Part shown: positions 1 to 64,000 of the stretch, in pieces | How the letters are laid out: each line of letters begins with the position of its first letter | Numbering within the stretch: the first letter of the stretch is position 1 | From: Clostridiales bacterium S5-A14a | GTDB taxonomy: Bacteria > Bacillota > Clostridia > Peptostreptococcales > Anaerovoracaceae | Assembly (NCBI GenBank): GCA_000758905.1 | Contig: JRNA01000009.1 | Span: 1-64,000 of the forward strand | Direction of reading: 5' to 3' | Length of the DNA: 64,000 nt | Program-made: the position numbers and the translations under genes | The notes under the pieces: generated by a model | Told to the model about the DNA's origin: nothing | What the model saw: the letters and a program-made list of their open reading frames with translations, nothing else | Database searches by the model: none

Positions 1-41
1 ATTACATCTACTATCAAACAGGACAATATCCAAGTGATTTA

Positions 42-224
42 TTATGGACCACGTAAAAATTCACTTGAGTGTCCTTGACATAGGTAGTAGTTTAATGTAA
101 CAGGATATTTTGTTTCAGCTGAATCTTTCTTATCTGAATCACCTGACTTTGGTGCATCATTACACCCTGCTAATAGTAACGCTAGCACTATTAGAATAAT
201 TGATAATGTTCTAAATTTCTTCAT
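42..224 (-). pseudogene. truncated substrate-binding lipoprotein of the B12 ABC transporter
   Basis: The 60-residue product has a clear lipoprotein signal peptide: a KK-charged start, a hydrophobic core and the lipobox LLAGC with Cys21. A Ser/Asp/Lys-rich linker follows, then KYPVTLNYY, which resembles the start of the periplasmic-binding fold in BtuF/FecB-type proteins. It stops there at two consecutive TAA codons, whereas family members run to about 300-350 residues. The start is firm: AAGGAGG lies just before the ATG. It is the third gene of the riboswitch-permease-ATPase operon, 17 bases after the ATPase gene, where the binding protein is expected. An early stop or frameshift has probably inactivated it. 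The remaining 41 bases to the window edge are open in another frame, but I could not see convincing homology there. An intact small lipoprotein is the less likely alternative. Confidence 0.55.
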
Positions 225-241
225 TTTTCCTCCTTAGATTA

Positions 242-988
242 TCAATAATAAATAATAAATTCGGGTTCTTTTATTATTTTATACTTAATATCAAACGTAT
301 TTGATAAAAGCTTCTCCGTTAATATTTCTTTTGGCTCGCCCTGCTTCACCAGGGAACCGTCTTTCAACAAAAGAATTTCGTCGCAGAACTTTGTCGCGAG
401 TTCTAGATCATGCAAACTGACCAAGGTTAATGCTTCGACATCTCTTAAAATCTCCATGAGTTCAACCTTGTACTTGATATCCAAATGGTTAGTTGGCTCA
501 TCTAATATGATCAATTCCGGATGCGTAACCAAGACTTTTGCCATCATTACTCGCTGAAACTCTCCGCCTGAGAGGCTTTTGATAAATCTATGCCGCAGAT
601 GCGATAGATTTAAGGTTTCAATTGCCTCGTCGACAAGCCGATAATCAAGTTCATCATACTTGGATAGCAGTGTTTTGTATGGGTATCGACCCATCAGGAG
701 CACATCCTCAACCATCAGGTTCGTGTCGATTTCCTTCTGAAACTGCGTAAGAATGCTAACTTTCTGAAAAAACTCTTTGCTGTCGTACTTGCTTATGTCA
801 ACTCCGTCTATGAAAATTTTGTCTTCTGTATGTACTTCTTTGTAAATATGCTTCAAAAGTGAGGTTTTACCCGCCCCATTCGGCCCCAAAATTCCTATCA
901 CCTTATTTCCTTCAAGGGTTAGATTGATGTCGTTTAATATTTTGTTTTGATTAACCTCAAAATCTAAGTTCTTTATCTCAACCTTCAT
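242..988 (-). CDS. btuD: cobalamin/siderophore-type ABC transporter ATP-binding protein (BtuD/FecE-like)
   Basis: This 248-residue protein is an ABC ATPase that would power the adjacent permease at the inner face of the membrane. Visible motifs are Walker A GPNGAGKTS near residue 36, the signature LSGGEFQR near 140, Walker B LIILDEPTNHLD near 160 and the switch histidine in SLHDLELA. Length and motif spelling fit the FecE/BtuD/FhuC group. Its ATG overlaps the permease stop by four bases (ATGA), and AAGGG lies upstream, so the two are translationally coupled. Family motifs alone do not separate B12, haem and siderophore substrates. The cobalamin riboswitch at the head of the operon is why I prefer vitamin B12. 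Confidence 0.85.
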   Translation of the reverse strand: MKVEIKNLDFEVNQNKILNDINLTLEGNKVIGILGPNGAGKTSLLKHIYKEVHTEDKIFIDGVDISKYDSKEFFQKVSILTQFQKEIDTNLMVEDVLLMGRYPYKTLLSKYDELDYRLVDEAIETLNLSHLRHRFIKSLSGGEFQRVMMAKVLVTHPELIILDEPTNHLDIKYKVELMEILRDVEALTLVSLHDLELATKFCDEILLLKDGSLVKQGEPKEILTEKLLSNTFDIKYKIIKEPEFIIYY

Positions 989-1998
989 ATCTTTTCCCTT
1001 GTAGAATTTAAAATGTAAATGAATATTGGCGCTCCGATTATGCCTGTCATCACTCCGATTGGCAGCTCGTTCGGCGAAAAAATGGTCCTCGCAAATGTGT
1101 CAATGACCATGAGTCCCATGCCTCCGATGAAAATCGTTGCAAACAGCAAATTATTATGTTTGACACCTATCAGCTTCCTCGAAATATGCGGTACAATGAG
1201 TCCTACAAAGCCTATCACTCCCACTTTTGACACAAGGAGTGCAATGGCGAGCGAGCTAACTACTATTAGAAAAATCTGCAATTTAAAGAGGTTTAGCCCC
1301 ATATTTTGTGCCGCTCTATGGCCCAAAAGCAATATGTCTAATTCTTTAATTACCAAATAGTAGAATATAATAAGTATTGCTAGTCCAATTGCAACAGGTA
1401 TCAAGTCTTCAAAATGTATGCCCGACAGGCTTCCTGTAGTCCAAAACATCGCCGATCTAACCTGAGCCTCGTTATTCGATGAATACACTAAAAACGTTGT
1501 TAGCGATGTGAAGAAGGCATTTACTCCCATTCCGATGAGAACAAGTCGTACCGTATCCTGACTCTTACCTTGCAACAAAATAACCAGCATCGTCGCAAGA
1601 CTGGCTCCGATAAAGGCTGCTGCATATACGTTGAATGCTGCGAAAAAGCTAAACCATCCCAAAATTATTGCAGATACAGCACCTGCAGATGCACCCGCCG
1701 AGATTCCCAAAACATAGGGTTCTGCGAGTGGGTTCTTGGTAATCGTCTGCATGAGTAGGCCTACCATCGAGAGAATACCGCCTGCTAAAAAAGACATCAG
1801 AAGTCTTGGCATCCTGATTTTAAAGATAATGAGTTGAATGTAACTTGATGTGTCTACTGTGAAATTATGCTTAAAATAGCTGAGTAGACCTTCGATCACT
1901 TCGTGAAATTCTAATTTGACGCTACCGAAGAATATACAAAATAAAAATACAAATGGAGTTAATAAAACTAGTGATAATAATATAAGCTTTTTATTCAT
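985..1998 (-). CDS. btuC: FecCD-family ABC transporter permease, probable cobalamin permease (BtuC-like)
   Basis: A 337-residue polytopic membrane protein of the FecCD/BtuC family. The family signature is seen as RMPRLLMSFLAGGILSMVG near residue 60, followed by QTITKNPLAEPYVLGISAGA, a highly conserved stretch of these permeases. The cytoplasmic coupling loop VGFVGLIVPHISRK is near residue 265, and the last third has PIGVMTGIIGAPIFIYIL. Roughly ten hydrophobic segments are visible. It is the first gene after a promoter, cobalamin riboswitch and intrinsic terminator, so expression should fall when B12 is plentiful. It likely forms a dimer with two ATPase copies. The start has GAGG about seven bases upstream. 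Confidence 0.88.
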   Translation of the reverse strand: MNKKLILLSLVLLTPFVFLFCIFFGSVKLEFHEVIEGLLSYFKHNFTVDTSSYIQLIIFKIRMPRLLMSFLAGGILSMVGLLMQTITKNPLAEPYVLGISAGASAGAVSAIILGWFSFFAAFNVYAAAFIGASLATMLVILLQGKSQDTVRLVLIGMGVNAFFTSLTTFLVYSSNNEAQVRSAMFWTTGSLSGIHFEDLIPVAIGLAILIIFYYLVIKELDILLLGHRAAQNMGLNLFKLQIFLIVVSSLAIALLVSKVGVIGFVGLIVPHISRKLIGVKHNNLLFATIFIGGMGLMVIDTFARTIFSPNELPIGVMTGIIGAPIFIYILNSTREKI

Positions 1999-2129
1999 TA
2001 AGACCTCGCATTTACATTTTACTCAGCTTCTCGATATTCTAAATATTACTCAAAGTGCAGTTTATATTTTTAATAATGTTGCAAATTCTCCACATTCTGC
2101 AGTATATTATAATATTTTTAAATATATTG

Positions 2130-2169
2130 TAATAAAAAAGCGTCTCATTTTGAACCGAAATGAAAGCGC
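2130..2169 (-). terminator. riboswitch expression-platform terminator
   Basis: Read on the minus strand, GCGC-TTTCATTT pairs with AAAATGAGA-CGC around the loop CGGTTC and is followed by TTTTTT. This is an intrinsic terminator directly 3' of the cobalamin aptamer and about 135 bases ahead of the permease start. It implies ligand-dependent premature termination rather than only translational control. Confidence 0.75.
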
Positions 2170-2252
2170 GTTGCAAGTATCGGGCTTATGCGTGAGCAAA
2201 CACCGTAGCGGCACTGCGTAGGATTCTCACCTACTTCCTTGCTTATTCAACT
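2166..2252 (-). promoter_or_regulatory. cobalamin riboswitch aptamer
   Basis: On the minus strand the transcript carries the conserved blocks of the cobalamin aptamer in order: GGAAGTAGGTGAGAATCC, then CAGTGCCGCTACGGTG, then AAGCCCGATACTTGC. The closing helix pairs GCAAG (2238-2242) with CTTGC (2173-2177). The core is compact, so it may belong to a short variant class. It precedes btuC-btuD and a lipoprotein gene, the classic target of this riboswitch. I judged this by matching the consensus by eye; a covariance-model search would settle class and boundaries. Confidence 0.85.
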
Positions 2253-2258
2253 TTGTTA

Positions 2259-2287
2259 ATTGTAGCATACAACTTTAAATTTAACAA
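2259..2287 (-). promoter_or_regulatory. sigma-A-type promoter of the B12 operon
   Basis: TTGTTA (2282-2287) and TACAAT (2259-2264) on the minus strand are separated by 17 bases. The expected start, near 2252, falls just ahead of the riboswitch aptamer. Confidence 0.65.
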
Positions 2288-2355
2288 GAGCAAATTAATT
2301 TATATAGTACTGTTTTGAAATTTACTAAAATTTCTGCATGATTGATAAAATACAA

Positions 2356-2841
2356 TTAATTCTCTATACAAATATCCGCTGTATTATATTTTATAACTTT
2401 AGCGATATCTTCATTTTTTAATTCAACCTGATAACCTATTTTACCAGCACTGAAAGTGATCGTATATAAATTGCTTATTGTATAATGAAATACTGTTTTA
2501 AAGGGTTTCTTCATGCCAATAGGTGAGCAGCCACCATGTATATACCCTGTTAGTGCTAGCAAATCCCTAGACTTTAACATGCTTATATTTTTTTCAGAGA
2601 CAGCCTTGCTGGCTTTTTTTAGATCAAGCTCTTTATTGACGGGTATTACGAAAACGTAGTGTTCCTTACTTTTGCCAACTGTAACAAGGGTCTTAAAGAC
2701 AGTATTCTCATCTTTATTAAGTCTATGAGCTACATCTACTCCGGTAAGTGTAGCATCTGCTTCATAGCTATAGCATTTATATTCTATATTCTTACTATCG
2801 AGTATACGCATCACATTTGTCTTGTCTTTTGATTTTTTCAT
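2356..2841 (-). CDS. ybaK: YbaK/EbsC-family aminoacyl-tRNA deacylase (probable Cys-tRNA(Pro) deacylase)
   Basis: A 161-residue cytoplasmic protein of the YbaK family, which hydrolyses Cys-tRNA(Pro) made by mistake by prolyl-tRNA synthetase. It shows the N-terminal TNVMRILDSKNIEY, the FKTLVTVG strand, the conserved lysine in VIPVNKELDLKKASKA and the glycine-rich YIHGGCSPIGMKK near residue 110. Length is normal for the family. It is followed on the same strand, in reading order, by a long regulatory gap and then the B12 operon; the Ogt gene lies 24 bases upstream, so the two may be co-transcribed. The ribosome binding site is weak (GGTGA). Specificity for Cys-tRNA(Pro) is inferred from the subfamily. 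Confidence 0.85.
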   Translation of the reverse strand: MKKSKDKTNVMRILDSKNIEYKCYSYEADATLTGVDVAHRLNKDENTVFKTLVTVGKSKEHYVFVIPVNKELDLKKASKAVSEKNISMLKSRDLLALTGYIHGGCSPIGMKKPFKTVFHYTISNLYTITFSAGKIGYQVELKNEDIAKVIKYNTADICIEN

Positions 2842-2865
2842 AAATTCACCATCATATTTACTGTA

Positions 2866-3378
2866 TCAATACATCCCGATCGTATCAACACCTTCTAACT
2901 TAAGAAGCTCTATCTTTTTATCTATACCTGCTGCATAACCTGTTAGATTTCCATTTTTACCTATAACACGGTGGCATGGTATTATCAGAGCAATTCGGTT
3001 ATGAGAAACAGCAGATCCAACAGCCTGAGCCGACATACGATCAAGCCCCCTTACTTTGGCAATCTTATCTGCGATTTCTCCATATGTAATTATCTCCCCA
3101 TATGGAATAGAAAGCAATAGATTCCAAACAGTTTCTTGAAATTTCGTTCCATCAAAAAAAATAGGTGGCATAAAATTCGGTGCTATACCGCTGAAATATG
3201 TGTCCAACCATTTTTCAGTTTCTTTAAGCACGTGATCCGTCGTATCAACCAGATCTTCTTCTTTTAAAGAACAACTATTTTGTTTCTGGCAATCAAACCA
3301 TAAACCAGTTAACGCTTTCCCATTAGATGACATTGTAATGCCACCTAGTGGTGATTGATAATGATGGATGTATAACAT
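2866..3378 (-). CDS. ogt: methylated-DNA--protein-cysteine methyltransferase
   Basis: This 170-residue suicide repair protein removes the methyl group from O6-methylguanine onto its own cysteine. The acceptor motif IPCHRVIGKNG is near residue 133 (Cys135), followed by LTGYAAGIDKKIELLKLEG, both typical of Ogt/MGMT. The DNA-binding helix-turn-helix is seen as IPYGEIITYGEIA with AVGSAVSHN. The N-terminal domain starts with the usual SPLGGITM. The start has GGAG seven bases upstream. Together with AlkD near 13.0-13.7 kb, the window holds two alkylation-repair genes. Confidence 0.93.
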   Translation of the reverse strand: MLYIHHYQSPLGGITMSSNGKALTGLWFDCQKQNSCSLKEEDLVDTTDHVLKETEKWLDTYFSGIAPNFMPPIFFDGTKFQETVWNLLLSIPYGEIITYGEIADKIAKVRGLDRMSAQAVGSAVSHNRIALIIPCHRVIGKNGNLTGYAAGIDKKIELLKLEGVDTIGMY

Positions 3379-3441
3379 TGAAATCTCCGTTAGAATACTT
3401 TTGAGGGAAGATAGGGCTATTATAACATGTTTTATGAAAAT

Positions 3442-3975
3442 TTATGAAAATATACTGTGTTCTAAATGTTTTCTGCATTTTTCCCAAGTTGCCGGATATG
3501 TTGCCGGTACATTATTTTCAATACAAAATTCACATAATTTTTTTATATTAGTAAACTTATTGCTGAATACTTGCACCGGAAATAAATTTTGCTTTAAACA
3601 ATATACTGAAATATCATCGCTAAGACCGCCCCCACCATTTTCGTATTCAAACTCATATTTTAAGGTAACATCGCTTAGATAAACTATCCAATCTCGTCTA
3701 CCCTTTTGTTTTAAGCAAAAATGATCAGGATAGACCTCAAGGACATCTTTGGACGTTCTAAAAGATGTTATAAATAATCCTATTGATAAAACCAAAAGTA
3801 GAATTCCAACTACTAACATAATAATTGCTTCTTTCATGCTCTCAAATCCCGGTTCTAGATTGTTTCTATCAAAAAAACCTACTATGAAAATAACTCCATA
3901 TATCAACATACAAAAGTAAAATATAGATTCAATTATCCATGGCCATACTTTCTTATAAGTTACTTTAAACAACAT
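3442..3975 (-). CDS. hypothetical membrane protein with two transmembrane helices
   Basis: I do not recognise a named family. I start at the ATG at 3975, giving 177 residues beginning MLFKVTYKKVWPW, because a GGGAT element precedes it and the longer reading upstream adds only low-complexity basic sequence. Two hydrophobic segments are visible: WIIESIFYFCMLIYGVIFIV near residues 12-32 and IIMLVVGILLLVLSIGLFIT near 50-70. A soluble beta-rich C-terminal half of about 100 residues follows, with the pattern of a PH-like or YcxB-like domain (DVLEVYPDHFCLKQKG, RDWIVYLSDVTL). The gene stands alone, between Ogt and the adhesin. Confidence 0.6.
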   Translation of the reverse strand: MLFKVTYKKVWPWIIESIFYFCMLIYGVIFIVGFFDRNNLEPGFESMKEAIIMLVVGILLLVLSIGLFITSFRTSKDVLEVYPDHFCLKQKGRRDWIVYLSDVTLKYEFEYENGGGGLSDDISVYCLKQNLFPVQVFSNKFTNIKKLCEFCIENNVPATYPATWEKCRKHLEHSIFS

Positions 3976-4168
3976 ACTCTCATCCCTGTCTCTATTTTTT
4001 TTACATTTAAGATATACAATAAGATATCTAATCTCTGTACATAATTTTATCATGCAGCTAGGGATTTGTCTTATCAATATTATGTAAATTCTAGTTAAAA
4101 ATTTGTAAAATGTGATTAATCTTGGCTCAGCGGACAAAAAGAGTTGATGGCTAATTCAACAAAATAGT

Positions 4169-4204
4169 AAAATGGCACCCTCATTATGAGAATGCCATTT
4201 TTTC
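4169..4204. terminator. bidirectional intrinsic terminator
   Basis: AATGGCA pairs with TGCCATT, with CTCAT/ATGAG inside. The plus strand continues TTTTTT and the minus strand TTTTACTATTTT. It lies about 70 bases after the stop of the large surface protein and should end that transcript. Confidence 0.7.
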
Positions 4205-4273
4205 TACAATGTTACATTGTAACAAGTTTGTGTTGATTTTGATTAGTAATAGCCTTAACTTTGATGGAATAAA

Positions 4274-7200
4274 TTATTTTGTGTCTTTCTTTCTTCTTTT
4301 TAATGCATAAAGTGCTGTGATAGAAGCAATAAATGTAGCAAGTATTCCTGTTGATGACGCGTCTCCTGTGTTTGCATTTTTGCTGCCTTTTTGATTTGAA
4401 GATTTTGATTTATCAACATTTCCATTTGAGCCTGCTGCGTTTGTATTGTTATCTGCACCTGGTGTTGCTGGGGTTACTACTGATCCTGCTCTCTTAACAG
4501 TTTGTGCTGATGATAGTGTTGCGCTCTTACCATCTTTTGTTACTGTTACATTACCTTTATCATCAACTGTGATTTCTGCGTCTGCTAAATCTGGGTTAGC
4601 TTTCTTCACTGCTTCCTTTACAGCTTCTTTTTCTGCAGCTGTTAATTGATCAAGGTTTGCAACTTCTACAGCTTCTGGTGCTTTAACAGCCAATTTTGTT
4701 TCGTCTTGTTTAACAGTTTTGTCAGCTGAAATTGTTCCTAGAACATTACCGTCTTTGTCTTTTACTGTTACCGTACCATCGTCTGCTACATCGATCGTCG
4801 ATCCTTCTGGTAGGTCTGGATTTACTTTCTTAACTGCGTCTTCTACTTTGCCTTTTTCTTCATCGGTTAAGTTAGATGGGTCTTTTACTTCAACTGGTGC
4901 TTTTGGAGCTTTAATCTTTTCATAAACTGTATCTGCTTGTGAAAGTTGTCCAACTTTTTGATTTTCTCCTTCGCCTTGTGTTACTATTACTGATCCATCG
5001 TTTGCTACTTCGATATCATAACCAGTTGCTATACTTGGATTAGCTTTGATAACAGCTTCTTTAACTTTATCTTTTTCTTCTTGTGTTAAGTTTGTCTTAT
5101 CTACAACTTCTGTTTTTTCTGGTGCTTTTAAGGCAATCATTTTATCATCAGCTGTTGCTTGTTTAACTGTCTTTTCTGGTGCAATAGTTTGATTTCCAGC
5201 TGATCCCATTGGTACTGTTACTTTACCATTATCTGCAACTTGGATTTCGTCGTCTTTGAAGTCTAAGTCTTTATTAGCTGCTTTTACTGCGTCTTTAACA
5301 GCTTGTTTTTCTGCGCCTGTAAGTTTAGCAGGATTTGCAACTGGTGTTATTTCTGGGTTATTTAATGTTTTGCCAGCTCTATCGAATGGTTTTACTGTGT
5401 CTTTTCCTTCTAATGTTCCAGTCTTTTTACCATCTGCAGTTGTTACTGTTACATTACCCTTATTATCTACTTCAATCTTATCGTCATCAGCAAGATTATT
5501 CTTTGCTTTAACTGCTGCAGCTACTTTATCTTTTTCTGCTTGAGTTAAGTTAGTTACATCTTTTACTTCAGTCTTATCTGGAGTTTGAAGTTCAAGTATT
5601 GTGTCTTTTTGTACAACTGTTTGGTCAGGTGTAAATGAACCTACCTTACCACCTTGGTTAATCTTGACAGAGCCATCATCGTTTACAGTAATCTCTTCAT
5701 CTTTGAAGTTTCTATCTGGATTAGCTTCCTTGATAGCATCTTTTACAGCTTGTTTTTCTGTTTGAGATAATGCGTTTTTATTTTCAACAGGTACTGGTTC
5801 TTTTGGTGGGTTGAATTCATTAGCAACTTCTTTTTGTTTAACAGTTTTTTCCGGAGCTAATGTTCCAGTCTTACCATCTTTAGTTTTTACTGTTACTGTA
5901 CCGTCATCTGCTACTGTGATTTCATCCTTTGTTAAAGTTGGATTTGCTTTTATAACAGCATCTTTAACCTTGTCTTTTTCATCTGATGTTAGTGATTTTA
6001 GATCTTTTACTTCAACAGGTGTTGGATCATTTAATTGTAATTCTTCAGCAGTCTTTTTCCAAACTGCATATACAGTTTTTGAATCAGTTACATTTTTCAA
6101 TATATCATCATCAGCTGTTGTAGCGTCTTTTGTTGCTGCCCAACCTAAGAATTTATATCCATCTCTCTTAGGTTTTTCAACTTTTGCTAAATCGCTGCTT
6201 TGCTTAGTCATTTCACCTTCGCCGTCTGTAAATTTGCCGCCGTTAGCATCAAATGTTACTACCTTATCTTCTGTATAGATAGCATATACAACTATATGTT
6301 TTTCAATAGGACTAGTATTTGTAAATATTTGATCCTTGCTAAGAGCATTAAATTGAGCAGTTGTTACTACTGTATTTCCTAAAGCTTTCTTACCTTCTTC
6401 AGTAACCCAACCTAAGAAAGTCTTTCCTGCTAATGTTGGGTCTTCTGGGAATTTGTCGCCAGTATTAGCTTCAACATTATCGCCTTCAAAACCGTTAGCT
6501 GTGTAGCCTTTTTCTCCGTAGAACTTAACATTGTCCGGTACAATCTTGACAGCTTTCTTTGTATTATCTGCAAATTGACCATCTGTTGTATCAAATAATA
6601 CTCTTGCTCTTACTCTTGTTTCGTAAAGGTCAGATGGAAGTGATGATCCGTCTGATGCAGTTGAAACAAACTTCATGTCCTTTTTAAGTTCAAGTTTAGT
6701 TTCATTTTTATCTTCTGAATGATAAGGTAGCATCTTAGTTAAATCGACCTTGTATTCATAAACCTTATATGTTTTTTCTTCTTCATTAAATTGAGCATCG
6801 AAGATGTCTGCTTTTTTAATAGTTACATCTTTTCTTACATCGCTACCGACTAAGTTTCCATCCTTATCGTATTCGTTAGCATCAGCTTCAACTTTTGCGA
6901 AAAGTTTGCCAACTCTTCCTTCTTCATAAAGAGTTCTTACTTTACCGCCATCATATTTAGTGTAACCAACAATTTCTTTTGTGTCATTCTTAAATTCATC
7001 ATTTGTTCCAGTAAATGCTCTTGGATCTTTGTAGAAATCATCAGTTCCTTCTGCATAGTCATTTGTAAATAACAATTGATATGGAACATAAAGTGACTTG
7101 TTTATAGAAAGGATTGCTGACTTATCGGAGTGGTCAGTCCATGCTATTTTATTTGTATTTTCAATCTTGTCTATATTTACATACTTAAACCAAGACTTTT

Positions 7201-9265
7201 TTGAATCAATCTTATTGCCGTTATTATCATAGGCTTCTACAATAATGTCTTTGCCCGGCTTTAATTTTTTAGTGTTAATCCAGAAGTTACCACCAGAGCT
7301 TAAGATTGATCTATTTGGTATACCTGTTAGAACTTTATCAGAATCTGTATATTGCCAGAATGTACCTAATCCCTTAGGTTTAGTAAAAACTAATTCACTT
7401 TCTGTACTTGCGTCTTTTAGAGTGTATCTTAATTTGAAAGATGCTCCTCTTGGAAGATCTGTATAAAGGTGCATATTGATATTTCTATCGTTTTGTAATG
7501 TTAATGTTGCTGCGCCTTCATTTAGCTTACTGCCGTTGTGCGTTTCAAGGAAGTTTACAGGGCCGGCAAAGGTTGAATCATAAGGCATGTAAATCTTTAG
7601 ACTTTGTCCAGCCTTTATTGTAGCACCTTCTCTAAGTGTAAATTTATATACACCTTCTGCGAATTTTGTGATGCTATCAACAGCGTCCTTGCCGGTAACG
7701 AAGCCATTGTAATAACCTTGTTGCTTTCTTGATATTGCTTGGTCACCACCGATGTGGATCATGATTTGATCTCCGGCTGGCTTAGAAGTTGTATCAATTA
7801 GGTATGATTCTCCCTCCGGAACTACATAATCATTAGCGTATTTCTTTTCAAAAACTGTCCAGCCTTTTTTGTTAGGGTTGGTCCAACCTGACATAGTAGA
7901 GTAGTTAAGTTTTCTTACTTTGTCGCTGCTAAAAGTATCTTCAAACTTACCCTTGTCTACTACATAATCAATCGCTGTGATGTAAAATCCGGATAACATG
8001 GTGTATTGGTCATGTTGAGATACTTGTACTACTTTTACGCCATCTTTACTGAAATCACTTGTTCCAATAACTATATAAGCTAATTTCCCATCAGAAGAGT
8101 AGTTTATCTTATCTTTTGGTATTCCAACATTTTTAGTATATGGAGATAGTTCTCTAGCGACAGTCATAACATTGACATATCCAACATTTCCCTTAGAATC
8201 AGCTTTCAAATAATTAACAAGATTAGCATCAAAAACTTGTGTAAAAGCAATTGGTTCTCCACCAACTGTATTTCTTACAACAGTGTTCGTTTGACCCATG
8301 TATTGAGTTCTAATTATACCTAAGTTTGATGCGTCGCTATAGTCTTTCGGATTCGCAATAAATTCCGACATAAAAAACTCTTGGTTTGTTGCATTGTTAC
8401 TGTCGGCTTGCAACCCGCCCTTTAAAAATAAAGAGTTTACCTTATCAGCTAGAGAAACACCTGTAGTCTTAGTATAAGTTGAGTAGTCCATAGAGGATTT
8501 ACCCGGTGCATAAGCGTATACTTTCGAATAATCATCAGTTGTTATTCTCATTTGGACAATAAAGTTTTCTTTGCCCAGACTATTTAAGTCAATTCCATCT
8601 TTTAAAACTAAATTAATAGGCAGATTCTTTCTTTGGTTAGCTCTACCTCCAACAGCGGCTGGCAAATCAAAAGACCTACCGACAATTCCGTTTACATTTT
8701 CAAGTTTGTATTGAGTCGTACCGTCTCTGCCTACAACATGTGATAAATCAAAGTCGACGAACTTTTCAAGATCCCCGAAATTAATTAAAGCCTTGTGCCA
8801 AACAGCCGAAGCAGCTTGTGTCTTTTCTTTGTAAACAAGCCTAATTACGTATCTGCCGTTTGCATCAATGAACATACCATCATAGTCGATGTCGTTCATT
8901 TGAATTGGATCAGATGTAGTTACTCTAACTAAAGTTTGAGAGTCCTCCACCTTCCAGCGGCTCTTGTCCTTAATTCTGTTTTCCCAGTTTGCTTTTGTGT
9001 AATACGTAGCACCTGTCGTAGCATCTGCTGGTTTGCCAGACCCAACTTTAGGCGCCAGATTCTTGTAAGTCTGCTTTACAATATCAAGAGTCTTCTGTAC
9101 AGATTTTTCTACACTAAATGTTTTACTACTCTTGTCATTTTGTTCTTGTACATTGTTTGCTAAATCTGTCTTATTTCCGAGTTCTAACGCCATAGACGTT
9201 TGTGTACTCAAAACTAGCGAAATAGACAAAATAGTTACTAGGATGATCGACTTCTTACCTTTCAT
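4274..9265 (-). CDS. large sortase-anchored surface protein with InlB-like and seven tandem repeats
   Basis: This is a 1663-residue cell-wall protein. I choose the ATG at 9265 over the GTG one codon earlier because AGGAG then sits six bases upstream. A signal peptide (KKSIILVTILSISLVLST) leads into a large unrecognised region of about 850 residues. Two Listeria-Bacteroides (InlB-type) repeats follow near residues 910-1070, with FLGWVTEEG and GYKFLGWAATKD...VYAVW. Then come seven repeats of about 70-75 residues (1076-1592), each with LTxxEKxxVxxAVxxANP and DGxVTVT. The C-terminus has NANTGD, a hydrophobic helix and RRKKD, which is a sortase signal in which NANTG replaces LPXTG. An adhesive or matrix-binding role is inferred from this architecture; the ligand is unknown. 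It is single-gene, with its own promoter and terminator. Confidence 0.85.
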   Translation of the reverse strand: MKGKKSIILVTILSISLVLSTQTSMALELGNKTDLANNVQEQNDKSSKTFSVEKSVQKTLDIVKQTYKNLAPKVGSGKPADATTGATYYTKANWENRIKDKSRWKVEDSQTLVRVTTSDPIQMNDIDYDGMFIDANGRYVIRLVYKEKTQAASAVWHKALINFGDLEKFVDFDLSHVVGRDGTTQYKLENVNGIVGRSFDLPAAVGGRANQRKNLPINLVLKDGIDLNSLGKENFIVQMRITTDDYSKVYAYAPGKSSMDYSTYTKTTGVSLADKVNSLFLKGGLQADSNNATNQEFFMSEFIANPKDYSDASNLGIIRTQYMGQTNTVVRNTVGGEPIAFTQVFDANLVNYLKADSKGNVGYVNVMTVARELSPYTKNVGIPKDKINYSSDGKLAYIVIGTSDFSKDGVKVVQVSQHDQYTMLSGFYITAIDYVVDKGKFEDTFSSDKVRKLNYSTMSGWTNPNKKGWTVFEKKYANDYVVPEGESYLIDTTSKPAGDQIMIHIGGDQAISRKQQGYYNGFVTGKDAVDSITKFAEGVYKFTLREGATIKAGQSLKIYMPYDSTFAGPVNFLETHNGSKLNEGAATLTLQNDRNINMHLYTDLPRGASFKLRYTLKDASTESELVFTKPKGLGTFWQYTDSDKVLTGIPNRSILSSGGNFWINTKKLKPGKDIIVEAYDNNGNKIDSKKSWFKYVNIDKIENTNKIAWTDHSDKSAILSINKSLYVPYQLLFTNDYAEGTDDFYKDPRAFTGTNDEFKNDTKEIVGYTKYDGGKVRTLYEEGRVGKLFAKVEADANEYDKDGNLVGSDVRKDVTIKKADIFDAQFNEEEKTYKVYEYKVDLTKMLPYHSEDKNETKLELKKDMKFVSTASDGSSLPSDLYETRVRARVLFDTTDGQFADNTKKAVKIVPDNVKFYGEKGYTANGFEGDNVEANTGDKFPEDPTLAGKTFLGWVTEEGKKALGNTVVTTAQFNALSKDQIFTNTSPIEKHIVVYAIYTEDKVVTFDANGGKFTDGEGEMTKQSSDLAKVEKPKRDGYKFLGWAATKDATTADDDILKNVTDSKTVYAVWKKTAEELQLNDPTPVEVKDLKSLTSDEKDKVKDAVIKANPTLTKDEITVADDGTVTVKTKDGKTGTLAPEKTVKQKEVANEFNPPKEPVPVENKNALSQTEKQAVKDAIKEANPDRNFKDEEITVNDDGSVKINQGGKVGSFTPDQTVVQKDTILELQTPDKTEVKDVTNLTQAEKDKVAAAVKAKNNLADDDKIEVDNKGNVTVTTADGKKTGTLEGKDTVKPFDRAGKTLNNPEITPVANPAKLTGAEKQAVKDAVKAANKDLDFKDDEIQVADNGKVTVPMGSAGNQTIAPEKTVKQATADDKMIALKAPEKTEVVDKTNLTQEEKDKVKEAVIKANPSIATGYDIEVANDGSVIVTQGEGENQKVGQLSQADTVYEKIKAPKAPVEVKDPSNLTDEEKGKVEDAVKKVNPDLPEGSTIDVADDGTVTVKDKDGNVLGTISADKTVKQDETKLAVKAPEAVEVANLDQLTAAEKEAVKEAVKKANPDLADAEITVDDKGNVTVTKDGKSATLSSAQTVKRAGSVVTPATPGADNNTNAAGSNGNVDKSKSSNQKGSKNANTGDASSTGILATFIASITALYALKRRKKDTK
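4480..6042 (-). repeat. seven tandem diverged repeats (about 215 bp each) inside the surface protein gene
   Basis: Seven consecutive units encode 70-75-residue repeats that share LTxxEK, AVxxANP, DGxVTV and a closing TVK. Units 2 and 4 share a subtype marked by EKQAVKDA and FKDxEI, while units 1, 3 and 5 share EKDKV. This suggests that a two-unit block was duplicated before the units diverged. Confidence 0.85.
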
Positions 9266-9348
9266 CACCTTCTCCTCTCCTTGCGCAAGTTTCTTTCAGA
9301 GTTATCCTTTCTAAATATAATTGTCTCAATATATATTTATCTAATTGA

Positions 9349-9377
9349 ATTTTAACATTATCTAACTAGAGTATCAA
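9349..9377 (-). promoter_or_regulatory. probable promoter of the surface protein gene
   Basis: TTGATA (9372-9377) and TAAAAT (9349-9354) on the minus strand are 17 bases apart, about 85 bases ahead of the start codon. The stretch 9269-9411 is otherwise AT-rich and has no gene. Confidence 0.5.
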
Positions 9378-9411
9378 GAGATAATAAATTAAAAAAGATA
9401 TAAAATTATAT

Positions 9412-10038
9412 TTATTCGAATTTTGTAATATCTTTGATATCTAATCTCACTGATTCGTGATAATTATAATCAGCTTTTCCTATTGCAATAATCATTACAG
9501 GGACGTATCTTTCAGGGTCAAGGTCAAAAGCTTTGGCGAGTTTATCTTCCTCAAAACCTCCGATGGCATTTGTGTCATACCCGTGAGCTCTAGCAACTAG
9601 CATCAATTGCATTGCCATTAAGCTTGAATCGATTTTAACAATATCATTCATTTTAGCCTTAGAGAAATTTTTGTATGCCGGCAGAAAATAGTCCATTGCT
9701 TCCTTCTTTACATCTTCTGGCATGTAGCCCTTCTCCACTGCTTTGTTGTAGATTTCTTCTGCTTTTTCGTAGCATTTCATATCGCCAAAGATTAAAATCA
9801 TGGCTGATGATGTATCGTTTTGTCTTATGTTAAACATAATAAGTGGGCGTAGTTTGTCCTTTGCCTCTTCGGACTCTACTACTACAAATCTCCATGGTTG
9901 AAGATTTACTGAGGATGGCGCTTTAGTAGATTCTTCAAGTATTTGTAGCATCTCTTCTCTGTCAATTTTATAATCCTTGACGAATTCCTTAATAGTGTGC
10001 CTGTTAAATACGACATCTTCAAAATTATTGTTTTTCAT
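9412..10038 (-). CDS. nitroreductase-family FMN oxidoreductase
   Basis: A 208-residue nitroreductase-fold protein, expected to bind FMN as a dimer and use NAD(P)H to reduce nitro, quinone or similar substrates. Typical features are the N-terminal FNRHTIKEFVKDYKI, the SxNLQPWRFVVV motif (SSVNLQPWRFVVVES, residues 42-56), the central AMQLMLVARAHGYDTNAIGGF and the closing DPERYVPVMIIAIGKA. The closest subgroup by eye is the NfsA/YfkO-like oxidoreductases of Firmicutes. The start has AGGAGG seven bases upstream. It appears monocistronic. The natural substrate cannot be deduced. Confidence 0.88.
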   Translation of the reverse strand: MKNNNFEDVVFNRHTIKEFVKDYKIDREEMLQILEESTKAPSSVNLQPWRFVVVESEEAKDKLRPLIMFNIRQNDTSSAMILIFGDMKCYEKAEEIYNKAVEKGYMPEDVKKEAMDYFLPAYKNFSKAKMNDIVKIDSSLMAMQLMLVARAHGYDTNAIGGFEEDKLAKAFDLDPERYVPVMIIAIGKADYNYHESVRLDIKDITKFE

Positions 10039-10079
10039 TTGAATACCTCCTGGATATTACTATACTTTATTTTCTTCTG

Positions 10080-10229
10080 CTAAAATATTTTTATTATAGT
10101 TATTATTCCCGCCGCAGCTACAAAGTCAAGTGAAAGTTCCTGTGAAACGATTACCGACAAAAGAGCAGTCAATGCTGTCTTCACAGTCCTGATTAGTATT
10201 GAATTATTAATTAGCCTTATTTTGTTCAT
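10080..10229 (-). pseudogene. remnant of an aromatic acid exporter (ArAE_1/DUF939) gene, N-terminal piece only
   Basis: A 49-codon frame starts with ATG and reads RTVKTALTALLSVIVSQEL, then DFVAAAGIITIIKIF and stop. This matches the first transmembrane hairpin of the DUF939/ArAE_1 exporters of Firmicutes, which typically begin with an RTxKTAL...LSI...SAGIITILSIQ pattern and run for over 300 residues. Everything after the first helices is missing. It sits between the nitroreductase and a membrane protein gene with no recognisable remainder, so it is probably the leftover of a deletion. A genuine 49-residue peptide is less likely. Confidence 0.5.
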
Positions 10230-10249
10230 ACTTCAGTTCCTTCATGCAT

Positions 10250-11644
10250 CTAAAACTCAGAACCCTTCTTTACCACAATTGAATCAAGAAATTCAGATGT
10301 AATATCATTATGCCATTTTAATAATTTTTGATAATCTTTGCTATCTTCAACAAGCTCCGTAAAGTTCAACTTTCCTGACCCTGTTTCTACGGATATGTAA
10401 AACTCCGACGAATCACAAGTAACATAAATATATGTTATGAGTTGTAAATACTTCCGTGAATCTTCGCTATTATCTTCATCGATAGTTTTTGAATTAAACA
10501 ATTTGAGATAGTCGTTTCTTTTAATAGTAATATTTTTGCTGAGATATTTTTTTGATTCTCCAATTACTTTGTATCTATAAATATCGACAGGTTTCGATTT
10601 ATCATCAGACTTATATTCGCGCTGCCCCCATTCATTTAGTTTAAGATTTTTAACTGTCTCTATTAGTTGTCCATCAATTGGGCTTCTATAATCATAACCT
10701 GAGCAAATCGAAACACTTGAGCTTTTTCTACCTAGAATATCATCATAAATAGCTGACTCTATGTAGTAATTGCCAGCTGTAGTATCTGATCGATTTTGAT
10801 CTTGCTGTCTTTTCCATCCTTCGGGTTTCTCAAACTTAACTGCATACACTGGATTTGATTTCTGATAAAAATAAGTATTATTTCTTTCCAAATAGTTTAT
10901 AAGAGCATGACGTGATGCAATAAAAATTACTATTATAATCATCCATATAACAGGATTATTAAAAAAATAAGTTTGTCTTTTAAGACTATTCAGTTTCTTT
11001 TCTAAATTACTATCTTTTCTCTCGTTTTCAAATTTAAATATATATGGTTCTTCATCGGAGATATGCTTAAAATATTCTGGTTTATATTTCTCTATTTCAT
11101 GCTCTAAATCTATCTGAATCTCATCAGGAAACAATTGAAAGGAGATACAATATTTCTTTTTAAATGATTTTGAAGCATCTTTGCACGGAATTATATATAG
11201 GTATGTGTTTGTAACAGGCATTATAAACTGCGTAGTACCAATCGGCTGTTTAATGTTCAAACTAAAGACAGCATAGATATTTTCCCACGGTATGGATACA
11301 TACCATTTCCTAATTTTAAAAATTCTAAAAATGCTACCGGTCATTATAGTAATGCCTTTGGCATCTATCTTTAAAATATATCCGGAAGATTTGATAAATA
11401 ATTCGATCAACACAGAAAGAGTCAGGCTACAAAAAAGTGCACATGTTATTAACAGATTGGTCTTTTCGCTTCTAATAGGAGTGGCTCTGTAACAATATGC
11501 AGATATGATAATTACAGCTGTACATATACATAAAAAGAAAAGATTAATGTAAAAGAATGAGGACGTACGTGCAATAAATCCTTCGTTATTTTTAGAATCT
11601 GATCTTCTTGTTTTCCCACGATGTTTTTCCATATCTATCCTCAT
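10250..11644 (-). CDS. hypothetical membrane protein with PH-like cytoplasmic part and extracytoplasmic domain
   Basis: I do not recognise a named family for this 464-residue protein. Two hydrophobic helices near residues 30-52 and 64-84 are followed by a beta-rich stretch resembling a bacterial PH domain (GITIMTGSIFRIFKIRKWYVSIPWENI). A charged segment and a third helix (VIWMIIIVIFIAS, near 230-245) come next, and then a soluble C-terminal domain of about 210 residues, probably outside the cell, with SVSICSGYDYRSP and repeated YKVIGES-type strands. It starts 19 bases after the DUF2254 gene and is likely co-transcribed with it. AAGGA lies seven bases before the start. Confidence 0.65.
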   Translation of the reverse strand: MRIDMEKHRGKTRRSDSKNNEGFIARTSSFFYINLFFLCICTAVIIISAYCYRATPIRSEKTNLLITCALFCSLTLSVLIELFIKSSGYILKIDAKGITIMTGSIFRIFKIRKWYVSIPWENIYAVFSLNIKQPIGTTQFIMPVTNTYLYIIPCKDASKSFKKKYCISFQLFPDEIQIDLEHEIEKYKPEYFKHISDEEPYIFKFENERKDSNLEKKLNSLKRQTYFFNNPVIWMIIIVIFIASRHALINYLERNNTYFYQKSNPVYAVKFEKPEGWKRQQDQNRSDTTAGNYYIESAIYDDILGRKSSSVSICSGYDYRSPIDGQLIETVKNLKLNEWGQREYKSDDKSKPVDIYRYKVIGESKKYLSKNITIKRNDYLKLFNSKTIDEDNSEDSRKYLQLITYIYVTCDSSEFYISVETGSGKLNFTELVEDSKDYQKLLKWHNDITSEFLDSIVVKKGSEF

Positions 11645-11663
11645 CTAAAATTCCTTTTGCTAA

Positions 11664-12977
11664 TTACTTAATCTCAGAGTCCTCAGCAAGGTCGGTATGC
11701 TCTTCAATTTTATTCTTTATATGCTCAAACCTTTTTAAATGAATCTCGCTGCTGAAATTCGCCGTGAGAATACTGTAAGAAGAATCAAAATATTTTTTTA
11801 CATCCTCTTTTGCGCTCATTCCCGCCATCATATAAATCATATAGATTCCCTCTAGTACTGTTTTGGTAACCAGCGGATCGCCTCCCGAATAGGAAATAAT
11901 CTGGCTAAATGCGAGATACATTTCATCTTCGACAGAATAACTCTGATAAATTATTTTTGTATTATCGTCTTCTTCCAAAACAATAAACTGTTTCGATGTT
12001 GACAGGAGCTTTCCAAGTAGAGATGAAATTTTTTGTACGCAAACTATCGCGGTATTAGGGTCATTAATTCCGGGACTCAAAGCCATGTTCGCTATCTCGG
12101 TAAGATTGACAATACCTTTGTGGTAATCTTCTTCCCTGTTGTTGAAAATATTTATTATAAGAAACTGACTGATTTTTTCCCTTAATTCCTCTTTTGTTTC
12201 CTCATCCAACTTCTTGCTCTCGATAATTTTTAAGCTACCCAAAGCTTCTCCTTCAACGACGTATTCACCAATCCTCTTTGTGACAGTCAGCTCCGACTTT
12301 ATAGTATTTAGATTTTTTAGAATCTCATCAGTTTCGATTTTAAAGAAGTAACCTGTTTTTTTTGCAACAAGAGGTATTTCTGTCACCGACTCACCATCTT
12401 CGTAGTGTTCAGCATTTTTCCTCAGTTCCACCTCTTCATCAATCAACTTGTCACAATCATTAAATACTCCCTCTATTACATTTGACATTTTAATATTATC
12501 AATAACCTGTTTAGAGAAAATTATAAATCCCAACATTGCAATAATCGCATATGCAATACCAAAGCTTCCCGCAACTACGTTTTGGTCTGAATCCAGGTCT
12601 TGGAGGAGCAACATACTTATTACCGAATAAAAAAATCCGCTCACAAATATTCCGTATAATCTCAGCACACCCGTCTTGTCTATAAATCTTTGAAGCATCC
12701 TCGGAGATATACTACTGCTATATTTGTTTAGCACTGTGACAATTGTCGTAAAACAAAATATGCTAATTGTCAAAAATACGCCTGAGATATTCGAAAGAAA
12801 GTCCACAGATACCGACACCGTTAGCATAAGCTGGTTTGGAATGTATTCTTTCAGGCCTGTATATTGATGATCAAAAATCCAAGTTATCAGCAGAAGTGCT
12901 ATGGTGGTCAGGATGAATTTTGACATCCTCAAAAGATTTTTTTGATTTAGAAACCATAATTTTATATTAGATAGCAT
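11664..12977 (-). CDS. DUF2254 family membrane protein
   Basis: A 437-residue protein starting at the ATG at 12977, which has AAAGGA six bases upstream; a longer in-frame start lacks such a site. Four hydrophobic helices lie in the first 160 residues, including FLSNISGVFLTISIFCFTTIVT and the family-typical SSSISPRMLQRFI. The cytoplasmic part holds the DUF2254 hallmark ALSPGINDPNTA near residue 305. The function of DUF2254 proteins is not established, although the fold suggests an envelope or transport role. The next gene downstream encodes another membrane protein, so the pair may act together. Confidence 0.8.
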   Translation of the reverse strand: MLSNIKLWFLNQKNLLRMSKFILTTIALLLITWIFDHQYTGLKEYIPNQLMLTVSVSVDFLSNISGVFLTISIFCFTTIVTVLNKYSSSISPRMLQRFIDKTGVLRLYGIFVSGFFYSVISMLLLQDLDSDQNVVAGSFGIAYAIIAMLGFIIFSKQVIDNIKMSNVIEGVFNDCDKLIDEEVELRKNAEHYEDGESVTEIPLVAKKTGYFFKIETDEILKNLNTIKSELTVTKRIGEYVVEGEALGSLKIIESKKLDEETKEELREKISQFLIINIFNNREEDYHKGIVNLTEIANMALSPGINDPNTAIVCVQKISSLLGKLLSTSKQFIVLEEDDNTKIIYQSYSVEDEMYLAFSQIISYSGGDPLVTKTVLEGIYMIYMMAGMSAKEDVKKYFDSSYSILTANFSSEIHLKRFEHIKNKIEEHTDLAEDSEIK

Positions 12978-13008
12978 TGTTTTTCCTTTCGTGTTAGAGT
13001 GAAATTCC

Positions 13009-13040
13009 AAAGCCGCTGCAAACTGAAGCCTGTTATCTTT
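13009..13040. repeat. short intergenic repeat, copy 1 (second copy at 20209-20240)
   Basis: A block of about 32 bases with CAAAG-CG-CTGCA-ACTGAA spans the stop codon of the AlkD gene. A very similar block spans the stop of the GNAT gene at 20209-20240. Function unknown. Confidence 0.4.
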
Positions 13041-13707
13041 TCAGGGACTTTAAATACTCTTTTTGTTTTATTGTAACACGCCTACTCTCCCGGGCTTTCT
13101 GAATTGCTTTATTATGAATCCATGCATCTAAGCGATGATCTTCGATGTATTTTATGGTCGCATCCCATTGTTTTGACAAAGCAGTTGCAAAGAACCACGC
13201 AATCATCATTCGCACATAATACTCTTCGCTATGAACAGATGTTGGTATTTCCAAATACTCTGGCTTGAAATCCTCATCAAGAAAATATGACATTAGCATC
13301 TCAATTCCAAAGCGACAAGTATACGCCTTTTCCGATGCAGACCACTCTTTAATTTTTCCTAAAAGAGGAGTTTTATTCTTCTTAAAAATCTTTGGCGACA
13401 AAATATCGCAAACAGCCCAATTATCTACATAAGGCAGAAACTCATCTACTTCTACAATGCATTCCGCATAGTCTTTTATTTCAGAAATAAGTAGTGCGTG
13501 TAGAATATTTTCATCGTAGTATTTATGCGGCAGATCTGTCAAAAATCTAGATACTTCTGCTTCTTTAGCAATCCTTTTGGCAAGCTTTCTAGCCTCTGGT
13601 ACTCTGATCCCTATAAATAGCTCCCTCTGAATATTAGGAACCAATTTAGCTTGAAAATCCCCATACGAGACATCCTGCAATGCAAATAATTCTTCTTGGA
13701 TATTCAT
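13033..13707 (-). CDS. AlkD-like DNA alkylation repair protein
   Basis: A 224-residue all-helical protein of the AlkD/AlkC HEAT-repeat family, which excises bulky or cationic alkylated bases without base flipping. Diagnostic stretches are GIRVPEARKLAKRIAKE, YYDENILHALLISEIKDYAE, LPYVDNWAVCDILSPKIFKK, YTCRFGIEMLMSYFLDEDF and YYVRMMIAWFFATALSKQW. The aspartate in VDNWAVCD corresponds to the key residue of the family. I start at the ATG at 13707, which has GGAG ten bases upstream, rather than at a GTG three codons earlier. It lies just upstream of the DUF2254 gene. Confidence 0.88.
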   Translation of the reverse strand: MNIQEELFALQDVSYGDFQAKLVPNIQRELFIGIRVPEARKLAKRIAKEAEVSRFLTDLPHKYYDENILHALLISEIKDYAECIVEVDEFLPYVDNWAVCDILSPKIFKKNKTPLLGKIKEWSASEKAYTCRFGIEMLMSYFLDEDFKPEYLEIPTSVHSEEYYVRMMIAWFFATALSKQWDATIKYIEDHRLDAWIHNKAIQKARESRRVTIKQKEYLKSLKR

Positions 13708-13771
13708 TTTTGGCACGCTCCAATTAAATCATTTTTTTGAATAAACCAGTAAGATAACTAGAATAGATAGA

Positions 13772-13880
13772 CTAGTTCAAATGCTTTTTTGACTTAATAT
13801 CTCCCTCGTCTTTTCTTCTGTTTCCTACCCATAAATCAATATATTCTTTCTTTAATTCTATTAATAAATTTCTTCAATAC
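13772..13880 (-). other. coding-like remnant downstream of the DUF2075 gene
   Basis: After the DUF2075 stop the minus strand has an open frame without a start codon, reading IELKKEYIDLWVGNRRKDEG and DIKSKKHLN, then stop. The composition looks protein-like. It overlaps the end of the DUF2075 gene in another frame. It may be the tail of a lost gene or chance; I could not assign a family. Confidence 0.25.
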
Positions 13881-15822
13881 CAATTTCTTTAAAATATTCA
13901 TAAACACCATCATAGTAGGTCGGATCTGCTGTTTCATCATATGTATCGCCTGTTGGTATGAATATTATAAATCCCTGTCTTGCTCTTGTTAATAGAACAC
14001 GATATGCATTTTTCAAATATAATATGTTTTCTAATTTATTTATTTTTTGCCACTTAGTGCCTTTGAAATTATAATATTCAAATTGGCTTTTATTAAATCT
14101 AAAATTCCCATCCCAGCATATAATGCTCCAATCCAATTCCAATCCTTGTATATCAAACTCTGTCGCTGTTTCTTCTAAAAAATACGATGATCGAACATCA
14201 TCTTTATCATTTAAAAACCAATAAGTTGGGGTAATTGTATTTTGTGTCCAAATGCCATATTTCCTTAAGCGCTTTGCACCTGAACTAGCTGTTAATCCAT
14301 AACGTTGTGAGCCATATGCTTTTTCTTTGACCCAATTCTTAGCTTTTTCCAAATTTCTTGTGATACATATTGGATATACGTCTTTAATCTCTTTATATAG
14401 AGTTTTTGCTTTTTGTTTATCTACATCTAATAATGCCTTTACAAAAGACGAAACCTTTTCACTTCTAAAAGAGCGCAAAGATACTGAAAGATGCAGGTCT
14501 TCCTTAATTTTATAGTTTAATCCTTCTACTAAACTTTCAAATGTATGATCCTTTAAGTATTCACTATCAGTAATTTTATTAGATATATAAACATCCCAAT
14601 CTAAATAATTTTCTTTTAATGTTTTAAACCAGCCTGAAATTCCCGCAGACTCTCCTTTATTTATTTCTTGACCTCCTCCCACAAGACAAACTATCGTTGC
14701 CCACCCCTTATGTCTATTAAGTATACTAATTAAAAACTCTGGCTCAGACATAGAAAAATTTAGGACGCCTTTTTTTCTTTTCATAAAATCAGTTAAATTA
14801 GGCTCATCCCACGCACGTTGGGCTTCATCAAAAATAGTAACTCTTTCAATAGGTGGTGTATCAACAGCAATTGCATCATCTCTAAAGTAATGAATTATTT
14901 GAATGAACTCCTTCGCTTTTCGCATTGAATCCTTTTTTTTAGTTCCATTTTTTTTTGCATCATCCCTTGCTAATGCTTCTTGCAATACTTCCACTAATGG
15001 ACCATTGCCTGAAAGGAATACAGCATGTTCATTTTCATCAGTTTTTTGACGTTCTATCGCAATATTTAAGCCTGCTAAAGTTTTTCCCGCCCCTGGAACT
15101 CCTGTAACAAAACAAATAGATTTTCTGTTATGAGCTTTGCTGTAGTCAATAATGTGATTTATAGCTTTTGTTGTTTGGTTTAAATTTTTCGCGCTAGCAT
15201 CATTCCGTGAAATATCCTTAACATCGTGCCCCATATATAATGCTTGAGCTGCCTCTATAATTGTAGGAGTCGGCTTATATATTGAGTTTACCCAAGAATA
15301 TGGATCAAGCTTGGGTTGATTATACATTTTAGACACCTCTTTAATATAAGCAGATATGCCAGTTTGGTTACAACAATAAACATCTAAAATATTTTCTTTT
15401 AATTTCTTTATTTCTAAATTGTTATTTTCAGCTTCTGTACAAATTAGAATAGGAACTAATAACTTGCCATAGCTTTCCTCGTGAAAACATTGTAGATCTA
15501 ATGCATAATCAATTATCTGTTCTTTTGCAAAATTAGAAAAAGTTCTCGCTCCAACTTTAAATTCTAATAAAAAAATAATACCCTTATATAAAATCACATT
15601 GTCTATTCTCTTACCGATTCTTGGGATTGTATATTCAAACAATAAATGTCCTTCATTAAATTCAGTAAGTTCTCTTTTTAAAAATTCTATTTCAGATACC
15701 CAAGTGTTTTTCTGTAAATCTTCTGAAGCAAATTGATCATTTTTAATTATTTTACCAAAAATAGAATTAATATCTTCATTTATAAAATTTGCAATAGTAT
15801 TTGAGTAATATGCTCTTTTCAC
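13861..15822 (-). CDS. DUF2075 P-loop NTPase/helicase with N-terminal PD-(D/E)XK-like nuclease domain
   Basis: A 653-residue protein. The N-terminal 200 residues contain GKRIDNVILYKGIIFLLEFK near residues 70-88, the Asp...Glu-x-Lys layout of PD-(D/E)XK nucleases. Then come Walker A TGVPGAGKTLAGLNIA near 240, the DUF2075 Walker B TIFDEAQRAWD near 332, FDIQGLELDWSIICWD near 555 and an SF1-helicase motif VI (YRVLLTRARQG) near 610. These parts make it a likely nucleic-acid-dependent motor with a nuclease, the kind of protein often found in phage-defence islands. The GTG start has AGGAGG five bases upstream. It is unlinked to classic restriction genes here. The defence role is inference. Confidence 0.8.
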   Translation of the reverse strand: MKRAYYSNTIANFINEDINSIFGKIIKNDQFASEDLQKNTWVSEIEFLKRELTEFNEGHLLFEYTIPRIGKRIDNVILYKGIIFLLEFKVGARTFSNFAKEQIIDYALDLQCFHEESYGKLLVPILICTEAENNNLEIKKLKENILDVYCCNQTGISAYIKEVSKMYNQPKLDPYSWVNSIYKPTPTIIEAAQALYMGHDVKDISRNDASAKNLNQTTKAINHIIDYSKAHNRKSICFVTGVPGAGKTLAGLNIAIERQKTDENEHAVFLSGNGPLVEVLQEALARDDAKKNGTKKKDSMRKAKEFIQIIHYFRDDAIAVDTPPIERVTIFDEAQRAWDEPNLTDFMKRKKGVLNFSMSEPEFLISILNRHKGWATIVCLVGGGQEINKGESAGISGWFKTLKENYLDWDVYISNKITDSEYLKDHTFESLVEGLNYKIKEDLHLSVSLRSFRSEKVSSFVKALLDVDKQKAKTLYKEIKDVYPICITRNLEKAKNWVKEKAYGSQRYGLTASSGAKRLRKYGIWTQNTITPTYWFLNDKDDVRSSYFLEETATEFDIQGLELDWSIICWDGNFRFNKSQFEYYNFKGTKWQKINKLENILYLKNAYRVLLTRARQGFIIFIPTGDTYDETADPTYYDGVYEYFKEIGIEEIY

Positions 15823-15992
15823 TTAAGCCTCCTTTAGGATTTAATATTATTTTTAGAAAACAAAGTTGTAATCAAGTATCTATTTCTTTTTTATTACAGA
15901 TGGATCCTCTTTCATATTGATTTTTTTGAATCATAGAAGAAAATTCCGGATTACTTATAATCTTAAAAGTTTAAACGTAAAAATGAAATTTG

Positions 15993-16613
15993 TTAAGATA
16001 TTTTTTGAGCAATCATCACACCAATAGGGGCAAGACCTCCATATACTAATTCCATTTCAAGTACTGAAAACCCACATTCCTCAATAAAATATTCAAATTG
16101 TTTTTTATCCCATTCTTGATACATCTTAAATCCTGAAATAGACATCAAACGCTTTATCAATTTTCTTTTTTTTCCTTCTTTCCATAGAAAGGTAGGGGCA
16201 AACAAAATCCCATTAGGCTTTAGCACCCTATATATTTCTTTCATCGCCTCATCTGGCTTAGGCATAATATGAAGTGCATTTGCAATTAGCACACAATCAA
16301 ATTTTTCATTATCAAAAGATAATGATGTTGCGTCGGCTACTTCAAATATAAGGTTTTTCGCTTCTCCACGTTTCCTTGCTTCAAAAATCATTTTTTCGGA
16401 GAAATCTGTGCCAATCCAACTTTTAGTATGCTTTGAAAGACTAAACGATAACTGTCCTGATCCACAAGCAAGTTCAAGTACCTTCATATCTTTATTCAAA
16501 TAAGGACTAATGTATCCGCAAATTTTATCATAAACTTCTTTATCTTTTTTCATAAAAGGAGCATACAGCTTAGCAAATTTGTCCCAAAACTTTTTATTGC
16601 TCTTATCAATCAT
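15993..16613 (-). CDS. class I SAM-dependent methyltransferase
   Basis: A 206-residue Methyltransf_11-type enzyme. Motif I is VLELACGSGQLSFSL near residue 47, followed by the acidic ribose-binding residue in WIGTDFSEKMI, motif II in FEVADATSLSF and FDCVLIANALHIM, and PDEAMKEIYRVLKPNGILFA. The substrate is not deducible; small-molecule or lipid-like substrates are common for this type. The ATG at 16613 has GGAG six bases upstream and is preferred to an ATG four codons earlier. It lies in the loosely packed accessory stretch between DUF2075 and the YunG-like gene. Confidence 0.8.
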   Translation of the reverse strand: MIDKSNKKFWDKFAKLYAPFMKKDKEVYDKICGYISPYLNKDMKVLELACGSGQLSFSLSKHTKSWIGTDFSEKMIFEARKRGEAKNLIFEVADATSLSFDNEKFDCVLIANALHIMPKPDEAMKEIYRVLKPNGILFAPTFLWKEGKKRKLIKRLMSISGFKMYQEWDKKQFEYFIEECGFSVLEMELVYGGLAPIGVMIAQKIS

Positions 16614-16750
16614 TAATATCTCCATACTTATGCGTTGATTTTAAAAAGACATGCCTGCCGACATATAATTACTGCTATCGTCATTTTTTTGTTTCTCAAG
16701 ATAAACCTCTCCTTTTTAAAGTCATTTAAATTTTTTTAGGTTAATTGATG

Positions 16751-17500
16751 TCATTCCCTACGGTATACTACCTTATTCTTTATAAAATTTTCTTCTAATA
16801 TATCGTATCTAGCTTTTGTATTAGCATTTTTGCCACAATACTGGAGAGGTACATTTATTGCTGTGGAATAGTCAACAGGAATGTTATATAAATCAAATTG
16901 ATCTCTAGTTAAGTCAAATACTTGTCCGTTGATCACATTAAAGTAGTGTGTTCCACCACCAGATACATGTATTTTTCTAATATCTCCACCAAAAAATTTA
17001 TTTACAAGCATTGCTGTTACAGCGCATTGTCCATATGTCGGATCATTTGCTAAATTGAACTGCGGGTCCTTCTGGGCACTAGGATAAGCAGATTCTTTAA
17101 CCCAGGACTTGAGCATTATCTCAAAGAACTCATTTAATGTAATTTCTTCATTTTCATCTATCGAGTAAATTGCAGATCCCGCATTAATTCCGTAAAATGA
17201 GATCACTCTCCCAGATACAGTTCTATAAATTTTATTTGTTACTGGATGACACCTCTTTGGTACAAAGGCTTCATCTGCTGTTTGTACAGCTGAATTATCA
17301 GGAGCAACTGGCACACTGTATTCACAGATCTCCTTAGCAACTGCAACTGTATCGTCATTCTTATATGCCCACCAAATCATCTTATTTGGATTCCAACGAT
17401 ACTTTACAGCCTTCATTTTATTTCTTATTTCATAGGATGGCTTTATACCATTAAAATCAATCTCTATACCGCCCATGTCATTAAAACTGTACTTTGCCAA
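16751..17500 (-). CDS. YunG-like protein with N-terminal RWNP domain
   Basis: A 249-residue protein with two parts. Residues 1-60 carry a small module ending in VKYRWNPNKMIWWAYKND, similar to short domains that accompany DNA-related proteins. The C-terminal part (about 125-249) resembles YunG-type proteins: DPTYGQCAVTAMLVNKFFGG, then GGGTHYFNVING, then VFDLTRDQFDLY. The conserved Cys, His and Asp order suggests a papain- or transglutaminase-like fold, but activity is unproven. The start codon is TTG, supported by AAGGAGGAG immediately upstream. It is followed downstream by a methyltransferase gene and preceded by the DUF2314/SseB-like gene. Function unknown. Confidence 0.6.
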   Translation of the reverse strand: MAKYSFNDMGGIEIDFNGIKPSYEIRNKMKAVKYRWNPNKMIWWAYKNDDTVAVAKEICEYSVPVAPDNSAVQTADEAFVPKRCHPVTNKIYRTVSGRVISFYGINAGSAIYSIDENEEITLNEFFEIMLKSWVKESAYPSAQKDPQFNLANDPTYGQCAVTAMLVNKFFGGDIRKIHVSGGGTHYFNVINGQVFDLTRDQFDLYNIPVDYSTAINVPLQYCGKNANTKARYDILEENFIKNKVVYRRE

Positions 17501-17600
17501 AATAACTCCTCCTTAACAGATGAAAACGCTATTCCATTTGTAGCTTTATTTTTCTATCAACGATAGATCTGCAGGAAGCCAGTCAACATTGTTATTGAAT

Positions 17601-18710
17601 TCAAGATTTCATTTTCTCGACTAAATCCCATATCTCTTTCTCTAGTACATATGGTTCAGAAAAAGCATTTATAACAATGCCTGCTAGATCTTTCTCATTA
17701 TTCTTTGCAAGAGCTAATGCCTCTAAGAAATGCTTCTGCACCTTTGAGAAACTCTTACCATACTCTCCCATCGCTTCTTCATTAGAAAAAACCGGGAAGA
17801 AGAAGTTATCTCCATTTTGTAAAATATCTGGAATCAATCTAGTTTCACCATGTGTAACGAATTCTTCACCAATAATTCCATCTTCTTTTTCTTCTAACAT
17901 AGCAAGTAATCTAGCTTGATCTACATCACTAATTACAGCATTGCATGGAATCCATACATAACTATCGCGTAAGATTTCCATGATATCCAGCAAGTGATCT
18001 TCAGTACGTTCTTCATTAAAAGTATGAATAGCAGCTTCTAGCATTTTTCCGTCTTCTAAATCCTCAGCAGTTATTTTTTTACTTGGATTCATATTAGAAC
18101 AAAGTAGAATTTCTTTATCCTCTGTTTGTTGAGCATAAAATGCAATCTTCTCACCTTCGTGATAATCAAAATTCTGGTCAGGTTCATTAAGCAATGTTCC
18201 AATAATCTCATGTTCTGCTAAACCTTCAATGCGAACCCAGCATCCTTCTGGTTTATTGCCGTCTTTCAATAGATATACTAAAACATCATCAGGATATTCT
18301 GGACTTCTTGATCCATCTAAGAAATTCATATTACGTGATTCTTCTACTTCATCTCCCTCACTATAGCTTTTTAGCATGTCAACCTTGTCTGCATAACGCT
18401 TATACAGGCTTCCGTCTTCGTCGTCAAAATAGAAACATTCATCGTCCATAACATTTCCAATTCTAATCTTTGATGATATTTCTTTATTTCCAACTTCAAA
18501 AGAAAATCCTTTATCATCCCTAAATGCAGCAGCTAATACTTCAAGTGTCAATCCGACTGTATGATCAATATATCCATACGTTAAAATATAATTTGCTTTA
18601 TCTGCTCCAGAAAAATCTTGCAATACCGACTTCAGACTATCCTTCATTGGAACAGCAATAAAATTATGATAAAAAGCTCTAAAACCTACTTCACTATACT
18701 TTATGCTCAT
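17601..18710 (-). CDS. DUF4026/DUF2314-like protein with C-terminal SseB-like domain
   Basis: A 369-residue soluble acidic protein. I start at the ATG at 18710 because AGGAGG (18719-18724) lies nine bases upstream. The middle part reads VRIEGLAEHEIIGTLLNEPD, the pattern of DUF2314-type domains. The C-terminal part (YVWIPCNAVISDVD, DNFFFPVFSNEEAMGEY, DLAGIVINAF) matches the SseB N-terminal domain family, which in clostridia occurs in many uncharacterised housekeeping or immunity-like proteins. No enzyme motif or signal peptide is visible. It lies next to the YunG-like gene, 100 bases apart. Function unknown. Confidence 0.6.
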   Translation of the reverse strand: MSIKYSEVGFRAFYHNFIAVPMKDSLKSVLQDFSGADKANYILTYGYIDHTVGLTLEVLAAAFRDDKGFSFEVGNKEISSKIRIGNVMDDECFYFDDEDGSLYKRYADKVDMLKSYSEGDEVEESRNMNFLDGSRSPEYPDDVLVYLLKDGNKPEGCWVRIEGLAEHEIIGTLLNEPDQNFDYHEGEKIAFYAQQTEDKEILLCSNMNPSKKITAEDLEDGKMLEAAIHTFNEERTEDHLLDIMEILRDSYVWIPCNAVISDVDQARLLAMLEEKEDGIIGEEFVTHGETRLIPDILQNGDNFFFPVFSNEEAMGEYGKSFSKVQKHFLEALALAKNNEKDLAGIVINAFSEPYVLEKEIWDLVEKMKS

Positions 18711-18761
18711 CTGTATCCCTCCTATTGGCGAAATCGGCATAGCATTGTCGTTTTGCCACTC

Positions 18762-18903
18762 TTATGTTACATCTCTTGTTATTACGTAGGAGTCTAAGTC
18801 CACTACTATCCGTGATTTTTTACTTTTTCCCCTAAAGAGCAAAATAGAATTGATAATAATAGATAATGCTACACAAAACCATAATGCTTTGCTAACTCTA
18901 TAA
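18762..18903 (-). other. open frame with a hydrophobic segment, no start codon
   Basis: Between the SIMPL and DUF2314/SseB-like genes the minus strand is open for about 46 codons. It reads SKALWFCVALSIIINSILLF, then RGKSKKSRIVVDLDSY to a stop. This looks like one transmembrane helix with a basic tail, but no ATG, GTG or TTG with a ribosome site precedes the helix. It is either a decayed gene end or chance. Confidence 0.25.
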
Positions 18904-18905
18904 TC

Positions 18906-19568
18906 TTATCTTATTTCCCACACAATCGTGACGGTATCCTGAACATTAATATCGTCAGCCTCAATATCAATATCGTAAGCCTTAGGCTGTGCTTCTGCCA
19001 ACAACATATCGCAACTGCCGAAATCCAGTGGCTTGGAAGAAATTTTAATCTCTCCCCATGAGTAATCAATACTCTTGATTTCTCCAAGCGATACTCCCGC
19101 CGCTTTCACAAGAACATTTGCCTTAAATTTTGAATTCTCTACCGCATTTCCGAGCAGCTCATTCTTTACAGCATCCGCATCCTTAACTGTATAACGAATG
19201 GAAAATTCGACCTTTACGTTGCAATGTGCAAGCTCGTATAGCACCCTTCCAAGCTGCTTATTATCGTTTGAAAATTGGATGTACATGCTGTGAGTGTACT
19301 TGTATCCGACAAATCTACTTCTATAGTCATCATTCTTATCTCTGTAGCTCTCATATTCAGAATCAATGTCAAAATGAACCGTTTTAAGATCTTCCGCCTT
19401 AAGTCCTGATTTTTCTAGGGTTTCCCGCAGAATGCCGGTCGCTTCTGTTGACTTCTGAACGGCCTGCTCATATTCCTTATACACACCTTCTGATTCGATA
19501 TTTAGCCTTATGGTATCCGGTTTTACTGAAATCTTCCCTTTCCCGGTTACTTTGATTATTCTATCCAT
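18906..19568 (-). CDS. SIMPL (DUF541) domain protein
   Basis: A 220-residue protein that is almost entirely one SIMPL/DUF541 domain, with the opening IKVTGKGKISVKPDTIRLNI, the SxxSTEATGILRETLEKSG helix, the paired-strand region YKYTHSMYIQFSNDNKQLG and the closing DTVTIVWEI. Unlike many members it has no signal peptide, so it should be cytoplasmic. The family is linked to oxidative stress and outer-surface signalling in other bacteria, but the molecular role is not settled. It starts one base after the YjbQ stop with GGAGG upstream, so the pair is an operon. Confidence 0.82.
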   Translation of the reverse strand: MDRIIKVTGKGKISVKPDTIRLNIESEGVYKEYEQAVQKSTEATGILRETLEKSGLKAEDLKTVHFDIDSEYESYRDKNDDYRSRFVGYKYTHSMYIQFSNDNKQLGRVLYELAHCNVKVEFSIRYTVKDADAVKNELLGNAVENSKFKANVLVKAAGVSLGEIKSIDYSWGEIKISSKPLDFGSCDMLLAEAQPKAYDIDIEADDINVQDTVTIVWEIR

Positions 19569-19569
19569 G

Positions 19570-19971
19570 TCAATCCTCCATTATTTTTATTTTCAACTTC
19601 CTGCTTCTTGGGCCATCATATTCGCAGAAGTATATACCCTGCCATGTTCCGAGTTGCAGACGGCCGTTTTCAACAATTATATGCTCCGAGAATCCTATTA
19701 TACTTGCTTTCAGATGTGCCGCTGAATTTCCCTCAAAATGATGATATCCATCATCCCACGGAACAATTTTATCGAGTTCCATTATAAAGTCTCTGACTAC
19801 ATCAGGATCAGCGTTTTCATTTATCGTAACTGCCGCAGTGGTGTGAGGGACAAAAAGCATACAAATGCCGTTTTCAATACCGCTGTCGCTGACAGCCTCT
19901 TGCACCCGGTCTGTAATCTCCTGCATTTCCGTATGAGTATTTGTTTTTATATTCAGCGTAACTGATTTCAT
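19570..19971 (-). CDS. yjbQ: YjbQ family protein (UPF0047)
   Basis: A 133-residue protein beginning MKSVTLNIKTNTHTEMQEIT. The start at 19971 has GGGGA five bases upstream and fits the family length, unlike the longer reading. YjbQ hallmarks are IENGICMLFVPHTTAAVTINENAD, then GYHHFEGNSAAHLKASIIG and the C-terminal LGTWQGIYFCEYDGPR. Conserved His and Glu residues line a putative metal site. Weak thiamine phosphate synthase activity has been reported for homologues, but the physiological role is unclear. It is the first gene of a pair with SIMPL. Confidence 0.88.
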   Translation of the reverse strand: MKSVTLNIKTNTHTEMQEITDRVQEAVSDSGIENGICMLFVPHTTAAVTINENADPDVVRDFIMELDKIVPWDDGYHHFEGNSAAHLKASIIGFSEHIIVENGRLQLGTWQGIYFCEYDGPRSRKLKIKIMED

Positions 19972-20065
19972 CTGTATCCCCTTGTCTTCGTTCATATACA
20001 TATTCCGACAATAATCCTCTCATTCCGAAATCGAATAATATGTTAAAATAAACGATTTTAGAACG

Positions 20066-20095
20066 TATTTCACTTCACCTTTGACATCAATACTA
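20066..20095. repeat. intergenic repeat copy A (copy B at 20970-21000)
   Basis: TATTTCACTTC and TTGACATCAATACTA are shared with copy B in the same order and nearly the same spacing. The copies lie either side of the GNAT gene and about 0.9 kb apart. The rest of 20002-20236 has no gene. Confidence 0.5.
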
Positions 20096-20208
20096 TGCAC
20101 TCACAATGTATCAAGACTACCCTGATGATACCCCTACATCAAGAACTTCGTCTTAACACTTGTTGCAGGATGGAATTTTGCAAAATGAATGTCGTTTGAT
20201 GGTATGAG

Positions 20209-20240
20209 TCAAAGTCGACTGCAGACTGAAATTTGTCTAT
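20209..20240. repeat. short intergenic repeat, copy 2 (first copy at 13009-13040)
   Basis: CAAAG-CG-CTGCA-ACTGAA spans the GNAT stop codon and resembles the block at the AlkD stop. Both are 3' of minus-strand genes. Confidence 0.4.
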
Positions 20241-20743
20241 CTTAAATCGAGATACATTATGTCGAAATCTATATATGAATCTGCAATTTTAAAATAAGCT
20301 GGAGAAGTTCCGATTTTGCGAAAGCCAAATTTCTCATAAACATGGATTGCTCTCAAATTATCGCTTCTCACGTCTAAGTTAATGATTTCTATGTCATGTG
20401 ACTTAGCAAATTCAATTGCTTTTTGTAACAGTTGGCTTCCAAGGCCCTTGTTCCATTCTGATTTCAAAACGGTAAGCCCAAGTTCTGCTCGATGATTCAT
20501 TCTCCTTGGCAATCCGCTTAAGCTCACATCTCCAATAATCTCTCCGTTTCTCCATGCAAAAAATGAACATGATTTTTTATCTTTCAAAATCGAACGAATG
20601 TATTCTGCTTCTCCATCGACAGAAATCGGAAAACCTTCTGCTCCAAACGACAAATTATCTGTTTCCGCTCCGATTTTTTTTGAATATTCTATTCTCGCAA
20701 GTGCATCCTCCGGTGCAGCTTCTTTTATAATTATATGATCCAT
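20237..20743 (-). CDS. GNAT-family N-acetyltransferase
   Basis: A 168-residue acetyltransferase of the GNAT fold. The acetyl-CoA pyrophosphate-binding loop is seen in ELGLTVLKSEWNKGLGSQLL near residues 87-106, motif B in LDVRSDNLRAIHVYEKFGF and the C-terminal FRKIGTSPAYFKIADSYID. These look like RimI/RimL-type enzymes or small-amine acetyltransferases, but the substrate cannot be told. The start has GAGG about seven bases upstream. The gene is flanked by two copies of a 30-base repeat, so it may have moved or been inserted into degenerate sequence. Confidence 0.85.
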   Translation of the reverse strand: MDHIIIKEAAPEDALARIEYSKKIGAETDNLSFGAEGFPISVDGEAEYIRSILKDKKSCSFFAWRNGEIIGDVSLSGLPRRMNHRAELGLTVLKSEWNKGLGSQLLQKAIEFAKSHDIEIINLDVRSDNLRAIHVYEKFGFRKIGTSPAYFKIADSYIDFDIMYLDLR

Positions 20744-21234
20744 TGCGTATCCTCAAATTCTAATTTATCGTTTTGACATCTACCTCACAGCCACAACTCC
20801 CCGACATCTAATCCACAGCTTCAACATAGTGACACCTATCCCGGCAACTCAACTCTCACACTTTTTGACCCGACTTGCCTTTGGATAAGTTAGCGAGAAG
20901 CGTTCTGTCTGCCCGATGCCAAATTCGGATGATTTCCAGAAAACCGCAGTATTATTGGACTTTTACGGCTATTTCACTTCGGTCCTTGACATCAATACTA
21001 CCGTCTCAACTTGCTCATCATTGTCCAAACTAAATTTCTTACTATCTTTAAGCTCTAACAAACAAAGTATTCTTATCTAGAATAATTAAGCCCCAAATAG
21101 GTTTACAATATATTTTCCCGATTGCCTAAGTTTAATGAATCATATCTTTGTAAAATTCATCAACGATTATAAGAGTATTTACTTATAAAAACTGTCTAAA
21201 AAATATTTGTAATCCAGCCATTTCCCTATGCCGT
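20744..21234. other. gene-poor intergenic region with degenerate repeats
   Basis: No credible gene is visible in these 490 bases. Three head-to-tail units of 28 bases start at 20775, 20803 and 20831, each beginning GACA-CTA; the first two share GACATCTA and CACAGC at matched positions. Repeat copy B is at 20970-21000. The first half looks less AT-rich than its surroundings and could be decayed coding sequence. Confidence 0.45.
20970..21000. repeat. intergenic repeat copy B (copy A at 20066-20095)
   Basis: TATTTCACTTC, a variable 4-5 bases, then TTGACATCAATACTA, as in copy A. Same orientation as copy A. Confidence 0.5.
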
Positions 21235-24200
21235 TCAATAGTCCTTTAACAAATTTTCCAGCCATTCTATATTAGAAATCGATGAATTATCTACCGCGTC
21301 ATCAGCAATATTTGTATGTGGACACGCAGAACATAATGGATTGTCTCCATTATTCCGTCCGCTATATACACCATTATTTTTAATTTCTTTTTCTATTTTC
21401 CCATTAACAATTTCAAAATGCAAAGAAGTTTCATCTGCATAGCCAGTATCTGGAATAAAACGCTCTGTAAAAGCAAAGTATTTTACCGTATTTCCTTCAA
21501 GAAACTTGTCGAAATAGTCTTTGCGGATAAAGACAGTTCCACCGATAGGGTCTCTATAATATGAATTCTTATTGTTGTTACATATTATCACTTTTTCTTT
21601 ATCTTGAGTTTCCCATGATAAATCCGAAACATTCAATTTGAGATTAAAAAATCTAATAATATTCGATGGTGGTAATACTAATGAAGTCTCCTCAAAAACT
21701 TCAGATTGATTATTAATATTTTTTACATTCTTGCAAAGCCAAGGTTTTGATTCATTATTAGGATATGAATTCAAATTGCCAATATATTCTTCTAATTCAA
21801 TGGTCAGATAGCGAGCATTACCATCATCGTATATTGTTTCATTTTCCGAAGAGCAACACCACAAATCATATGTATCTTTCCATCTTGTTTCATATTTATC
21901 TTCCTCATGTAGAGATACTCTACCAGCCAACATTACCCATTTTTGATGTTTTAATTCAACTGTTTCTAGAAGATGCAACACATTTCTTCTAGTTAATTCA
22001 ACATTTCCTACCCAACAAACATCACGCTGCACAGGCATCTCTAAGGAATTTATTGCATAATCTCCCAGTCTCTCTATAAAATCTTGATAGGTTGGAATTG
22101 GTGCTGTAATAATAACATCTTCTCCATATTCCAAAGGATCATACACCTCATATCCGATACTATTCTGAATATTATTATATGTTGCAAACTGATTTGTATA
22201 ATAGTTACACATCAAGCTCCCGTAATATAATCCTGTTGCAATATCTACCCCCTTCATATAGACAGAATGATGAAAATCTACTTCACGAATATTCATAGAT
22301 TTTCTATCTGCTGAGATATTGTAATATTCGAAAACATATCTAAAAACTTTTTCAAAGCTTTCCATAAAAGAATTCATATCCAATGTTTTAATCTCTGCTA
22401 TAGACTCTATCTCTGGCATAATTCTATTTTCGAATGCTAACCAACCGCTGCATTTCCCGCCACATACACAGGAGTATTTATTATAGAGATAATTATTTAT
22501 ACTACTAATTTCATTCTTGTCATTTGCAAGAAATTTCGTATACATATTAATATGATCTTTTCCCCAATATCTAAATGGTAGAAAATCTTTATTCATAATA
22601 TCCACATAAAATAATATGTCACTTAAATAATCTGAAACAACTGCATCTTCATTATATTTAAATAAATTCTTCCTATTCCAATTTATATAAGAATAAGGCT
22701 TGCCAAAGTAAGCCGAAATTCTACGGAGACTTTTTGCGTTTAGATTATCCTGTTCTGCAATAATCTTCTTGTAGAAATCTATAATTTTACTGTTGTCCTT
22801 TCTCATTTGACTCAGAACATATATAACAGCCTCTTGTATATAAAAATCAAAAATTCTATTATATTCAAGAATAACCCTATCGACATAACACTCATTCTTA
22901 GAAACCACCTCATATAACAATTTCATTGCTAAACATCTAACATCCTTATTAGGTGCTGCACAGCAGAGTAATGAAAAATAAAATGCTTCGTCTTCTCTTT
23001 TGTCAGTCCTGTCATTTAATGTTGTAAAATACAACACATTTTTCAGTCTATTCTTTATACCATTTTGGAAATGATATCCAGCCAATATGTTTGATAGCTC
23101 ACATAACCTTTCACGGCTTTCACAATAATAATCAAATAAGTAGTTGCTACAGTTAAATGGTTTGTCAGTATATCCTCCCATCGACTGCAACAAATCACTA
23201 TGGTCAATAGGTTTAAACATCTCCAGAAAGACTTTAATATCATCACGTTTAAAATGAACTTTAACCAATGTATTAAAATCCAAGTGTTCAATTAGCTCTG
23301 TATCTTTTATTAAGTCCTTTATCTTCTTATAATCTGGAGATATATTATCGAATATTGCTATAATTAAAGCTTCTTCAAGATTGTACAAAGATTCTACTTT
23401 TGATTTTATAATACTAATCTGTTCCTCGTAATTTTTTCCACTAATATCTTCAAATAAGGAACGAGCAATCAAAAAATCTGTCAAAGAATCAATAATAAAA
23501 TGATAATACTTTTCATCATCACTTTCATAAGCATCCATAAAACCCATCTGTATCATGGATGAAAGAAAATTTTCCCCGGTTTTAATTACCGACAGTAAAC
23601 TAGTCTCATCAATACGCTTTTTCGCATTTCTATACATCCATTGAGCAACTCTTTTTGTATCTTTCCAAACATCTATACCTTGACAAGTCAAACTGTCCTT
23701 AAATACCTTACCTATAGTTTTTTTTATATATTGCTCCAAAATAAAAGTAATAGACGCAATTCCATTTTCAGTTTTAGCGACAAGTTTTTGTGACGATAGA
23801 ACATCACATAACATACTTAACAATAACGCATTATTCGAATACAAAATATCTTCGTACATATAAACATCCGGCACATATAGCCTTAGTATTTCACTTAATG
23901 CTGATTCAAAAGATACACCTGGAAACTTATACTCATATTCTGATATTTCTTGATACTTTTTAAGAATCACATTATCCATTGAATTTGTTCTGTATGATAT
24001 TATGATTCGTATTCTTGGATATTTCTTAAGCTCCGTTAAAATATCTATTAAATTATTCTGTCCTTCCTCTGATATTTCATTTATTGCATCAAAAACAAAA
24101 ACAAATCCTTCATCACTTGCTTTTATTATTTCTTCAACATTAATATTGTTTGTATTCTTTTCAAACTTTCCATATATGCATAAATGCTCAATATTATTCT

Positions 24201-24600
24201 GCTCCAATTGTTCTTCGAAACATTTTATAAAATAGCTCTTGCCAATACCCCCTTCTCCTGAAATTAAGCAAAAACTATGAAGACTCATATATGTTTCTAT
24301 TTCATATAGGCTTAATCCGTGCCAAGCTCCTTTCAAATTCCGTACATCTGAAATTTTTTTTGCAATTTCTTCTATGAAAGCTGACTTTTCAGAAAAAAAT
24401 GCATCATACGTTGCCAACACTTTTTCTAACGATGATATTTCATGTTCTGCTTCCTTATCTTTTTGATATCTTCTAATTTTCGGAAGTTCTCCCATAAGAT
24501 AATCCATAAACTCTGGATTTTCCCATTCCATGACATAAGCAGGATTACTAATTGCATTCATTCTATCTTTTTGATTTTTATTCAATACTCTGTAATCCAT
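21235..24600 (-). CDS. NACHT-like STAND NTPase, candidate defence protein
   Basis: An 1121-residue protein that I do not match to a named family beyond its NTPase domain. Walker A GEGGIGKS is at residues 115-122, Walker B VFVFDAINE near 167-175 and the sensor strand IIISYRTNS near 199-207, a NACHT-like layout. The DAINE spelling resembles the acidic DGLDE box. About 400 helical residues follow, then a CxCGGKC cluster near residue 708 and a C-terminal CSACPH near 1087, possible metal sites. No nuclease, TIR, protease or transmembrane effector is visible before residue 110. STAND NTPases of this size often sense phage proteins or other stress; that role is inference. The start has AAGGAGG. It is single-gene and strongly AT-rich. 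Confidence 0.7.
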   Translation of the reverse strand: MDYRVLNKNQKDRMNAISNPAYVMEWENPEFMDYLMGELPKIRRYQKDKEAEHEISSLEKVLATYDAFFSEKSAFIEEIAKKISDVRNLKGAWHGLSLYEIETYMSLHSFCLISGEGGIGKSYFIKCFEEQLEQNNIEHLCIYGKFEKNTNNINVEEIIKASDEGFVFVFDAINEISEEGQNNLIDILTELKKYPRIRIIISYRTNSMDNVILKKYQEISEYEYKFPGVSFESALSEILRLYVPDVYMYEDILYSNNALLLSMLCDVLSSQKLVAKTENGIASITFILEQYIKKTIGKVFKDSLTCQGIDVWKDTKRVAQWMYRNAKKRIDETSLLSVIKTGENFLSSMIQMGFMDAYESDDEKYYHFIIDSLTDFLIARSLFEDISGKNYEEQISIIKSKVESLYNLEEALIIAIFDNISPDYKKIKDLIKDTELIEHLDFNTLVKVHFKRDDIKVFLEMFKPIDHSDLLQSMGGYTDKPFNCSNYLFDYYCESRERLCELSNILAGYHFQNGIKNRLKNVLYFTTLNDRTDKREDEAFYFSLLCCAAPNKDVRCLAMKLLYEVVSKNECYVDRVILEYNRIFDFYIQEAVIYVLSQMRKDNSKIIDFYKKIIAEQDNLNAKSLRRISAYFGKPYSYINWNRKNLFKYNEDAVVSDYLSDILFYVDIMNKDFLPFRYWGKDHINMYTKFLANDKNEISSINNYLYNKYSCVCGGKCSGWLAFENRIMPEIESIAEIKTLDMNSFMESFEKVFRYVFEYYNISADRKSMNIREVDFHHSVYMKGVDIATGLYYGSLMCNYYTNQFATYNNIQNSIGYEVYDPLEYGEDVIITAPIPTYQDFIERLGDYAINSLEMPVQRDVCWVGNVELTRRNVLHLLETVELKHQKWVMLAGRVSLHEEDKYETRWKDTYDLWCCSSENETIYDDGNARYLTIELEEYIGNLNSYPNNESKPWLCKNVKNINNQSEVFEETSLVLPPSNIIRFFNLKLNVSDLSWETQDKEKVIICNNNKNSYYRDPIGGTVFIRKDYFDKFLEGNTVKYFAFTERFIPDTGYADETSLHFEIVNGKIEKEIKNNGVYSGRNNGDNPLCSACPHTNIADDAVDNSSISNIEWLENLLKDY

Positions 24601-24699
24601 AAGAACCTCCTTACTCCAAAATAATTTATATTTTATTTCATAAGCTGAACATACCTTAAGCTGCTATATTATCCACGTTTCATATTTCTCCCAAAATAT

Positions 24700-24807
24700 C
24701 TAAGTGCCTCCATAATTAACTATTTCCTTCTCGGTTATACATATATACTGCTTTGAATCCTCTAATTTTTGATTATTGTGGTTTTTTCCAGCATCAAAAC
24801 AGCACAT
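24700..24807 (-). CDS. possible small protein
   Basis: A 35-codon frame starts with ATG and reads MCCFDAGKNHNNQKLEDSKQ, then YICITEKEIVNYGGT. It lies in the 240-base gap between rlmD and the STAND gene on the same strand. A weak AGG precedes it by about nine bases. Two adjacent cysteines and the balanced composition look protein-like, but there is no homologue I recognise, and it may be chance. The rest of 24601-24840 holds nothing else that I can see. Confidence 0.25.
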   Translation of the reverse strand: MCCFDAGKNHNNQKLEDSKQYICITEKEIVNYGGT

Positions 24808-24840
24808 TCTCTCAACCTTTGAATATATTATTATTTTATA

Positions 24841-26313
24841 TCAGGATATCATCTTAAAATGCTTCAACGCGGCCAAAATAGCTTCTTCCTTTTCAATTGG
24901 ACACTGTGGCACTTTTTGATTTCCATTTTTTGATATATTATAGTGTTTCCTAACTTCTAAACCATATTTTCTCTTCACTTGTGCAATATAAAGTGTCGAT
25001 ACCTTAAAATCATACTTCTCGAGCACATAATTCTGAATTTGTTCATAAGTAGCTTTACTTTCAGCACTTGTCAAGTCCATATCATCCATAGGAATTTCTA
25101 CACTGATATGATTCTTTGAGTTCAGTTTGGAAAGCAACACGATTGTCTCTAAATGATTTGTCATCGGAAAATTGTCATATAGCTTACCGTATACCGGCTC
25201 ATATCCACCTGCTTCAAACTGCTTCAAATTAATTGCTAGAGTCTTGGGATTGCAGGAAACATAAAGAATTTGAGGCACACCATAGCTCATAATTTTCTCA
25301 ACAGCCTTTTCGCTCATCCCCATTCGAGGAGGATCAACCACTATGAGGTCAGGTTTCTTGTGATAGTCTTCAAGTACCTTATAAACATCACCTGCGACGA
25401 ACTCACAGTTATCAAGTCTATTCATTTCCGCATTTTCACGGGCTGATGCGACTGCTTCCTCAACCAGTTCAACTCCTACAACATGATCTGCCTTTCTAGC
25501 AAGGAGCTGGCTTATCGTCCCTGTCCCGCAGTATAAATCAAAAACGAGTTTCCCATTAAGGTCATCAATCAGATTGACAGCATCCTCATATAATTTTTCA
25601 GCGGCTTCAACATTTGTTTGGAAAAAAGAAAAGGCGCTGACCTTAAAATCGAGCCCTGAGATTTTCTCCATGTAATAGTCTCGTCCCCATAAAGTCTTAA
25701 CCGATTCTGGGTTCACTGCATCAGCTATATTATCATTAAAGGTCCTTAGAATTCCAACGATTTTATCATCAAACTCAAATGCCAAAAGTCCTTCTACAAA
25801 TTTCTTTTCGTCAAATTCTGACTGGGTTGACGTAACAATATTTATCAGCAACTCATCCGTTCTAATGCCTCGTCTGATAATAAGATTGCGCAAAAGCCCA
25901 GTATGAGTCTTCTTATTGTATTTCTCATACCCCATCTCATGTGCAAATTCGAGCGTGTATTTCAATATCTCCCTGAAGTCCCTTGAAACAAGCTGACACT
26001 CATCGACAGTTACAATCGACATGAAATGTCCCTTCTTGTGCATCCCCAAAGTCAACTCGCCACCCTTCACAAGGTCGCCGAATGTAAATTCCATTTTGTT
26101 TCTATACTCATAGATTCCGGATTCAGCTGGCTGAATTTTCTCCCACTTTGCTGGCTCAGGTGCTCCCTTTTCAACAAAATATCCGCGTGCCGTACTCTCC
26201 TTCTCAGCAAGCTGTTTTGTGTATTCAACACCCTGATATTTACAGCCTCCACAAAACTCACTATGCGGACAAATCGGCTTCGAATCTATGTTAAATGATG
26301 GTTTTGATGTCAT
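24841..26313 (-). CDS. rlmD: 23S rRNA (uracil-C5) methyltransferase, RlmD/RumA family
   Basis: A 490-residue SAM-dependent RNA m5U methyltransferase. The N-terminal cysteines CPHSEFCGGCKYQ, with a later one in DECQLVS, would bind a [4Fe-4S] cluster. The SAM site is VFDLYCGTGTISQLLA near residue 290, and the catalytic region contains VVDPPRMGMSEKA and YVSCNPKTLAINL with the nucleophilic cysteine. A C-terminal extension of about 90 residues (VRKHYNISKNGNQKVPQCP) is typical of clostridial members. I prefer the ATG at 26313, which has GGGGA five bases upstream; an in-frame ATG at 26325 has no ribosome site. It is the last gene after ruvCAB-queA-tgt. Whether the target is U1939 or another uridine is not decided. 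Confidence 0.88.
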   Translation of the reverse strand: MTSKPSFNIDSKPICPHSEFCGGCKYQGVEYTKQLAEKESTARGYFVEKGAPEPAKWEKIQPAESGIYEYRNKMEFTFGDLVKGGELTLGMHKKGHFMSIVTVDECQLVSRDFREILKYTLEFAHEMGYEKYNKKTHTGLLRNLIIRRGIRTDELLINIVTSTQSEFDEKKFVEGLLAFEFDDKIVGILRTFNDNIADAVNPESVKTLWGRDYYMEKISGLDFKVSAFSFFQTNVEAAEKLYEDAVNLIDDLNGKLVFDLYCGTGTISQLLARKADHVVGVELVEEAVASARENAEMNRLDNCEFVAGDVYKVLEDYHKKPDLIVVDPPRMGMSEKAVEKIMSYGVPQILYVSCNPKTLAINLKQFEAGGYEPVYGKLYDNFPMTNHLETIVLLSKLNSKNHISVEIPMDDMDLTSAESKATYEQIQNYVLEKYDFKVSTLYIAQVKRKYGLEVRKHYNISKNGNQKVPQCPIEKEEAILAALKHFKMIS

Positions 26314-26358
26314 ATATTTCCCCATATTTAGAAGTTATTTTTAGAAATAAAAATTCAA

Positions 26359-27519
<1,161 letters not shown>

Positions 27520-27530
27520 TTATTATTATC

Positions 27531-28586
27531 TCACTCTATCAGCATCGCATCCCCATAGCTGAAAAACCTGTATTTTTCTTTCACAGCAACCTCGTACGCC
27601 TCCAGAATCTTTTCTCTATTGTAAAGTGCCGAAATCAGCATTATGAGTGTGGACTTTGGCAGATGGAAATTCGTCACCAGTGCATTGACTATTTTGAACT
27701 CGTAGCCAGGATAAATGAAAATTCCTGTAGATCCACCGCCTGATTTTACTAGGAATTTGCCGCTTTTCTCATCCTTAAAGGCAGCACTTTCAAGCGTTCT
27801 TGTGGATGTCGTACCCACTGAAATTATGCGATTCCCCGACAAAATACTTGCGTTGATTGAGTCTGCGGTTTCTTTGGTTATCGAATACTCCTCAAAGTGC
27901 ATCTGATGGTCTTCGATATTTTCAACCTTCACTGGTCTGAATGTTCCTATGCCGACATGAAGTGTTACAAATTCTAGCTTTACTCCCTTGGACTTAGCTT
28001 TTTCAAGCAGTTCCTCTGTGAAGTGAAGGCCTGCCGTTGGAGAGGCAACTGAACCGGGTTTATCAGCATAGACAGTTTGGTACATCTCCTTGTCTTCTTC
28101 CTCGGATTCTCTGTCGATATATGGCGGCAGGGGCATTTTGCCGAGCTCTTCGAGTCTTTCCATGAAAATCCCATCGTAGTGGAATTTAACAATCCTTGTT
28201 CCGCCATCACCATAGTTTATTATCTCGGCTTCAATTTTGTTGCTTCCTTCGCCAAAAGCGACTCTGTCCCCTGGCTTTAGCCTTCTACCAGGTCTCACCA
28301 TGGTTTCCCATTCATCCGAATCGCCTAGTCTTTTTATGAGGAGAAATTCCACCTTAACGCCTGTGCCAAGTTTCTCTCCAAAGAGCCTAGCTGGTATAAC
28401 CTTCGAGGAATTGAAAACCATGCAGTCACCTTCTCTCAGGTGATCAATAATATCGTAAAACATTTCATGAGAAATAGAGCCATCCTTACGGTTCAAAACC
28501 ATAAGGCGGCATTTATCTCTTTCTTTGCTCGGATACTGTGCTATCAGCTCCTCCGGCAAGTTATAATCAAATTCATCTATACGCAT
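27531..28586 (-). CDS. queA: S-adenosylmethionine:tRNA ribosyltransferase-isomerase
   Basis: A 351-residue QueA, which moves the ribose of SAM onto preQ1 in tRNA to give epoxyqueuosine. Family-specific stretches are [80 protein letters not shown] and [10 protein letters not shown]. Length is normal. AGGA sits six bases before the ATG. It follows ruvB after 94 bases and precedes tgt, as usual in clostridia, where the pathway ends in tgt-modified tRNA. Confidence 0.97.
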
Positions 28587-28680
28587 ACATCGTCCTTTAC
28601 ATATATACTAATTTACACATCATTTTATGTTCTATTTTATTTTGTTCTGGTTGTTCTGGCGTGATATTTTCTAATCACAA

Positions 28681-29733
28681 TTATTTTGTTACATCGTCCA
28701 TGCTTAGCTGCTCAGAAGTCTCAGCCCCATTATCATCAGGAATCCATTCAAGTCCCAAATGCTCATAGCCAGCCTGCGAGACCATCCTGCCCTTAGGAGT
28801 TCGATACAAATATCCTTTCTGTATCAGATACGGTTCATACGCATCTTCAATAGTAACCTTTTCTTCTCCGATAGAAGCAGCAATCGTGTCGATTCCAACA
28901 GGTCCACCGCCAAATCTATTTATGATCGTGAGCAAAATATCTCTATCTAAGCTTTCAAGTCCCTCATCGTCAACGCCAAGAGCCTCAAGGCCCCGGCTAG
29001 CACTTTCAAGTGTTATCTTACCATCTCCTAGGACTTGAGCAAAGTCACGTATTCTCTTTAAAATTCTATTAGCAACACGTGGTGTGCCCCTCGAACATTT
29101 TGCCATCTTATTGAGGGCATCCAGGTCGACCTCAGCATTCATAATCTTCGCAGAACGCCTTATAATTTCAGCAAGCTCGTCTTCCTCATAGATTTCAAAC
29201 TTGCTTATCACTCCAAACCTATCTCGTAGTGGAGCGGAAAGACTGCCAGCCCTTGTCGTCGCACCTATGAGTGTAAACTTTGCAATATCAAGTCGTATTG
29301 ATCTAGCAGACGGTCCCTTCCCAATTATTATATCAAGTGCATAATCCTCCATCGCTGAGTATAGAACTTCCTCAACGGAACGGTTCAACCTATGAATTTC
29401 ATCGATAAACAAAACATCGTTATCATTCAAATTTGTGAGTATCGCCGCGAGATCCCCAGCTCTTTCGATTGCAGGACCAGACGTGATTTTAATCTCTACA
29501 CCAAGCTCATTGGCAATAATCCCAGCGAGCGTTGTCTTTCCAAGTCCTGGAGGGCCATAAAACAGCACGTGGTCAAGTTGCTCTCCCCTCATCTTTGCAG
29601 CCTCGATGAAAACCTTCAAATTTTCTTTGACCTTACGTTGCCCGATAAAGTCTTCAAGTTTCTGAGGTCTCAAGCTGAGATCTTGTTTATCCTCAATGCC
29701 TATGGCATGTGTCTGCGTTATTCTCTCATCCAT
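28681..29733 (-). CDS. ruvB: Holliday junction branch migration ATPase RuvB
   Basis: A 350-residue AAA+ motor of the RuvAB branch migration complex. Walker [18 protein letters not shown] is near residue 60, Walker [17 protein letters not shown] near 107, then the sensor region [20 protein letters not shown] and the C-terminal winged helix [18 protein letters not shown]. The ATG at 29733 has AGGAG six bases upstream; a TTG one codon earlier would be too close. It follows ruvA by 13 bases and is translated from the SOS-type operon. Confidence 0.97.
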
Positions 29734-29746
29734 CAAAAGCTCCTAT

Positions 29747-30361
29747 CTAAATCAGCTGTCCCAATGCCTTACGTATATATTCTTCGGTGGTTTTAGCCTT
29801 TCCTCTAACCTTTTCAAGTGCTCCCATAGCCTCAGCCCTGTTATATCCAAGTGCCATCATGGCCTCAACAGCCTGCTCAAACTCGCTTCCTGCCATAACT
29901 TCAACACCTGCAACATCCGCCATACCTGCATCATCTGAAACATTGAAATTCTTCTTAATTTTATCCTGAAGTTCCAAGATAAGTCTCTCAGAAGTCTTCT
30001 TTCCTATCCCAGGAGATGTCGCTATCGTCTTCGAATCTGCACCCGCTATAGCCGTTAGAAGCTGCCCTGTATTCAACGTTGACATGATTGACATAGCCGC
30101 CTTTGGCCCTACTCCGTTTACCGTAATAAGCATTCTGAAAATGTCTAGGCTCTCAAATTCACTGAATCCGTAAAGCGTCATGCTGTCCTCTTTTACCACC
30201 ATCTCAGTATATAATTTGATGTCTTCTCCCTCAAGTGTTTTGTACACCGATGAGTTTGAAGGCACAAAAACTTCAAATCCTATTCCACTATCAGTTTCTA
30301 CAATCACACTGCCAAATGTATATGGGTGAAACTTCCCCTTCAAGAATTTTATCATATTCAA
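29747..30361 (-). CDS. ruvA: Holliday junction DNA helicase subunit RuvA
   Basis: A 204-residue RuvA that tetramerises on four-way junctions and loads RuvB. The N-terminal OB fold (MIKFLKGKFHPYTFGSVIVE) leads into two helix-hairpin-helix motifs, FRMLITVNGVGPKAAMSIMS and SPGIGKKTSERLILELQDK. The C-terminal RuvB-contact domain ends EMAxxALGY-like as ALGYNRAEAMGALEKV. Its ATG overlaps the ruvC stop by four bases. Length is normal. Confidence 0.97.
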   Translation of the reverse strand: MNMIKFLKGKFHPYTFGSVIVETDSGIGFEVFVPSNSSVYKTLEGEDIKLYTEMVVKEDSMTLYGFSEFESLDIFRMLITVNGVGPKAAMSIMSTLNTGQLLTAIAGADSKTIATSPGIGKKTSERLILELQDKIKKNFNVSDDAGMADVAGVEVMAGSEFEQAVEAMMALGYNRAEAMGALEKVRGKAKTTEEYIRKALGQLI

Positions 30362-30864
30362 ATTCCCTTCTTTTCACGCAACAAAATATTTCTACTCCCA
30401 AGGCTATGTCCATGGCAAATCGCTGCTGCAATTGCATCGGCGGTGTCATCGGGCTTAGGAGTTTCCCTCAAATTCAAAATCCTCTTTACCATTTCTTGAA
30501 TTTGCTTCTTATCCGCTCTCCCATAGCCTACGAGAGCCTGCTTGATTTGAAGCGGTGTATATTCATTAATAATTAATCCACCTTTTACGCACGCCAGTAT
30601 AGCAACACCTCTCGCCTGTCCGACAAGAAGTGCAGTTTTTGCATTATTATTAAAAAACAGTTCTTCGATAGATGCTTCTTCTGGCTTATATTCATGAATA
30701 ATTGATTCTAGGGCATTGTAAATACTCTCAAGCCTATCTTCCATCGGCATCTTAGATTCTGTTGTAATAGATCCAAAATCTATTGGGACAAATTTATTGC
30801 CTATTTTGTCTATAATTGACCATCCCAAAATTCCATATCCGGGGTCTATGCCCAGTATCCTCAT
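30358..30864 (-). CDS. ruvC: Holliday junction resolvase RuvC
   Basis: A 168-residue endonuclease that cuts Holliday junctions processed by RuvAB. The catalytic acidic residues are in MRILGIDPGYGILGWS (Asp7), SIEELFFNNN (Glu near 67) and KPDDTADAIAAAICHGH (the DDxxD-type cluster near 137-144). VGQARGVAILAC matches the family helix. It is the first gene of the operon, read from promoters at 30894-30922 and 30964-30992. The second of these carries a LexA-type operator, so expression should rise after DNA damage. Confidence 0.97.
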   Translation of the reverse strand: MRILGIDPGYGILGWSIIDKIGNKFVPIDFGSITTESKMPMEDRLESIYNALESIIHEYKPEEASIEELFFNNNAKTALLVGQARGVAILACVKGGLIINEYTPLQIKQALVGYGRADKKQIQEMVKRILNLRETPKPDDTADAIAAAICHGHSLGSRNILLREKKGI

Positions 30865-30893
30865 AGACTATACCATCCTTTAAAAATTCTCAT

Positions 30894-30922
30894 ATTATAA
30901 GTTGAGTATCCTCATATAACAA
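30894..30922 (-). promoter_or_regulatory. second promoter of the ruv operon
   Basis: TTGTTA (30917-30922) and TATAAT (30894-30899) on the minus strand are 17 bases apart, giving a start about 37 bases ahead of ruvC. It has no operator inside it, so it may supply basal expression. Confidence 0.55.
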
Positions 30923-30963
30923 GTTAAATTAGTTAAAAATACAACCATTTATTTGCTAAAAAT

Positions 30964-30992
30964 ATTATAGCATATGAACAGATGTTTGTCTA
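30964..30992 (-). promoter_or_regulatory. SOS-type promoter with LexA operator in the spacer
   Basis: TAGACA (30987-30992) and TATAAT (30964-30969) on the minus strand are separated by 17 bases. The spacer holds CAAACATCTGTTC; on the plus strand this is GAACAGATGTTTG (30976-30988), which fits the Gram-positive LexA/DinR consensus GAAC-RNRY-GTTYG. The operator overlaps the -35 element. LexA bound here would shut the promoter. Confidence 0.75.
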
Positions 30993-31112
30993 TTTTGTGC
31001 AGGATACAAACTTTCCCTTTCACTTTAAAACCTCCTCATTATTTATAAAAAAAGTTTCATAAAATTTCAATTATTTTTGAATAAAGTTATATACATTTTT
31101 ATTATATCGTGG

Positions 31113-31142
31113 TATACTATTTGTGAATTATTATAATTATTC
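31113..31142 (+). promoter_or_regulatory. argR -10 element and candidate ArgR operator
   Basis: TATACT (31113-31118) fits a -10 element; the matching -35 (TATACA) is weak. Directly downstream, TGAATTATTATAATTATTC (31124-31142) is an AT-rich imperfect palindrome like an ARG box. ArgR often represses itself, so autoregulation is plausible. The rest of 30865-31163 holds the two ruvC promoters on the opposite strand. Confidence 0.45.
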
Positions 31143-31163
31143 TTAAATATAAGGAGATTAATT

Positions 31164-31631
31164 ATGCGTTACTCAAGACAAAATAAAATTTTAGAAATCA
31201 TCAACACCTATGATGTCGATACTCAGGAAATGCTTGTTGAACTTCTTGAAAAGTCCGGATTTCCTGTAACTCAAGCTACAGTGTCAAGAGACATCAAAGA
31301 TTTGCAGCTTATTAAAGTAGCAACTTCAAACGGACACTATAAATATTCCGCAAATGTTACAGATGATGTACCTATTTCAGATAGGTTTAAGAAAATATTC
31401 CGTGAGAGTATCAAATCTTCTGTTTCTGTAAATAATTTAATAGTTGTGAAAACGCTTTCGGGATGCGGTCATGCTGCAGGAGAAGCAGTTGATTCCATTG
31501 GTCTTCCTCACCTTGTAGGCAGCGTCGCTGGTGACAATACTTTGCTTCTTATCGTAGATGATGAGAAGAACACAAAGGAAATTCTCGAGATACTCGATGA
31601 TCTTATTACCAAAAGAAATCTGCCAATATGA
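31164..31631 (+). CDS. argR: arginine repressor
   Basis: A 155-residue ArgR/AhrC. The N-terminal winged helix reads RQNKILEIINTYDVDTQEML, then TQATVSRDIKDLQLIKV, the DNA-recognition helix of the family. The C-terminal hexamerisation and arginine-binding domain contains TLSGCGHAAGEAVDSI and VGSVAGDNTLLLIVDDEKN, including the GDNT motif. AAGGAG lies seven bases upstream. Its last codons overlap recN by four bases (ATGA), the normal argR-recN order in Firmicutes. No arginine biosynthesis genes are in the window. Confidence 0.95.
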   Translation: MRYSRQNKILEIINTYDVDTQEMLVELLEKSGFPVTQATVSRDIKDLQLIKVATSNGHYKYSANVTDDVPISDRFKKIFRESIKSSVSVNNLIVVKTLSGCGHAAGEAVDSIGLPHLVGSVAGDNTLLLIVDDEKNTKEILEILDDLITKRNLPI

Positions 31632-33244
31632 TCAAATCAATCAAGATTAAAAATTTTGCTATAATTAAGGACACAGAATTTAAATTTCATTCGGGCTTGA
31701 ATATAATAACAGGTGAAACTGGTGCTGGAAAATCGGTTGTAGCAACTGCGATAAGCTTAGCGCTTGGCAGCAGAGCTGATTCAACTTTTATCAGGCACGG
31801 TGCATCCAAAGCTACGATTGAAATGGTCGCTGTGTTTGAAGAAAAGGAATATACGGTCGTAAGAGAAGTTTCATCAAATGGAAAGAACCGTTGTATAATT
31901 AATGGAAATGGCGTGCCTCTGGGACGCCTTATTTCTATTTCCGAAAAAAGTGCACAGATTCACGGTCAATTTGATAATAATCTTTTACTTGACCCTGAGT
32001 CACATATCGACCTTCTTGATACCTTCGGCGGGCAAAATATTTTGTCGTACTATCTTCAGTATATCAACGCCTTCAATGAGTTTTCTGAAATAAAAAACAG
32101 ATACAACGCACTGATTACATCGATAAAGGAAGACTCTTCAAAGGCAGATTTTTATAGATACTCGATTGAGGAAATTGATCGCTCAAATCTTGTAGTTGGC
32201 GAAGATGCTGAACTTGAAGATAGGATGAAATTCCTGCAAAATGCTGAGTCTATTTCTCGTGCTCTATCTGACTCGTACGATGCCCTTACTTCAGGTGATT
32301 TTTCTGCAGAAAGTCTCATTGGATCTGCCCTTTCAAACCTGCAATCAGTTTCAGGATATACAAAAGACATTGCATCGCTTTCTGAGGATCTTGATTCTCT
32401 TTCCATACAACTTTCGGATGTCATCTCAAAAATGCATACTCTGCTTGATTCTTCTGATTTCTCAGAAAGAGAACTTGATGAAATCATGGAAAGACTTTCA
32501 CTTATCGACAGCCTTAAGAAAAAGTATGCTCCAACTATTGAGGAAATCCTTGAACATAGGGATTTGATTTTTGAAAAACTGTCCAATATGGGATCATTTG
32601 ATGAGCAAAAAGAAGAACTTAAGTCGATGCTCGAGGAATCGCGACTTAAACTATACAGTACAGGTAATCAACTTACAGAGGCGAGGAAGAAAGTTGCAAA
32701 AGAGCTATCTGATGCTGTAGTTTCTGAGCTTGCAGAACTTAATTTCAAGAATGCAGATATAGAGGTGTCAATTACCCCGCTAAAGTCTCCAGGGCCTAAG
32801 GGCATGGATGAGGTTGAACTATTCATCACGACAAATAAGGGTGAGCCACTGAAACCTCTTGCTAAGGTTGCATCAGGCGGTGAAGTTTCTAGGATTATGC
32901 TTGCAATCAAGGCTATTACGGCTGATTCTGAAAACATTTCAACTCTTATTTTCGATGAGGTTGATACAGGTATAAGCGGAATAACAGCTAGTATCGTAGG
33001 CAGCAAACTTCAAAACTTAGCTTCAAATCATCAGGTCATCTCAATTACTCATCTTCCTCAGATTGCTGCAAAGGGTGATCATAATTATAGAATATATAAA
33101 GAATCCGATGATTCGGAAACATATGCCTACGTCGAAGAAATTACGGGTGAAGAAAAGATTATGGAGATTGCAAGGCTGCTTGGCGGCACAAAAATCACAA
33201 ATGCAACAATTGAAAATGCCCGTGATCTTATTGACAATAATTAG
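31628..33244 (+). CDS. recN: DNA repair ATPase RecN
   Basis: A 538-residue SMC-like protein acting early at double-strand breaks. Walker A GETGAGKSVVATAISLALGS is near residue 31, SAQIHGQFDNNLLLDPESH follows, then a long coiled coil between about 150 and 360. The C-terminal lobe has the ABC signature VASGGEVSRIMLAIKAI and Walker B TLIFDEVDTGISG, then ISITHLPQIAAKGD. It is slightly shorter than many homologues but has every conserved part. It is translationally coupled to argR. Confidence 0.95.
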   Translation: MIKSIKIKNFAIIKDTEFKFHSGLNIITGETGAGKSVVATAISLALGSRADSTFIRHGASKATIEMVAVFEEKEYTVVREVSSNGKNRCIINGNGVPLGRLISISEKSAQIHGQFDNNLLLDPESHIDLLDTFGGQNILSYYLQYINAFNEFSEIKNRYNALITSIKEDSSKADFYRYSIEEIDRSNLVVGEDAELEDRMKFLQNAESISRALSDSYDALTSGDFSAESLIGSALSNLQSVSGYTKDIASLSEDLDSLSIQLSDVISKMHTLLDSSDFSERELDEIMERLSLIDSLKKKYAPTIEEILEHRDLIFEKLSNMGSFDEQKEELKSMLEESRLKLYSTGNQLTEARKKVAKELSDAVVSELAELNFKNADIEVSITPLKSPGPKGMDEVELFITTNKGEPLKPLAKVASGGEVSRIMLAIKAITADSENISTLIFDEVDTGISGITASIVGSKLQNLASNHQVISITHLPQIAAKGDHNYRIYKESDDSETYAYVEEITGEEKIMEIARLLGGTKITNATIENARDLIDNN

Positions 33245-33304
33245 AATTCTACAATTTTATCAATATCGCTTATTAACATAATTTCCATATCGTGCCTAAG
33301 CGAC

Positions 33305-33357
33305 AAAATAGGTGAAACTCCTGGTAATTAAATGACCTGAGTCTCACCTATTTTTTA
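33305..33357. terminator. bidirectional terminator between recN and the aminopeptidase
   Basis: AATAGGTGA...ACTC pairs with GAGT...TCACCTATT, followed by TTTTTT on the plus strand and by A/T-rich sequence on the minus strand. It lies between two convergent genes. Confidence 0.8.
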
Positions 33358-33414
33358 TCTATTAACAGCATCTATTGCAAACATTGTAATGTTGGTATCC
33401 AGATATATATCCCC

Positions 33415-34824
33415 TTATTTCATAAATGCCTTATATGCCTTCATTGTCATATAGTTATCAACCTTCGAGGAAATCTCATTAGGAGAGTGCATATTCAATA
33501 CAGGTGTACCGCAGTCAACTACTTCCATGCCGTATCTGCTCAGAAGATATGCAATTGTTCCGCCGCCACCGGCATCAACCTTCCCCATTTCTCCAATCTG
33601 CCAAACTACATCATTATCTGCGAAAGTCTTTCTAAGTTCAGCAAGAAACTCTGCATTTGCATCGTTTGAGCCGCCCTTTCCGCCCGATCCACCGTACTTT
33701 GAAACAGCGACACCAAAGCCTAGATAATAAGTATTTTGTTTTTCCATTACCTCAGGAAAATCTGGGTCATAAGCAGCCGTAACGTCTGCAGAAAGAACCT
33801 TTGAATTCTTCATTGCCCTTCTAACCTTAAGTGCAGAATATTCTCCCTCAAGCGAAATCAACTCATGCACTGTGTTTTCAAGGAAGTAAGAATCCATACC
33901 CGTGTTTCCGTATGAACCGATTTCCTCCTTATCCATAAAGAGCGCACAAGCCGTGAACTCAGGTTTTTCAATGTCTAGGATTGCATTTAGTGTAGCATAT
34001 GCGCAAACCCTGTCGTCCTGTCCATAAGATAGAACCATTGAACGATCGAGGCCCAAATCCCTTGCATCACCTGCCGGAACGACTTCAATCTCTGCCATAA
34101 GGAAGTCTTCCTCTGTCACTCCATATTTTTCCATCAAAATCGAGAGCACTCCAAGTTTAACAGCCTCTCCTTCCTTCTCATCTTTGAGCGGAATGTTACC
34201 AAGAACGACATTCATCATCTCGCCTGTAACAGCTTCTGCCATCTTCTTCTGCATCTGTGCCTTCGATAGATGTATCAGAAGATCTGTAACACAAAATACT
34301 GGATCCTCAGGGCTATCTCCAATCGCAACGTTTATCTGTTCTCCGTTTTTCTTGTACAAAACACCGTGAAGAGCTAGAGGAATTGTAGTCCACTGATATT
34401 TTTTCACGCCGCCATAATAATGCGTCTTCGCAAGAGATATATGCCCATCCTCATATATTGGATTTGGCTTAAAGTCAAGCCTAGGAGAGTCGATATGGGA
34501 TCCTACGAGTTTCATCCCCTTTTCAAGCGGTTGTTTTCCGATAATGAATAACCCTATTGATTTATTTTTGTTATTCACAAAAATCTTATCGCCAGGCTTT
34601 ATCTTTTTGCCTTTTTCTAGTATTTTATTTAAATCTACAAATCCAGCACCTTCTGCTTGTCTTATAATCTCGAATGCAGCAAGTCTCTCAGTTTTTGCGA
34701 CATTTAAAAACTTTTTATAATCTTCGTTATATTTCATAACATCGTTAATTTCTTTGTCTTTTAGCTGAAGCCATCCGCTCTTTGGCTCAAAGGTCAAATT
34801 CTTTTTTTTATCCATGTTAACCAC
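33415..34824 (-). CDS. M18-family zinc aminopeptidase
   Basis: A 469-residue cytoplasmic aminopeptidase of the aspartyl aminopeptidase/aminopeptidase I group. Zinc-site motifs are VGSHIDSPRLDFKPNP, with SHxD near residue 102, CALFMDKEEIGSYGNTGMDS with the catalytic Glu pair near 310 and the final VLNMHSPNEISSKVD containing the last histidine ligand. Length fits the clostridial group of about 460-470 residues. It releases N-terminal residues from peptides, and with the neighbouring C69 dipeptidase points to peptide use as nutrient. A promoter is visible at 34857-34885. Confidence 0.92.
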   Translation of the reverse strand: MVNMDKKKNLTFEPKSGWLQLKDKEINDVMKYNEDYKKFLNVAKTERLAAFEIIRQAEGAGFVDLNKILEKGKKIKPGDKIFVNNKNKSIGLFIIGKQPLEKGMKLVGSHIDSPRLDFKPNPIYEDGHISLAKTHYYGGVKKYQWTTIPLALHGVLYKKNGEQINVAIGDSPEDPVFCVTDLLIHLSKAQMQKKMAEAVTGEMMNVVLGNIPLKDEKEGEAVKLGVLSILMEKYGVTEEDFLMAEIEVVPAGDARDLGLDRSMVLSYGQDDRVCAYATLNAILDIEKPEFTACALFMDKEEIGSYGNTGMDSYFLENTVHELISLEGEYSALKVRRAMKNSKVLSADVTAAYDPDFPEVMEKQNTYYLGFGVAVSKYGGSGGKGGSNDANAEFLAELRKTFADNDVVWQIGEMGKVDAGGGGTIAYLLSRYGMEVVDCGTPVLNMHSPNEISSKVDNYMTMKAYKAFMK

Positions 34825-34856
34825 TCCTTTTACGAATTTATTTTTATTTCCTTTTT

Positions 34857-34885
34857 ATTATAACTCATTATGTCTTTTTTGACAA
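34857..34885 (-). promoter_or_regulatory. promoter of the M18 aminopeptidase gene
   Basis: TTGTCA (34880-34885) and TATAAT (34857-34862) on the minus strand are 17 bases apart. The -35 overlaps the inverted repeat TGTC-N6-GACA at 34871-34884, which sits between two divergent peptidase genes. Confidence 0.6.
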
Positions 34886-34937
34886 AATAATGTTAAAATA
34901 AAGACAATATCATTTTCATTTATAGGAGGAAGATTAA

Positions 34938-36722
34938 ATGAAGCAATTATTTAGAACGACAGCATTAGTCCTCATGGGACTTGTTGCCATGTCTGCTCCT
35001 GCTTGGGCTTGCACAGGCATGTATGTCGGTAAGGATGTCAGCGAGGACGGGACAACTGTTATCGCTCGAAGTGAAGACCAAGGCGGCGGAGCTTACAACA
35101 AAATGTTCAAGGTTGAGCCCGCTAAAAAAGAAAAAGGAAGATTCTTTGTCGATACAGGCGAAGGTATGGAAAAATTCAAAGTTCCCCTACCTGAAAAGAC
35201 TTATAAGTACACCTATCTTCTCGATTCATCTGATGCTGGAGATGGTCTCTATCCTGCAAGCTGCACCAATTCTTATGGTGTATCTATCGTTGGCACAATC
35301 TCGGCTGATCCTAGTGACAAGTATCTTGAAGCAGATCCATTCGTTGACATAGGACTCAGAGAAGCCATTCTCCCTGGACTTATCGCTTGCCAGGTAAAAA
35401 CCTCAAGAGAAGCTGTTGATTTGCTTGCTAAGCTTGTTGATAAATACGGCTCATCGGAGGGAAATATTTTGTTCTTTGCAGATAATAAAGAGGCTTGGAT
35501 TTTTGAAATTTACGGCGGTCATACATATGCTGCAATGAAGATGCCTACTGACATGGTTTCAGTCTTTGGTAATCAGTTTATGATAGGTGCAGTTGATCAG
35601 CAAGATAAGGACAATTACGTATTTTCTAAGAACCTGTTTGCTACAATAGATAAGGTTGGCGCAGTAAAAGACGGCGAGCAATACAACCTCGCAAAATCTG
35701 TGTCTGACAACAAAAGAGACGACTACTCCAACATGAGAACATGGATGGGCAAGAAGATTCTCGCTCCAGAAAACACCGGTGACTACGAGAAAGATAACTT
35801 CTATCCTTTGTTCTATAAACCTGACAAAAAAGTTAAGATGCAGCAAGTATTTGATATGTACAGGAATAGATATCAGGACACACCATACGCAATGGACGTT
35901 CCTGAAAAGTCAGAGGAATACAATGCTATGCTCGCTAGAATGAATGAGGAAGATCCTGAAACGCCAGGAATCGGTAGACCTATTGGTGTAACCCGTTCTT
36001 CTGATATTCACGCTATTCAGATTTTTGACAAGCTCCCTAAGAAATCGAATTCTATACAGTGGCTCTGCATGGGTAATGCCGAAGGATCAGTATTCGTACC
36101 TGCTTTCAGCGGTATAACAGATACTAACAAGGCTTACCAAGTTGACGGCTCTGGATATAATACAAAGAGTGCTTACTGGATTTTCAAGAGAAATGATACG
36201 CTGGCTAACTCTGATAGAGATTTCCTCGGTAAGGGTGTAAAATCATTCTGGCAATATCAAGAAGAGATGATGCATAATAAGATGTTAAAGCAAGTTAATA
36301 AAGTAAAGAGTGCTTATGACAAGGACCCTAAAGAAGGTAGCGAATATGTTACTAAGCTTGCAAACGACATGACGAATGAGCAGCTTGGCAACGCTAAACT
36401 TATGTACAATGCTCTAATGTACACTGCAACAGATAATATAAATGACAGAGGCGAGAACTTTGGTAAAACAGAGTTTGTTGCTCCTATAGATCTAGAAACA
36501 GCTGCCAAGGGCAAGGGATATAAGGTACAGATTACAGAAAAAGATGATACTAAAAGGATTGTACTATCTAAGGGAAGCAAGAAATATACTTTTAAGGCTG
36601 ACTCTGATAAATTCACCTTTAACGACCACGGTAAGAAATCTAAGGGCGAATTCACTTTTGCTCCTTACGCTAAGGACGACAAAATAATCGTTCCTTTTGA
36701 TTTTATCGCTGGACTCAAATAA
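34938..36722 (+). CDS. secreted C69-family dipeptidase with copper-amine-oxidase-like C-terminal domain
   Basis: A 594-residue exported Ntn hydrolase of the PepD/C69 family. The signal peptide (RTTALVLMGLVAMSAPAWA) ends directly before CTGMYVGKD, so signal cleavage should expose Cys25 as the N-terminal nucleophile. Typical stretches are TVIARSEDQGGGAYNKMF, GVSIVGTISADPS, DPFVDIGLREAILPG and EGNILFFADNKEAWIFEIYGG. The last 70 residues (KGYKVQITEKDDTKRIVLSK, ending IIVPFDFIAGLK) resemble the Cu_amine_oxidN repeat found on many secreted clostridial proteins. AGGAGGA lies seven bases before the start. It probably breaks down dipeptides at the cell surface. Confidence 0.9.
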   Translation: MKQLFRTTALVLMGLVAMSAPAWACTGMYVGKDVSEDGTTVIARSEDQGGGAYNKMFKVEPAKKEKGRFFVDTGEGMEKFKVPLPEKTYKYTYLLDSSDAGDGLYPASCTNSYGVSIVGTISADPSDKYLEADPFVDIGLREAILPGLIACQVKTSREAVDLLAKLVDKYGSSEGNILFFADNKEAWIFEIYGGHTYAAMKMPTDMVSVFGNQFMIGAVDQQDKDNYVFSKNLFATIDKVGAVKDGEQYNLAKSVSDNKRDDYSNMRTWMGKKILAPENTGDYEKDNFYPLFYKPDKKVKMQQVFDMYRNRYQDTPYAMDVPEKSEEYNAMLARMNEEDPETPGIGRPIGVTRSSDIHAIQIFDKLPKKSNSIQWLCMGNAEGSVFVPAFSGITDTNKAYQVDGSGYNTKSAYWIFKRNDTLANSDRDFLGKGVKSFWQYQEEMMHNKMLKQVNKVKSAYDKDPKEGSEYVTKLANDMTNEQLGNAKLMYNALMYTATDNINDRGENFGKTEFVAPIDLETAAKGKGYKVQITEKDDTKRIVLSKGSKKYTFKADSDKFTFNDHGKKSKGEFTFAPYAKDDKIIVPFDFIAGLK

Positions 36723-36768
36723 GGCTAATATCAAGTAGTTTTTGTCAATTAACTATAGCTAAACAATG

Positions 36769-36818
36769 AAAATACCCGGTAGTTTGCATCATCTGATACA
36801 GACTATCGGGTATTTATT
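36769..36818. terminator. bidirectional terminator between C69 dipeptidase and oxidoreductase operon
   Basis: AATACCCG-TAGT pairs with ACTA-CGGGTATT around a loop of about 20 bases, followed by TTATTAATTT on the plus strand. It ends both convergent transcripts. Confidence 0.75.
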
Positions 36819-36883
36819 AATTTACATCTGGTAGTGAAATGGAAGCTTCACTTACATAGAACAGAATTATTTATAATCCTCAG

Positions 36884-39800
36884 CTAATTCTCCACTACTT
36901 CAGGAATCCTATCTATTATCGATTTCATAAGAGTATCGGAAACAGGCATATCATCTATTAGCTTTGCTTCTTTTACTGTGATAATCTTTGGATCAATTGG
37001 AGATAATACTCCGCCAAAGATTTCTCCTAATTCAGCATATTTATAAAGTGGAAGTTGATCATCCATCTCCTTTGAAATATCCTCTTCATCTACAAACATG
37101 AAGTCTTCTTCAAATACATATGCTATTTCAGCTGCGATCTCCCAGTTCCTGAAATCCACATCTTCATCTATTGCGGCTTCAACTGGTAATAGTCTTCTCT
37201 CAGTGTTAGTAAATGTACCATCAGTACTTGCAAAACCAGTACCAGGAATGAATAGATCTGCCTTCTTACCCGTCTCTGTCATATGTGTGTCAGAAACCAT
37301 CAAGAAGTCCAAGTCAGGTAATTCAACTGTAGCTTCCTCTCCGAAGATTATCAGACCTTTAACGCCTTCAAGTACTTCAGGACCGGCCTTTATGCCCATA
37401 TCTACAATACCTTGGGAATTATTCTTAGCCTTAACCATAAGGATTCCATCTCTAGGTGATCCAATGTGGCCTGATATTAGAGCTATATCGCCGATTAATG
37501 TAGCAGCTTCAAGACTTACAACATTTTGCTGGTAAACTATCATAGCCTTCTTAGAAGCTAGATATTCTTTTGCAATCTCAGCTATTTTGTCGTCAACATC
37601 GATTTTGTCAAGGCTGGATTTAAACTCGTCAAATCCTTCGATCTGAGGGTTTTGTCCTGATGCAATCAAGGTTTTTGCAATTCCCTTAAGTGCAGTCACG
37701 TCATCCTTTATCTCGATAATTTCATCTGCAAAGTCAAAGAACTTATTGGTTTCTTCGGTTCCTATGACAACAACTTTTGCACCTGCTTCAGACGCCTGCT
37801 TGATCTTATTCCAGATTACTGGGTTTCTGTATTTCATGAAACCAACTGTAATAATCATATTAGTTGATAGTAGCTCATCAATGGTGTTAGGAGATGAGTC
37901 ATGACCAAAGACATCGGATAGTCCGTTATGTCTGTTGTTAAAGCTGAATACTTTTGCTCCCAATGTTTTTGCCATCTTCTTCATTACATATGCTTCTTCA
38001 TTGGTGTATCTATCAGATATTGCAACTGCTAATGAACCTGCACCGTTTCTAGCCTTGATGCTTTGAAGATTTTTTGATGCAAGAATTATAGCTTCATGGT
38101 AGTCAGTTGCTCTGAATGATTTTCCGTCCTTAACTAGAGGATCAAGAATCTTTCCTTCGAGTAGCGCACTGTCAAATCCCCATTTACCCTTCGCACAGCA
38201 AAGTCCTTTGTTTACAGGGCCTTCTTTAAGAGGATTTGCCTTAATCAGCATATCTCCATGATATTCAAGATCAAATGTACATCCAACTGAGCAGAATGAG
38301 CAGGTTGTTACTACATGTTCGTTTTCTAGTGGAACTTCCTTAGTGATTGAAAGTCTTTCCTGTATAGCACCTGTAGGGCAAAGAGTTACACACTGTCCGC
38401 ATGAGTCACAGCCTGATTCGCATAGAGGGCCTTCAAGTGTAGGCTTTACAACGGTATCGAATCCTCTGTGAACAAGGCCTAGAGCTCCTCTGCCCATTAC
38501 CTCATCACAGACTCTTACGCATAGTCCACATTTAATACACTTGTTTGGATCTCTTACGATGAACGGATGCTCATCCTCGAATTCTACAAGGCTCTTTTCG
38601 CCTGCCCATCTTTCAGGTTTTACATCATATAGGTTTGAGTAATCAATGAGTTTACATTCAAAGTAGTCGTGACATCCACACTGCAGACATCTGTTTGCTT
38701 CTTTGATTGCCTGGTCCTCAGTTAATCCATTGTATATAATTTCTGTAAAGTTATCTTTTCTCTCAGCTGCGTTTAACTGATCAGCCTTTTCTCTGAATAG
38801 TCTCTCTCTATCTTCAAAAGTCTTCTCAGTGATGTCCTCACGTTTAACGTAATATGGCTCTTCGTATTTTACATCTTCACCATCGAGATATCTGTCAACA
38901 ATTACTGCAACCTTCTTAGCATCTGCTATAGCTTCAATTGCAATTGAAATTTTGTCATTACCGCAGTCACCGCCAGCAAATACACCTTCCATAGATGTCG
39001 CAAAGGTATCAGGATCGTATGCAATTGCATTCTTACGAGTTTTCTGAAGTTCAAATAATTCTGCATCTACAGCCTGACCTATTGCAAGTATTACATTATC
39101 GACCTCTATAGTTTCTGTTTTGCCTTCTACAGGAACAGGTCTTCTTCTGCCTGAAGCATCAGGTTCACCAAGTTCCATAACTTGGAGAATCATTTCCTTA
39201 ACATGACCATTTTCGTCCTTAACTATCTCTAGCGGGTTGGTCAAGTTCTTAAAGATAACGCCCTCTTCTTCTCCTTCTTCAATTTCAAGCAAGTCTGCAG
39301 GCATCTCATCTTTTGTTCTTCTATATACGTTATATACCTTTTCTGCGCCCAGTCTTACAGCAGTTCTGCAAGCATCCATTGCGGTATTACCACCACCTAC
39401 GATGGCAACTTTCTTTCCTAGATTAATAGTCTCGTTTCTAACTACCTTTCTCAGGAAATCAATTCCACCCCAAACGCCTTCAGCATCTTCGCCCTTACAG
39501 CCTACGCCAGTAGACTTCCAAGCACCGATTGCCATTACTACTGCATCAAAGTCATCTCTGATTGTATCAAACGGTATATCCTTGCCTACCTTGGTGTTAG
39601 GAATCATTTCAACGCCCATGTGTTCAATGATTGCTATTTCCATATCAAGAACTTCCTTAGGAAGTCTGTATTCAGGGATTCCATACCTAAGCATTCCACC
39701 TAATTTAGGCATGCTGTCAAATATAGTAACATCGTGTCCTCTCTGTCTTAAAAAGTATGCTGCTGAAAGTCCCATAGGTCCACCACCTATGATTGCTACT

Positions 39801-40384
39801 CTCTTGCCTGTATCTTCTGCAATATCAGGCATGAAAAGTTCTTCACCTGCAAGGTTGTATTCGCCTGCAAATCTCTTAATCATTGCAATGCTTATTGGCT
39901 CCTCAACTAATCCACGCCTGCATGCATCTTCGCATGGATGAGGACAGACACGACCAATACAAGCAGGTAGAGGAATTCTTTCCTTAATAAGTTCGTTAGC
40001 CTTATCGAATTCTCCATTAGCAACTAGACCTACATATCCCTGGCAATCTGTATGTCCTGGACATGCCAATTTACATGGTGCTACACAGTCTCCCTGGTGA
40101 TCTGACAGTAGTAGTTCTAGGTTTGTCTTCCTCGACTCAAGTACCCTCTTTGTGTCTGTCATTACTATCATATTATCAGCAACCTCTGTAGCGCACGCTT
40201 TTAAGAGTTTAGGGTTACCTTCAACTTCTACCACACAGATTCCGCATGATCCGTAAATTGCTGTTCTTTCGTCATAGCAAAGCGTTGGAATAAAAATATC
40301 ATTTTCACGAGCTACTTCAAGAATCGTCTGACCTGGAAGTCCAAATACTTCTTTGCCATCTATGTTCATTCTAAACTTGTTCAT
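36884..40384 (-). CDS. NuoG/GltD hybrid iron-sulfur flavoprotein, large subunit of a soluble NAD(P)H oxidoreductase
   Basis: An 1166-residue fusion starting at the ATG at 40384 (AGGAGG upstream). In order: a [2Fe-2S] domain (CYDERTAIYGSCGICVVEV), a GltD-like Fe-S region (CIGRVCPHPCEDACRRG), an FAD site (VAIIGGGPMGLSAAYFL, near 191), a NAD(P)-binding site (VAIVGGGNTAMDAC, near 323), CLQCGCHDYFEC, two [4Fe-4S] clusters (CIKCGLCVRVC, CDSCGQCVTLC), a CSFCSVGC cluster and a molybdopterin-oxidoreductase-like domain to the end. No active-site Cys/Sec for formate is evident. This architecture resembles the subunit of Sporomusa-type Nfn (Stn) transhydrogenases and formate dehydrogenase partners. Electron bifurcation between NADH, NADPH and ferredoxin is inference. 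Confidence 0.8.
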   Translation of the reverse strand: MNKFRMNIDGKEVFGLPGQTILEVARENDIFIPTLCYDERTAIYGSCGICVVEVEGNPKLLKACATEVADNMIVMTDTKRVLESRKTNLELLLSDHQGDCVAPCKLACPGHTDCQGYVGLVANGEFDKANELIKERIPLPACIGRVCPHPCEDACRRGLVEEPISIAMIKRFAGEYNLAGEELFMPDIAEDTGKRVAIIGGGPMGLSAAYFLRQRGHDVTIFDSMPKLGGMLRYGIPEYRLPKEVLDMEIAIIEHMGVEMIPNTKVGKDIPFDTIRDDFDAVVMAIGAWKSTGVGCKGEDAEGVWGGIDFLRKVVRNETINLGKKVAIVGGGNTAMDACRTAVRLGAEKVYNVYRRTKDEMPADLLEIEEGEEEGVIFKNLTNPLEIVKDENGHVKEMILQVMELGEPDASGRRRPVPVEGKTETIEVDNVILAIGQAVDAELFELQKTRKNAIAYDPDTFATSMEGVFAGGDCGNDKISIAIEAIADAKKVAVIVDRYLDGEDVKYEEPYYVKREDITEKTFEDRERLFREKADQLNAAERKDNFTEIIYNGLTEDQAIKEANRCLQCGCHDYFECKLIDYSNLYDVKPERWAGEKSLVEFEDEHPFIVRDPNKCIKCGLCVRVCDEVMGRGALGLVHRGFDTVVKPTLEGPLCESGCDSCGQCVTLCPTGAIQERLSITKEVPLENEHVVTTCSFCSVGCTFDLEYHGDMLIKANPLKEGPVNKGLCCAKGKWGFDSALLEGKILDPLVKDGKSFRATDYHEAIILASKNLQSIKARNGAGSLAVAISDRYTNEEAYVMKKMAKTLGAKVFSFNNRHNGLSDVFGHDSSPNTIDELLSTNMIITVGFMKYRNPVIWNKIKQASEAGAKVVVIGTEETNKFFDFADEIIEIKDDVTALKGIAKTLIASGQNPQIEGFDEFKSSLDKIDVDDKIAEIAKEYLASKKAMIVYQQNVVSLEAATLIGDIALISGHIGSPRDGILMVKAKNNSQGIVDMGIKAGPEVLEGVKGLIIFGEEATVELPDLDFLMVSDTHMTETGKKADLFIPGTGFASTDGTFTNTERRLLPVEAAIDEDVDFRNWEIAAEIAYVFEEDFMFVDEEDISKEMDDQLPLYKYAELGEIFGGVLSPIDPKIITVKEAKLIDDMPVSDTLMKSIIDRIPEVVEN

Positions 40385-40395
40385 ATGACTTCCTC

Positions 40396-42147
40396 CTACT
40401 CTCTTACCACTGAATCGAATCTGCAAGTTTCCTCACATTTTCCGCATTTAATACATTTATCTTGATCGATAACATGCTGTCCCTTAACTTCTCCAGAAAT
40501 TGCATTTACAGGACATTTCCTTGCACAGGCTGTACATCCTACGCATGTATCCTTAATTAGATAATGTATCAATGCCTTACATGATTTAGCAGTACATTTG
40601 TGATTATAAATATGGTCTTCATATTCATTTCTAAAATATTTCAATGTAGTTAAGACAGGGTTTGGAGCTGTCTGTCCAAGTCCACACATCGAACCATCTT
40701 TGATCTTTCCAGCAAGTTCCTCAAGTAGTTCTATATCTCCATCCTTACCTTCGCCCTTGGTGATTCTCTCAAGGATTTCGAGCATTCTCTTAGTACCTAC
40801 ACGGCAATAGTTACATTTACCGCAAGACTCTTTTTTTGTGAAATCCAGGAAGTATCTTGCCATATCAACCATACATGTATTTTCGTCCATTACGATCATA
40901 CCGCCGGATCCTACAATTGCACCTGTTTTGTTGATATCTTCGTATGTAACTGGTGTATCGATGAGCTTATCAGGAATACATCCGCCTGAAGGTCCTCCCA
41001 TCTGTACAGCCTTAAACTTCTTGTCCTGCTTAATTCCGCCTCCGATGCCAAAGATAACATCCTTCAGAGGAAGTCCCATGGGAACCTCAACAAGTCCACC
41101 CTTCTTAATCTTTCCAGCTAGAGCAAATACCTTGGTTCCGTTTGATTTTTCCGTTCCCATAGAACCAAATGCTTTACCACCGTTTACGATTATCCAAGGT
41201 ACATTCGCGAATGTCTCTACGTTATTGATGTTTGTAGGCTTCTGCCAAAATCCCTTTTGAGCTGGGAATGGAGGTTTCAGTCTAGGCATACCTCTTTCAC
41301 CTTCAAGCGATGCGATAAGTGCGGTTTCCTCTCCACAGACAAAAGCACCTGCACCTGCCTTGATTCTTAAGTCAAAATCGAAACCAGATCCGAAAATATC
41401 TTTTCCGAGATATCCTCTTTCTCTAGCCTGAGACATTGCATTTTCAAGTCTCTTGATTGCAAGCGGATACTCAGCACGACAATAGATAATACCTTCTGTT
41501 GCACCCATTGCATAACCGCCTATAATCATTCCCTCAATTACTGCATGAGGGTCTCCTTCGAGCACAGATCTATCCATAAATGCTCCCGGATCTCCCTCGT
41601 CAGCGTTACAGACTATATATTTTTCACTACCAGGATTGTTCTTTGCAGCGTTCCACTTAAACCAAGTTGGGAATCCTGCACCACCTCTACCTCTAAGACC
41701 AGAGACCTTGATCTCTGCGATAACATCATCAGGACTCATAGTCTTAACTACTTTTTTAGTAGCTTCGTAACCTCCAACCTCAAGATACTCATCGATTTTT
41801 TCAGGATTGATAAGTCCGCAGTTTCTGAGTACAACTCTCTTTTGTTTTGCTATAAATTGCTTATCTTCATCTGTTATTGAATATTCTTCAACAGGTTTTC
41901 CTCCAGCGAGGTGTTCTGTAACAATCTTTTCAACCTTCTCAGGCTGCACCATTATATAGCGAGTAAAATCTTTTCCGTTATCGTCATATACGTCGACAAT
42001 CGGTTCCAGATAACATGTACCTACGCAGCCTGTAAAGTCAATACAGACATCCAAATTGTGTTCAGCGATTTGCTTTCTGAATTCAGCCTCAGTCTTCTTT
42101 GCACCGGTGGCAATACCACAGCTACCTTGACCAATAACAACTTTCAT
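40396..42147 (-). CDS. NuoF/HydB-like FMN iron-sulfur subunit
   Basis: A 583-residue diaphorase subunit. An N-terminal thioredoxin-like [2Fe-2S] part (CGIATGAKK, CVGTCYLEP) is followed by the FMN/NADH domain (GLRGRGGAGFPTWFKWNAA near residue 152, NADEGDPGAFMDRS, GAGAFVCGEETALIASLEG). The [4Fe-4S] site is CGKCNYCRVGTKR near 440-450 with MCGLGQTAPNPV, and two C-terminal ferredoxin clusters are CVGCTACARKCP and CIKCGKCEETC. This is the NADH-oxidising unit of HydABC/Nuo-like soluble complexes. It sits between the NuoE-like gene (12 bases apart) and the large hybrid subunit (11 bases apart). Confidence 0.92.
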   Translation of the reverse strand: MKVVIGQGSCGIATGAKKTEAEFRKQIAEHNLDVCIDFTGCVGTCYLEPIVDVYDDNGKDFTRYIMVQPEKVEKIVTEHLAGGKPVEEYSITDEDKQFIAKQKRVVLRNCGLINPEKIDEYLEVGGYEATKKVVKTMSPDDVIAEIKVSGLRGRGGAGFPTWFKWNAAKNNPGSEKYIVCNADEGDPGAFMDRSVLEGDPHAVIEGMIIGGYAMGATEGIIYCRAEYPLAIKRLENAMSQARERGYLGKDIFGSGFDFDLRIKAGAGAFVCGEETALIASLEGERGMPRLKPPFPAQKGFWQKPTNINNVETFANVPWIIVNGGKAFGSMGTEKSNGTKVFALAGKIKKGGLVEVPMGLPLKDVIFGIGGGIKQDKKFKAVQMGGPSGGCIPDKLIDTPVTYEDINKTGAIVGSGGMIVMDENTCMVDMARYFLDFTKKESCGKCNYCRVGTKRMLEILERITKGEGKDGDIELLEELAGKIKDGSMCGLGQTAPNPVLTTLKYFRNEYEDHIYNHKCTAKSCKALIHYLIKDTCVGCTACARKCPVNAISGEVKGQHVIDQDKCIKCGKCEETCRFDSVVRE

Positions 42148-42158
42148 ATGGTATCCTC

Positions 42159-42668
42159 CTATTCTCTTGCTCTAATCTCGTCTAGAATTTTGGTAACCTT
42201 TTCCTTAGTCAAATTACCGTAAGTCTCATCTCCCTCACTGCTTCGCACCATCATTACAGGAGCAAGCGAGCAGCAGCCAAGACATGCTACATTATTCAAA
42301 GTAAAGATACCGTCAGATGTCGTCTCACCGTCCTTGATATCAAGGTATTCACAGACTGATTCCTCAATTTGTTCAGAACCATTTACGTGACATGCCGTTC
42401 CTTGACATAGCATGATCAGATTCTTGCCAATCGGCTGAAGTCTAAACTGTGCGTAAAAAGTAGCTACGCCATAGATTTTAGCAGGCTTAATGCCTGTACA
42501 ATCAGAAATATAGTTAATAACGTCTATGGATAGATAGCCATATATTTCCTGGGCCTTCTGCAAAATAGTAATCAGACTCCCTGGAGTATTAGCATACTTT
42601 TCCATAGTTGGCGCCAGCTCTTTAAACTGGACTGTCTTATCGTTGCCACAGCAGCATTTTTTGCTCAT
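42159..42668 (-). CDS. NuoE/HydC-like [2Fe-2S] subunit
   Basis: A 169-residue thioredoxin-fold subunit. The four cluster cysteines lie in MLCQGTACHVNG and ACLGCCSLAPVMMV, and KAQEIYGYLSIDVINYIS with YGVATFYAQFRLQPIG is typical of NuoE. It passes electrons between the FMN of the NuoF-like subunit and the rest of the complex. It is the first gene of the three-gene operon, with AGGAGG upstream of the ATG and a promoter at 42724-42752. A cysteine-rich N-terminus (KKCCCGN) is unusual but short. Confidence 0.93.
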   Translation of the reverse strand: MSKKCCCGNDKTVQFKELAPTMEKYANTPGSLITILQKAQEIYGYLSIDVINYISDCTGIKPAKIYGVATFYAQFRLQPIGKNLIMLCQGTACHVNGSEQIEESVCEYLDIKDGETTSDGIFTLNNVACLGCCSLAPVMMVRSSEGDETYGNLTKEKVTKILDEIRARE

Positions 42669-42723
42669 TACACCGTCCTCCTATCAGAAAACTCTCTTTG
42701 ACAAATTTTAATCTCTATGTTTA

Positions 42724-42752
42724 ATTATAGAGTTTGTCTAAAAATAAATCAA
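42724..42752 (-). promoter_or_regulatory. promoter of the NuoEFG-like operon
   Basis: TTGATT (42747-42752) and TATAAT (42724-42729) on the minus strand are separated by 17 bases, about 55 bases ahead of the NuoE-like start. Confidence 0.6.
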
Positions 42753-42769
42753 TCATTATATCTCAGATT

Positions 42770-43663
42770 CTATTCCTTGTTTCTGACTCTTAAAAACTTA
42801 AAGTCCGTTTCAAGAAATAAAATCGCAAGAATCATTATTATAACTCCTATATAACCCTTAACACTCAATACTTCACCAGCCAAAAAGTATGCCACAATAC
42901 CTGCGAAAACAGGTTCAAGCGAAAATATTATTCCAACCCTGCTAGCCTCAGTAAATTTTTGCGCAACGGACTGAACAATGAATGCAACGCCAGTACAAAA
43001 TATCGCAAGGAACAAAACTGATCCTCCGACTTTCAAGGTAGAAGGGATCGCGGGGGTTTCAAAAATAAATCCCATCATCAGGCAGTATGCTCCACAAAAA
43101 AACAGTTGAAAGACACCCAGTTGAAATGAATTAACGTTTTCCTGCTTTACCGCTTTCTGGGTGACTAAAATGTGAAACGCATAAGATACTGCACAGAGTA
43201 TGCAGAGCAAATCGCCTGGCAAGTTCTCCATATTAATTGAAAAATCATCCTTAAGTGTCATTAGCATAATCCCAATAAGACACGCGACCGCAGATATTTG
43301 TACCTTTGCAGGCAATGGCTTCTTAAGAAAAACTGTTTCTATAAAGGGTGTAATTACGACCGCAAGAGCACATAGAAAACCCGCATTTGAAAGAGTGGTA
43401 TGCTTTACTCCAAATGTAGCACCACTGTATACGAACAGTAGTAGTGTCCCCAGGAGAAAACTATATTTGATAGTTTCTTTATTAACATCTTTAATCAGTC
43501 TGAACGACAAAATAGCTGCAACCGCAAAGGCAATCAAAAATCTATATGCATTCAAAGTAAAAGGACCCATTGCATCTAGTGCAATATCCATTAAATAGTA
43601 CGATACGCCCCACCCAAGAGTCACTAAGATGAGACTAAGTTCTGCTAATCTTCTTTTTTTCAT
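42770..43663 (-). CDS. EamA/DMT-family transporter
   Basis: A 297-residue integral membrane protein with about ten helices and the two EamA repeats of the drug/metabolite transporter superfamily. The first repeat begins LSLILVTLGWGVSYYLMDIALD, with LNAYRFLIAFAVAAIL; the second includes GDLLCILCAVSYAFHILVTQKAV and ends SLEPVFAGIVAYFLAGEVL. Such proteins usually export amino acids or other small metabolites. The substrate is not predictable. It is last in a comEC-holA operon, 23 bases after holA. Confidence 0.87.
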   Translation of the reverse strand: MKKRRLAELSLILVTLGWGVSYYLMDIALDAMGPFTLNAYRFLIAFAVAAILSFRLIKDVNKETIKYSFLLGTLLLFVYSGATFGVKHTTLSNAGFLCALAVVITPFIETVFLKKPLPAKVQISAVACLIGIMLMTLKDDFSINMENLPGDLLCILCAVSYAFHILVTQKAVKQENVNSFQLGVFQLFFCGAYCLMMGFIFETPAIPSTLKVGGSVLFLAIFCTGVAFIVQSVAQKFTEASRVGIIFSLEPVFAGIVAYFLAGEVLSVKGYIGVIIMILAILFLETDFKFLRVRNKE

Positions 43664-43686
43664 TTATATAACAATCTCCGTTTTGA

Positions 43687-44712
43687 CTATATCGTAGCTA
43701 AAAAGTATTCAAAAGATGTTTTATCATCAAAGAGCCCCTGCCTTTGATATTTTTCTATTTTGTACGCTCGCATTAACATGGATTTGATATCATATTCTGA
43801 GAGCCTAACCGTATTCCTTTTGATTGTCTCTCCCCTAAATTTATTCACTCCAAGAATTTTCACCGCTTCTGCAATATCAACACCATCTCTTTCAAGCTGC
43901 TTGATTGAGAGAGCGATCTCAAGACTTGAGATAATTAGAGCGATAAGCCTATTTAAATCTTTTTCCAAAGGATATATGTTATTAAAAATCTCTATAGACT
44001 TACCTATATTTTTGTTAAAAATATTGTCTATTAGCGAAAAAACATAGGATTCCTTATACCCTAGCACGACACTGTCTATAGCCGCCTGAATCTCTTCACT
44101 ATCAGTAATTTCCATTTGGTTCACATATGACACTATCTTATCAAGATCCGATGTGAGTTTCCGAAGATCGTAGTCGCTTTCCCTCTCCAAATAGCCGCTC
44201 ACGTTGATAAGATGTCTTATTGATCTGTCATCTATGAATATCTTCTTTTGTTTGAGCTGCCTGTGAATAAATCTGAATAAATCATTATCCTTGAGTTTTT
44301 TAAATTCATAAATTGTAAATAATTTCTTAATCTTTGTATTTATATCAACCTTATCAGTCGACAAGAAATTTAATATAAGGATATTATCATTCTCAGCATC
44401 TGTGCAGTTTGTTAAAAGCTTTAAAATGCTATCATTATCATTTTTCAAACATGCAGCGTCCGAAAGATTGATAACGGTTACGCGTCGCCCGCCCATCAAA
44501 GGCAGTGCTTCCATAGACTGTTTGAGTTCGCTTAAACTATATGAAAAATCATCCAATTCAGTTAAATTCATTAGACGTGTAGCCGGATTGAGATATAACT
44601 TAGCAATTCTCTCTGTTGCCCACGCCGAGAGATAGGGTTCTTTGCCACAAAAAATCAGCAAATTGCTGTAGCCTTTTTTTGCATCATTTATGAATCTCTC
44701 ATAATCTGTCAT
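43687..44712 (-). CDS. holA: DNA polymerase III subunit delta
   Basis: A 341-residue clamp-loader delta subunit that opens the beta clamp. I start at the ATG at 44712, which forms an ATGA overlap with the comEC stop, rather than the ATG at 44730. Features: NLLIFCGKEPYLSAWATERI at the start, LPLMGGRRVTVINLSD, the RESDYDLRKLTSDLDKIVSYV region and a C-terminal helical collar with LIALIISSLEIALSIKQL. It is diverged, as HolA usually is, but the comEC-holA order supports the call. Confidence 0.87.
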   Translation of the reverse strand: MTDYERFINDAKKGYSNLLIFCGKEPYLSAWATERIAKLYLNPATRLMNLTELDDFSYSLSELKQSMEALPLMGGRRVTVINLSDAACLKNDNDSILKLLTNCTDAENDNILILNFLSTDKVDINTKIKKLFTIYEFKKLKDNDLFRFIHRQLKQKKIFIDDRSIRHLINVSGYLERESDYDLRKLTSDLDKIVSYVNQMEITDSEEIQAAIDSVVLGYKESYVFSLIDNIFNKNIGKSIEIFNNIYPLEKDLNRLIALIISSLEIALSIKQLERDGVDIAEAVKILGVNKFRGETIKRNTVRLSEYDIKSMLMRAYKIEKYQRQGLFDDKTSFEYFLATI

Positions 44713-47096
44713 TCTCTTAGCATAGTACATACTTTAAGTCTTTTGCCCTCTCTCCATAATCCTATAGCACCATTCACGTCAGTCCTATAAAGTATTATAT
44801 CATTTTTGTGAAGTTTATCAATGACACTGGGCGATGGATGCCCATAATTATTTTTCCCCACACCTATGAGTGCAACCTGTGGATTTACTGCCTTGAGAAA
44901 TTCCTCCGATGTACTGTATTTGCTGCCATGATGCCCAACTTTTAGTACATCAACCTTCAGTAAGTCGCTACCCTTATATTTTTCAATCAACTCCTTTTCC
45001 GTTTCAACACCAATGTCACCAGTTACCAAAACACTGACACCATCTACATCAATTCGAAATACAGACGATTTTTCATTATCTGTGCCAGATTCACTCTCTC
45101 CATCATCGATAGGCCACAGCACCCTGACCTTAATTCCGCTGCCATCAGCCAGTTCTCCAGCATATGCTCCTTCAACTAAGTTATTTATTTTATAAACCTT
45201 ACTCAACTCCTTGATGCCTTTTGAGTGGTCCGTATCTTCATGTGTAATTCCGGCTAGATCCAACGATCCAATCCTATTTTTTAGCAAATAAGGCTTGAGT
45301 ATTAACTTCCCGATATTCTTATTTCTTGAGCCACCCCCATCGAATATCATATTTATTCCACTATTGCTCCTAACATGCGTACAATCGCCCTGCCCAACGT
45401 CAACCATCACAATATTTGCCTTATCAAACGGTGTTTTGTCAATGTCGCTAACAGTTGCAAAGATAAATATTAATACAACAAAATAACCCGCAATTCTGCT
45501 CAGATTTTTTCTTTTAAGATCAATATAAAAGGTTTCAGAGAAAGAGAGCAGAATTGCAACTATGAAGGTATAAGTAATAGCTTTCCCCGGAGAAACGAAG
45601 TCATACGATGGCTTTAGATACCCCGCTGCAAGATCATGAATTTCCATCATAACCTTACCAAATCCCCATACAATCATATCAATAGTTTGTCTATTTTTTT
45701 TGAGGACTAAAATAAGTATAGGCCAAAATCTGGATATCAAGTGATTCGCTATCAGGAAATTCGGATTGATCTGAGCAATATAGGCGATGCCATCTCCCAA
45801 AGCTATGATAAATATAGATATTATTGAAAAAGTTACTATTAGTCCTGCCAATATAGTAACTGGCAAATTCAACAAAAATCCCAGTGGTGAGATATAGTTA
45901 AATTCTTGTAAGATAAATGGCACTACAACGATTTGCACTGAAGCATATACGGATATACCCATTGCAATTGCATTTATATATTGTGGCTTTAGAACATCTC
46001 CATACTTCGATGAAATAAGACTTTCTAACTTTCTAATAATAATTGGTGATATGAATCCTATACCAAGTATTGCAAGGTATGACATTTGAAACCCTAAGGA
46101 TGATATTATCAATGGATTCAGGCAGATTGATATTATAGATGTTAGCCCAAGAGAGGTAAGAAGGTCAGAATCCCTGGAAAAAACCTGTGACGCAATATAT
46201 ATAAGGGACATCAAAACAGCTCTCAAAACAGATGGACTCCATCGAGTGAGTGTGCCATAAAACATTAAGATTATGATTATCAGAATAGTCAGATATACGC
46301 TAGGCCTAACCCTGTATATTCTACGATACAAAGTAAGCAAAATCCCTACATGAAGACCGGACACTGCCAAAACATGTGCGGTTCCAAACATTCTAAAATT
46401 ATCGTAAACTTCCTCATCGAGCCCTGTTTTGTCGCCCAGTACAACACCCCTCACAAGACCTATCACACTGCTGCCTCTGTTAGCTACATCGGAAAAGATT
46501 ATATCCCTAACGCGCTCTGTATACCTATATACCGAGCATCTGAGCCCTTGAGTATGTCCTAGTACTCTAATTCTTTCAGAACTGCCAACAAGGAAAATTT
46601 CCTTGCTATTTAGATATTCTTTATAATCAAAACATCTCGGATTCCTTGCAGTTTGAGGTATTTCAAATTTACCATAAACCTCCACAAAATCTCCGACTTT
46701 AATTTCTTCGAAATTTTCAGAATATAAATTAATTAAAACATTGACACCTACATTGCTGTCTTTAATAATAATTTTTGCATAATTTTCCCTGCCCTCAAGT
46801 GAAGACTCCAAGATATCCCTCGATAAAACCGTCCCCCGCATCTGGATTTTTTTATCCGTTGGAATTTCCGAAACCGATTTTTCATTCTTCTCAGCAACAA
46901 AATAGCCGTTCCATACAAATATTGTCGCAACAAAAAAAATTGTAATGGGTAGAATGGCATTTTTAAAGCCCAGTCTACTTATTAAATATAAAACGCATAT
47001 TCCAAATATAAAAGCTGATACATAGTAATTAAAACTGATGTACGCCAAACTAACTGCCAAATGCATAATTGATATAGCAAACAGTTTTCTTCTCAT
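44709..47096 (-). CDS. comEC: ComEC/Rec2 DNA internalisation protein
   Basis: A 795-residue membrane protein that forms the channel for single-stranded DNA during natural transformation. Domain order is an OB-like N-terminus (MRGTVLSRDILESSLEG, GKFEIPQTARNPRCFDYKEYL), the competence transmembrane domain (FGTAHVLAVSGLHVGILLTL near 230-250, TRWSPSVLRAVLMSLIYIAS) and a C-terminal metallo-beta-lactamase domain with VGQGDCTHVRS, THEDTDHSKG and KVGHHGSKYS. The HxDxDH motif suggests an active nuclease-like domain. All three parts are intact, so competence is possible, but no other competence gene is in view. Confidence 0.92.
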   Translation of the reverse strand: MRRKLFAISIMHLAVSLAYISFNYYVSAFIFGICVLYLISRLGFKNAILPITIFFVATIFVWNGYFVAEKNEKSVSEIPTDKKIQMRGTVLSRDILESSLEGRENYAKIIIKDSNVGVNVLINLYSENFEEIKVGDFVEVYGKFEIPQTARNPRCFDYKEYLNSKEIFLVGSSERIRVLGHTQGLRCSVYRYTERVRDIIFSDVANRGSSVIGLVRGVVLGDKTGLDEEVYDNFRMFGTAHVLAVSGLHVGILLTLYRRIYRVRPSVYLTILIIIILMFYGTLTRWSPSVLRAVLMSLIYIASQVFSRDSDLLTSLGLTSIISICLNPLIISSLGFQMSYLAILGIGFISPIIIRKLESLISSKYGDVLKPQYINAIAMGISVYASVQIVVVPFILQEFNYISPLGFLLNLPVTILAGLIVTFSIISIFIIALGDGIAYIAQINPNFLIANHLISRFWPILILVLKKNRQTIDMIVWGFGKVMMEIHDLAAGYLKPSYDFVSPGKAITYTFIVAILLSFSETFYIDLKRKNLSRIAGYFVVLIFIFATVSDIDKTPFDKANIVMVDVGQGDCTHVRSNSGINMIFDGGGSRNKNIGKLILKPYLLKNRIGSLDLAGITHEDTDHSKGIKELSKVYKINNLVEGAYAGELADGSGIKVRVLWPIDDGESESGTDNEKSSVFRIDVDGVSVLVTGDIGVETEKELIEKYKGSDLLKVDVLKVGHHGSKYSTSEEFLKAVNPQVALIGVGKNNYGHPSPSVIDKLHKNDIILYRTDVNGAIGLWREGKRLKVCTMLRE

Positions 47097-47232
47097 TCAT
47101 GTTGTAGTATTAGAAATTCTGCATATTCTCGTAGTTTACTTATAAAACGCACTTGATAAATGTAACCGTAGTTTTCTTTTGAACCAAGATACAAATTGGA
47201 AGTTTATTCCATTTTATATCATCCCCTTATTC

Positions 47233-47261
47233 TTGTCTAGAGCCTTATTTTATGTTATAAT
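47233..47261 (+). promoter_or_regulatory. promoter of the penicillin-binding protein gene
   Basis: TTGTCT (47233-47238) and TATAAT (47256-47261) are separated by 17 bases, about 35 bases ahead of the start codon. Confidence 0.6.
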
Positions 47262-47296
47262 TACACGAAAATTACTTTGAGAAAAAGGATATTATT

Positions 47297-50122
47297 ATGA
47301 ACAATCTCGAGACTGATGCAAAAATCGGAATGAAGAAATGGAAGAAAATTCTTCTTATTATTCTTCTATTCTTTGTTGCAATCGTTATACTTACATTTGC
47401 ATATATCGCCTATGTCGTTAATTCAGCTGAAAAAATTGATACGGACAACATCTATAATATTTTGTCTGAAAGTTCAGTAATATATGATGATCAGGGCAAA
47501 AAAATTGATACAGTGTATGCAACAGAAAACCGTACGAATGTCGCATACGATGATCTACCTAAAAATTTAAAAAATGCATTCATAGCTATTGAGGATAAGA
47601 CATTCTGGAAACACTCTGGCTTCAACTATATTCGTATGTTGGGTGCCGTTAAGGATTCGTTAACCTCAGGAAGAGTAAGCGGAACTTCAACCATCACCCA
47701 ACAACTTGCAAGGAACCTATTTCTGAAGGAGTCAAAGTCCGAAAGAAGTATTAAGAGAAAGATAATCGAGGGATATTATACTGTAATTCTTGAACGCAAT
47801 TTAAGTAAAAAAGAAATCCTTGAAGCGTACCTGAATACTATTGCTTTAGGATATAACTCTAATGGTGTACAAACAGCTTCACAGACATATTTTTCTAAAG
47901 ACGTATCTGAACTCTCTGTTTTTGAGTCAGCTTTGCTTGCAGCACTGCCTAAAGCACCGACAAGTTACGCATACATAAAGTTTGTTAATCTAAGTGAAGT
48001 CAACAACTACGATGATGCTCATATACTTAACAAAACAGATAGCGGTGCATACGTGCTAAATGACAATGGCCTAGAGCGAGCGCGCTTATGTGTTCAACTC
48101 ATGAGAGAACAAAACATGATTACTAAGAAGGAGTACGATGAAGCTATGGATACTCCTCTTAAAGATGTAATCAATCCAAATTATACAATCACTGCCGAAA
48201 AAACTGCATATTTTAATGATTTTGTCATTAATCAAGTTATAGATGATATTGCAAAAAAATATAAGATTTCAAAGAAGGATGCGACCGATAAGGTCTATGA
48301 CGGCGGGCTAAGGATTTATTCAACTCTTGATAGTCAGGCTCAGAATGTCGTTGAAACCGAATTTGAGAATGACGCAAACTTCCCTAGCGCGATTAATATG
48401 AATAGAAATAGCGAGGGTAACTTCATTGATGATTCAGGTCACGTCGTGCTTTACAACTATTCAAATTATTTTGCAGAAGATGGATCATATACTTTCCCTT
48501 TAAGCGAGGCTAGAAAAAATAAAAATGGTTCAATCACATTGGTTTCAGGCAAAAAATTACACTTTTATGATACAAGTGTAAATGGAAAACCAGATATAAG
48601 CATTGAATTTAAGAGTTTATTTAGAAGAAATAACGGCGGACTTTATGTAATTTCTGGTGGATATATAAATGTTCCTCAGGGTGAGAAAAAGAAAGATGCC
48701 GATGGCAATGTTATTATTTCTGCAAAATTCATAAAATCACATGATGATTGGTTTAAGTTCGGCAATGATGGAAGTGTTACACTTACTGCAAACTCATATA
48801 AGCTTCAGCAGCAAGTTGTTCAACCTCAGTCAGCTATGACAATTGTTGATGTAAAAACGGGGCAAATCAAGGCCATGGTTGGAGGTCGAAAGACTGAGGG
48901 TCGATCCCTATTCAACAGAGCTGACTCCCCTAGACAGCCAGGATCCTCGATAAAGCCTATAGGTGTATATGCACCAGCCCTTCAGATGAGTGCTGATGAG
49001 GCTAAGGCGGGTAAAAAACATAGTTTTAAGGATTACAATATAGACAAGCAAGGCGCACAATACTGGGGTGATTACATTACATCAGCCTCCGTAATTGTCG
49101 ATGAACCGACTAAACTAAATGGTAGAATCTGGCCGAAGAACTTTGAAGGTGGATATATGGGTCCCCTTGATCTTAAGTCTGCTTTGGGGTATTCCAGAAA
49201 TACAACATCAATAAAGACGTTCTTGCAGGTTGGCCCTGAATATTGTATGTCCATGCTTAAAAAGTTTGGAATTTCCACACTACAAACAAAGGGTAATGTA
49301 AATGATGCAAATCCTTCTGCTATTGCTCTTGGTGGTATGGCTAAGGGTATTTCACCTTTAGAACTTTCAAATGCATATACCGCCTTTGCTAACGGTGGTA
49401 AAGTCTATAAACCTGTATCATATACAAAAGTTAAAGATAGAAAAGGCAAGGTCATTCTAGATAGTAGCAAAAATAAAGCTACAAAAGTTATGGGCGAAGA
49501 TGTTGCCTTTGTTATGAATAAGATTTTGCAATTCTCAGTTACAAACTGTTATGCGAATGCTGCATCGATTCCTGGAGTACCTACAGGCGCAAAGACAGGA
49601 ACAACAAGTGATGACCTTGATATCTGGTGTGTGGGCTTTACTCCTTCGTATGCAGCCGCAGTTTGGATCGGAAATGATGTCTCAATTTCATTATCAAATA
49701 ATAGTAGTGCTGCTACACAATTATGGGGAAGAATAATGAGGCAGGTTAAAAGGTGTTATAGGGGGTCCTACCCTTCACAGCCTTCCAATGTCATAAGCAT
49801 AGGCAATAACTATTTTGTTAAGGGTACTGAAACAGGAATTGTATCAGTCAATAGCGTCAAGAAAGAGGACGAAGAAAATGGTCCTAAGGACGTGAAGATC
49901 TGTAAGGAATCAGGCATGCTTGCAACGCCTTGGTGTACAGATGTTGTGGAAACAACTTTTGAAGATGGAAAAGACGAAAGGATTCCTAAATTCTACTGCC
50001 CTCTTCATAATAACAACATAATTGAATATCCAATACCTCCTGATGCAAATCCACCTGAAGAAGGCGAAACTGATCCTTCAAATTCAGAATCGGATCCAAA
50101 CGAAGATTCCACTGATGAATAA
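47297..50122 (+). CDS. class A penicillin-binding protein (PBP1a family)
   Basis: A 941-residue bifunctional peptidoglycan synthase. One N-terminal helix (ILLIILLFFVAIVILTFAYI) anchors it. The glycosyltransferase domain has AIEDKTFWKHSGFNYIRM, STITQQLARNLFLKES and KKEILEAYLNTIALGYNSNG. The transpeptidase has SxxK in RQPGSSIKPIGV, SxN in YSRNTTSIK and KTGTTSDDLDIWCVGF. An extra segment of about 120 residues (360-480, EGNFIDDSGHVVLYNYSNY onward) lies ahead of the transpeptidase, as in other clostridial PBPs. The C-terminus is Pro/Glu/Asp-rich. It has its own promoter and is divergent from comEC. Confidence 0.94.
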   Translation: MNNLETDAKIGMKKWKKILLIILLFFVAIVILTFAYIAYVVNSAEKIDTDNIYNILSESSVIYDDQGKKIDTVYATENRTNVAYDDLPKNLKNAFIAIEDKTFWKHSGFNYIRMLGAVKDSLTSGRVSGTSTITQQLARNLFLKESKSERSIKRKIIEGYYTVILERNLSKKEILEAYLNTIALGYNSNGVQTASQTYFSKDVSELSVFESALLAALPKAPTSYAYIKFVNLSEVNNYDDAHILNKTDSGAYVLNDNGLERARLCVQLMREQNMITKKEYDEAMDTPLKDVINPNYTITAEKTAYFNDFVINQVIDDIAKKYKISKKDATDKVYDGGLRIYSTLDSQAQNVVETEFENDANFPSAINMNRNSEGNFIDDSGHVVLYNYSNYFAEDGSYTFPLSEARKNKNGSITLVSGKKLHFYDTSVNGKPDISIEFKSLFRRNNGGLYVISGGYINVPQGEKKKDADGNVIISAKFIKSHDDWFKFGNDGSVTLTANSYKLQQQVVQPQSAMTIVDVKTGQIKAMVGGRKTEGRSLFNRADSPRQPGSSIKPIGVYAPALQMSADEAKAGKKHSFKDYNIDKQGAQYWGDYITSASVIVDEPTKLNGRIWPKNFEGGYMGPLDLKSALGYSRNTTSIKTFLQVGPEYCMSMLKKFGISTLQTKGNVNDANPSAIALGGMAKGISPLELSNAYTAFANGGKVYKPVSYTKVKDRKGKVILDSSKNKATKVMGEDVAFVMNKILQFSVTNCYANAASIPGVPTGAKTGTTSDDLDIWCVGFTPSYAAAVWIGNDVSISLSNNSSAATQLWGRIMRQVKRCYRGSYPSQPSNVISIGNNYFVKGTETGIVSVNSVKKEDEENGPKDVKICKESGMLATPWCTDVVETTFEDGKDERIPKFYCPLHNNNIIEYPIPPDANPPEEGETDPSNSESDPNEDSTDE

Positions 50123-50152
50123 TCATATTATAATAACAATATTAAGCGTAAC

Positions 50153-50205
50153 GAAAAATGCCGCTCTCAACATTAGCAATCCTATGCTGAGGGTGGCATT
50201 TTCTC
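50153..50205. terminator. bidirectional terminator between PBP1a and rpe
   Basis: AAAATGCC...CTCA pairs with TGAG...GGCATTTT around a loop of about 18 bases. It closes both convergent transcripts. Confidence 0.8.
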
Positions 50206-50231
50206 ATATGCAACTCTATATATACAATAAT

Positions 50232-50894
50232 TTATATGTCCATAATTTTCTTAAACTTTTTAACCTGGTTAACCGTTGTACTAGGATCCCCTTTAAATAC
50301 AGCAGACCCTGAAACCACAATATCAACTCCCGATGAAATAACATCCTTAAGATTATCCTCATTGACACCACCATCAATCTCTATTAGGAAGTCTAAATTC
50401 ATCTCATCCCTAAGAGATTTCAAGCGTTTTACCTTGCCCAGTGTTTGAGGTATAAATTTTTGGCCACCGAAACCTGGATTAACCGACATTATGAGCACAA
50501 GATCTACAAACGGCAGTATATCAATTAGCAAATCGACACTTGTTGCCGGATTGATCGAAACACCTGCCTTTACGCCAAGAGACCTAATGTGTGAAATGGT
50601 CCTATGTAGGTGTATACAGGCTTCCTGATGAACCACAATATATTCGGTTTTTTCTGTTGCAAAATCTTCAACATATAGATCAGGATTTTCAATCATTAGA
50701 TGCACATCATATGGGGCAGTCTGTAAGTCATTAAGACTATTCATTACGACAGCACCGAAGCTTATGTTCGGCACAAAATGCCCATCCATAACGTCAATAT
50801 GCAAAAAATCAGCTCCAGCAGCAGATATCAACTCTGCTTCATCTCCAAGTTTTGAAAAGTCAGCCGCTAACAGCGACGGCGATAGTAGCTTCAA
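50232..50894 (-). CDS. rpe: ribulose-phosphate 3-epimerase
   Basis: A 220-residue TIM-barrel epimerase converting ribulose-5-phosphate to xylulose-5-phosphate. Metal and catalytic motifs are LSPSLLAADF, HIDVMDGHFVPNISFG, VHLMIENPD, VHQEAC, SVNPGFGGQKFI, EIDGGV and SGVDIVVSGSAVF. I start at the TTG at 50894, with GGAGG six bases upstream, because it gives the family N-terminus KLLSPSLL; the ATG at 50930 would add 12 foreign residues and overlaps the rsgA stop. It is the last gene of the priA-to-rpe run. Confidence 0.93.
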   Translation of the reverse strand: MKLLSPSLLAADFSKLGDEAELISAAGADFLHIDVMDGHFVPNISFGAVVMNSLNDLQTAPYDVHLMIENPDLYVEDFATEKTEYIVVHQEACIHLHRTISHIRSLGVKAGVSINPATSVDLLIDILPFVDLVLIMSVNPGFGGQKFIPQTLGKVKRLKSLRDEMNLDFLIEIDGGVNEDNLKDVISSGVDIVVSGSAVFKGDPSTTVNQVKKFKKIMDI

Positions 50895-50926
50895 ATAGCA
50901 CCTCCATATTTTGTTTAGCACATCAT

Positions 50927-51886
50927 TCAATATCGTTTCTTATTAGCTATATCATCCAAAAAACTGCGATATGAATCATATCTACTCTTTGCGATCTTAT
51001 TTTGTAATAAGGCCTCTAAAACAGCACAACCGGGTTCTTCAAGATGCAGACAGTCCTGAAACCTACAATTTATCCCCTCTCTTTCTATTTCAGGGAACAA
51101 ATGTCTAAGCTCAGATTTGTCTATATCAGGTAACTCAAGTGATGTAAAGCCGGGAGTGTCAAAGATTAAGCTCTTACCATCCTCGTCAATCGGCACAAGT
51201 TCAACATGTCGCGTTGTATGTTTTCCGCGATTTGTTTTCTGACTTATTTCTCCCACTTGCATATGCCCTCTTCCGATTAAAGCGTTCAGAATAGTTGATT
51301 TGCCAACCCCAGAAGGCCCAGCCAGTGCAATAGTAAGCCCCTTAAATCTATTCCTAAGTTGATCGATCCCCGTAGATTGTGTACCACTTACGGCATATGT
51401 TTCGTACGTGCCTTTGTAGATGGACTCAATCTTCTCATACATTAACATGCCACGCTTGTCCTCTGTTTTGTTGACGCAAATTATGCATTCCACGTGCTTT
51501 CCTTCACAGACGCAGAGAAACTTGTCAAGTAATTTTAAATTGACCTTTGGAGTTTTGGCACTTACAACTATCGCAATCAGATCTACATTTGCAACTTGAG
51601 GGCGAACAAAAGAGTTTTTTCGCATCAAAACCTCTTCGATAACTCCCTCAAGAATGTCACTTTGCTCATTATCAGGGTCTGTTAATATTGAAAGTTTTAC
51701 TATATCGCCTACGTAGAGGGTTTCACCATCTCTTTTGAGGTTGCCACGTCCCCTGGTAGTTACCTGTCCCAGAGGAGTATCCACATAGTAAAAACCTCCT
51801 ATTCCCTTAACAATCCTGCCTTCTACAGCATTTAATGAAATATCAGCAGCATCCCTTATATTTGGTTCAAAATTACTTTCAGTCAT
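50927..51886 (-). CDS. rsgA: small-subunit biogenesis GTPase RsgA
   Basis: A 319-residue circularly permuted GTPase that matures the 30S subunit. The OB domain (GRIVKGIGGFYYVDTPLGQV) precedes the permuted G motifs: VNKTED (G4), VSGTQSTG, G1 AGPSGVGKSTILNALIG, the switch TTRHVELV and DTPGFTSLELP. The C-terminal zinc site is NCRFQDCLHLEEPGCAV. It begins 21 bases after the prkC stop, with no clear ribosome site. The order prkC-rsgA-rpe is standard in Firmicutes. Confidence 0.95.
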   Translation of the reverse strand: MTESNFEPNIRDAADISLNAVEGRIVKGIGGFYYVDTPLGQVTTRGRGNLKRDGETLYVGDIVKLSILTDPDNEQSDILEGVIEEVLMRKNSFVRPQVANVDLIAIVVSAKTPKVNLKLLDKFLCVCEGKHVECIICVNKTEDKRGMLMYEKIESIYKGTYETYAVSGTQSTGIDQLRNRFKGLTIALAGPSGVGKSTILNALIGRGHMQVGEISQKTNRGKHTTRHVELVPIDEDGKSLIFDTPGFTSLELPDIDKSELRHLFPEIEREGINCRFQDCLHLEEPGCAVLEALLQNKIAKSRYDSYRSFLDDIANKKRY

Positions 51887-51907
51887 AAATATTTACTAAC
51901 GCCTGGA

Positions 51908-53677
51908 TTAGTCCTGTCCTGATCCATCATTGCTACCTGGTTTTGGACTTTCAGGAACCTCAGGCATACCCTTACTGATTTTAATTGAAACAGATGTGCC
52001 CTTCTTAAGTTCAGTACCAGCGCTATACTGCTGCCACATAACGTAATCCTTGCCATATACGTTACTTTCTTCGTATGAAATATCTCCCACATCAAGACCA
52101 GCATCGTTTAGGGCCTGAACCGCCTGATCTGCAGTCAAGCCGGTGAGTGTTGGTACCTTTGATTTCTCTTTTTTGCCCTTACTTACAACAAGACTAACAG
52201 ATGAGCCCGATTTCTGATTAGAACCAGCTGAAGGATTCTGACTTACAATCACTCCCTCATCATATTTATCACTTTCTTCATATGTAACATTGCCTAGTGA
52301 AAATCCGTATTGACCTAAGAGTGATGCAATGTCGGATTCATTGAATTTTTTGCCTACGACATCAGGTACAAGGCCTGCTTTTTTGCCCTTACTTATATTA
52401 ACCTTAACTTTGGTGCCCTCTTTAACTTTAGATTTGGCTATTGGCGACTGTGATACTATCTTACCTTTTTCAAGATCAGCACTGTATACCTCGTCACCTT
52501 TGGCAATTTTCAAATTTAGACTAGCTAGTTCATCTGATGCTTCCTCATAGGTCATACCCTTGAGCGAAGGAACTTCAATATCTCCAGCATTATCATTTAA
52601 AAGTTTCGATGAGATGAAATAGCCACCTACAGCACCTAAAATGATAAGTGCGATAAGTGATATTATCCAAGGCATCATCTTCTTAAACTTAGAAGGTTCA
52701 CCTGAAGATTTGTGTTTCTTCTTAGATGATTTTTTCCCACCGTCTGATATTATTGAATTTAATTTTTCCTCATTTTCTTCATCTATCTTTACAGGAGTTT
52801 TCTTTCTCTTAGCACCTTCCATAAGGATGTCATTGCCAACTTTTTTAGATAAAAAGTCCACGTTATTCAGATCCTCATACATTGCCTCAGCATCTTCATA
52901 TCTGTTAGATTGAATTTTATCCGTTGCTTTAAGTATTATTTTTTCAAGTGCAGGAGGAACATTCTCTATAACCTCTGAAGGTGGCTTGATATCTTCGTTT
53001 ATATGCATTAGAGCAATTTCAACTGGATTCTCACCATCAAAAGGCACCTCACCAGTTAGCATCTCATAAAGGACTATTCCCAGTGAATAAACATCCGATT
53101 TTTCATCCACATACTTTCCTCTTGCTTGTTCAGGCGAAAAGTAATGCACAGACCCCATGACCTGACCGCCTTCTTCTTTGTTGACAATCGTTGCAGAAGA
53201 AATCGCCTTAGCAATACCAAAGTCTGCTAGTTTCGCAATTCCGTCTTTGGTAATCATAATATTATGAGGCTTTACATCTCTATGAATTATATGGTTTTTG
53301 TGAGCAAGACTTAAAGCCGCTGCAACCTGTTTTCCTATCTCTATGACATGTCTATAATCAAGAGGTCCGTTCTCCTCAATGATATCCGATAGCGGTCTTC
53401 CATCTATCAATTCCATGACGATGAAATAAATATTCCCCTCTTTGCCCACATCATATACATTCACTATATTAGGGTGTTGGAGACCTGCTGCGGCTTGCGA
53501 TTCTTTCCTAAAACTCTCTATAAACTGCGCATCCCTTGTAAACTCAGGTCTTAAGATTTTAACAGCGACATATCTATTCAAAAGCCTGTCTTTTGCTTTG
53601 TAGACAACAGCCATTCCCCCGTCACCGATTTTTTCGATCAACTCATATCGACCGGCCAATAATTTGTTATTACTCAT
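51908..53677 (-). CDS. prkC: PASTA-domain serine/threonine kinase
   Basis: A 589-residue Hanks-type kinase with the start at 53677 (AGGAGG upstream), overlapping the phosphatase gene by eight bases. Kinase motifs: IGDGGMAVVYKAKD, VAVKILRPE, HRDVKPHNIMI, ADFGIAKA and SDVYSLGIVLYEML. A basic linker leads to one transmembrane helix (MPWIISLIALIILGAVGGYF) and three extracellular PASTA repeats, VPSLKGMTYEEASDEL, VPDVVGKKFNESDIASLL and VPTLTGLTADQAVQAL. PASTA repeats sense muropeptides and this kinase controls growth and germination in relatives. Paired with PrpC. Confidence 0.96.
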   Translation of the reverse strand: MSNNKLLAGRYELIEKIGDGGMAVVYKAKDRLLNRYVAVKILRPEFTRDAQFIESFRKESQAAAGLQHPNIVNVYDVGKEGNIYFIVMELIDGRPLSDIIEENGPLDYRHVIEIGKQVAAALSLAHKNHIIHRDVKPHNIMITKDGIAKLADFGIAKAISSATIVNKEEGGQVMGSVHYFSPEQARGKYVDEKSDVYSLGIVLYEMLTGEVPFDGENPVEIALMHINEDIKPPSEVIENVPPALEKIILKATDKIQSNRYEDAEAMYEDLNNVDFLSKKVGNDILMEGAKRKKTPVKIDEENEEKLNSIISDGGKKSSKKKHKSSGEPSKFKKMMPWIISLIALIILGAVGGYFISSKLLNDNAGDIEVPSLKGMTYEEASDELASLNLKIAKGDEVYSADLEKGKIVSQSPIAKSKVKEGTKVKVNISKGKKAGLVPDVVGKKFNESDIASLLGQYGFSLGNVTYEESDKYDEGVIVSQNPSAGSNQKSGSSVSLVVSKGKKEKSKVPTLTGLTADQAVQALNDAGLDVGDISYEESNVYGKDYVMWQQYSAGTELKKGTSVSIKISKGMPEVPESPKPGSNDGSGQD

Positions 53678-54416
53678 TGATATCCTCCTCATCAATTTTC
53701 AGGGAAATTACTGTAATATTATCGCTACCCCCGTTCAAATTTGCTAAATCAACCAGTTTGGAACATGCCTCAGACATCGACACAGACTCAGTAACAATTC
53801 TCTTGATATCAGCGTGTGGCACCTCAACATAGAGTCCATCCGTACACATAACCACCACATCTCCAACTTCAAGAGATACAATGAACATATCAGGATAAAC
53901 ATGCTCCTCTGCTCCCAAAGCCTTGGTTATCTGGTTCCGATCTGGATGGAAGAGTGCCTCCTCCGCAGTTATCTCTCCCCTTTGCACAAGATTGTTTACG
54001 TAAGTATGATCCTCTGTGACCTGCGCAATTTCATCGTTTCTTACAATATAGGCTCTGCTGTCTCCAAGATTGAAAACATACATGTTTGAACCTGAAATAT
54101 ATGAAACTACGACTGTTGTGGCCATTCCACTGTTTTCTTCAAACCTATGAGACATCTCAAGAATCATTTCATTTGTTTGATTGAGACACTTTGCAAAATA
54201 GAGTCTCATTTCTTCTTGATCCCATTTCGGATCAATAGGATTATCTTCGACATACTGTGAAATAAATCTAGTTGCGGTGCGACTTGCAATCTCCCCTGAA
54301 CTGCTGCCACCTACACCATCCGCGACAATAAAAACGCCTTTGTCAACCATAACATAGCATGCGTCCTCATTGTTGAATCTAGTTATTCCCTTGTCAGTTT
54401 TGAAACCAACATCCAT
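53670..54416 (-). CDS. prpC: PP2C-type serine/threonine phosphatase
   Basis: A 248-residue PPM-family phosphatase that reverses PrkC phosphorylation. It shows GFKTDKGITRFNNEDACYV, FIVADGVGGSSSGEIAS with the metal-binding Asp, GDSRAYIVRNDEIAQVTEDH, VVMCTDGLYVEVP and the final NLNGGSDNITVISLKI. Overlap with prkC suggests coupled translation and a balanced kinase/phosphatase ratio. In many Firmicutes rlmN lies between rsmB and prpC; it is absent here. Confidence 0.95.
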   Translation of the reverse strand: MDVGFKTDKGITRFNNEDACYVMVDKGVFIVADGVGGSSSGEIASRTATRFISQYVEDNPIDPKWDQEEMRLYFAKCLNQTNEMILEMSHRFEENSGMATTVVVSYISGSNMYVFNLGDSRAYIVRNDEIAQVTEDHTYVNNLVQRGEITAEEALFHPDRNQITKALGAEEHVYPDMFIVSLEVGDVVVMCTDGLYVEVPHADIKRIVTESVSMSEACSKLVDLANLNGGSDNITVISLKIDEEDINE

Positions 54417-54422
54417 ATGGTT

Positions 54423-55799
54423 TTATCCTCTCCTCTTTAATATACAAATATAAAAACCGTCAGCGCCAAACTCGCCCGTGAAAATTTGTCTTTCATACAT
54501 TACATCAAACTCCTGAGAATAATCTGCATCCAGAAAATTCTTGATCAACTCATCATTCTCATATGGATTAACCGTACATGTTGAGTACAAAATACTTCCT
54601 TCCTGTTTGACATAGCGAGCCGCAAGTTTTAACATACCAAACTGCTGATCTGATAAATTGAAATTGTCCATAGATTTATATCTAATTTCTGGACGCCTTC
54701 TCATTACTCCAAGACCTGAGCATGGCGGATCAAGTATTACCTTATCAAATTTTTTCTCGTATTCTTCTCTATAATCAAGTGCGGAATGGAGATATGCCTG
54801 TAAATTAGATATCTCACATCTTTTCGCATACTTTTGAATCAAATCTATTTTGTGCGGATAAATATCCCATGCTATGATTTTCCCCTTATTTGCGATCTCC
54901 GCAGCTGAAACGGATTTCCCGCCTGGTGCTGAGCACATATCAAGTATGCAATCCTCTGAATTTACGCCAAGCTTATCCACCGCAATTATCGAAGAAAGAT
55001 CTTGAAATGATATATATCCATCACTAAAGGCTTCAGATGATATAGCCTTGGCCTGATCACTAGAATCAATCAAAATAGCACGTTCGCTTTGATCGACTCT
55101 TGTTGCGCCCACATCCTGAGATTTAAGAATTTTAATTGCCATATTCGTATTCGTCAGATTTTTGTTAACCCTTGCAAATAATGGCGCCCTCTCTGATGAC
55201 ATTTCACATATTTCAATCGATTTTTTAATCCCATAACTTTTTTCCCATAAAGCTATTATAGATTTATCAATTGAATACTTTGTACTCAGGGTATCAACAT
55301 CACTACCTTCAGGCGGAGTAAGGCTTTCTTTTGATCGTATTACATTTCTTAAAATCGCGTTAACAAGACCTTCGTAACCTTTGAAACGTTTCTTGGTGAG
55401 ATTGACCATCTCATTGCATATAGCATAGTCTTTGCCCGACTTCATGAAGAGGATTTGATAAAATCCAAGTCTTAAAATATTTCTAATATCATCGGCCTTC
55501 TTCTTAGGATCGCGCTTTAAGAATCTATCAATATAGTAATCCAAAAGAAGTTTATTTTCAAGAGTTCCAAGGACTAAGTTGCGAACAAAGGAACTGTTTA
55601 TTTTTTCTTCACTAGCCTGGCAGTGATCATCATCAGAAAGGTGATTTTCCTCATCCTTCAGTGGAGTTTCACCCTTGCCAATCTCAGCAAGTACAATATT
55701 GCTATAGGCCTTTTCTTTGTCTATCTTCGAAAAAAGATCAAAAGCCAGCTCACGCTCTTTTGTTATCTTGTAGATCTTCAACTTTCGGCTATCTGTCAT
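54423..55799 (-). CDS. rsmB: 16S rRNA (cytosine967-C5) methyltransferase
   Basis: A 458-residue RsmB/Sun with an N-terminal NusB-like helical domain (SFVRNLVLGTLENKLLLDYYI, IRNILRLGFYQILFM, YEGLVNAILRNVIR). The catalytic part has MCSAPGGKSVSAAEIANKG near residue 285, DPPCSGLGVMRRRPEIRYK and the nucleophile-bearing YSTCTVNPYEND. Its start overlaps the yugP stop by 11 bases. All catalytic cysteines are present. Confidence 0.93.
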   Translation of the reverse strand: MTDSRKLKIYKITKERELAFDLFSKIDKEKAYSNIVLAEIGKGETPLKDEENHLSDDDHCQASEEKINSSFVRNLVLGTLENKLLLDYYIDRFLKRDPKKKADDIRNILRLGFYQILFMKSGKDYAICNEMVNLTKKRFKGYEGLVNAILRNVIRSKESLTPPEGSDVDTLSTKYSIDKSIIALWEKSYGIKKSIEICEMSSERAPLFARVNKNLTNTNMAIKILKSQDVGATRVDQSERAILIDSSDQAKAISSEAFSDGYISFQDLSSIIAVDKLGVNSEDCILDMCSAPGGKSVSAAEIANKGKIIAWDIYPHKIDLIQKYAKRCEISNLQAYLHSALDYREEYEKKFDKVILDPPCSGLGVMRRRPEIRYKSMDNFNLSDQQFGMLKLAARYVKQEGSILYSTCTVNPYENDELIKNFLDADYSQEFDVMYERQIFTGEFGADGFYICILKRRG

Positions 55800-56484
55800 T
55801 TCTCATCGCCAAAATTCTAACTAAGTTTGCAACCGAAACAGCAAGTGCTGCAATATATGTCATAGCCGCAGCAGAAAGAACACGCTTTGCCCCTGCAAGT
55901 TCCTCATTCTGCATTATTCCACTAACTTCAAGCTGTTTCAAAGCTCTTCTGCTGGCATCAATCTCAACAGGTAGCGTGATTAAGTGGAATAAAAGTACCA
56001 CAACCATTGCAATTGCAGCTATACTCAGCAATTGACTTCCAAGCTCAGATTGAAAATTATACATAAGTATTATCGCCAAAAAAGTTAGTGGCCAAACTGC
56101 GCGTGAAGCGAGATTTACAAGCGGAACAAATGCGTTCCTAAAAGTAAGTAAAGGAAAACTTTGATGATGCTGTATAGCATGACCCACTTCGTGAGTTGCA
56201 ACACTGACTGCACTGATTGATGTTCCAGCGTATACATCTTGCGAAAGACTAATAACCTTGCTTCTTGGATCATAGTGGTCCGAAAGACTCCCCGGAATTT
56301 GATTTATTGTAACATCTGATATCCCATTAGCTTCAAGCACCATCTTAGCCGCCATTGCACCTGTAATTTGGTTTTTTATATTAACATTTCTATAAGTTGA
56401 AAAAGCATTTTTAACTTTAAATTGCGCAAACATTGCAAAAATAGAAGTGATTACTAACAACATTATCGACAAAGAATAATACAT
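55789..56484 (-). CDS. yugP: YugP-family membrane zinc metallopeptidase
   Basis: A 231-residue membrane peptidase of the Zn_peptidase_2 group. An N-terminal helix is followed by SVATHEVGHAIQHHQSF near residue 113, the HExxH zinc motif, preceded by DHYDPRSKVISLSQDVYAG. Helices near 130-175 and at the C-terminus complete the fold. The substrate is unknown. It is one base downstream of fmt, as is common in clostridia, and has AAAGGAGG upstream. Confidence 0.9.
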   Translation of the reverse strand: MYYSLSIMLLVITSIFAMFAQFKVKNAFSTYRNVNIKNQITGAMAAKMVLEANGISDVTINQIPGSLSDHYDPRSKVISLSQDVYAGTSISAVSVATHEVGHAIQHHQSFPLLTFRNAFVPLVNLASRAVWPLTFLAIILMYNFQSELGSQLLSIAAIAMVVVLLFHLITLPVEIDASRRALKQLEVSGIMQNEELAGAKRVLSAAAMTYIAALAVSVANLVRILAMRNDR

Positions 56485-57477
56485 TTATGCCTCCTTTGCA
56501 TCGAATCTCATTCCTTTGATAATTTTATTTCCCCTGAGAAACTCATCAGTCCTCATTCTTCTTTTACCCGGGGCCTGTATTTCCAAAACTCTTATTCTCT
56601 CGACTCCATCGCTACCACAGGCAATAACAAAGGAATCGTCATCGACATAAACGATTTCACCAGGCTTTGCACCGTCTGATGATGAATTATCTGAATTTAA
56701 TGAACATCCAGAATTCTTGGTAGCATCAGCGAGTTCAAACTTCCAAAATTTATAGGTTTTGTCATCGATATTCGCGAATGTTCCCGGCCATGGATCATAT
56801 GCTCTACACATTCTCTCGATTTCAGCCGCTGACTTTGAAAAATCAATATGCCCATCCTGTTTTTTAATTATTCCACAGAAGGTTGCATCCGAGTGATTTT
56901 GGACCTCCGGATTAATATCATCAAACTCACTGAGCGTCTTAACAAGTAGCTCGGCACCAATTTCAGCCAAATGAGATTCGAGTTCACCTGCAGTTCTTCC
57001 TTCAATGTCAACTTCAACCTTCGAGTACACAGGGCCACTGTCAAGTTCTTCCTCCAGTTTCATTATACTAATACCAGTGGGATCATCTCCATACAAAATA
57101 GCGGTCTGAATGGGTGAGGCTCCTCTTAGTTTAGGTAATAGCGATGCATGAACGTTTATATATCCCTTTCTCGGCATCTCCAAAACTTCTTTTGGTAATA
57201 TCTGACCATAGGCGACAACTATTCCTATATCAGCCTTCTCATGAGCTTTCCTAAGTTTTTCCTTAGCTTCCTCATCATTTCTAAGCTTTACAGGCTGAAT
57301 AACAGGAATCTCATTTGCAATTGCAAGTTCTTTAACGGGCGAACAGATTATTTTCTTTCCTCTATTTTTTCGCCTATCAGGCTGTGTAACCACAAGATCA
57401 ATATTGTGACCGCTCTCTATTAACTTTTTAAGAGAAACCGCTGCAAAATCAGGTGTTCCCATGAATACAATATTCAC
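56485..57477 (-). CDS. fmt: methionyl-tRNA formyltransferase
   Basis: A 330-residue enzyme that formylates initiator Met-tRNA using 10-formyl-THF. Motifs: MGTPDFAAVSLKKLIES, VVTQPDRRKNRGKK, VVAYGQILPKEVLEMPR, NVHASLLPKLRGASPIQTAIL with the catalytic His, EELDSGPV and YDPWPGTFANI. The start is GTG with GGAG eight bases upstream. It lies ten bases after def, as usual. Confidence 0.96.
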   Translation of the reverse strand: MNIVFMGTPDFAAVSLKKLIESGHNIDLVVTQPDRRKNRGKKIICSPVKELAIANEIPVIQPVKLRNDEEAKEKLRKAHEKADIGIVVAYGQILPKEVLEMPRKGYINVHASLLPKLRGASPIQTAILYGDDPTGISIMKLEEELDSGPVYSKVEVDIEGRTAGELESHLAEIGAELLVKTLSEFDDINPEVQNHSDATFCGIIKKQDGHIDFSKSAAEIERMCRAYDPWPGTFANIDDKTYKFWKFELADATKNSGCSLNSDNSSSDGAKPGEIVYVDDDSFVIACGSDGVERIRVLEIQAPGKRRMRTDEFLRGNKIIKGMRFDAKEA

Positions 57478-57487
57478 TGTCTATCTC

Positions 57488-58051
57488 CTATTCTTCCGAT
57501 GAAGATCCCTTACTTGCTGCAGTCTTATCTTCTGATTTAGCTCTTTCAACAGCAGCTTTCTCCGCAGCTTCTTCAGCCAAACGGGTCGCTTCTTCCACCG
57601 TCATCACATCCGTTGCTATATCTGTATATAGTACACCGTTAAGATGATCATTTTCATGGCACATAACCCTAGCCTCGAAATCCTCAAAAGTATATTTATT
57701 CCTCACGCCCTCAAGATCAGTTGCTTCGATTACTATCTTTTGTGGCCTCTTAACAGTCCCTATCATACCCGGTACGCTGAGACAGCCTTCTCTATCGTAA
57801 GTCTCGCCTTCCTGGCTCAAAATCTCAGGGTCAATCATATAATACGGCTCTTCATCCTCATAAGGTTTGGCAATAAACATCCTCCTCATCACTCCAATCT
57901 GTGGAGCTGCTATGCCAACACCATTTTCTTCCTCCATGGTTTCTAACATATCGGAAAGTGTCTCTCGGACTCTATCGTTCACATCACCAACGGGTCTACA
58001 CGTCTTTCTTAAAATTTCATCGCCGTCGACTCTTATTTTTCTTGTCGCCAT
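57488..58051 (-). CDS. def: peptide deformylase
   Basis: A 187-residue metalloenzyme removing the N-formyl group from nascent proteins. The three conserved motifs are present: GVGIAAPQIGV, EGCLSVPG and CHENDHLNGVLY with HExxH in the HENDH form. A C-terminal tail of about 30 residues is acidic and Lys/Ser-rich. GGAGG precedes the ATG. It lies 15 bases after priA. Confidence 0.96.
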   Translation of the reverse strand: MATRKIRVDGDEILRKTCRPVGDVNDRVRETLSDMLETMEEENGVGIAAPQIGVMRRMFIAKPYEDEEPYYMIDPEILSQEGETYDREGCLSVPGMIGTVKRPQKIVIEATDLEGVRNKYTFEDFEARVMCHENDHLNGVLYTDIATDVMTVEEATRLAEEAAEKAAVERAKSEDKTAASKGSSSEE

Positions 58052-58066
58052 ACTTCCTCCAAAATA

Positions 58067-59890
58067 TCAATAAGGGTTAAAGTCGAGCATAATACTCGTT
58101 CCATCCCTATCTTTTGCTAACTTAATACTGAATAAATTGCACGTTCTTACAAGTTTTGATCTAAGCTTTGGCGGACATTTGCACGTTGCAATTACCCTAG
58201 ACTTTTCATCCCCTTGAAACATAACGTCTTCTCTTGGTGATAAAAACTGCAATTCCTTTAATTCGTTTATCCCCGCAATATACTTCAAATACTTATCTAT
58301 TTTTTCTCTGCAGAGTTTTGAATTTTTACCGGAAACAGCAATCTCAACTATATCTGAAAATGGTGGATAATCCATCATTTTTCTCAGCTTTATCTCCCTT
58401 TGATAAAAAACGTCATATCTATTATTGATAGCGGCGTTGATATAAAAGCTGTCACTATCCATTGTCTGGACCAAAACATTTGCATGAAAGTCTCCCCGTC
58501 CTGCTCTTCCTGCAACCTGGGTTATGAGCTGGTAAGTCCTCTCTCCACCTCTGTAGTCGCCTGACCTGATTGAGCTATCAGCAGCTATGATGCCTACAAG
58601 TCCAACATTCTTGTAATCTATGCTTTTTGCAATAATCTGTGTTCCGATCAGAATATCGTGCAAACCTAGTTCATATTCATCCATGATGCTTGAAGCGAGT
58701 TTGCTTTTCGTCGCAATATCCATATCGAGTCTTGCGGCACTATACTCAGGGAAGAGTTTCTCGCAAGCAAGTTCAATTGCCTGTGTAATATCTCTCCTAT
58801 TCGCAAACAAAATAACCTGCCTCTGCGATTCAATTGTTTTGTTGATTTCAGAATATAACCTGCTGCTAATTAGTCCGGCGTTTCCTCCACGGATTTCATC
58901 CCTCATATCGATCAAGTCCATCTTAGGCAGAGGTGCCTTGTTGTATCTTTGTGTCAGTTTCAGCAAGGTATAAATCCCGCTCTCGGCTCTATAATATGAC
59001 ACAACTGACGGCGTAGCAGATCCTAAAATTAGTACCGATTTATTCATCTGTGACATCTTATATGCAATATCGACCGTTTCATATTTTGGTGTCATATCTG
59101 ATTTATATGCATTTTCATGCTCTTCATCCATTATGACTACGCCCAAATTCTTAATTGGAGCAAACAAAGCACTCCTCGTGCCTAGGATAATTTTTGAATC
59201 GCCCTTATAGACCTTCTCCCATTGCAGAAATCTTTGTGATGGGTTAAGTCTGCTGTGGATTACTGATATTACTTCACTGCCGAATCTAGCGACAAGACGC
59301 CTTAAAATTTGATCAATATGCGTAATTTCTGGAACAAGATAAACCGCTGTCTCACCTCTTGAGAGTGACTTTTCAATAGCTCTAAAGTAAACTTCGGTCT
59401 TCCCGCTTCCCGTTACTCCGTGAAGCAAAAAAGTTTTATTTTCTTTAGACTCAATTGACGACAAAATAGTTTTAACCGCAAGGTCCTGCTCATCTGTCAA
59501 TTTACCAATATTCATGCTTTCACTGGCAGTACCATTTAGCATGTCCTGGGTTATTTTTTTCTTTGGTCGCCTGCCCTGAGGAAAAAAAAGCTTGAGTGCA
59601 TCAATTTTCCTAATTGCATATCTTGAAGTCATCCACAACGCAAGATTCACGGCATCTTCTGTCAAACTAAATGCTTCAAATACAGAATCTATTTTTTTAA
59701 TTTTAATATCCGAATTTTCGATTTCTTCTATTTTGCTTTCGGCTACTACAACAGCGATCTTAAGCTTGGTAGATTTGCCGAAATCTACTAGCACAACCGT
59801 GCCGATTTCTAGTTTTGACTCTGATGAATAGGTATATCCTATGTCTGTCATCCTGCTTCGGTTATCTACAACTAGATTATAATAATACAT
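58067..59890 (-). CDS. priA: PriA replication restart helicase, minimal form without WH and zinc domains
   Basis: A 607-residue PriA; homologues run to about 730-800. The 3' DNA-binding domain (MYYYNLVVDNRSRMTDIGYT) is recognisable. Walker A LLHGVTGSGKTEVYF is near residue 150, and VVIMDEEHENAYKSDMTPKY, LILGSATPSVVSYY, ILIGTQIIAKSIDYKNV and ERTYQLITQVAGRAGRG are all present. Two parts are missing: the winged-helix segment is reduced to about 20 residues, and after QVILFANRR the chain goes straight to ELACEKLFP, skipping the eight-cysteine zinc module. The usual KGHD reads KSID. No frameshift is needed to explain it. Context priA-def-fmt supports orthology. Confidence 0.9.
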   Translation of the reverse strand: MYYYNLVVDNRSRMTDIGYTYSSESKLEIGTVVLVDFGKSTKLKIAVVVAESKIEEIENSDIKIKKIDSVFEAFSLTEDAVNLALWMTSRYAIRKIDALKLFFPQGRRPKKKITQDMLNGTASESMNIGKLTDEQDLAVKTILSSIESKENKTFLLHGVTGSGKTEVYFRAIEKSLSRGETAVYLVPEITHIDQILRRLVARFGSEVISVIHSRLNPSQRFLQWEKVYKGDSKIILGTRSALFAPIKNLGVVIMDEEHENAYKSDMTPKYETVDIAYKMSQMNKSVLILGSATPSVVSYYRAESGIYTLLKLTQRYNKAPLPKMDLIDMRDEIRGGNAGLISSRLYSEINKTIESQRQVILFANRRDITQAIELACEKLFPEYSAARLDMDIATKSKLASSIMDEYELGLHDILIGTQIIAKSIDYKNVGLVGIIAADSSIRSGDYRGGERTYQLITQVAGRAGRGDFHANVLVQTMDSDSFYINAAINNRYDVFYQREIKLRKMMDYPPFSDIVEIAVSGKNSKLCREKIDKYLKYIAGINELKELQFLSPREDVMFQGDEKSRVIATCKCPPKLRSKLVRTCNLFSIKLAKDRDGTSIMLDFNPY

Positions 59891-59905
59891 GATATCCTGT
59901 TGCTC

Positions 59906-60919
59906 TTAAAGAAGAATTATGCCGTGTCTGCTGCATTCATCAATCATATCGTTTGGCCAAACTGAAGCCTGAACCTCGCCAATATGCGCCTTCCTCAAGA
60001 AATACATGCATAGCCTGCTCTGGCCGATTCCACCTCCAATTGAGTAAGGGAGTTCATCTGCAAGCACTGCTTTGTGAAAAGAGTGTTCCCTTCTATCGAG
60101 ATTTCCAGATGCAGCTAGTTGTTTCTCCATTGCATCAGCATCAACCCTTATCCCCATAGAAGATATCTCAAATGCTGTCTCAAGCACGTCGTTCCACAAA
60201 ATAATGTCGCCGTTGAGGTCCCAATCATCATAGTCAGGTGACCTACCGTCGTGTTTTTTTCCAGACTTTAGTTTGCCACCAATGCCCTGAATGAAAACAG
60301 CCCCCTTCTCCTTGACTATTTTGTTTTCTCTTTCTTCTGGGCTGATATTCGGAAATGCATCCTCAAGTTCCTGAGATGTAACAAAAAATATTTCGTTTGG
60401 CAATTGTGTTCTTATATTTCGGTATAGTCTGTTTACATAATCTCCGAGATTTTTAATTGAGTTATATATGGTATTTACCGTCTCGTGAAGATACGCTTCA
60501 TTTCGGTCTTCCTTTGTTATAACTTTTTCCCAGTCCCACTGGTCAACGTATACCGAATGTAAATTGTCAAGATCCTCATCGCGCCTTATCGCATTCATGT
60601 CGGTATATATCCCGTGTCCTACAGGGATTTCGTATTTATCCAAGGCCATTCTCTTCCACTTAGCCAAGGACTGAACAATTTCGACTTCAGCCTCATCCAT
60701 ACCTTTGAGTGAAAAAACAACCCTTCTTTCCGTTCCGTTGAGATTGTCGTTAAGCCCTGTCTCCGGCTGAACAAAGAGAGGTGCTGAAACACGCCTGAGC
60801 TGAAGCCCGTATGCCAATTCCTGCTGAAAATAGTCTTTTATTTTTTTTATTGCTCTTTGCGTCTCAATCTGGTCTAGCATTGGGTCGTAGTTTTTGGGAA
60901 TAACTAATCTATTGCTCAT
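59906..60919 (-). CDS. asnA: aspartate--ammonia ligase
   Basis: A 337-residue class-II-tRNA-synthetase-like enzyme making asparagine from aspartate and ammonia. Family-specific stretches: LVIPKNYDPMLDQIETQRAI, LFVQPETGLNDNLNGTERRV, SLAKWKRMALDKYEIPVGHG, SVYVDQWDWEKVI and SIGGGIGQSRLCMYFLRKAHIGEVQ. Its start overlaps queH by 11 bases, so the two are coupled. Length is typical. Confidence 0.96.
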   Translation of the reverse strand: MSNRLVIPKNYDPMLDQIETQRAIKKIKDYFQQELAYGLQLRRVSAPLFVQPETGLNDNLNGTERRVVFSLKGMDEAEVEIVQSLAKWKRMALDKYEIPVGHGIYTDMNAIRRDEDLDNLHSVYVDQWDWEKVITKEDRNEAYLHETVNTIYNSIKNLGDYVNRLYRNIRTQLPNEIFFVTSQELEDAFPNISPEERENKIVKEKGAVFIQGIGGKLKSGKKHDGRSPDYDDWDLNGDIILWNDVLETAFEISSMGIRVDADAMEKQLAASGNLDRREHSFHKAVLADELPYSIGGGIGQSRLCMYFLRKAHIGEVQASVWPNDMIDECSRHGIILL

Positions 60920-61646
60920 TATCTATTTTTCTTCCTTTCTCTTCTTCAGGGCTTTCTTGTTTTTTAGAATTTTGAATTCTCCTTGCATAGTTACAGCCAC
61001 AATAATTTTGTCTATATAAATTGTATTCTTTCGATATTTCTATGCTTTTCTGAAAGCCGGCTTTCTTCTTGAAATCTATATCTAGAAATTGCAGATTGTT
61101 TTCTGAAGCTATATTCTGACCTATCGCCGATATGATCCGGTAATTTTTATGTGGGCTAACCGTAAGTGTGGTTGCAAAAATTTTTATGCCCATTTCCAAT
61201 GCTTTGTGAGCTGTACTTCTGAGTCTCAGTTCAAAACACCTTGGACATCTCATCCCACCTTCTGGTTCATCCTCAAAGCCTTCTGAAATCTTATGAAAAT
61301 CTTCTGGCTTATAATCTCCCTCGACAAAAGAGATATCTAATTTGTTGTCCTTATTATATTTATCTATGAATTCCTTCTGCGTTTTCTTTCTCTTCTCGTA
61401 CTCTTTCGGGTCATCGATATTTGGATTATAAAAATATACTATAATCTCATAATCGTGAGCCAGTCGTTCAATGACAGATGTACTGCAAGGGCCACAGCAG
61501 GAATGCAAAAGAACGGTGGGTTTAACAATCCCCTTATTTCTATCAAACGGCGAGCACAGATCATCAGTCACTTTGTGCTCACAATAGCCTAAACCCTCCA
61601 TTTTTTGTGTCGAAGTCACTTTGTTTTTTATCGATTTTTCAATCAC
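60909..61646 (-). CDS. queH: epoxyqueuosine reductase QueH
   Basis: A 245-residue DUF208/QueH protein that reduces epoxyqueuosine in tRNA to queuosine, the last step of the pathway. Conserved cysteine motifs, which bind Fe-S and metal, are LHSCCGPCSTSVIERL, GGMRCPRCFELRLRSTA and YCGCNYARRIQ. Also present: YFYNPNIDDPKEYEKRKKTQ and TLTVSPHKNYRIISAIG. The GTG start is eight bases after AGGGA. With queA and tgt in the ruv operon, the salvage-dependent end of queuosine synthesis is complete; preQ1 must come from elsewhere, since no queC/D/E/F genes are seen. Confidence 0.95.
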   Translation of the reverse strand: MIEKSIKNKVTSTQKMEGLGYCEHKVTDDLCSPFDRNKGIVKPTVLLHSCCGPCSTSVIERLAHDYEIIVYFYNPNIDDPKEYEKRKKTQKEFIDKYNKDNKLDISFVEGDYKPEDFHKISEGFEDEPEGGMRCPRCFELRLRSTAHKALEMGIKIFATTLTVSPHKNYRIISAIGQNIASENNLQFLDIDFKKKAGFQKSIEISKEYNLYRQNYCGCNYARRIQNSKKQESPEEEKGRKIDNEQ

Positions 61647-61762
61647 TATAGTCGTCCCTTTTCTTACACAATATTCTAAATAATTATATCACAAAAACCC
61701 TTGGCGTTAAAGGTTTGAAATGGTATGATTAGTTATGAAAAAGTGGTCGGAGGAGTCTAAAT

Positions 61763-62695
61763 TTGATAATCGAAAACTTCAAAGGATTGGATCGCCCATT
61801 GATTAACACAATCAGCGATAATTTAAAGAAAGAGTTTGGGCAAAAAACAATTAAACTATCAATAGACGCGGGTTTTACCTGTCCCAACAGAGATGGAAAC
61901 AAGGGCGTTGGTGGATGCATTTTTTGTTCTGAATCTGGTAGCGGCGATATGGCTTCATCAGGCGATAACATTGCTGAGGTCATCGACAAACAAATAGAAA
62001 TTCTTAGTGAAAAATGGCCAAATGCCAAATATATTGCCTACTTTCAGAGCCATACAAACACATATGCACCTGTCAGTATCCTGAGAAAAAAATATTATGA
62101 GGCACTTTCTGATCCTCGCATATCAGGGCTTGCAATTGCAACAAGGCCCGATTGCATAGGTGATGATGTAATCGATCTTCTTTCCGAATTAAATAAAAGG
62201 ACGTTCCTATGGGTCGAACTAGGTCTTCAAACCATACACCCTCCATCTTCAGAGTTCATTAACAGATGTTACGACCTCGATGTCTACGAAGAAGCCGCTC
62301 AAAAGCTACATCATTCCGGTATAAAATTTGTCACACACCTCATACTTGGACTTCCAGGTGAGAGTAGAGAAGATATGGTTGAATCTGTCCGATACGTCTG
62401 CCAGAGCGGTGTTTGGGGCATCAAGCTTCATCTTCTTAATATAACTAAAAATAGCCGCCTTGCGGCTACTCATAGCGATTATATGCCCTTTGATTCGGTT
62501 GACGATTATGTTCAATTTGTATGCGACTTGCTTGAAATCATACCTTCTGACATCGTAATTCATAGGATGACAGCCGATGCACCTAGGAAAACACTAATAT
62601 CTCCACCCTGGAGTTATAAAAAGAGAAGCATACTTAATGGCATCTATCACGAATTATCTCGCAGAGGTTCATTCCAGGGCTGTAAATCCAATTAA
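61763..62695 (+). CDS. TIGR01212-family radical SAM protein (YhcC-like)
   Basis: A 310-residue radical SAM protein. The cluster motif is in SIDAGFTCPNRDGNKGVGGCIFCSE-type sequence: CPNRDG followed by GCIFC, the unusual CX14CXXC spacing of this family. Also typical: YFQSHTNTYAP, LAIATRPDCIGDDVIDLL, WVELGLQTIHPPSSEFIN and HLILGLPGESREDMVES. The start is TTG with GGAGGAG upstream. Its molecular role is unknown; members are often near tRNA or rRNA modification genes. It is divergent from queH. Confidence 0.9.
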   Translation: MIIENFKGLDRPLINTISDNLKKEFGQKTIKLSIDAGFTCPNRDGNKGVGGCIFCSESGSGDMASSGDNIAEVIDKQIEILSEKWPNAKYIAYFQSHTNTYAPVSILRKKYYEALSDPRISGLAIATRPDCIGDDVIDLLSELNKRTFLWVELGLQTIHPPSSEFINRCYDLDVYEEAAQKLHHSGIKFVTHLILGLPGESREDMVESVRYVCQSGVWGIKLHLLNITKNSRLAATHSDYMPFDSVDDYVQFVCDLLEIIPSDIVIHRMTADAPRKTLISPPWSYKKRSILNGIYHELSRRGSFQGCKSN

Positions 62696-62781
62696 TCATT
62701 CTAGTCGAACTATAATTTCAAATTTATAATTACGGCCAATCCATATTCAAATATTTTCATTATCACATCACAAAATAATCA

Positions 62782-62812
62782 GTGCCCGGCTTAACGCACG
62801 GGCACATTTTAA
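62782..62812. terminator. bidirectional terminator between the radical SAM and glucosaminidase genes
   Basis: GTGCCCG (62782-62788) pairs with CGGGCAC (62799-62805), followed by ATTTTAATTTATTT on the plus strand. It closes both convergent genes. Confidence 0.75.
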
Positions 62813-62813
62813 T

Positions 62814-64000
62814 TTATTTATTGATTATAATCTTATACCTTACCGTTTTACCTGAAGGCGATGTAACATCGATGTTTACAACGTTATTCCCGTGTTTGAG
62901 GAATATTTTGTTCCCCGGTCCTCCATTGTATGTTACACGTACATCATTTCTGTATGGTATTGCATTTATGCTCACCTGGCTCGCCCCTCTTATGCTACCC
63001 GTAGTGTAGTAAGAATCTTGGAATCTGTTAAATTTCTTATCGAATCCTACCTTTGAATTCCCGTTATACACAGAAAGACTTTTCAAGAACGCATTGTTGT
63101 GTCCTCTTGAAGGTGCACTCGACAATGTGCTAGGCATATTTTTGTAAACTGGAATTTCGAACACAAATCCTTTGTTGAGAAGTCCTAAGTTTCTATATCC
63201 TGCAAACTGCTGCGAAGCCTGAGTAGCCGCACCATAAATTGCCGTCATATACTGATGTGTTCCTACTGCAGAATAGCCATTGTTTACATTAAATCTCTCA
63301 TAATACATTGAATGCTGATTATTAGCTATAAATGAGTTTGATATAAACATCGCACCACCCTTAATTGACTTTTCAAGGGTATTCCAAGGCCTCAAATATG
63401 ATCTCCCCGAAAGTGCCCAAGCCAGCCCCTTAGCAGCAGGATTTCCGTAAGCCGAATCCGATGCTCCTATATTAAATGGATTATATGCTCCGCTATAACT
63501 TTTCCCACCATATGTAAATGAATGTCCATCAATATTTGAAGATGACCTACCTATTTCACTAACAACCTTGCAAGCCATATAAACTGGGCTTATGTTGTAA
63601 GTAGAACCTGCTTCAACAAAATATCTTTCAGCCCCAGCTGGCATTGCTGTTGAATTAAGAACATCCCTCACTACCTGTCGAGTCTGGAATTTAGCATTAT
63701 AATGCAAGTCTTCAAACATGAAAATTCCTGAATCATTTATGAAATTCCTAGGGTCCATGTAGTAGGCAACCGTCTCAGGTGAAGCCTTAAAGAAAGTTCT
63801 TCCATCCTTTGCGTAGTAATATCCTCTTTCGAAATTATATGAATCAGGACCTACATCCTTATACCCTTCAGGATGACTACTGTGCACTAGATTTGAACTT
63901 CGAATTTGTTTGTTCAGAGCCTGGTTCCAATCAAGATTTACATGTCTTGCTGCAAACTGCCAATTTGGATACTTAGAATGAAGTTTTCTAAGCGCAGGTT
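62814..64000 (-). CDS. secreted glucosaminidase with cadherin-like C-terminal domain (5' end off the window)
   Basis: The 3' part of a peptidoglycan hydrolase; the frame stays open to base 64000, so the true start lies beyond the edge. The upstream codons read LRKLHSKYPNWQFAARHVNLDW, and then ALNKQIRSSNLVHSSHPEGY, a pattern seen in clostridial cell-wall lytic enzymes. The catalytic domain resembles Bax/endo-beta-N-acetylglucosaminidases: YNISPVYMACKVVSEIG, YNPFNIGASDSAYGN, LEKSIKGGAMFISNSFIAN and THQYMTAIYGAATQA. The last 100 residues form a cadherin-like sandwich (LSVYNGNSKVGFDKKF, KHGNNVVNIDVTSPSG). Substrate specificity is inferred from the family. Confidence 0.85.
   Translation of the reverse strand, partial: PALRKLHSKYPNWQFAARHVNLDWNQALNKQIRSSNLVHSSHPEGYKDVGPDSYNFERGYYYAKDGRTFFKASPETVAYYMDPRNFINDSGIFMFEDLHYNAKFQTRQVVRDVLNSTAMPAGAERYFVEAGSTYNISPVYMACKVVSEIGRSSSNIDGHSFTYGGKSYSGAYNPFNIGASDSAYGNPAAKGLAWALSGRSYLRPWNTLEKSIKGGAMFISNSFIANNQHSMYYERFNVNNGYSAVGTHQYMTAIYGAATQASQQFAGYRNLGLLNKGFVFEIPVYKNMPSTLSSAPSRGHNNAFLKSLSVYNGNSKVGFDKKFNRFQDSYYTTGSIRGASQVSINAIPYRNDVRVTYNGGPGNKIFLKHGNNVVNIDVTSPSGKTVRYKIIINK

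What the first reader, a model, noticed from the sequence alone, without database searches (positions are those of the whole stretch)
58067..59890. PriA without winged-helix and zinc modules
The coding frame is continuous and all helicase motifs are recognisable, yet the region between the 3' DNA-binding domain and the helicase is only about 20 residues, and the zinc module with its eight cysteines is absent between QVILFANRR and ELACEKLFP. The usual KGHD box reads KSID. Zinc-module cysteines are generally needed for primosome protein loading in model PriA proteins. Either this lineage restarts forks in another way, with changed partner contacts, or the module was lost with adaptation. The position in the priA-def-fmt order shows it is the resident PriA.
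Basis: partly seen in the sequence, partly recalled or inferred. Interest (0 to 1): 0.62.

Follow-up and report, generated by a model that had tools for sequence, protein, structure and literature searches.

The report
Replication-restart helicase missing its zinc module
Three related bacteria carry as their only PriA (the protein that restarts stalled DNA replication) a normal, selected gene that has cleanly lost the zinc-binding module considered essential in E. coli, and two of the proteins it works with have changed unusually fast alongside it.

Summary
The ORF at 58067-59890(-) is an intact 607-aa PriA with all helicase motifs. It has no winged-helix (WH) domain and no cysteine-rich region (CRR, two Zn). 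It is the only PriA in a 99.96%-complete genome.

The two losses differ in age. WH absence is typical of the whole family and also seen in spirochaetes, so it is ordinary. The CRR loss is rare: a clean in-frame removal of about 60 residues, shared by three congeners at 58-72% identity. No other case appeared among 350 family genomes or 398 sampled phylum genomes. One congener, G002, keeps only four of the eight cysteines; another, G003, keeps all.

The gene is under strong purifying selection (pN 0.16, pS 0.72). A confident model shows a clean HD2 in which one strand runs directly into the next helix. PriA, DnaD and the replicative helicase are the three fastest of 22 orthologues in the genus. 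In the CRR-less trio the extra change is confined to HD2+CTD.

Best reading: a minimal, ungated, pin-less PriA that still hands forks to DnaD, with its loader-docking face permanently exposed and DnaD and the helicase co-adapted. Function was not tested.

The parts
58067..59890 (-). priA CDS, 607 aa, without WH and CRR
   Evidence: TIGR00595 399.6 bits, cut-off 230.35; single copy
59555..59890 (-). 3' DNA-binding domain (aa 1-112)
   Evidence: PF17764 40.4 bits; model strands E2-8, E18-23, E32-36, E43-51
59501..59554 (-). short linker (aa 113-130) where the WH domain would be
   Evidence: alignment to relatives; lower pLDDT, about 70, at aa 111-130
58937..59500 (-). helicase lobe 1 (HD1, aa 131-318); Walker A aa 158-166 at 59393-59419, DEEH aa 255-258 at 59117-59128
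58373..58936 (-). helicase lobe 2 (HD2, aa 319-506), with no inserted CRR
58784..58801 (-). deletion junction NRRDIT (aa 364-369): strand 358-363 runs straight into helix 366-379; relatives have about 60 aa with 8 Cys here
58616..58627 (-). KSID (aa 422-425), motif V, KGxD in most PriA
58070..58372 (-). C-terminal domain (aa 507-607), divergent: PriA_C 19.7 bits against a cut-off of 26.9
57488..58051 (-). def (peptide deformylase), downstream neighbour
   Evidence: reading of the translation; control orthologue
56485..57477 (-). fmt (methionyl-tRNA formyltransferase), downstream neighbour
   Evidence: reading of the translation; control orthologue

Best explanation
This is the orthologous, working PriA reduced to 3'BD-HD1-HD2-CTD. 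WH was lost early in the family; the CRR was lost once in the common ancestor of three congeners by a clean in-frame removal. It most likely binds forks through the 3'BD and helicase lobes, is recruited by the SSB tail, and keeps ATPase and translocation. It cannot form the CRR-framed lagging-strand pore or use the CRR beta-hairpin as an unwinding pin. In E. coli the CRR covers the HD2/CTD site where DnaT docks until fork DNA is bound. Without it the equivalent site would be open all the time, so DnaD (the Firmicutes protein that binds PriA through its C-terminal region) could dock without a switch, and gating would have to come from DnaD, SSB and the DNA. Shown: architecture, distribution, selection, lineage rates. 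Inferred: exposed docking site, weak unwinding, DnaD docking there.
For: Single intact priA. pN 0.161 against pS 0.724 between G000 and G004, HD2 no less constrained than the rest. High-confidence model (pLDDT 89.9, pTM 0.89) with strand to helix continuity at the junction; best PDB match is fork-bound E. coli PriA 8fak_H, TM 0.84. PriA, DnaD and the DnaB-type helicase rank 1-3 of 22 orthologues in lineage rate for G000 (z 4.7, 3.2, 2.2), G003 (5.8, 3.5, 3.0) and G002 (8.4, 4.0, 4.8); DnaA and DnaN do not stand out. Trio/G003 distance ratio is 1.23 for HD2+CTD and 1.02 for 3'BD+HD1; bootstrap difference 0.05-0.37, 0/200 at or below zero. Seven of eight trio-wide changes at conserved sites lie in HD2. 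SSB tail EDDLPF is kept. Literature: CRR pore, pin and PriB dock (PMC10175261); DnaT docks on HD2/CTD, occluded by CRR in apo PriA (PMC13377028); DnaD C-terminal region binds PriA (PMC4909229).
Against: No biochemical data. The DnaD docking site on any PriA has not been mapped in what I read, so the DnaT analogy is inference. Acceleration also affects G003, which keeps its CRR, so it predates the loss and may reflect genus-wide relaxation. The control set is 19 genes from a few loci; dS is saturated. In E. coli, CRR variants lose PriB-dependent loading, and the CRR hairpin is reported as essential for unwinding.
Confidence: 0.5

Rival explanations
1. PriA in this genus is under relaxed constraint: restart matters less in small (1.4-1.8 Mb) genomes, and the CRR was lost as part of slow decay together with its partners.
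For: PriA, DnaD and the helicase are fast in all five congeners, including CRR-bearing G003. G002 has a degraded CRR (4 of 8 Cys) and an altered motif II, DEEQ. PriA_C scores fall in the trio and G002.
Against: pN/pS is low throughout, HD2 included. All ATPase and helicase motifs are intact in the trio. The deletion is clean and conserved across three species.
Confidence: 0.25
2. The protein remains a full helicase because another element (linker, aromatic-rich loop, or DnaD) has taken over the separation-pin role of the CRR hairpin.
For: Helicase motifs are intact. RecG and other SF2 relatives lack a CRR yet unwind DNA (family knowledge). PMC10175261 suggests PriB may act as the wedge in E. 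coli.
Against: No new insert is shared by the trio; only G001 has one, about 32 aa before Walker A. PMC10175261 calls the hairpin essential for unwinding in E. coli.
Confidence: 0.17
3. It has left replication restart and become a different SF2 translocase.
For: Loss of two of the six PriA domains; 30-45% identity to more distant relatives.
Against: It is the only TIGR00595-level protein in the genome, in the usual position, with the PriA 3'BD, PriA motifs and SSB-tail partner retained. Its rate covaries with DnaD and the helicase.
Confidence: 0.06
4. Assembly or sequencing artefact, or a second intact PriA elsewhere.
For: At least two of the three genomes are MAGs.
Against: The same junction appears in three assemblies at 58-72% protein identity; the genome is 99.96% complete and no second PriA is found.
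Confidence: 0.02

Closest known systems
E. coli PriA (PDB 8FAK, fork-bound; 6DCR, engineered WH deletion)
   Same: 3'BD, HD1, HD2, CTD, helicase motifs; TM 0.84 to 8fak_H and 0.77 to 6dcr_A
   Different: No CRR, so no pin, pore or PriB dock; no WH; KSID for KGHH
WH-less PriA of the same family and of spirochaetes (e.g. Borreliella tanukii L087)
   Same: 3'BD joined almost directly to HD1
   Different: They keep the eight-cysteine CRR
Deinococcus radiodurans PriA pseudohelicase (PMC4504706)
   Same: A natural PriA variant that departs from the canonical protein
   Different: There the ATPase motifs are lost; here the ATPase motifs are kept and the CRR is lost
G002 congener PriA (L040)
   Same: Same genus; CRR reduced to four cysteines, divergent CTD
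   Different: Retains part of the CRR (PF18319 24.4 bits), 737-aa open frame, altered motif II

Membership tests
PriA orthologue (TIGR00595 equivalog) | Score above curated cut-off | tested here: met
   399.6 bits against 230.35
PriA orthologue (TIGR00595 equivalog) | PriA 3' DNA-binding domain | tested here: met
   PF17764 40.4 bits, cut-off 22.7
PriA orthologue (TIGR00595 equivalog) | SF2 motifs I, II, III, V, VI in PriA form | tested here: met
   Invariant columns G158, S162-K164, D255-E257, A292, P294, Q458, G461, R462, R465; motif V altered to KSID
PriA orthologue (TIGR00595 equivalog) | Sole PriA of the genome, next to def and fmt | tested here: met
Canonical six-domain PriA | Cysteine-rich region with two Zn sites inside HD2 | tested here: not met
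   No PF18319; no match to CRR profile A3 in the genome; junction NRRDIT
Canonical six-domain PriA | Winged-helix domain between 3'BD and HD1 | tested here: not met
   18-residue linker
Canonical six-domain PriA | C-terminal domain (PriA_C) | tested here: inconclusive
   19.7 bits, below the cut-off of 26.9, but end to end (1-95/95) and modelled as folded
Canonical six-domain PriA | 3'-5' unwinding and helicase loading | not testable with these tools
   needs purified protein

The most novel reading that the evidence does not exclude
A natural ungated PriA shows that the CRR switch (pin, pore, partner gate), central to the E. coli model, can be dispensed with when DnaD and the replicative helicase co-evolve with PriA; the trio, with G002 and G003, would form a series of congeners with full CRR, half CRR and none.
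Probability: 0.4. Interest if true: 0.72.

Novelty: new variant of a known kind. Interest (0 to 1): 0.55.

Why it matters
Recent structures make the CRR the switch that couples fork recognition to primosome assembly in E. coli, yet its role outside the PriB/DnaT system is poorly known. A selected, single-copy PriA that has lost it, beside close relatives that keep all or half of it, provides natural deletion mutants for asking which of the three CRR jobs (pin, pore, partner gate) is essential in DnaD-type bacteria. I found no description of a CRR-less PriA in the papers searched, a limited open-access library.

Tried and rejected
Assembly error or second PriA: rejected. WH loss as the novelty: rejected, because it is family-wide. 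Other CRR-less PriA in the family: besides the trio, 20 genomes lacked a CRR-profile match. The 17 listed by name, and by the PriA table most likely the three not listed, have no PriA or only a fragment; G030, G140, G230 and G359 were re-checked and are fragments. Other candidates in the phylum sample: single-match genomes keep the eight-cysteine cluster or are truncated. Zinc sparing as cause: unlikely, because DnaD of the same genome keeps a cysteine motif at its C-terminus; not tested further. The DnaC-like ATPase in G000 and G001 as a compensating loader: rejected, because it lies among conjugative-element-type genes and has no counterpart in G004. PADLOC hits: weak helicase cross-matches only.

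Full report
1. The thing itself. The ORF at 58067-59890 on the minus strand encodes 607 aa from ATG to stop. It scores 399.6 bits against the PriA equivalog TIGR00595 (cut-off 230.35) and carries the PriA 3' DNA-binding domain, DEAD and Helicase_C, with a weak PriA_C. The zinc-ribbon family of PriA (PF18319) is absent from it and from the other two CRR-less proteins, but present in CRR-bearing relatives scanned as controls. All catalytic motifs are intact. Motif V reads KSID.

2. Not an artefact and not a paralogue. The host genome (1.53 Mb, 99.96% complete) has no other PriA; the secondary matches are Mfd- and RecG-like. Two congeners, G004 (JAQYRL01) and G001 (JALENW01), share the same architecture and the same junction, NRRD[IY]T, at 72% and 58-61% identity. 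Between G000 and G004, pN is 0.161 and pS 0.724 (saturated); HD2 is no less constrained than other domains. The gene is under purifying selection.

3. Two losses of different age. Most family members have PriA of about 664-704 aa that aligns without a gap from residue 1 to about 372, so they lack WH; other families of the order mostly have 750-850 aa. A few genera of the family have longer forms. WH-less PriA is also found in spirochaetes (L087). By contrast, a profile of the CRR alone (A3) matched 327 of 350 family genomes. The 23 without it are the trio plus 20 others. Of those 20, the 17 listed by name have no PriA or only a fragment in the PriA search. Three were not listed; the PriA table makes G359, G365 and G369 the likely ones, and G359 was re-checked and is a fragment. 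In a phylum sample of 398 genomes, nearly all PriA matches break into two pieces at the CRR; G000 is the only full-length unbroken one. Other single-piece genomes keep the eight-cysteine cluster or are truncated. Congener G003 keeps a full CRR; congener G002 keeps four of eight cysteines. That these four correspond to one of the two zinc sites is my recollection of the E. coli arrangement, not tested.

4. Structure. AlphaFold2 models of G000 PriA (pLDDT 89.9) and G003 PriA (91.0) are confident. In G000, strand 358-363 leads directly to helix 366-379, where G003 has the inserted CRR. The closest solved structure for both is fork-bound E. coli PriA, 8fak_H (TM 0.84 and 0.86).

5. Partners. Every one of the 12 genomes searched has a DnaD with two DnaB_2 stretches; where read, its gene lies directly after the replicative helicase gene. 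No chromosomal DnaI/DnaC-type loader was found with PF01695. The hits common to all genomes I read as DnaA and RuvB from length and position; the DnaC-like hit in G000 and G001 sits among conjugative-element-type genes. The SSB tail in G000 is EDDLPF.

6. Rates. For 22 orthologues on a fixed tree of eight genomes, distance to outgroups was scaled by outgroup-outgroup distance. PriA, DnaD and the replicative helicase are the top three in the G000 lineage (2.16, 1.88, 1.71; control mean 1.32, s.d. 0.18; one control, ZnPept, ties the helicase at 1.71) and clearly so in G003 and G002; DnaA and DnaN do not stand out. The acceleration is genus-wide and so predates the CRR loss. In the trio a further excess is restricted to HD2+CTD (ratio to G003 1.23, against 1.02 for 3'BD+HD1; bootstrap 0/200). 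Seven of eight trio-wide changes at otherwise conserved sites are in HD2.

7. Mechanism. In E. coli the CRR supplies the unwinding hairpin, frames the lagging-strand pore, and docks PriB (PMC10175261). It also hides the HD2/CTD surface on which DnaT docks until fork DNA is bound (PMC13377028). [quoted passage not shown] there DnaD binds PriA through its C-terminal region (PMC4909229) and PriA-DnaD-DnaB is the restart pre-primosome in B. subtilis (PMC13220808). A PriA without CRR should therefore present its HD2/CTD face permanently, not enclose ssDNA, and unwind poorly. Faster change in HD2, CTD, DnaD and the helicase is what co-adaptation of that interface would leave, though relaxed constraint on the whole pathway would look partly similar.

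8. Verdict. A true PriA orthologue by descent, but not a canonical six-domain PriA: a new variant of a known kind. The loss is well established; the working model is inference at about even odds.

Noticed in passing
L040 (G002, congener), PriA: Very divergent PriA (about 30% identity within the genus) with only four of eight CRR cysteines and DEEQ for DEEH: apparently a second, separate degradation.
   Followed up: partly
L005:955-2871 (G001), just before Walker A: About 32-residue insertion unique to G001 in HD1, upstream of GVTGSGKT.
   Followed up: no
L122:7132-8445(-) and relatives: DnaD of this family has two DnaB_2 stretches and a C-terminal cysteine motif (CxxCxDT...CxC) and directly follows the replicative helicase gene; no DnaI/DnaC-type gene is adjacent.
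   Followed up: partly
L105, L106 (G000:C19, G001:C29): Closely similar element-borne DnaC-like ATPase with a replication-initiator-like gene and a conjugation-type coupling-protein-like gene: a conjugative element in two of the three species.
   Followed up: partly
family genomes G088, G280, G317 (91-96% complete): No PriA recovered at all; probably assembly gaps, but possibly real absence.
   Followed up: no
L186 and L193 (G074): The priA reading frame is split over two contigs and the CRR carries an insertion between its cysteine pairs.
   Followed up: no
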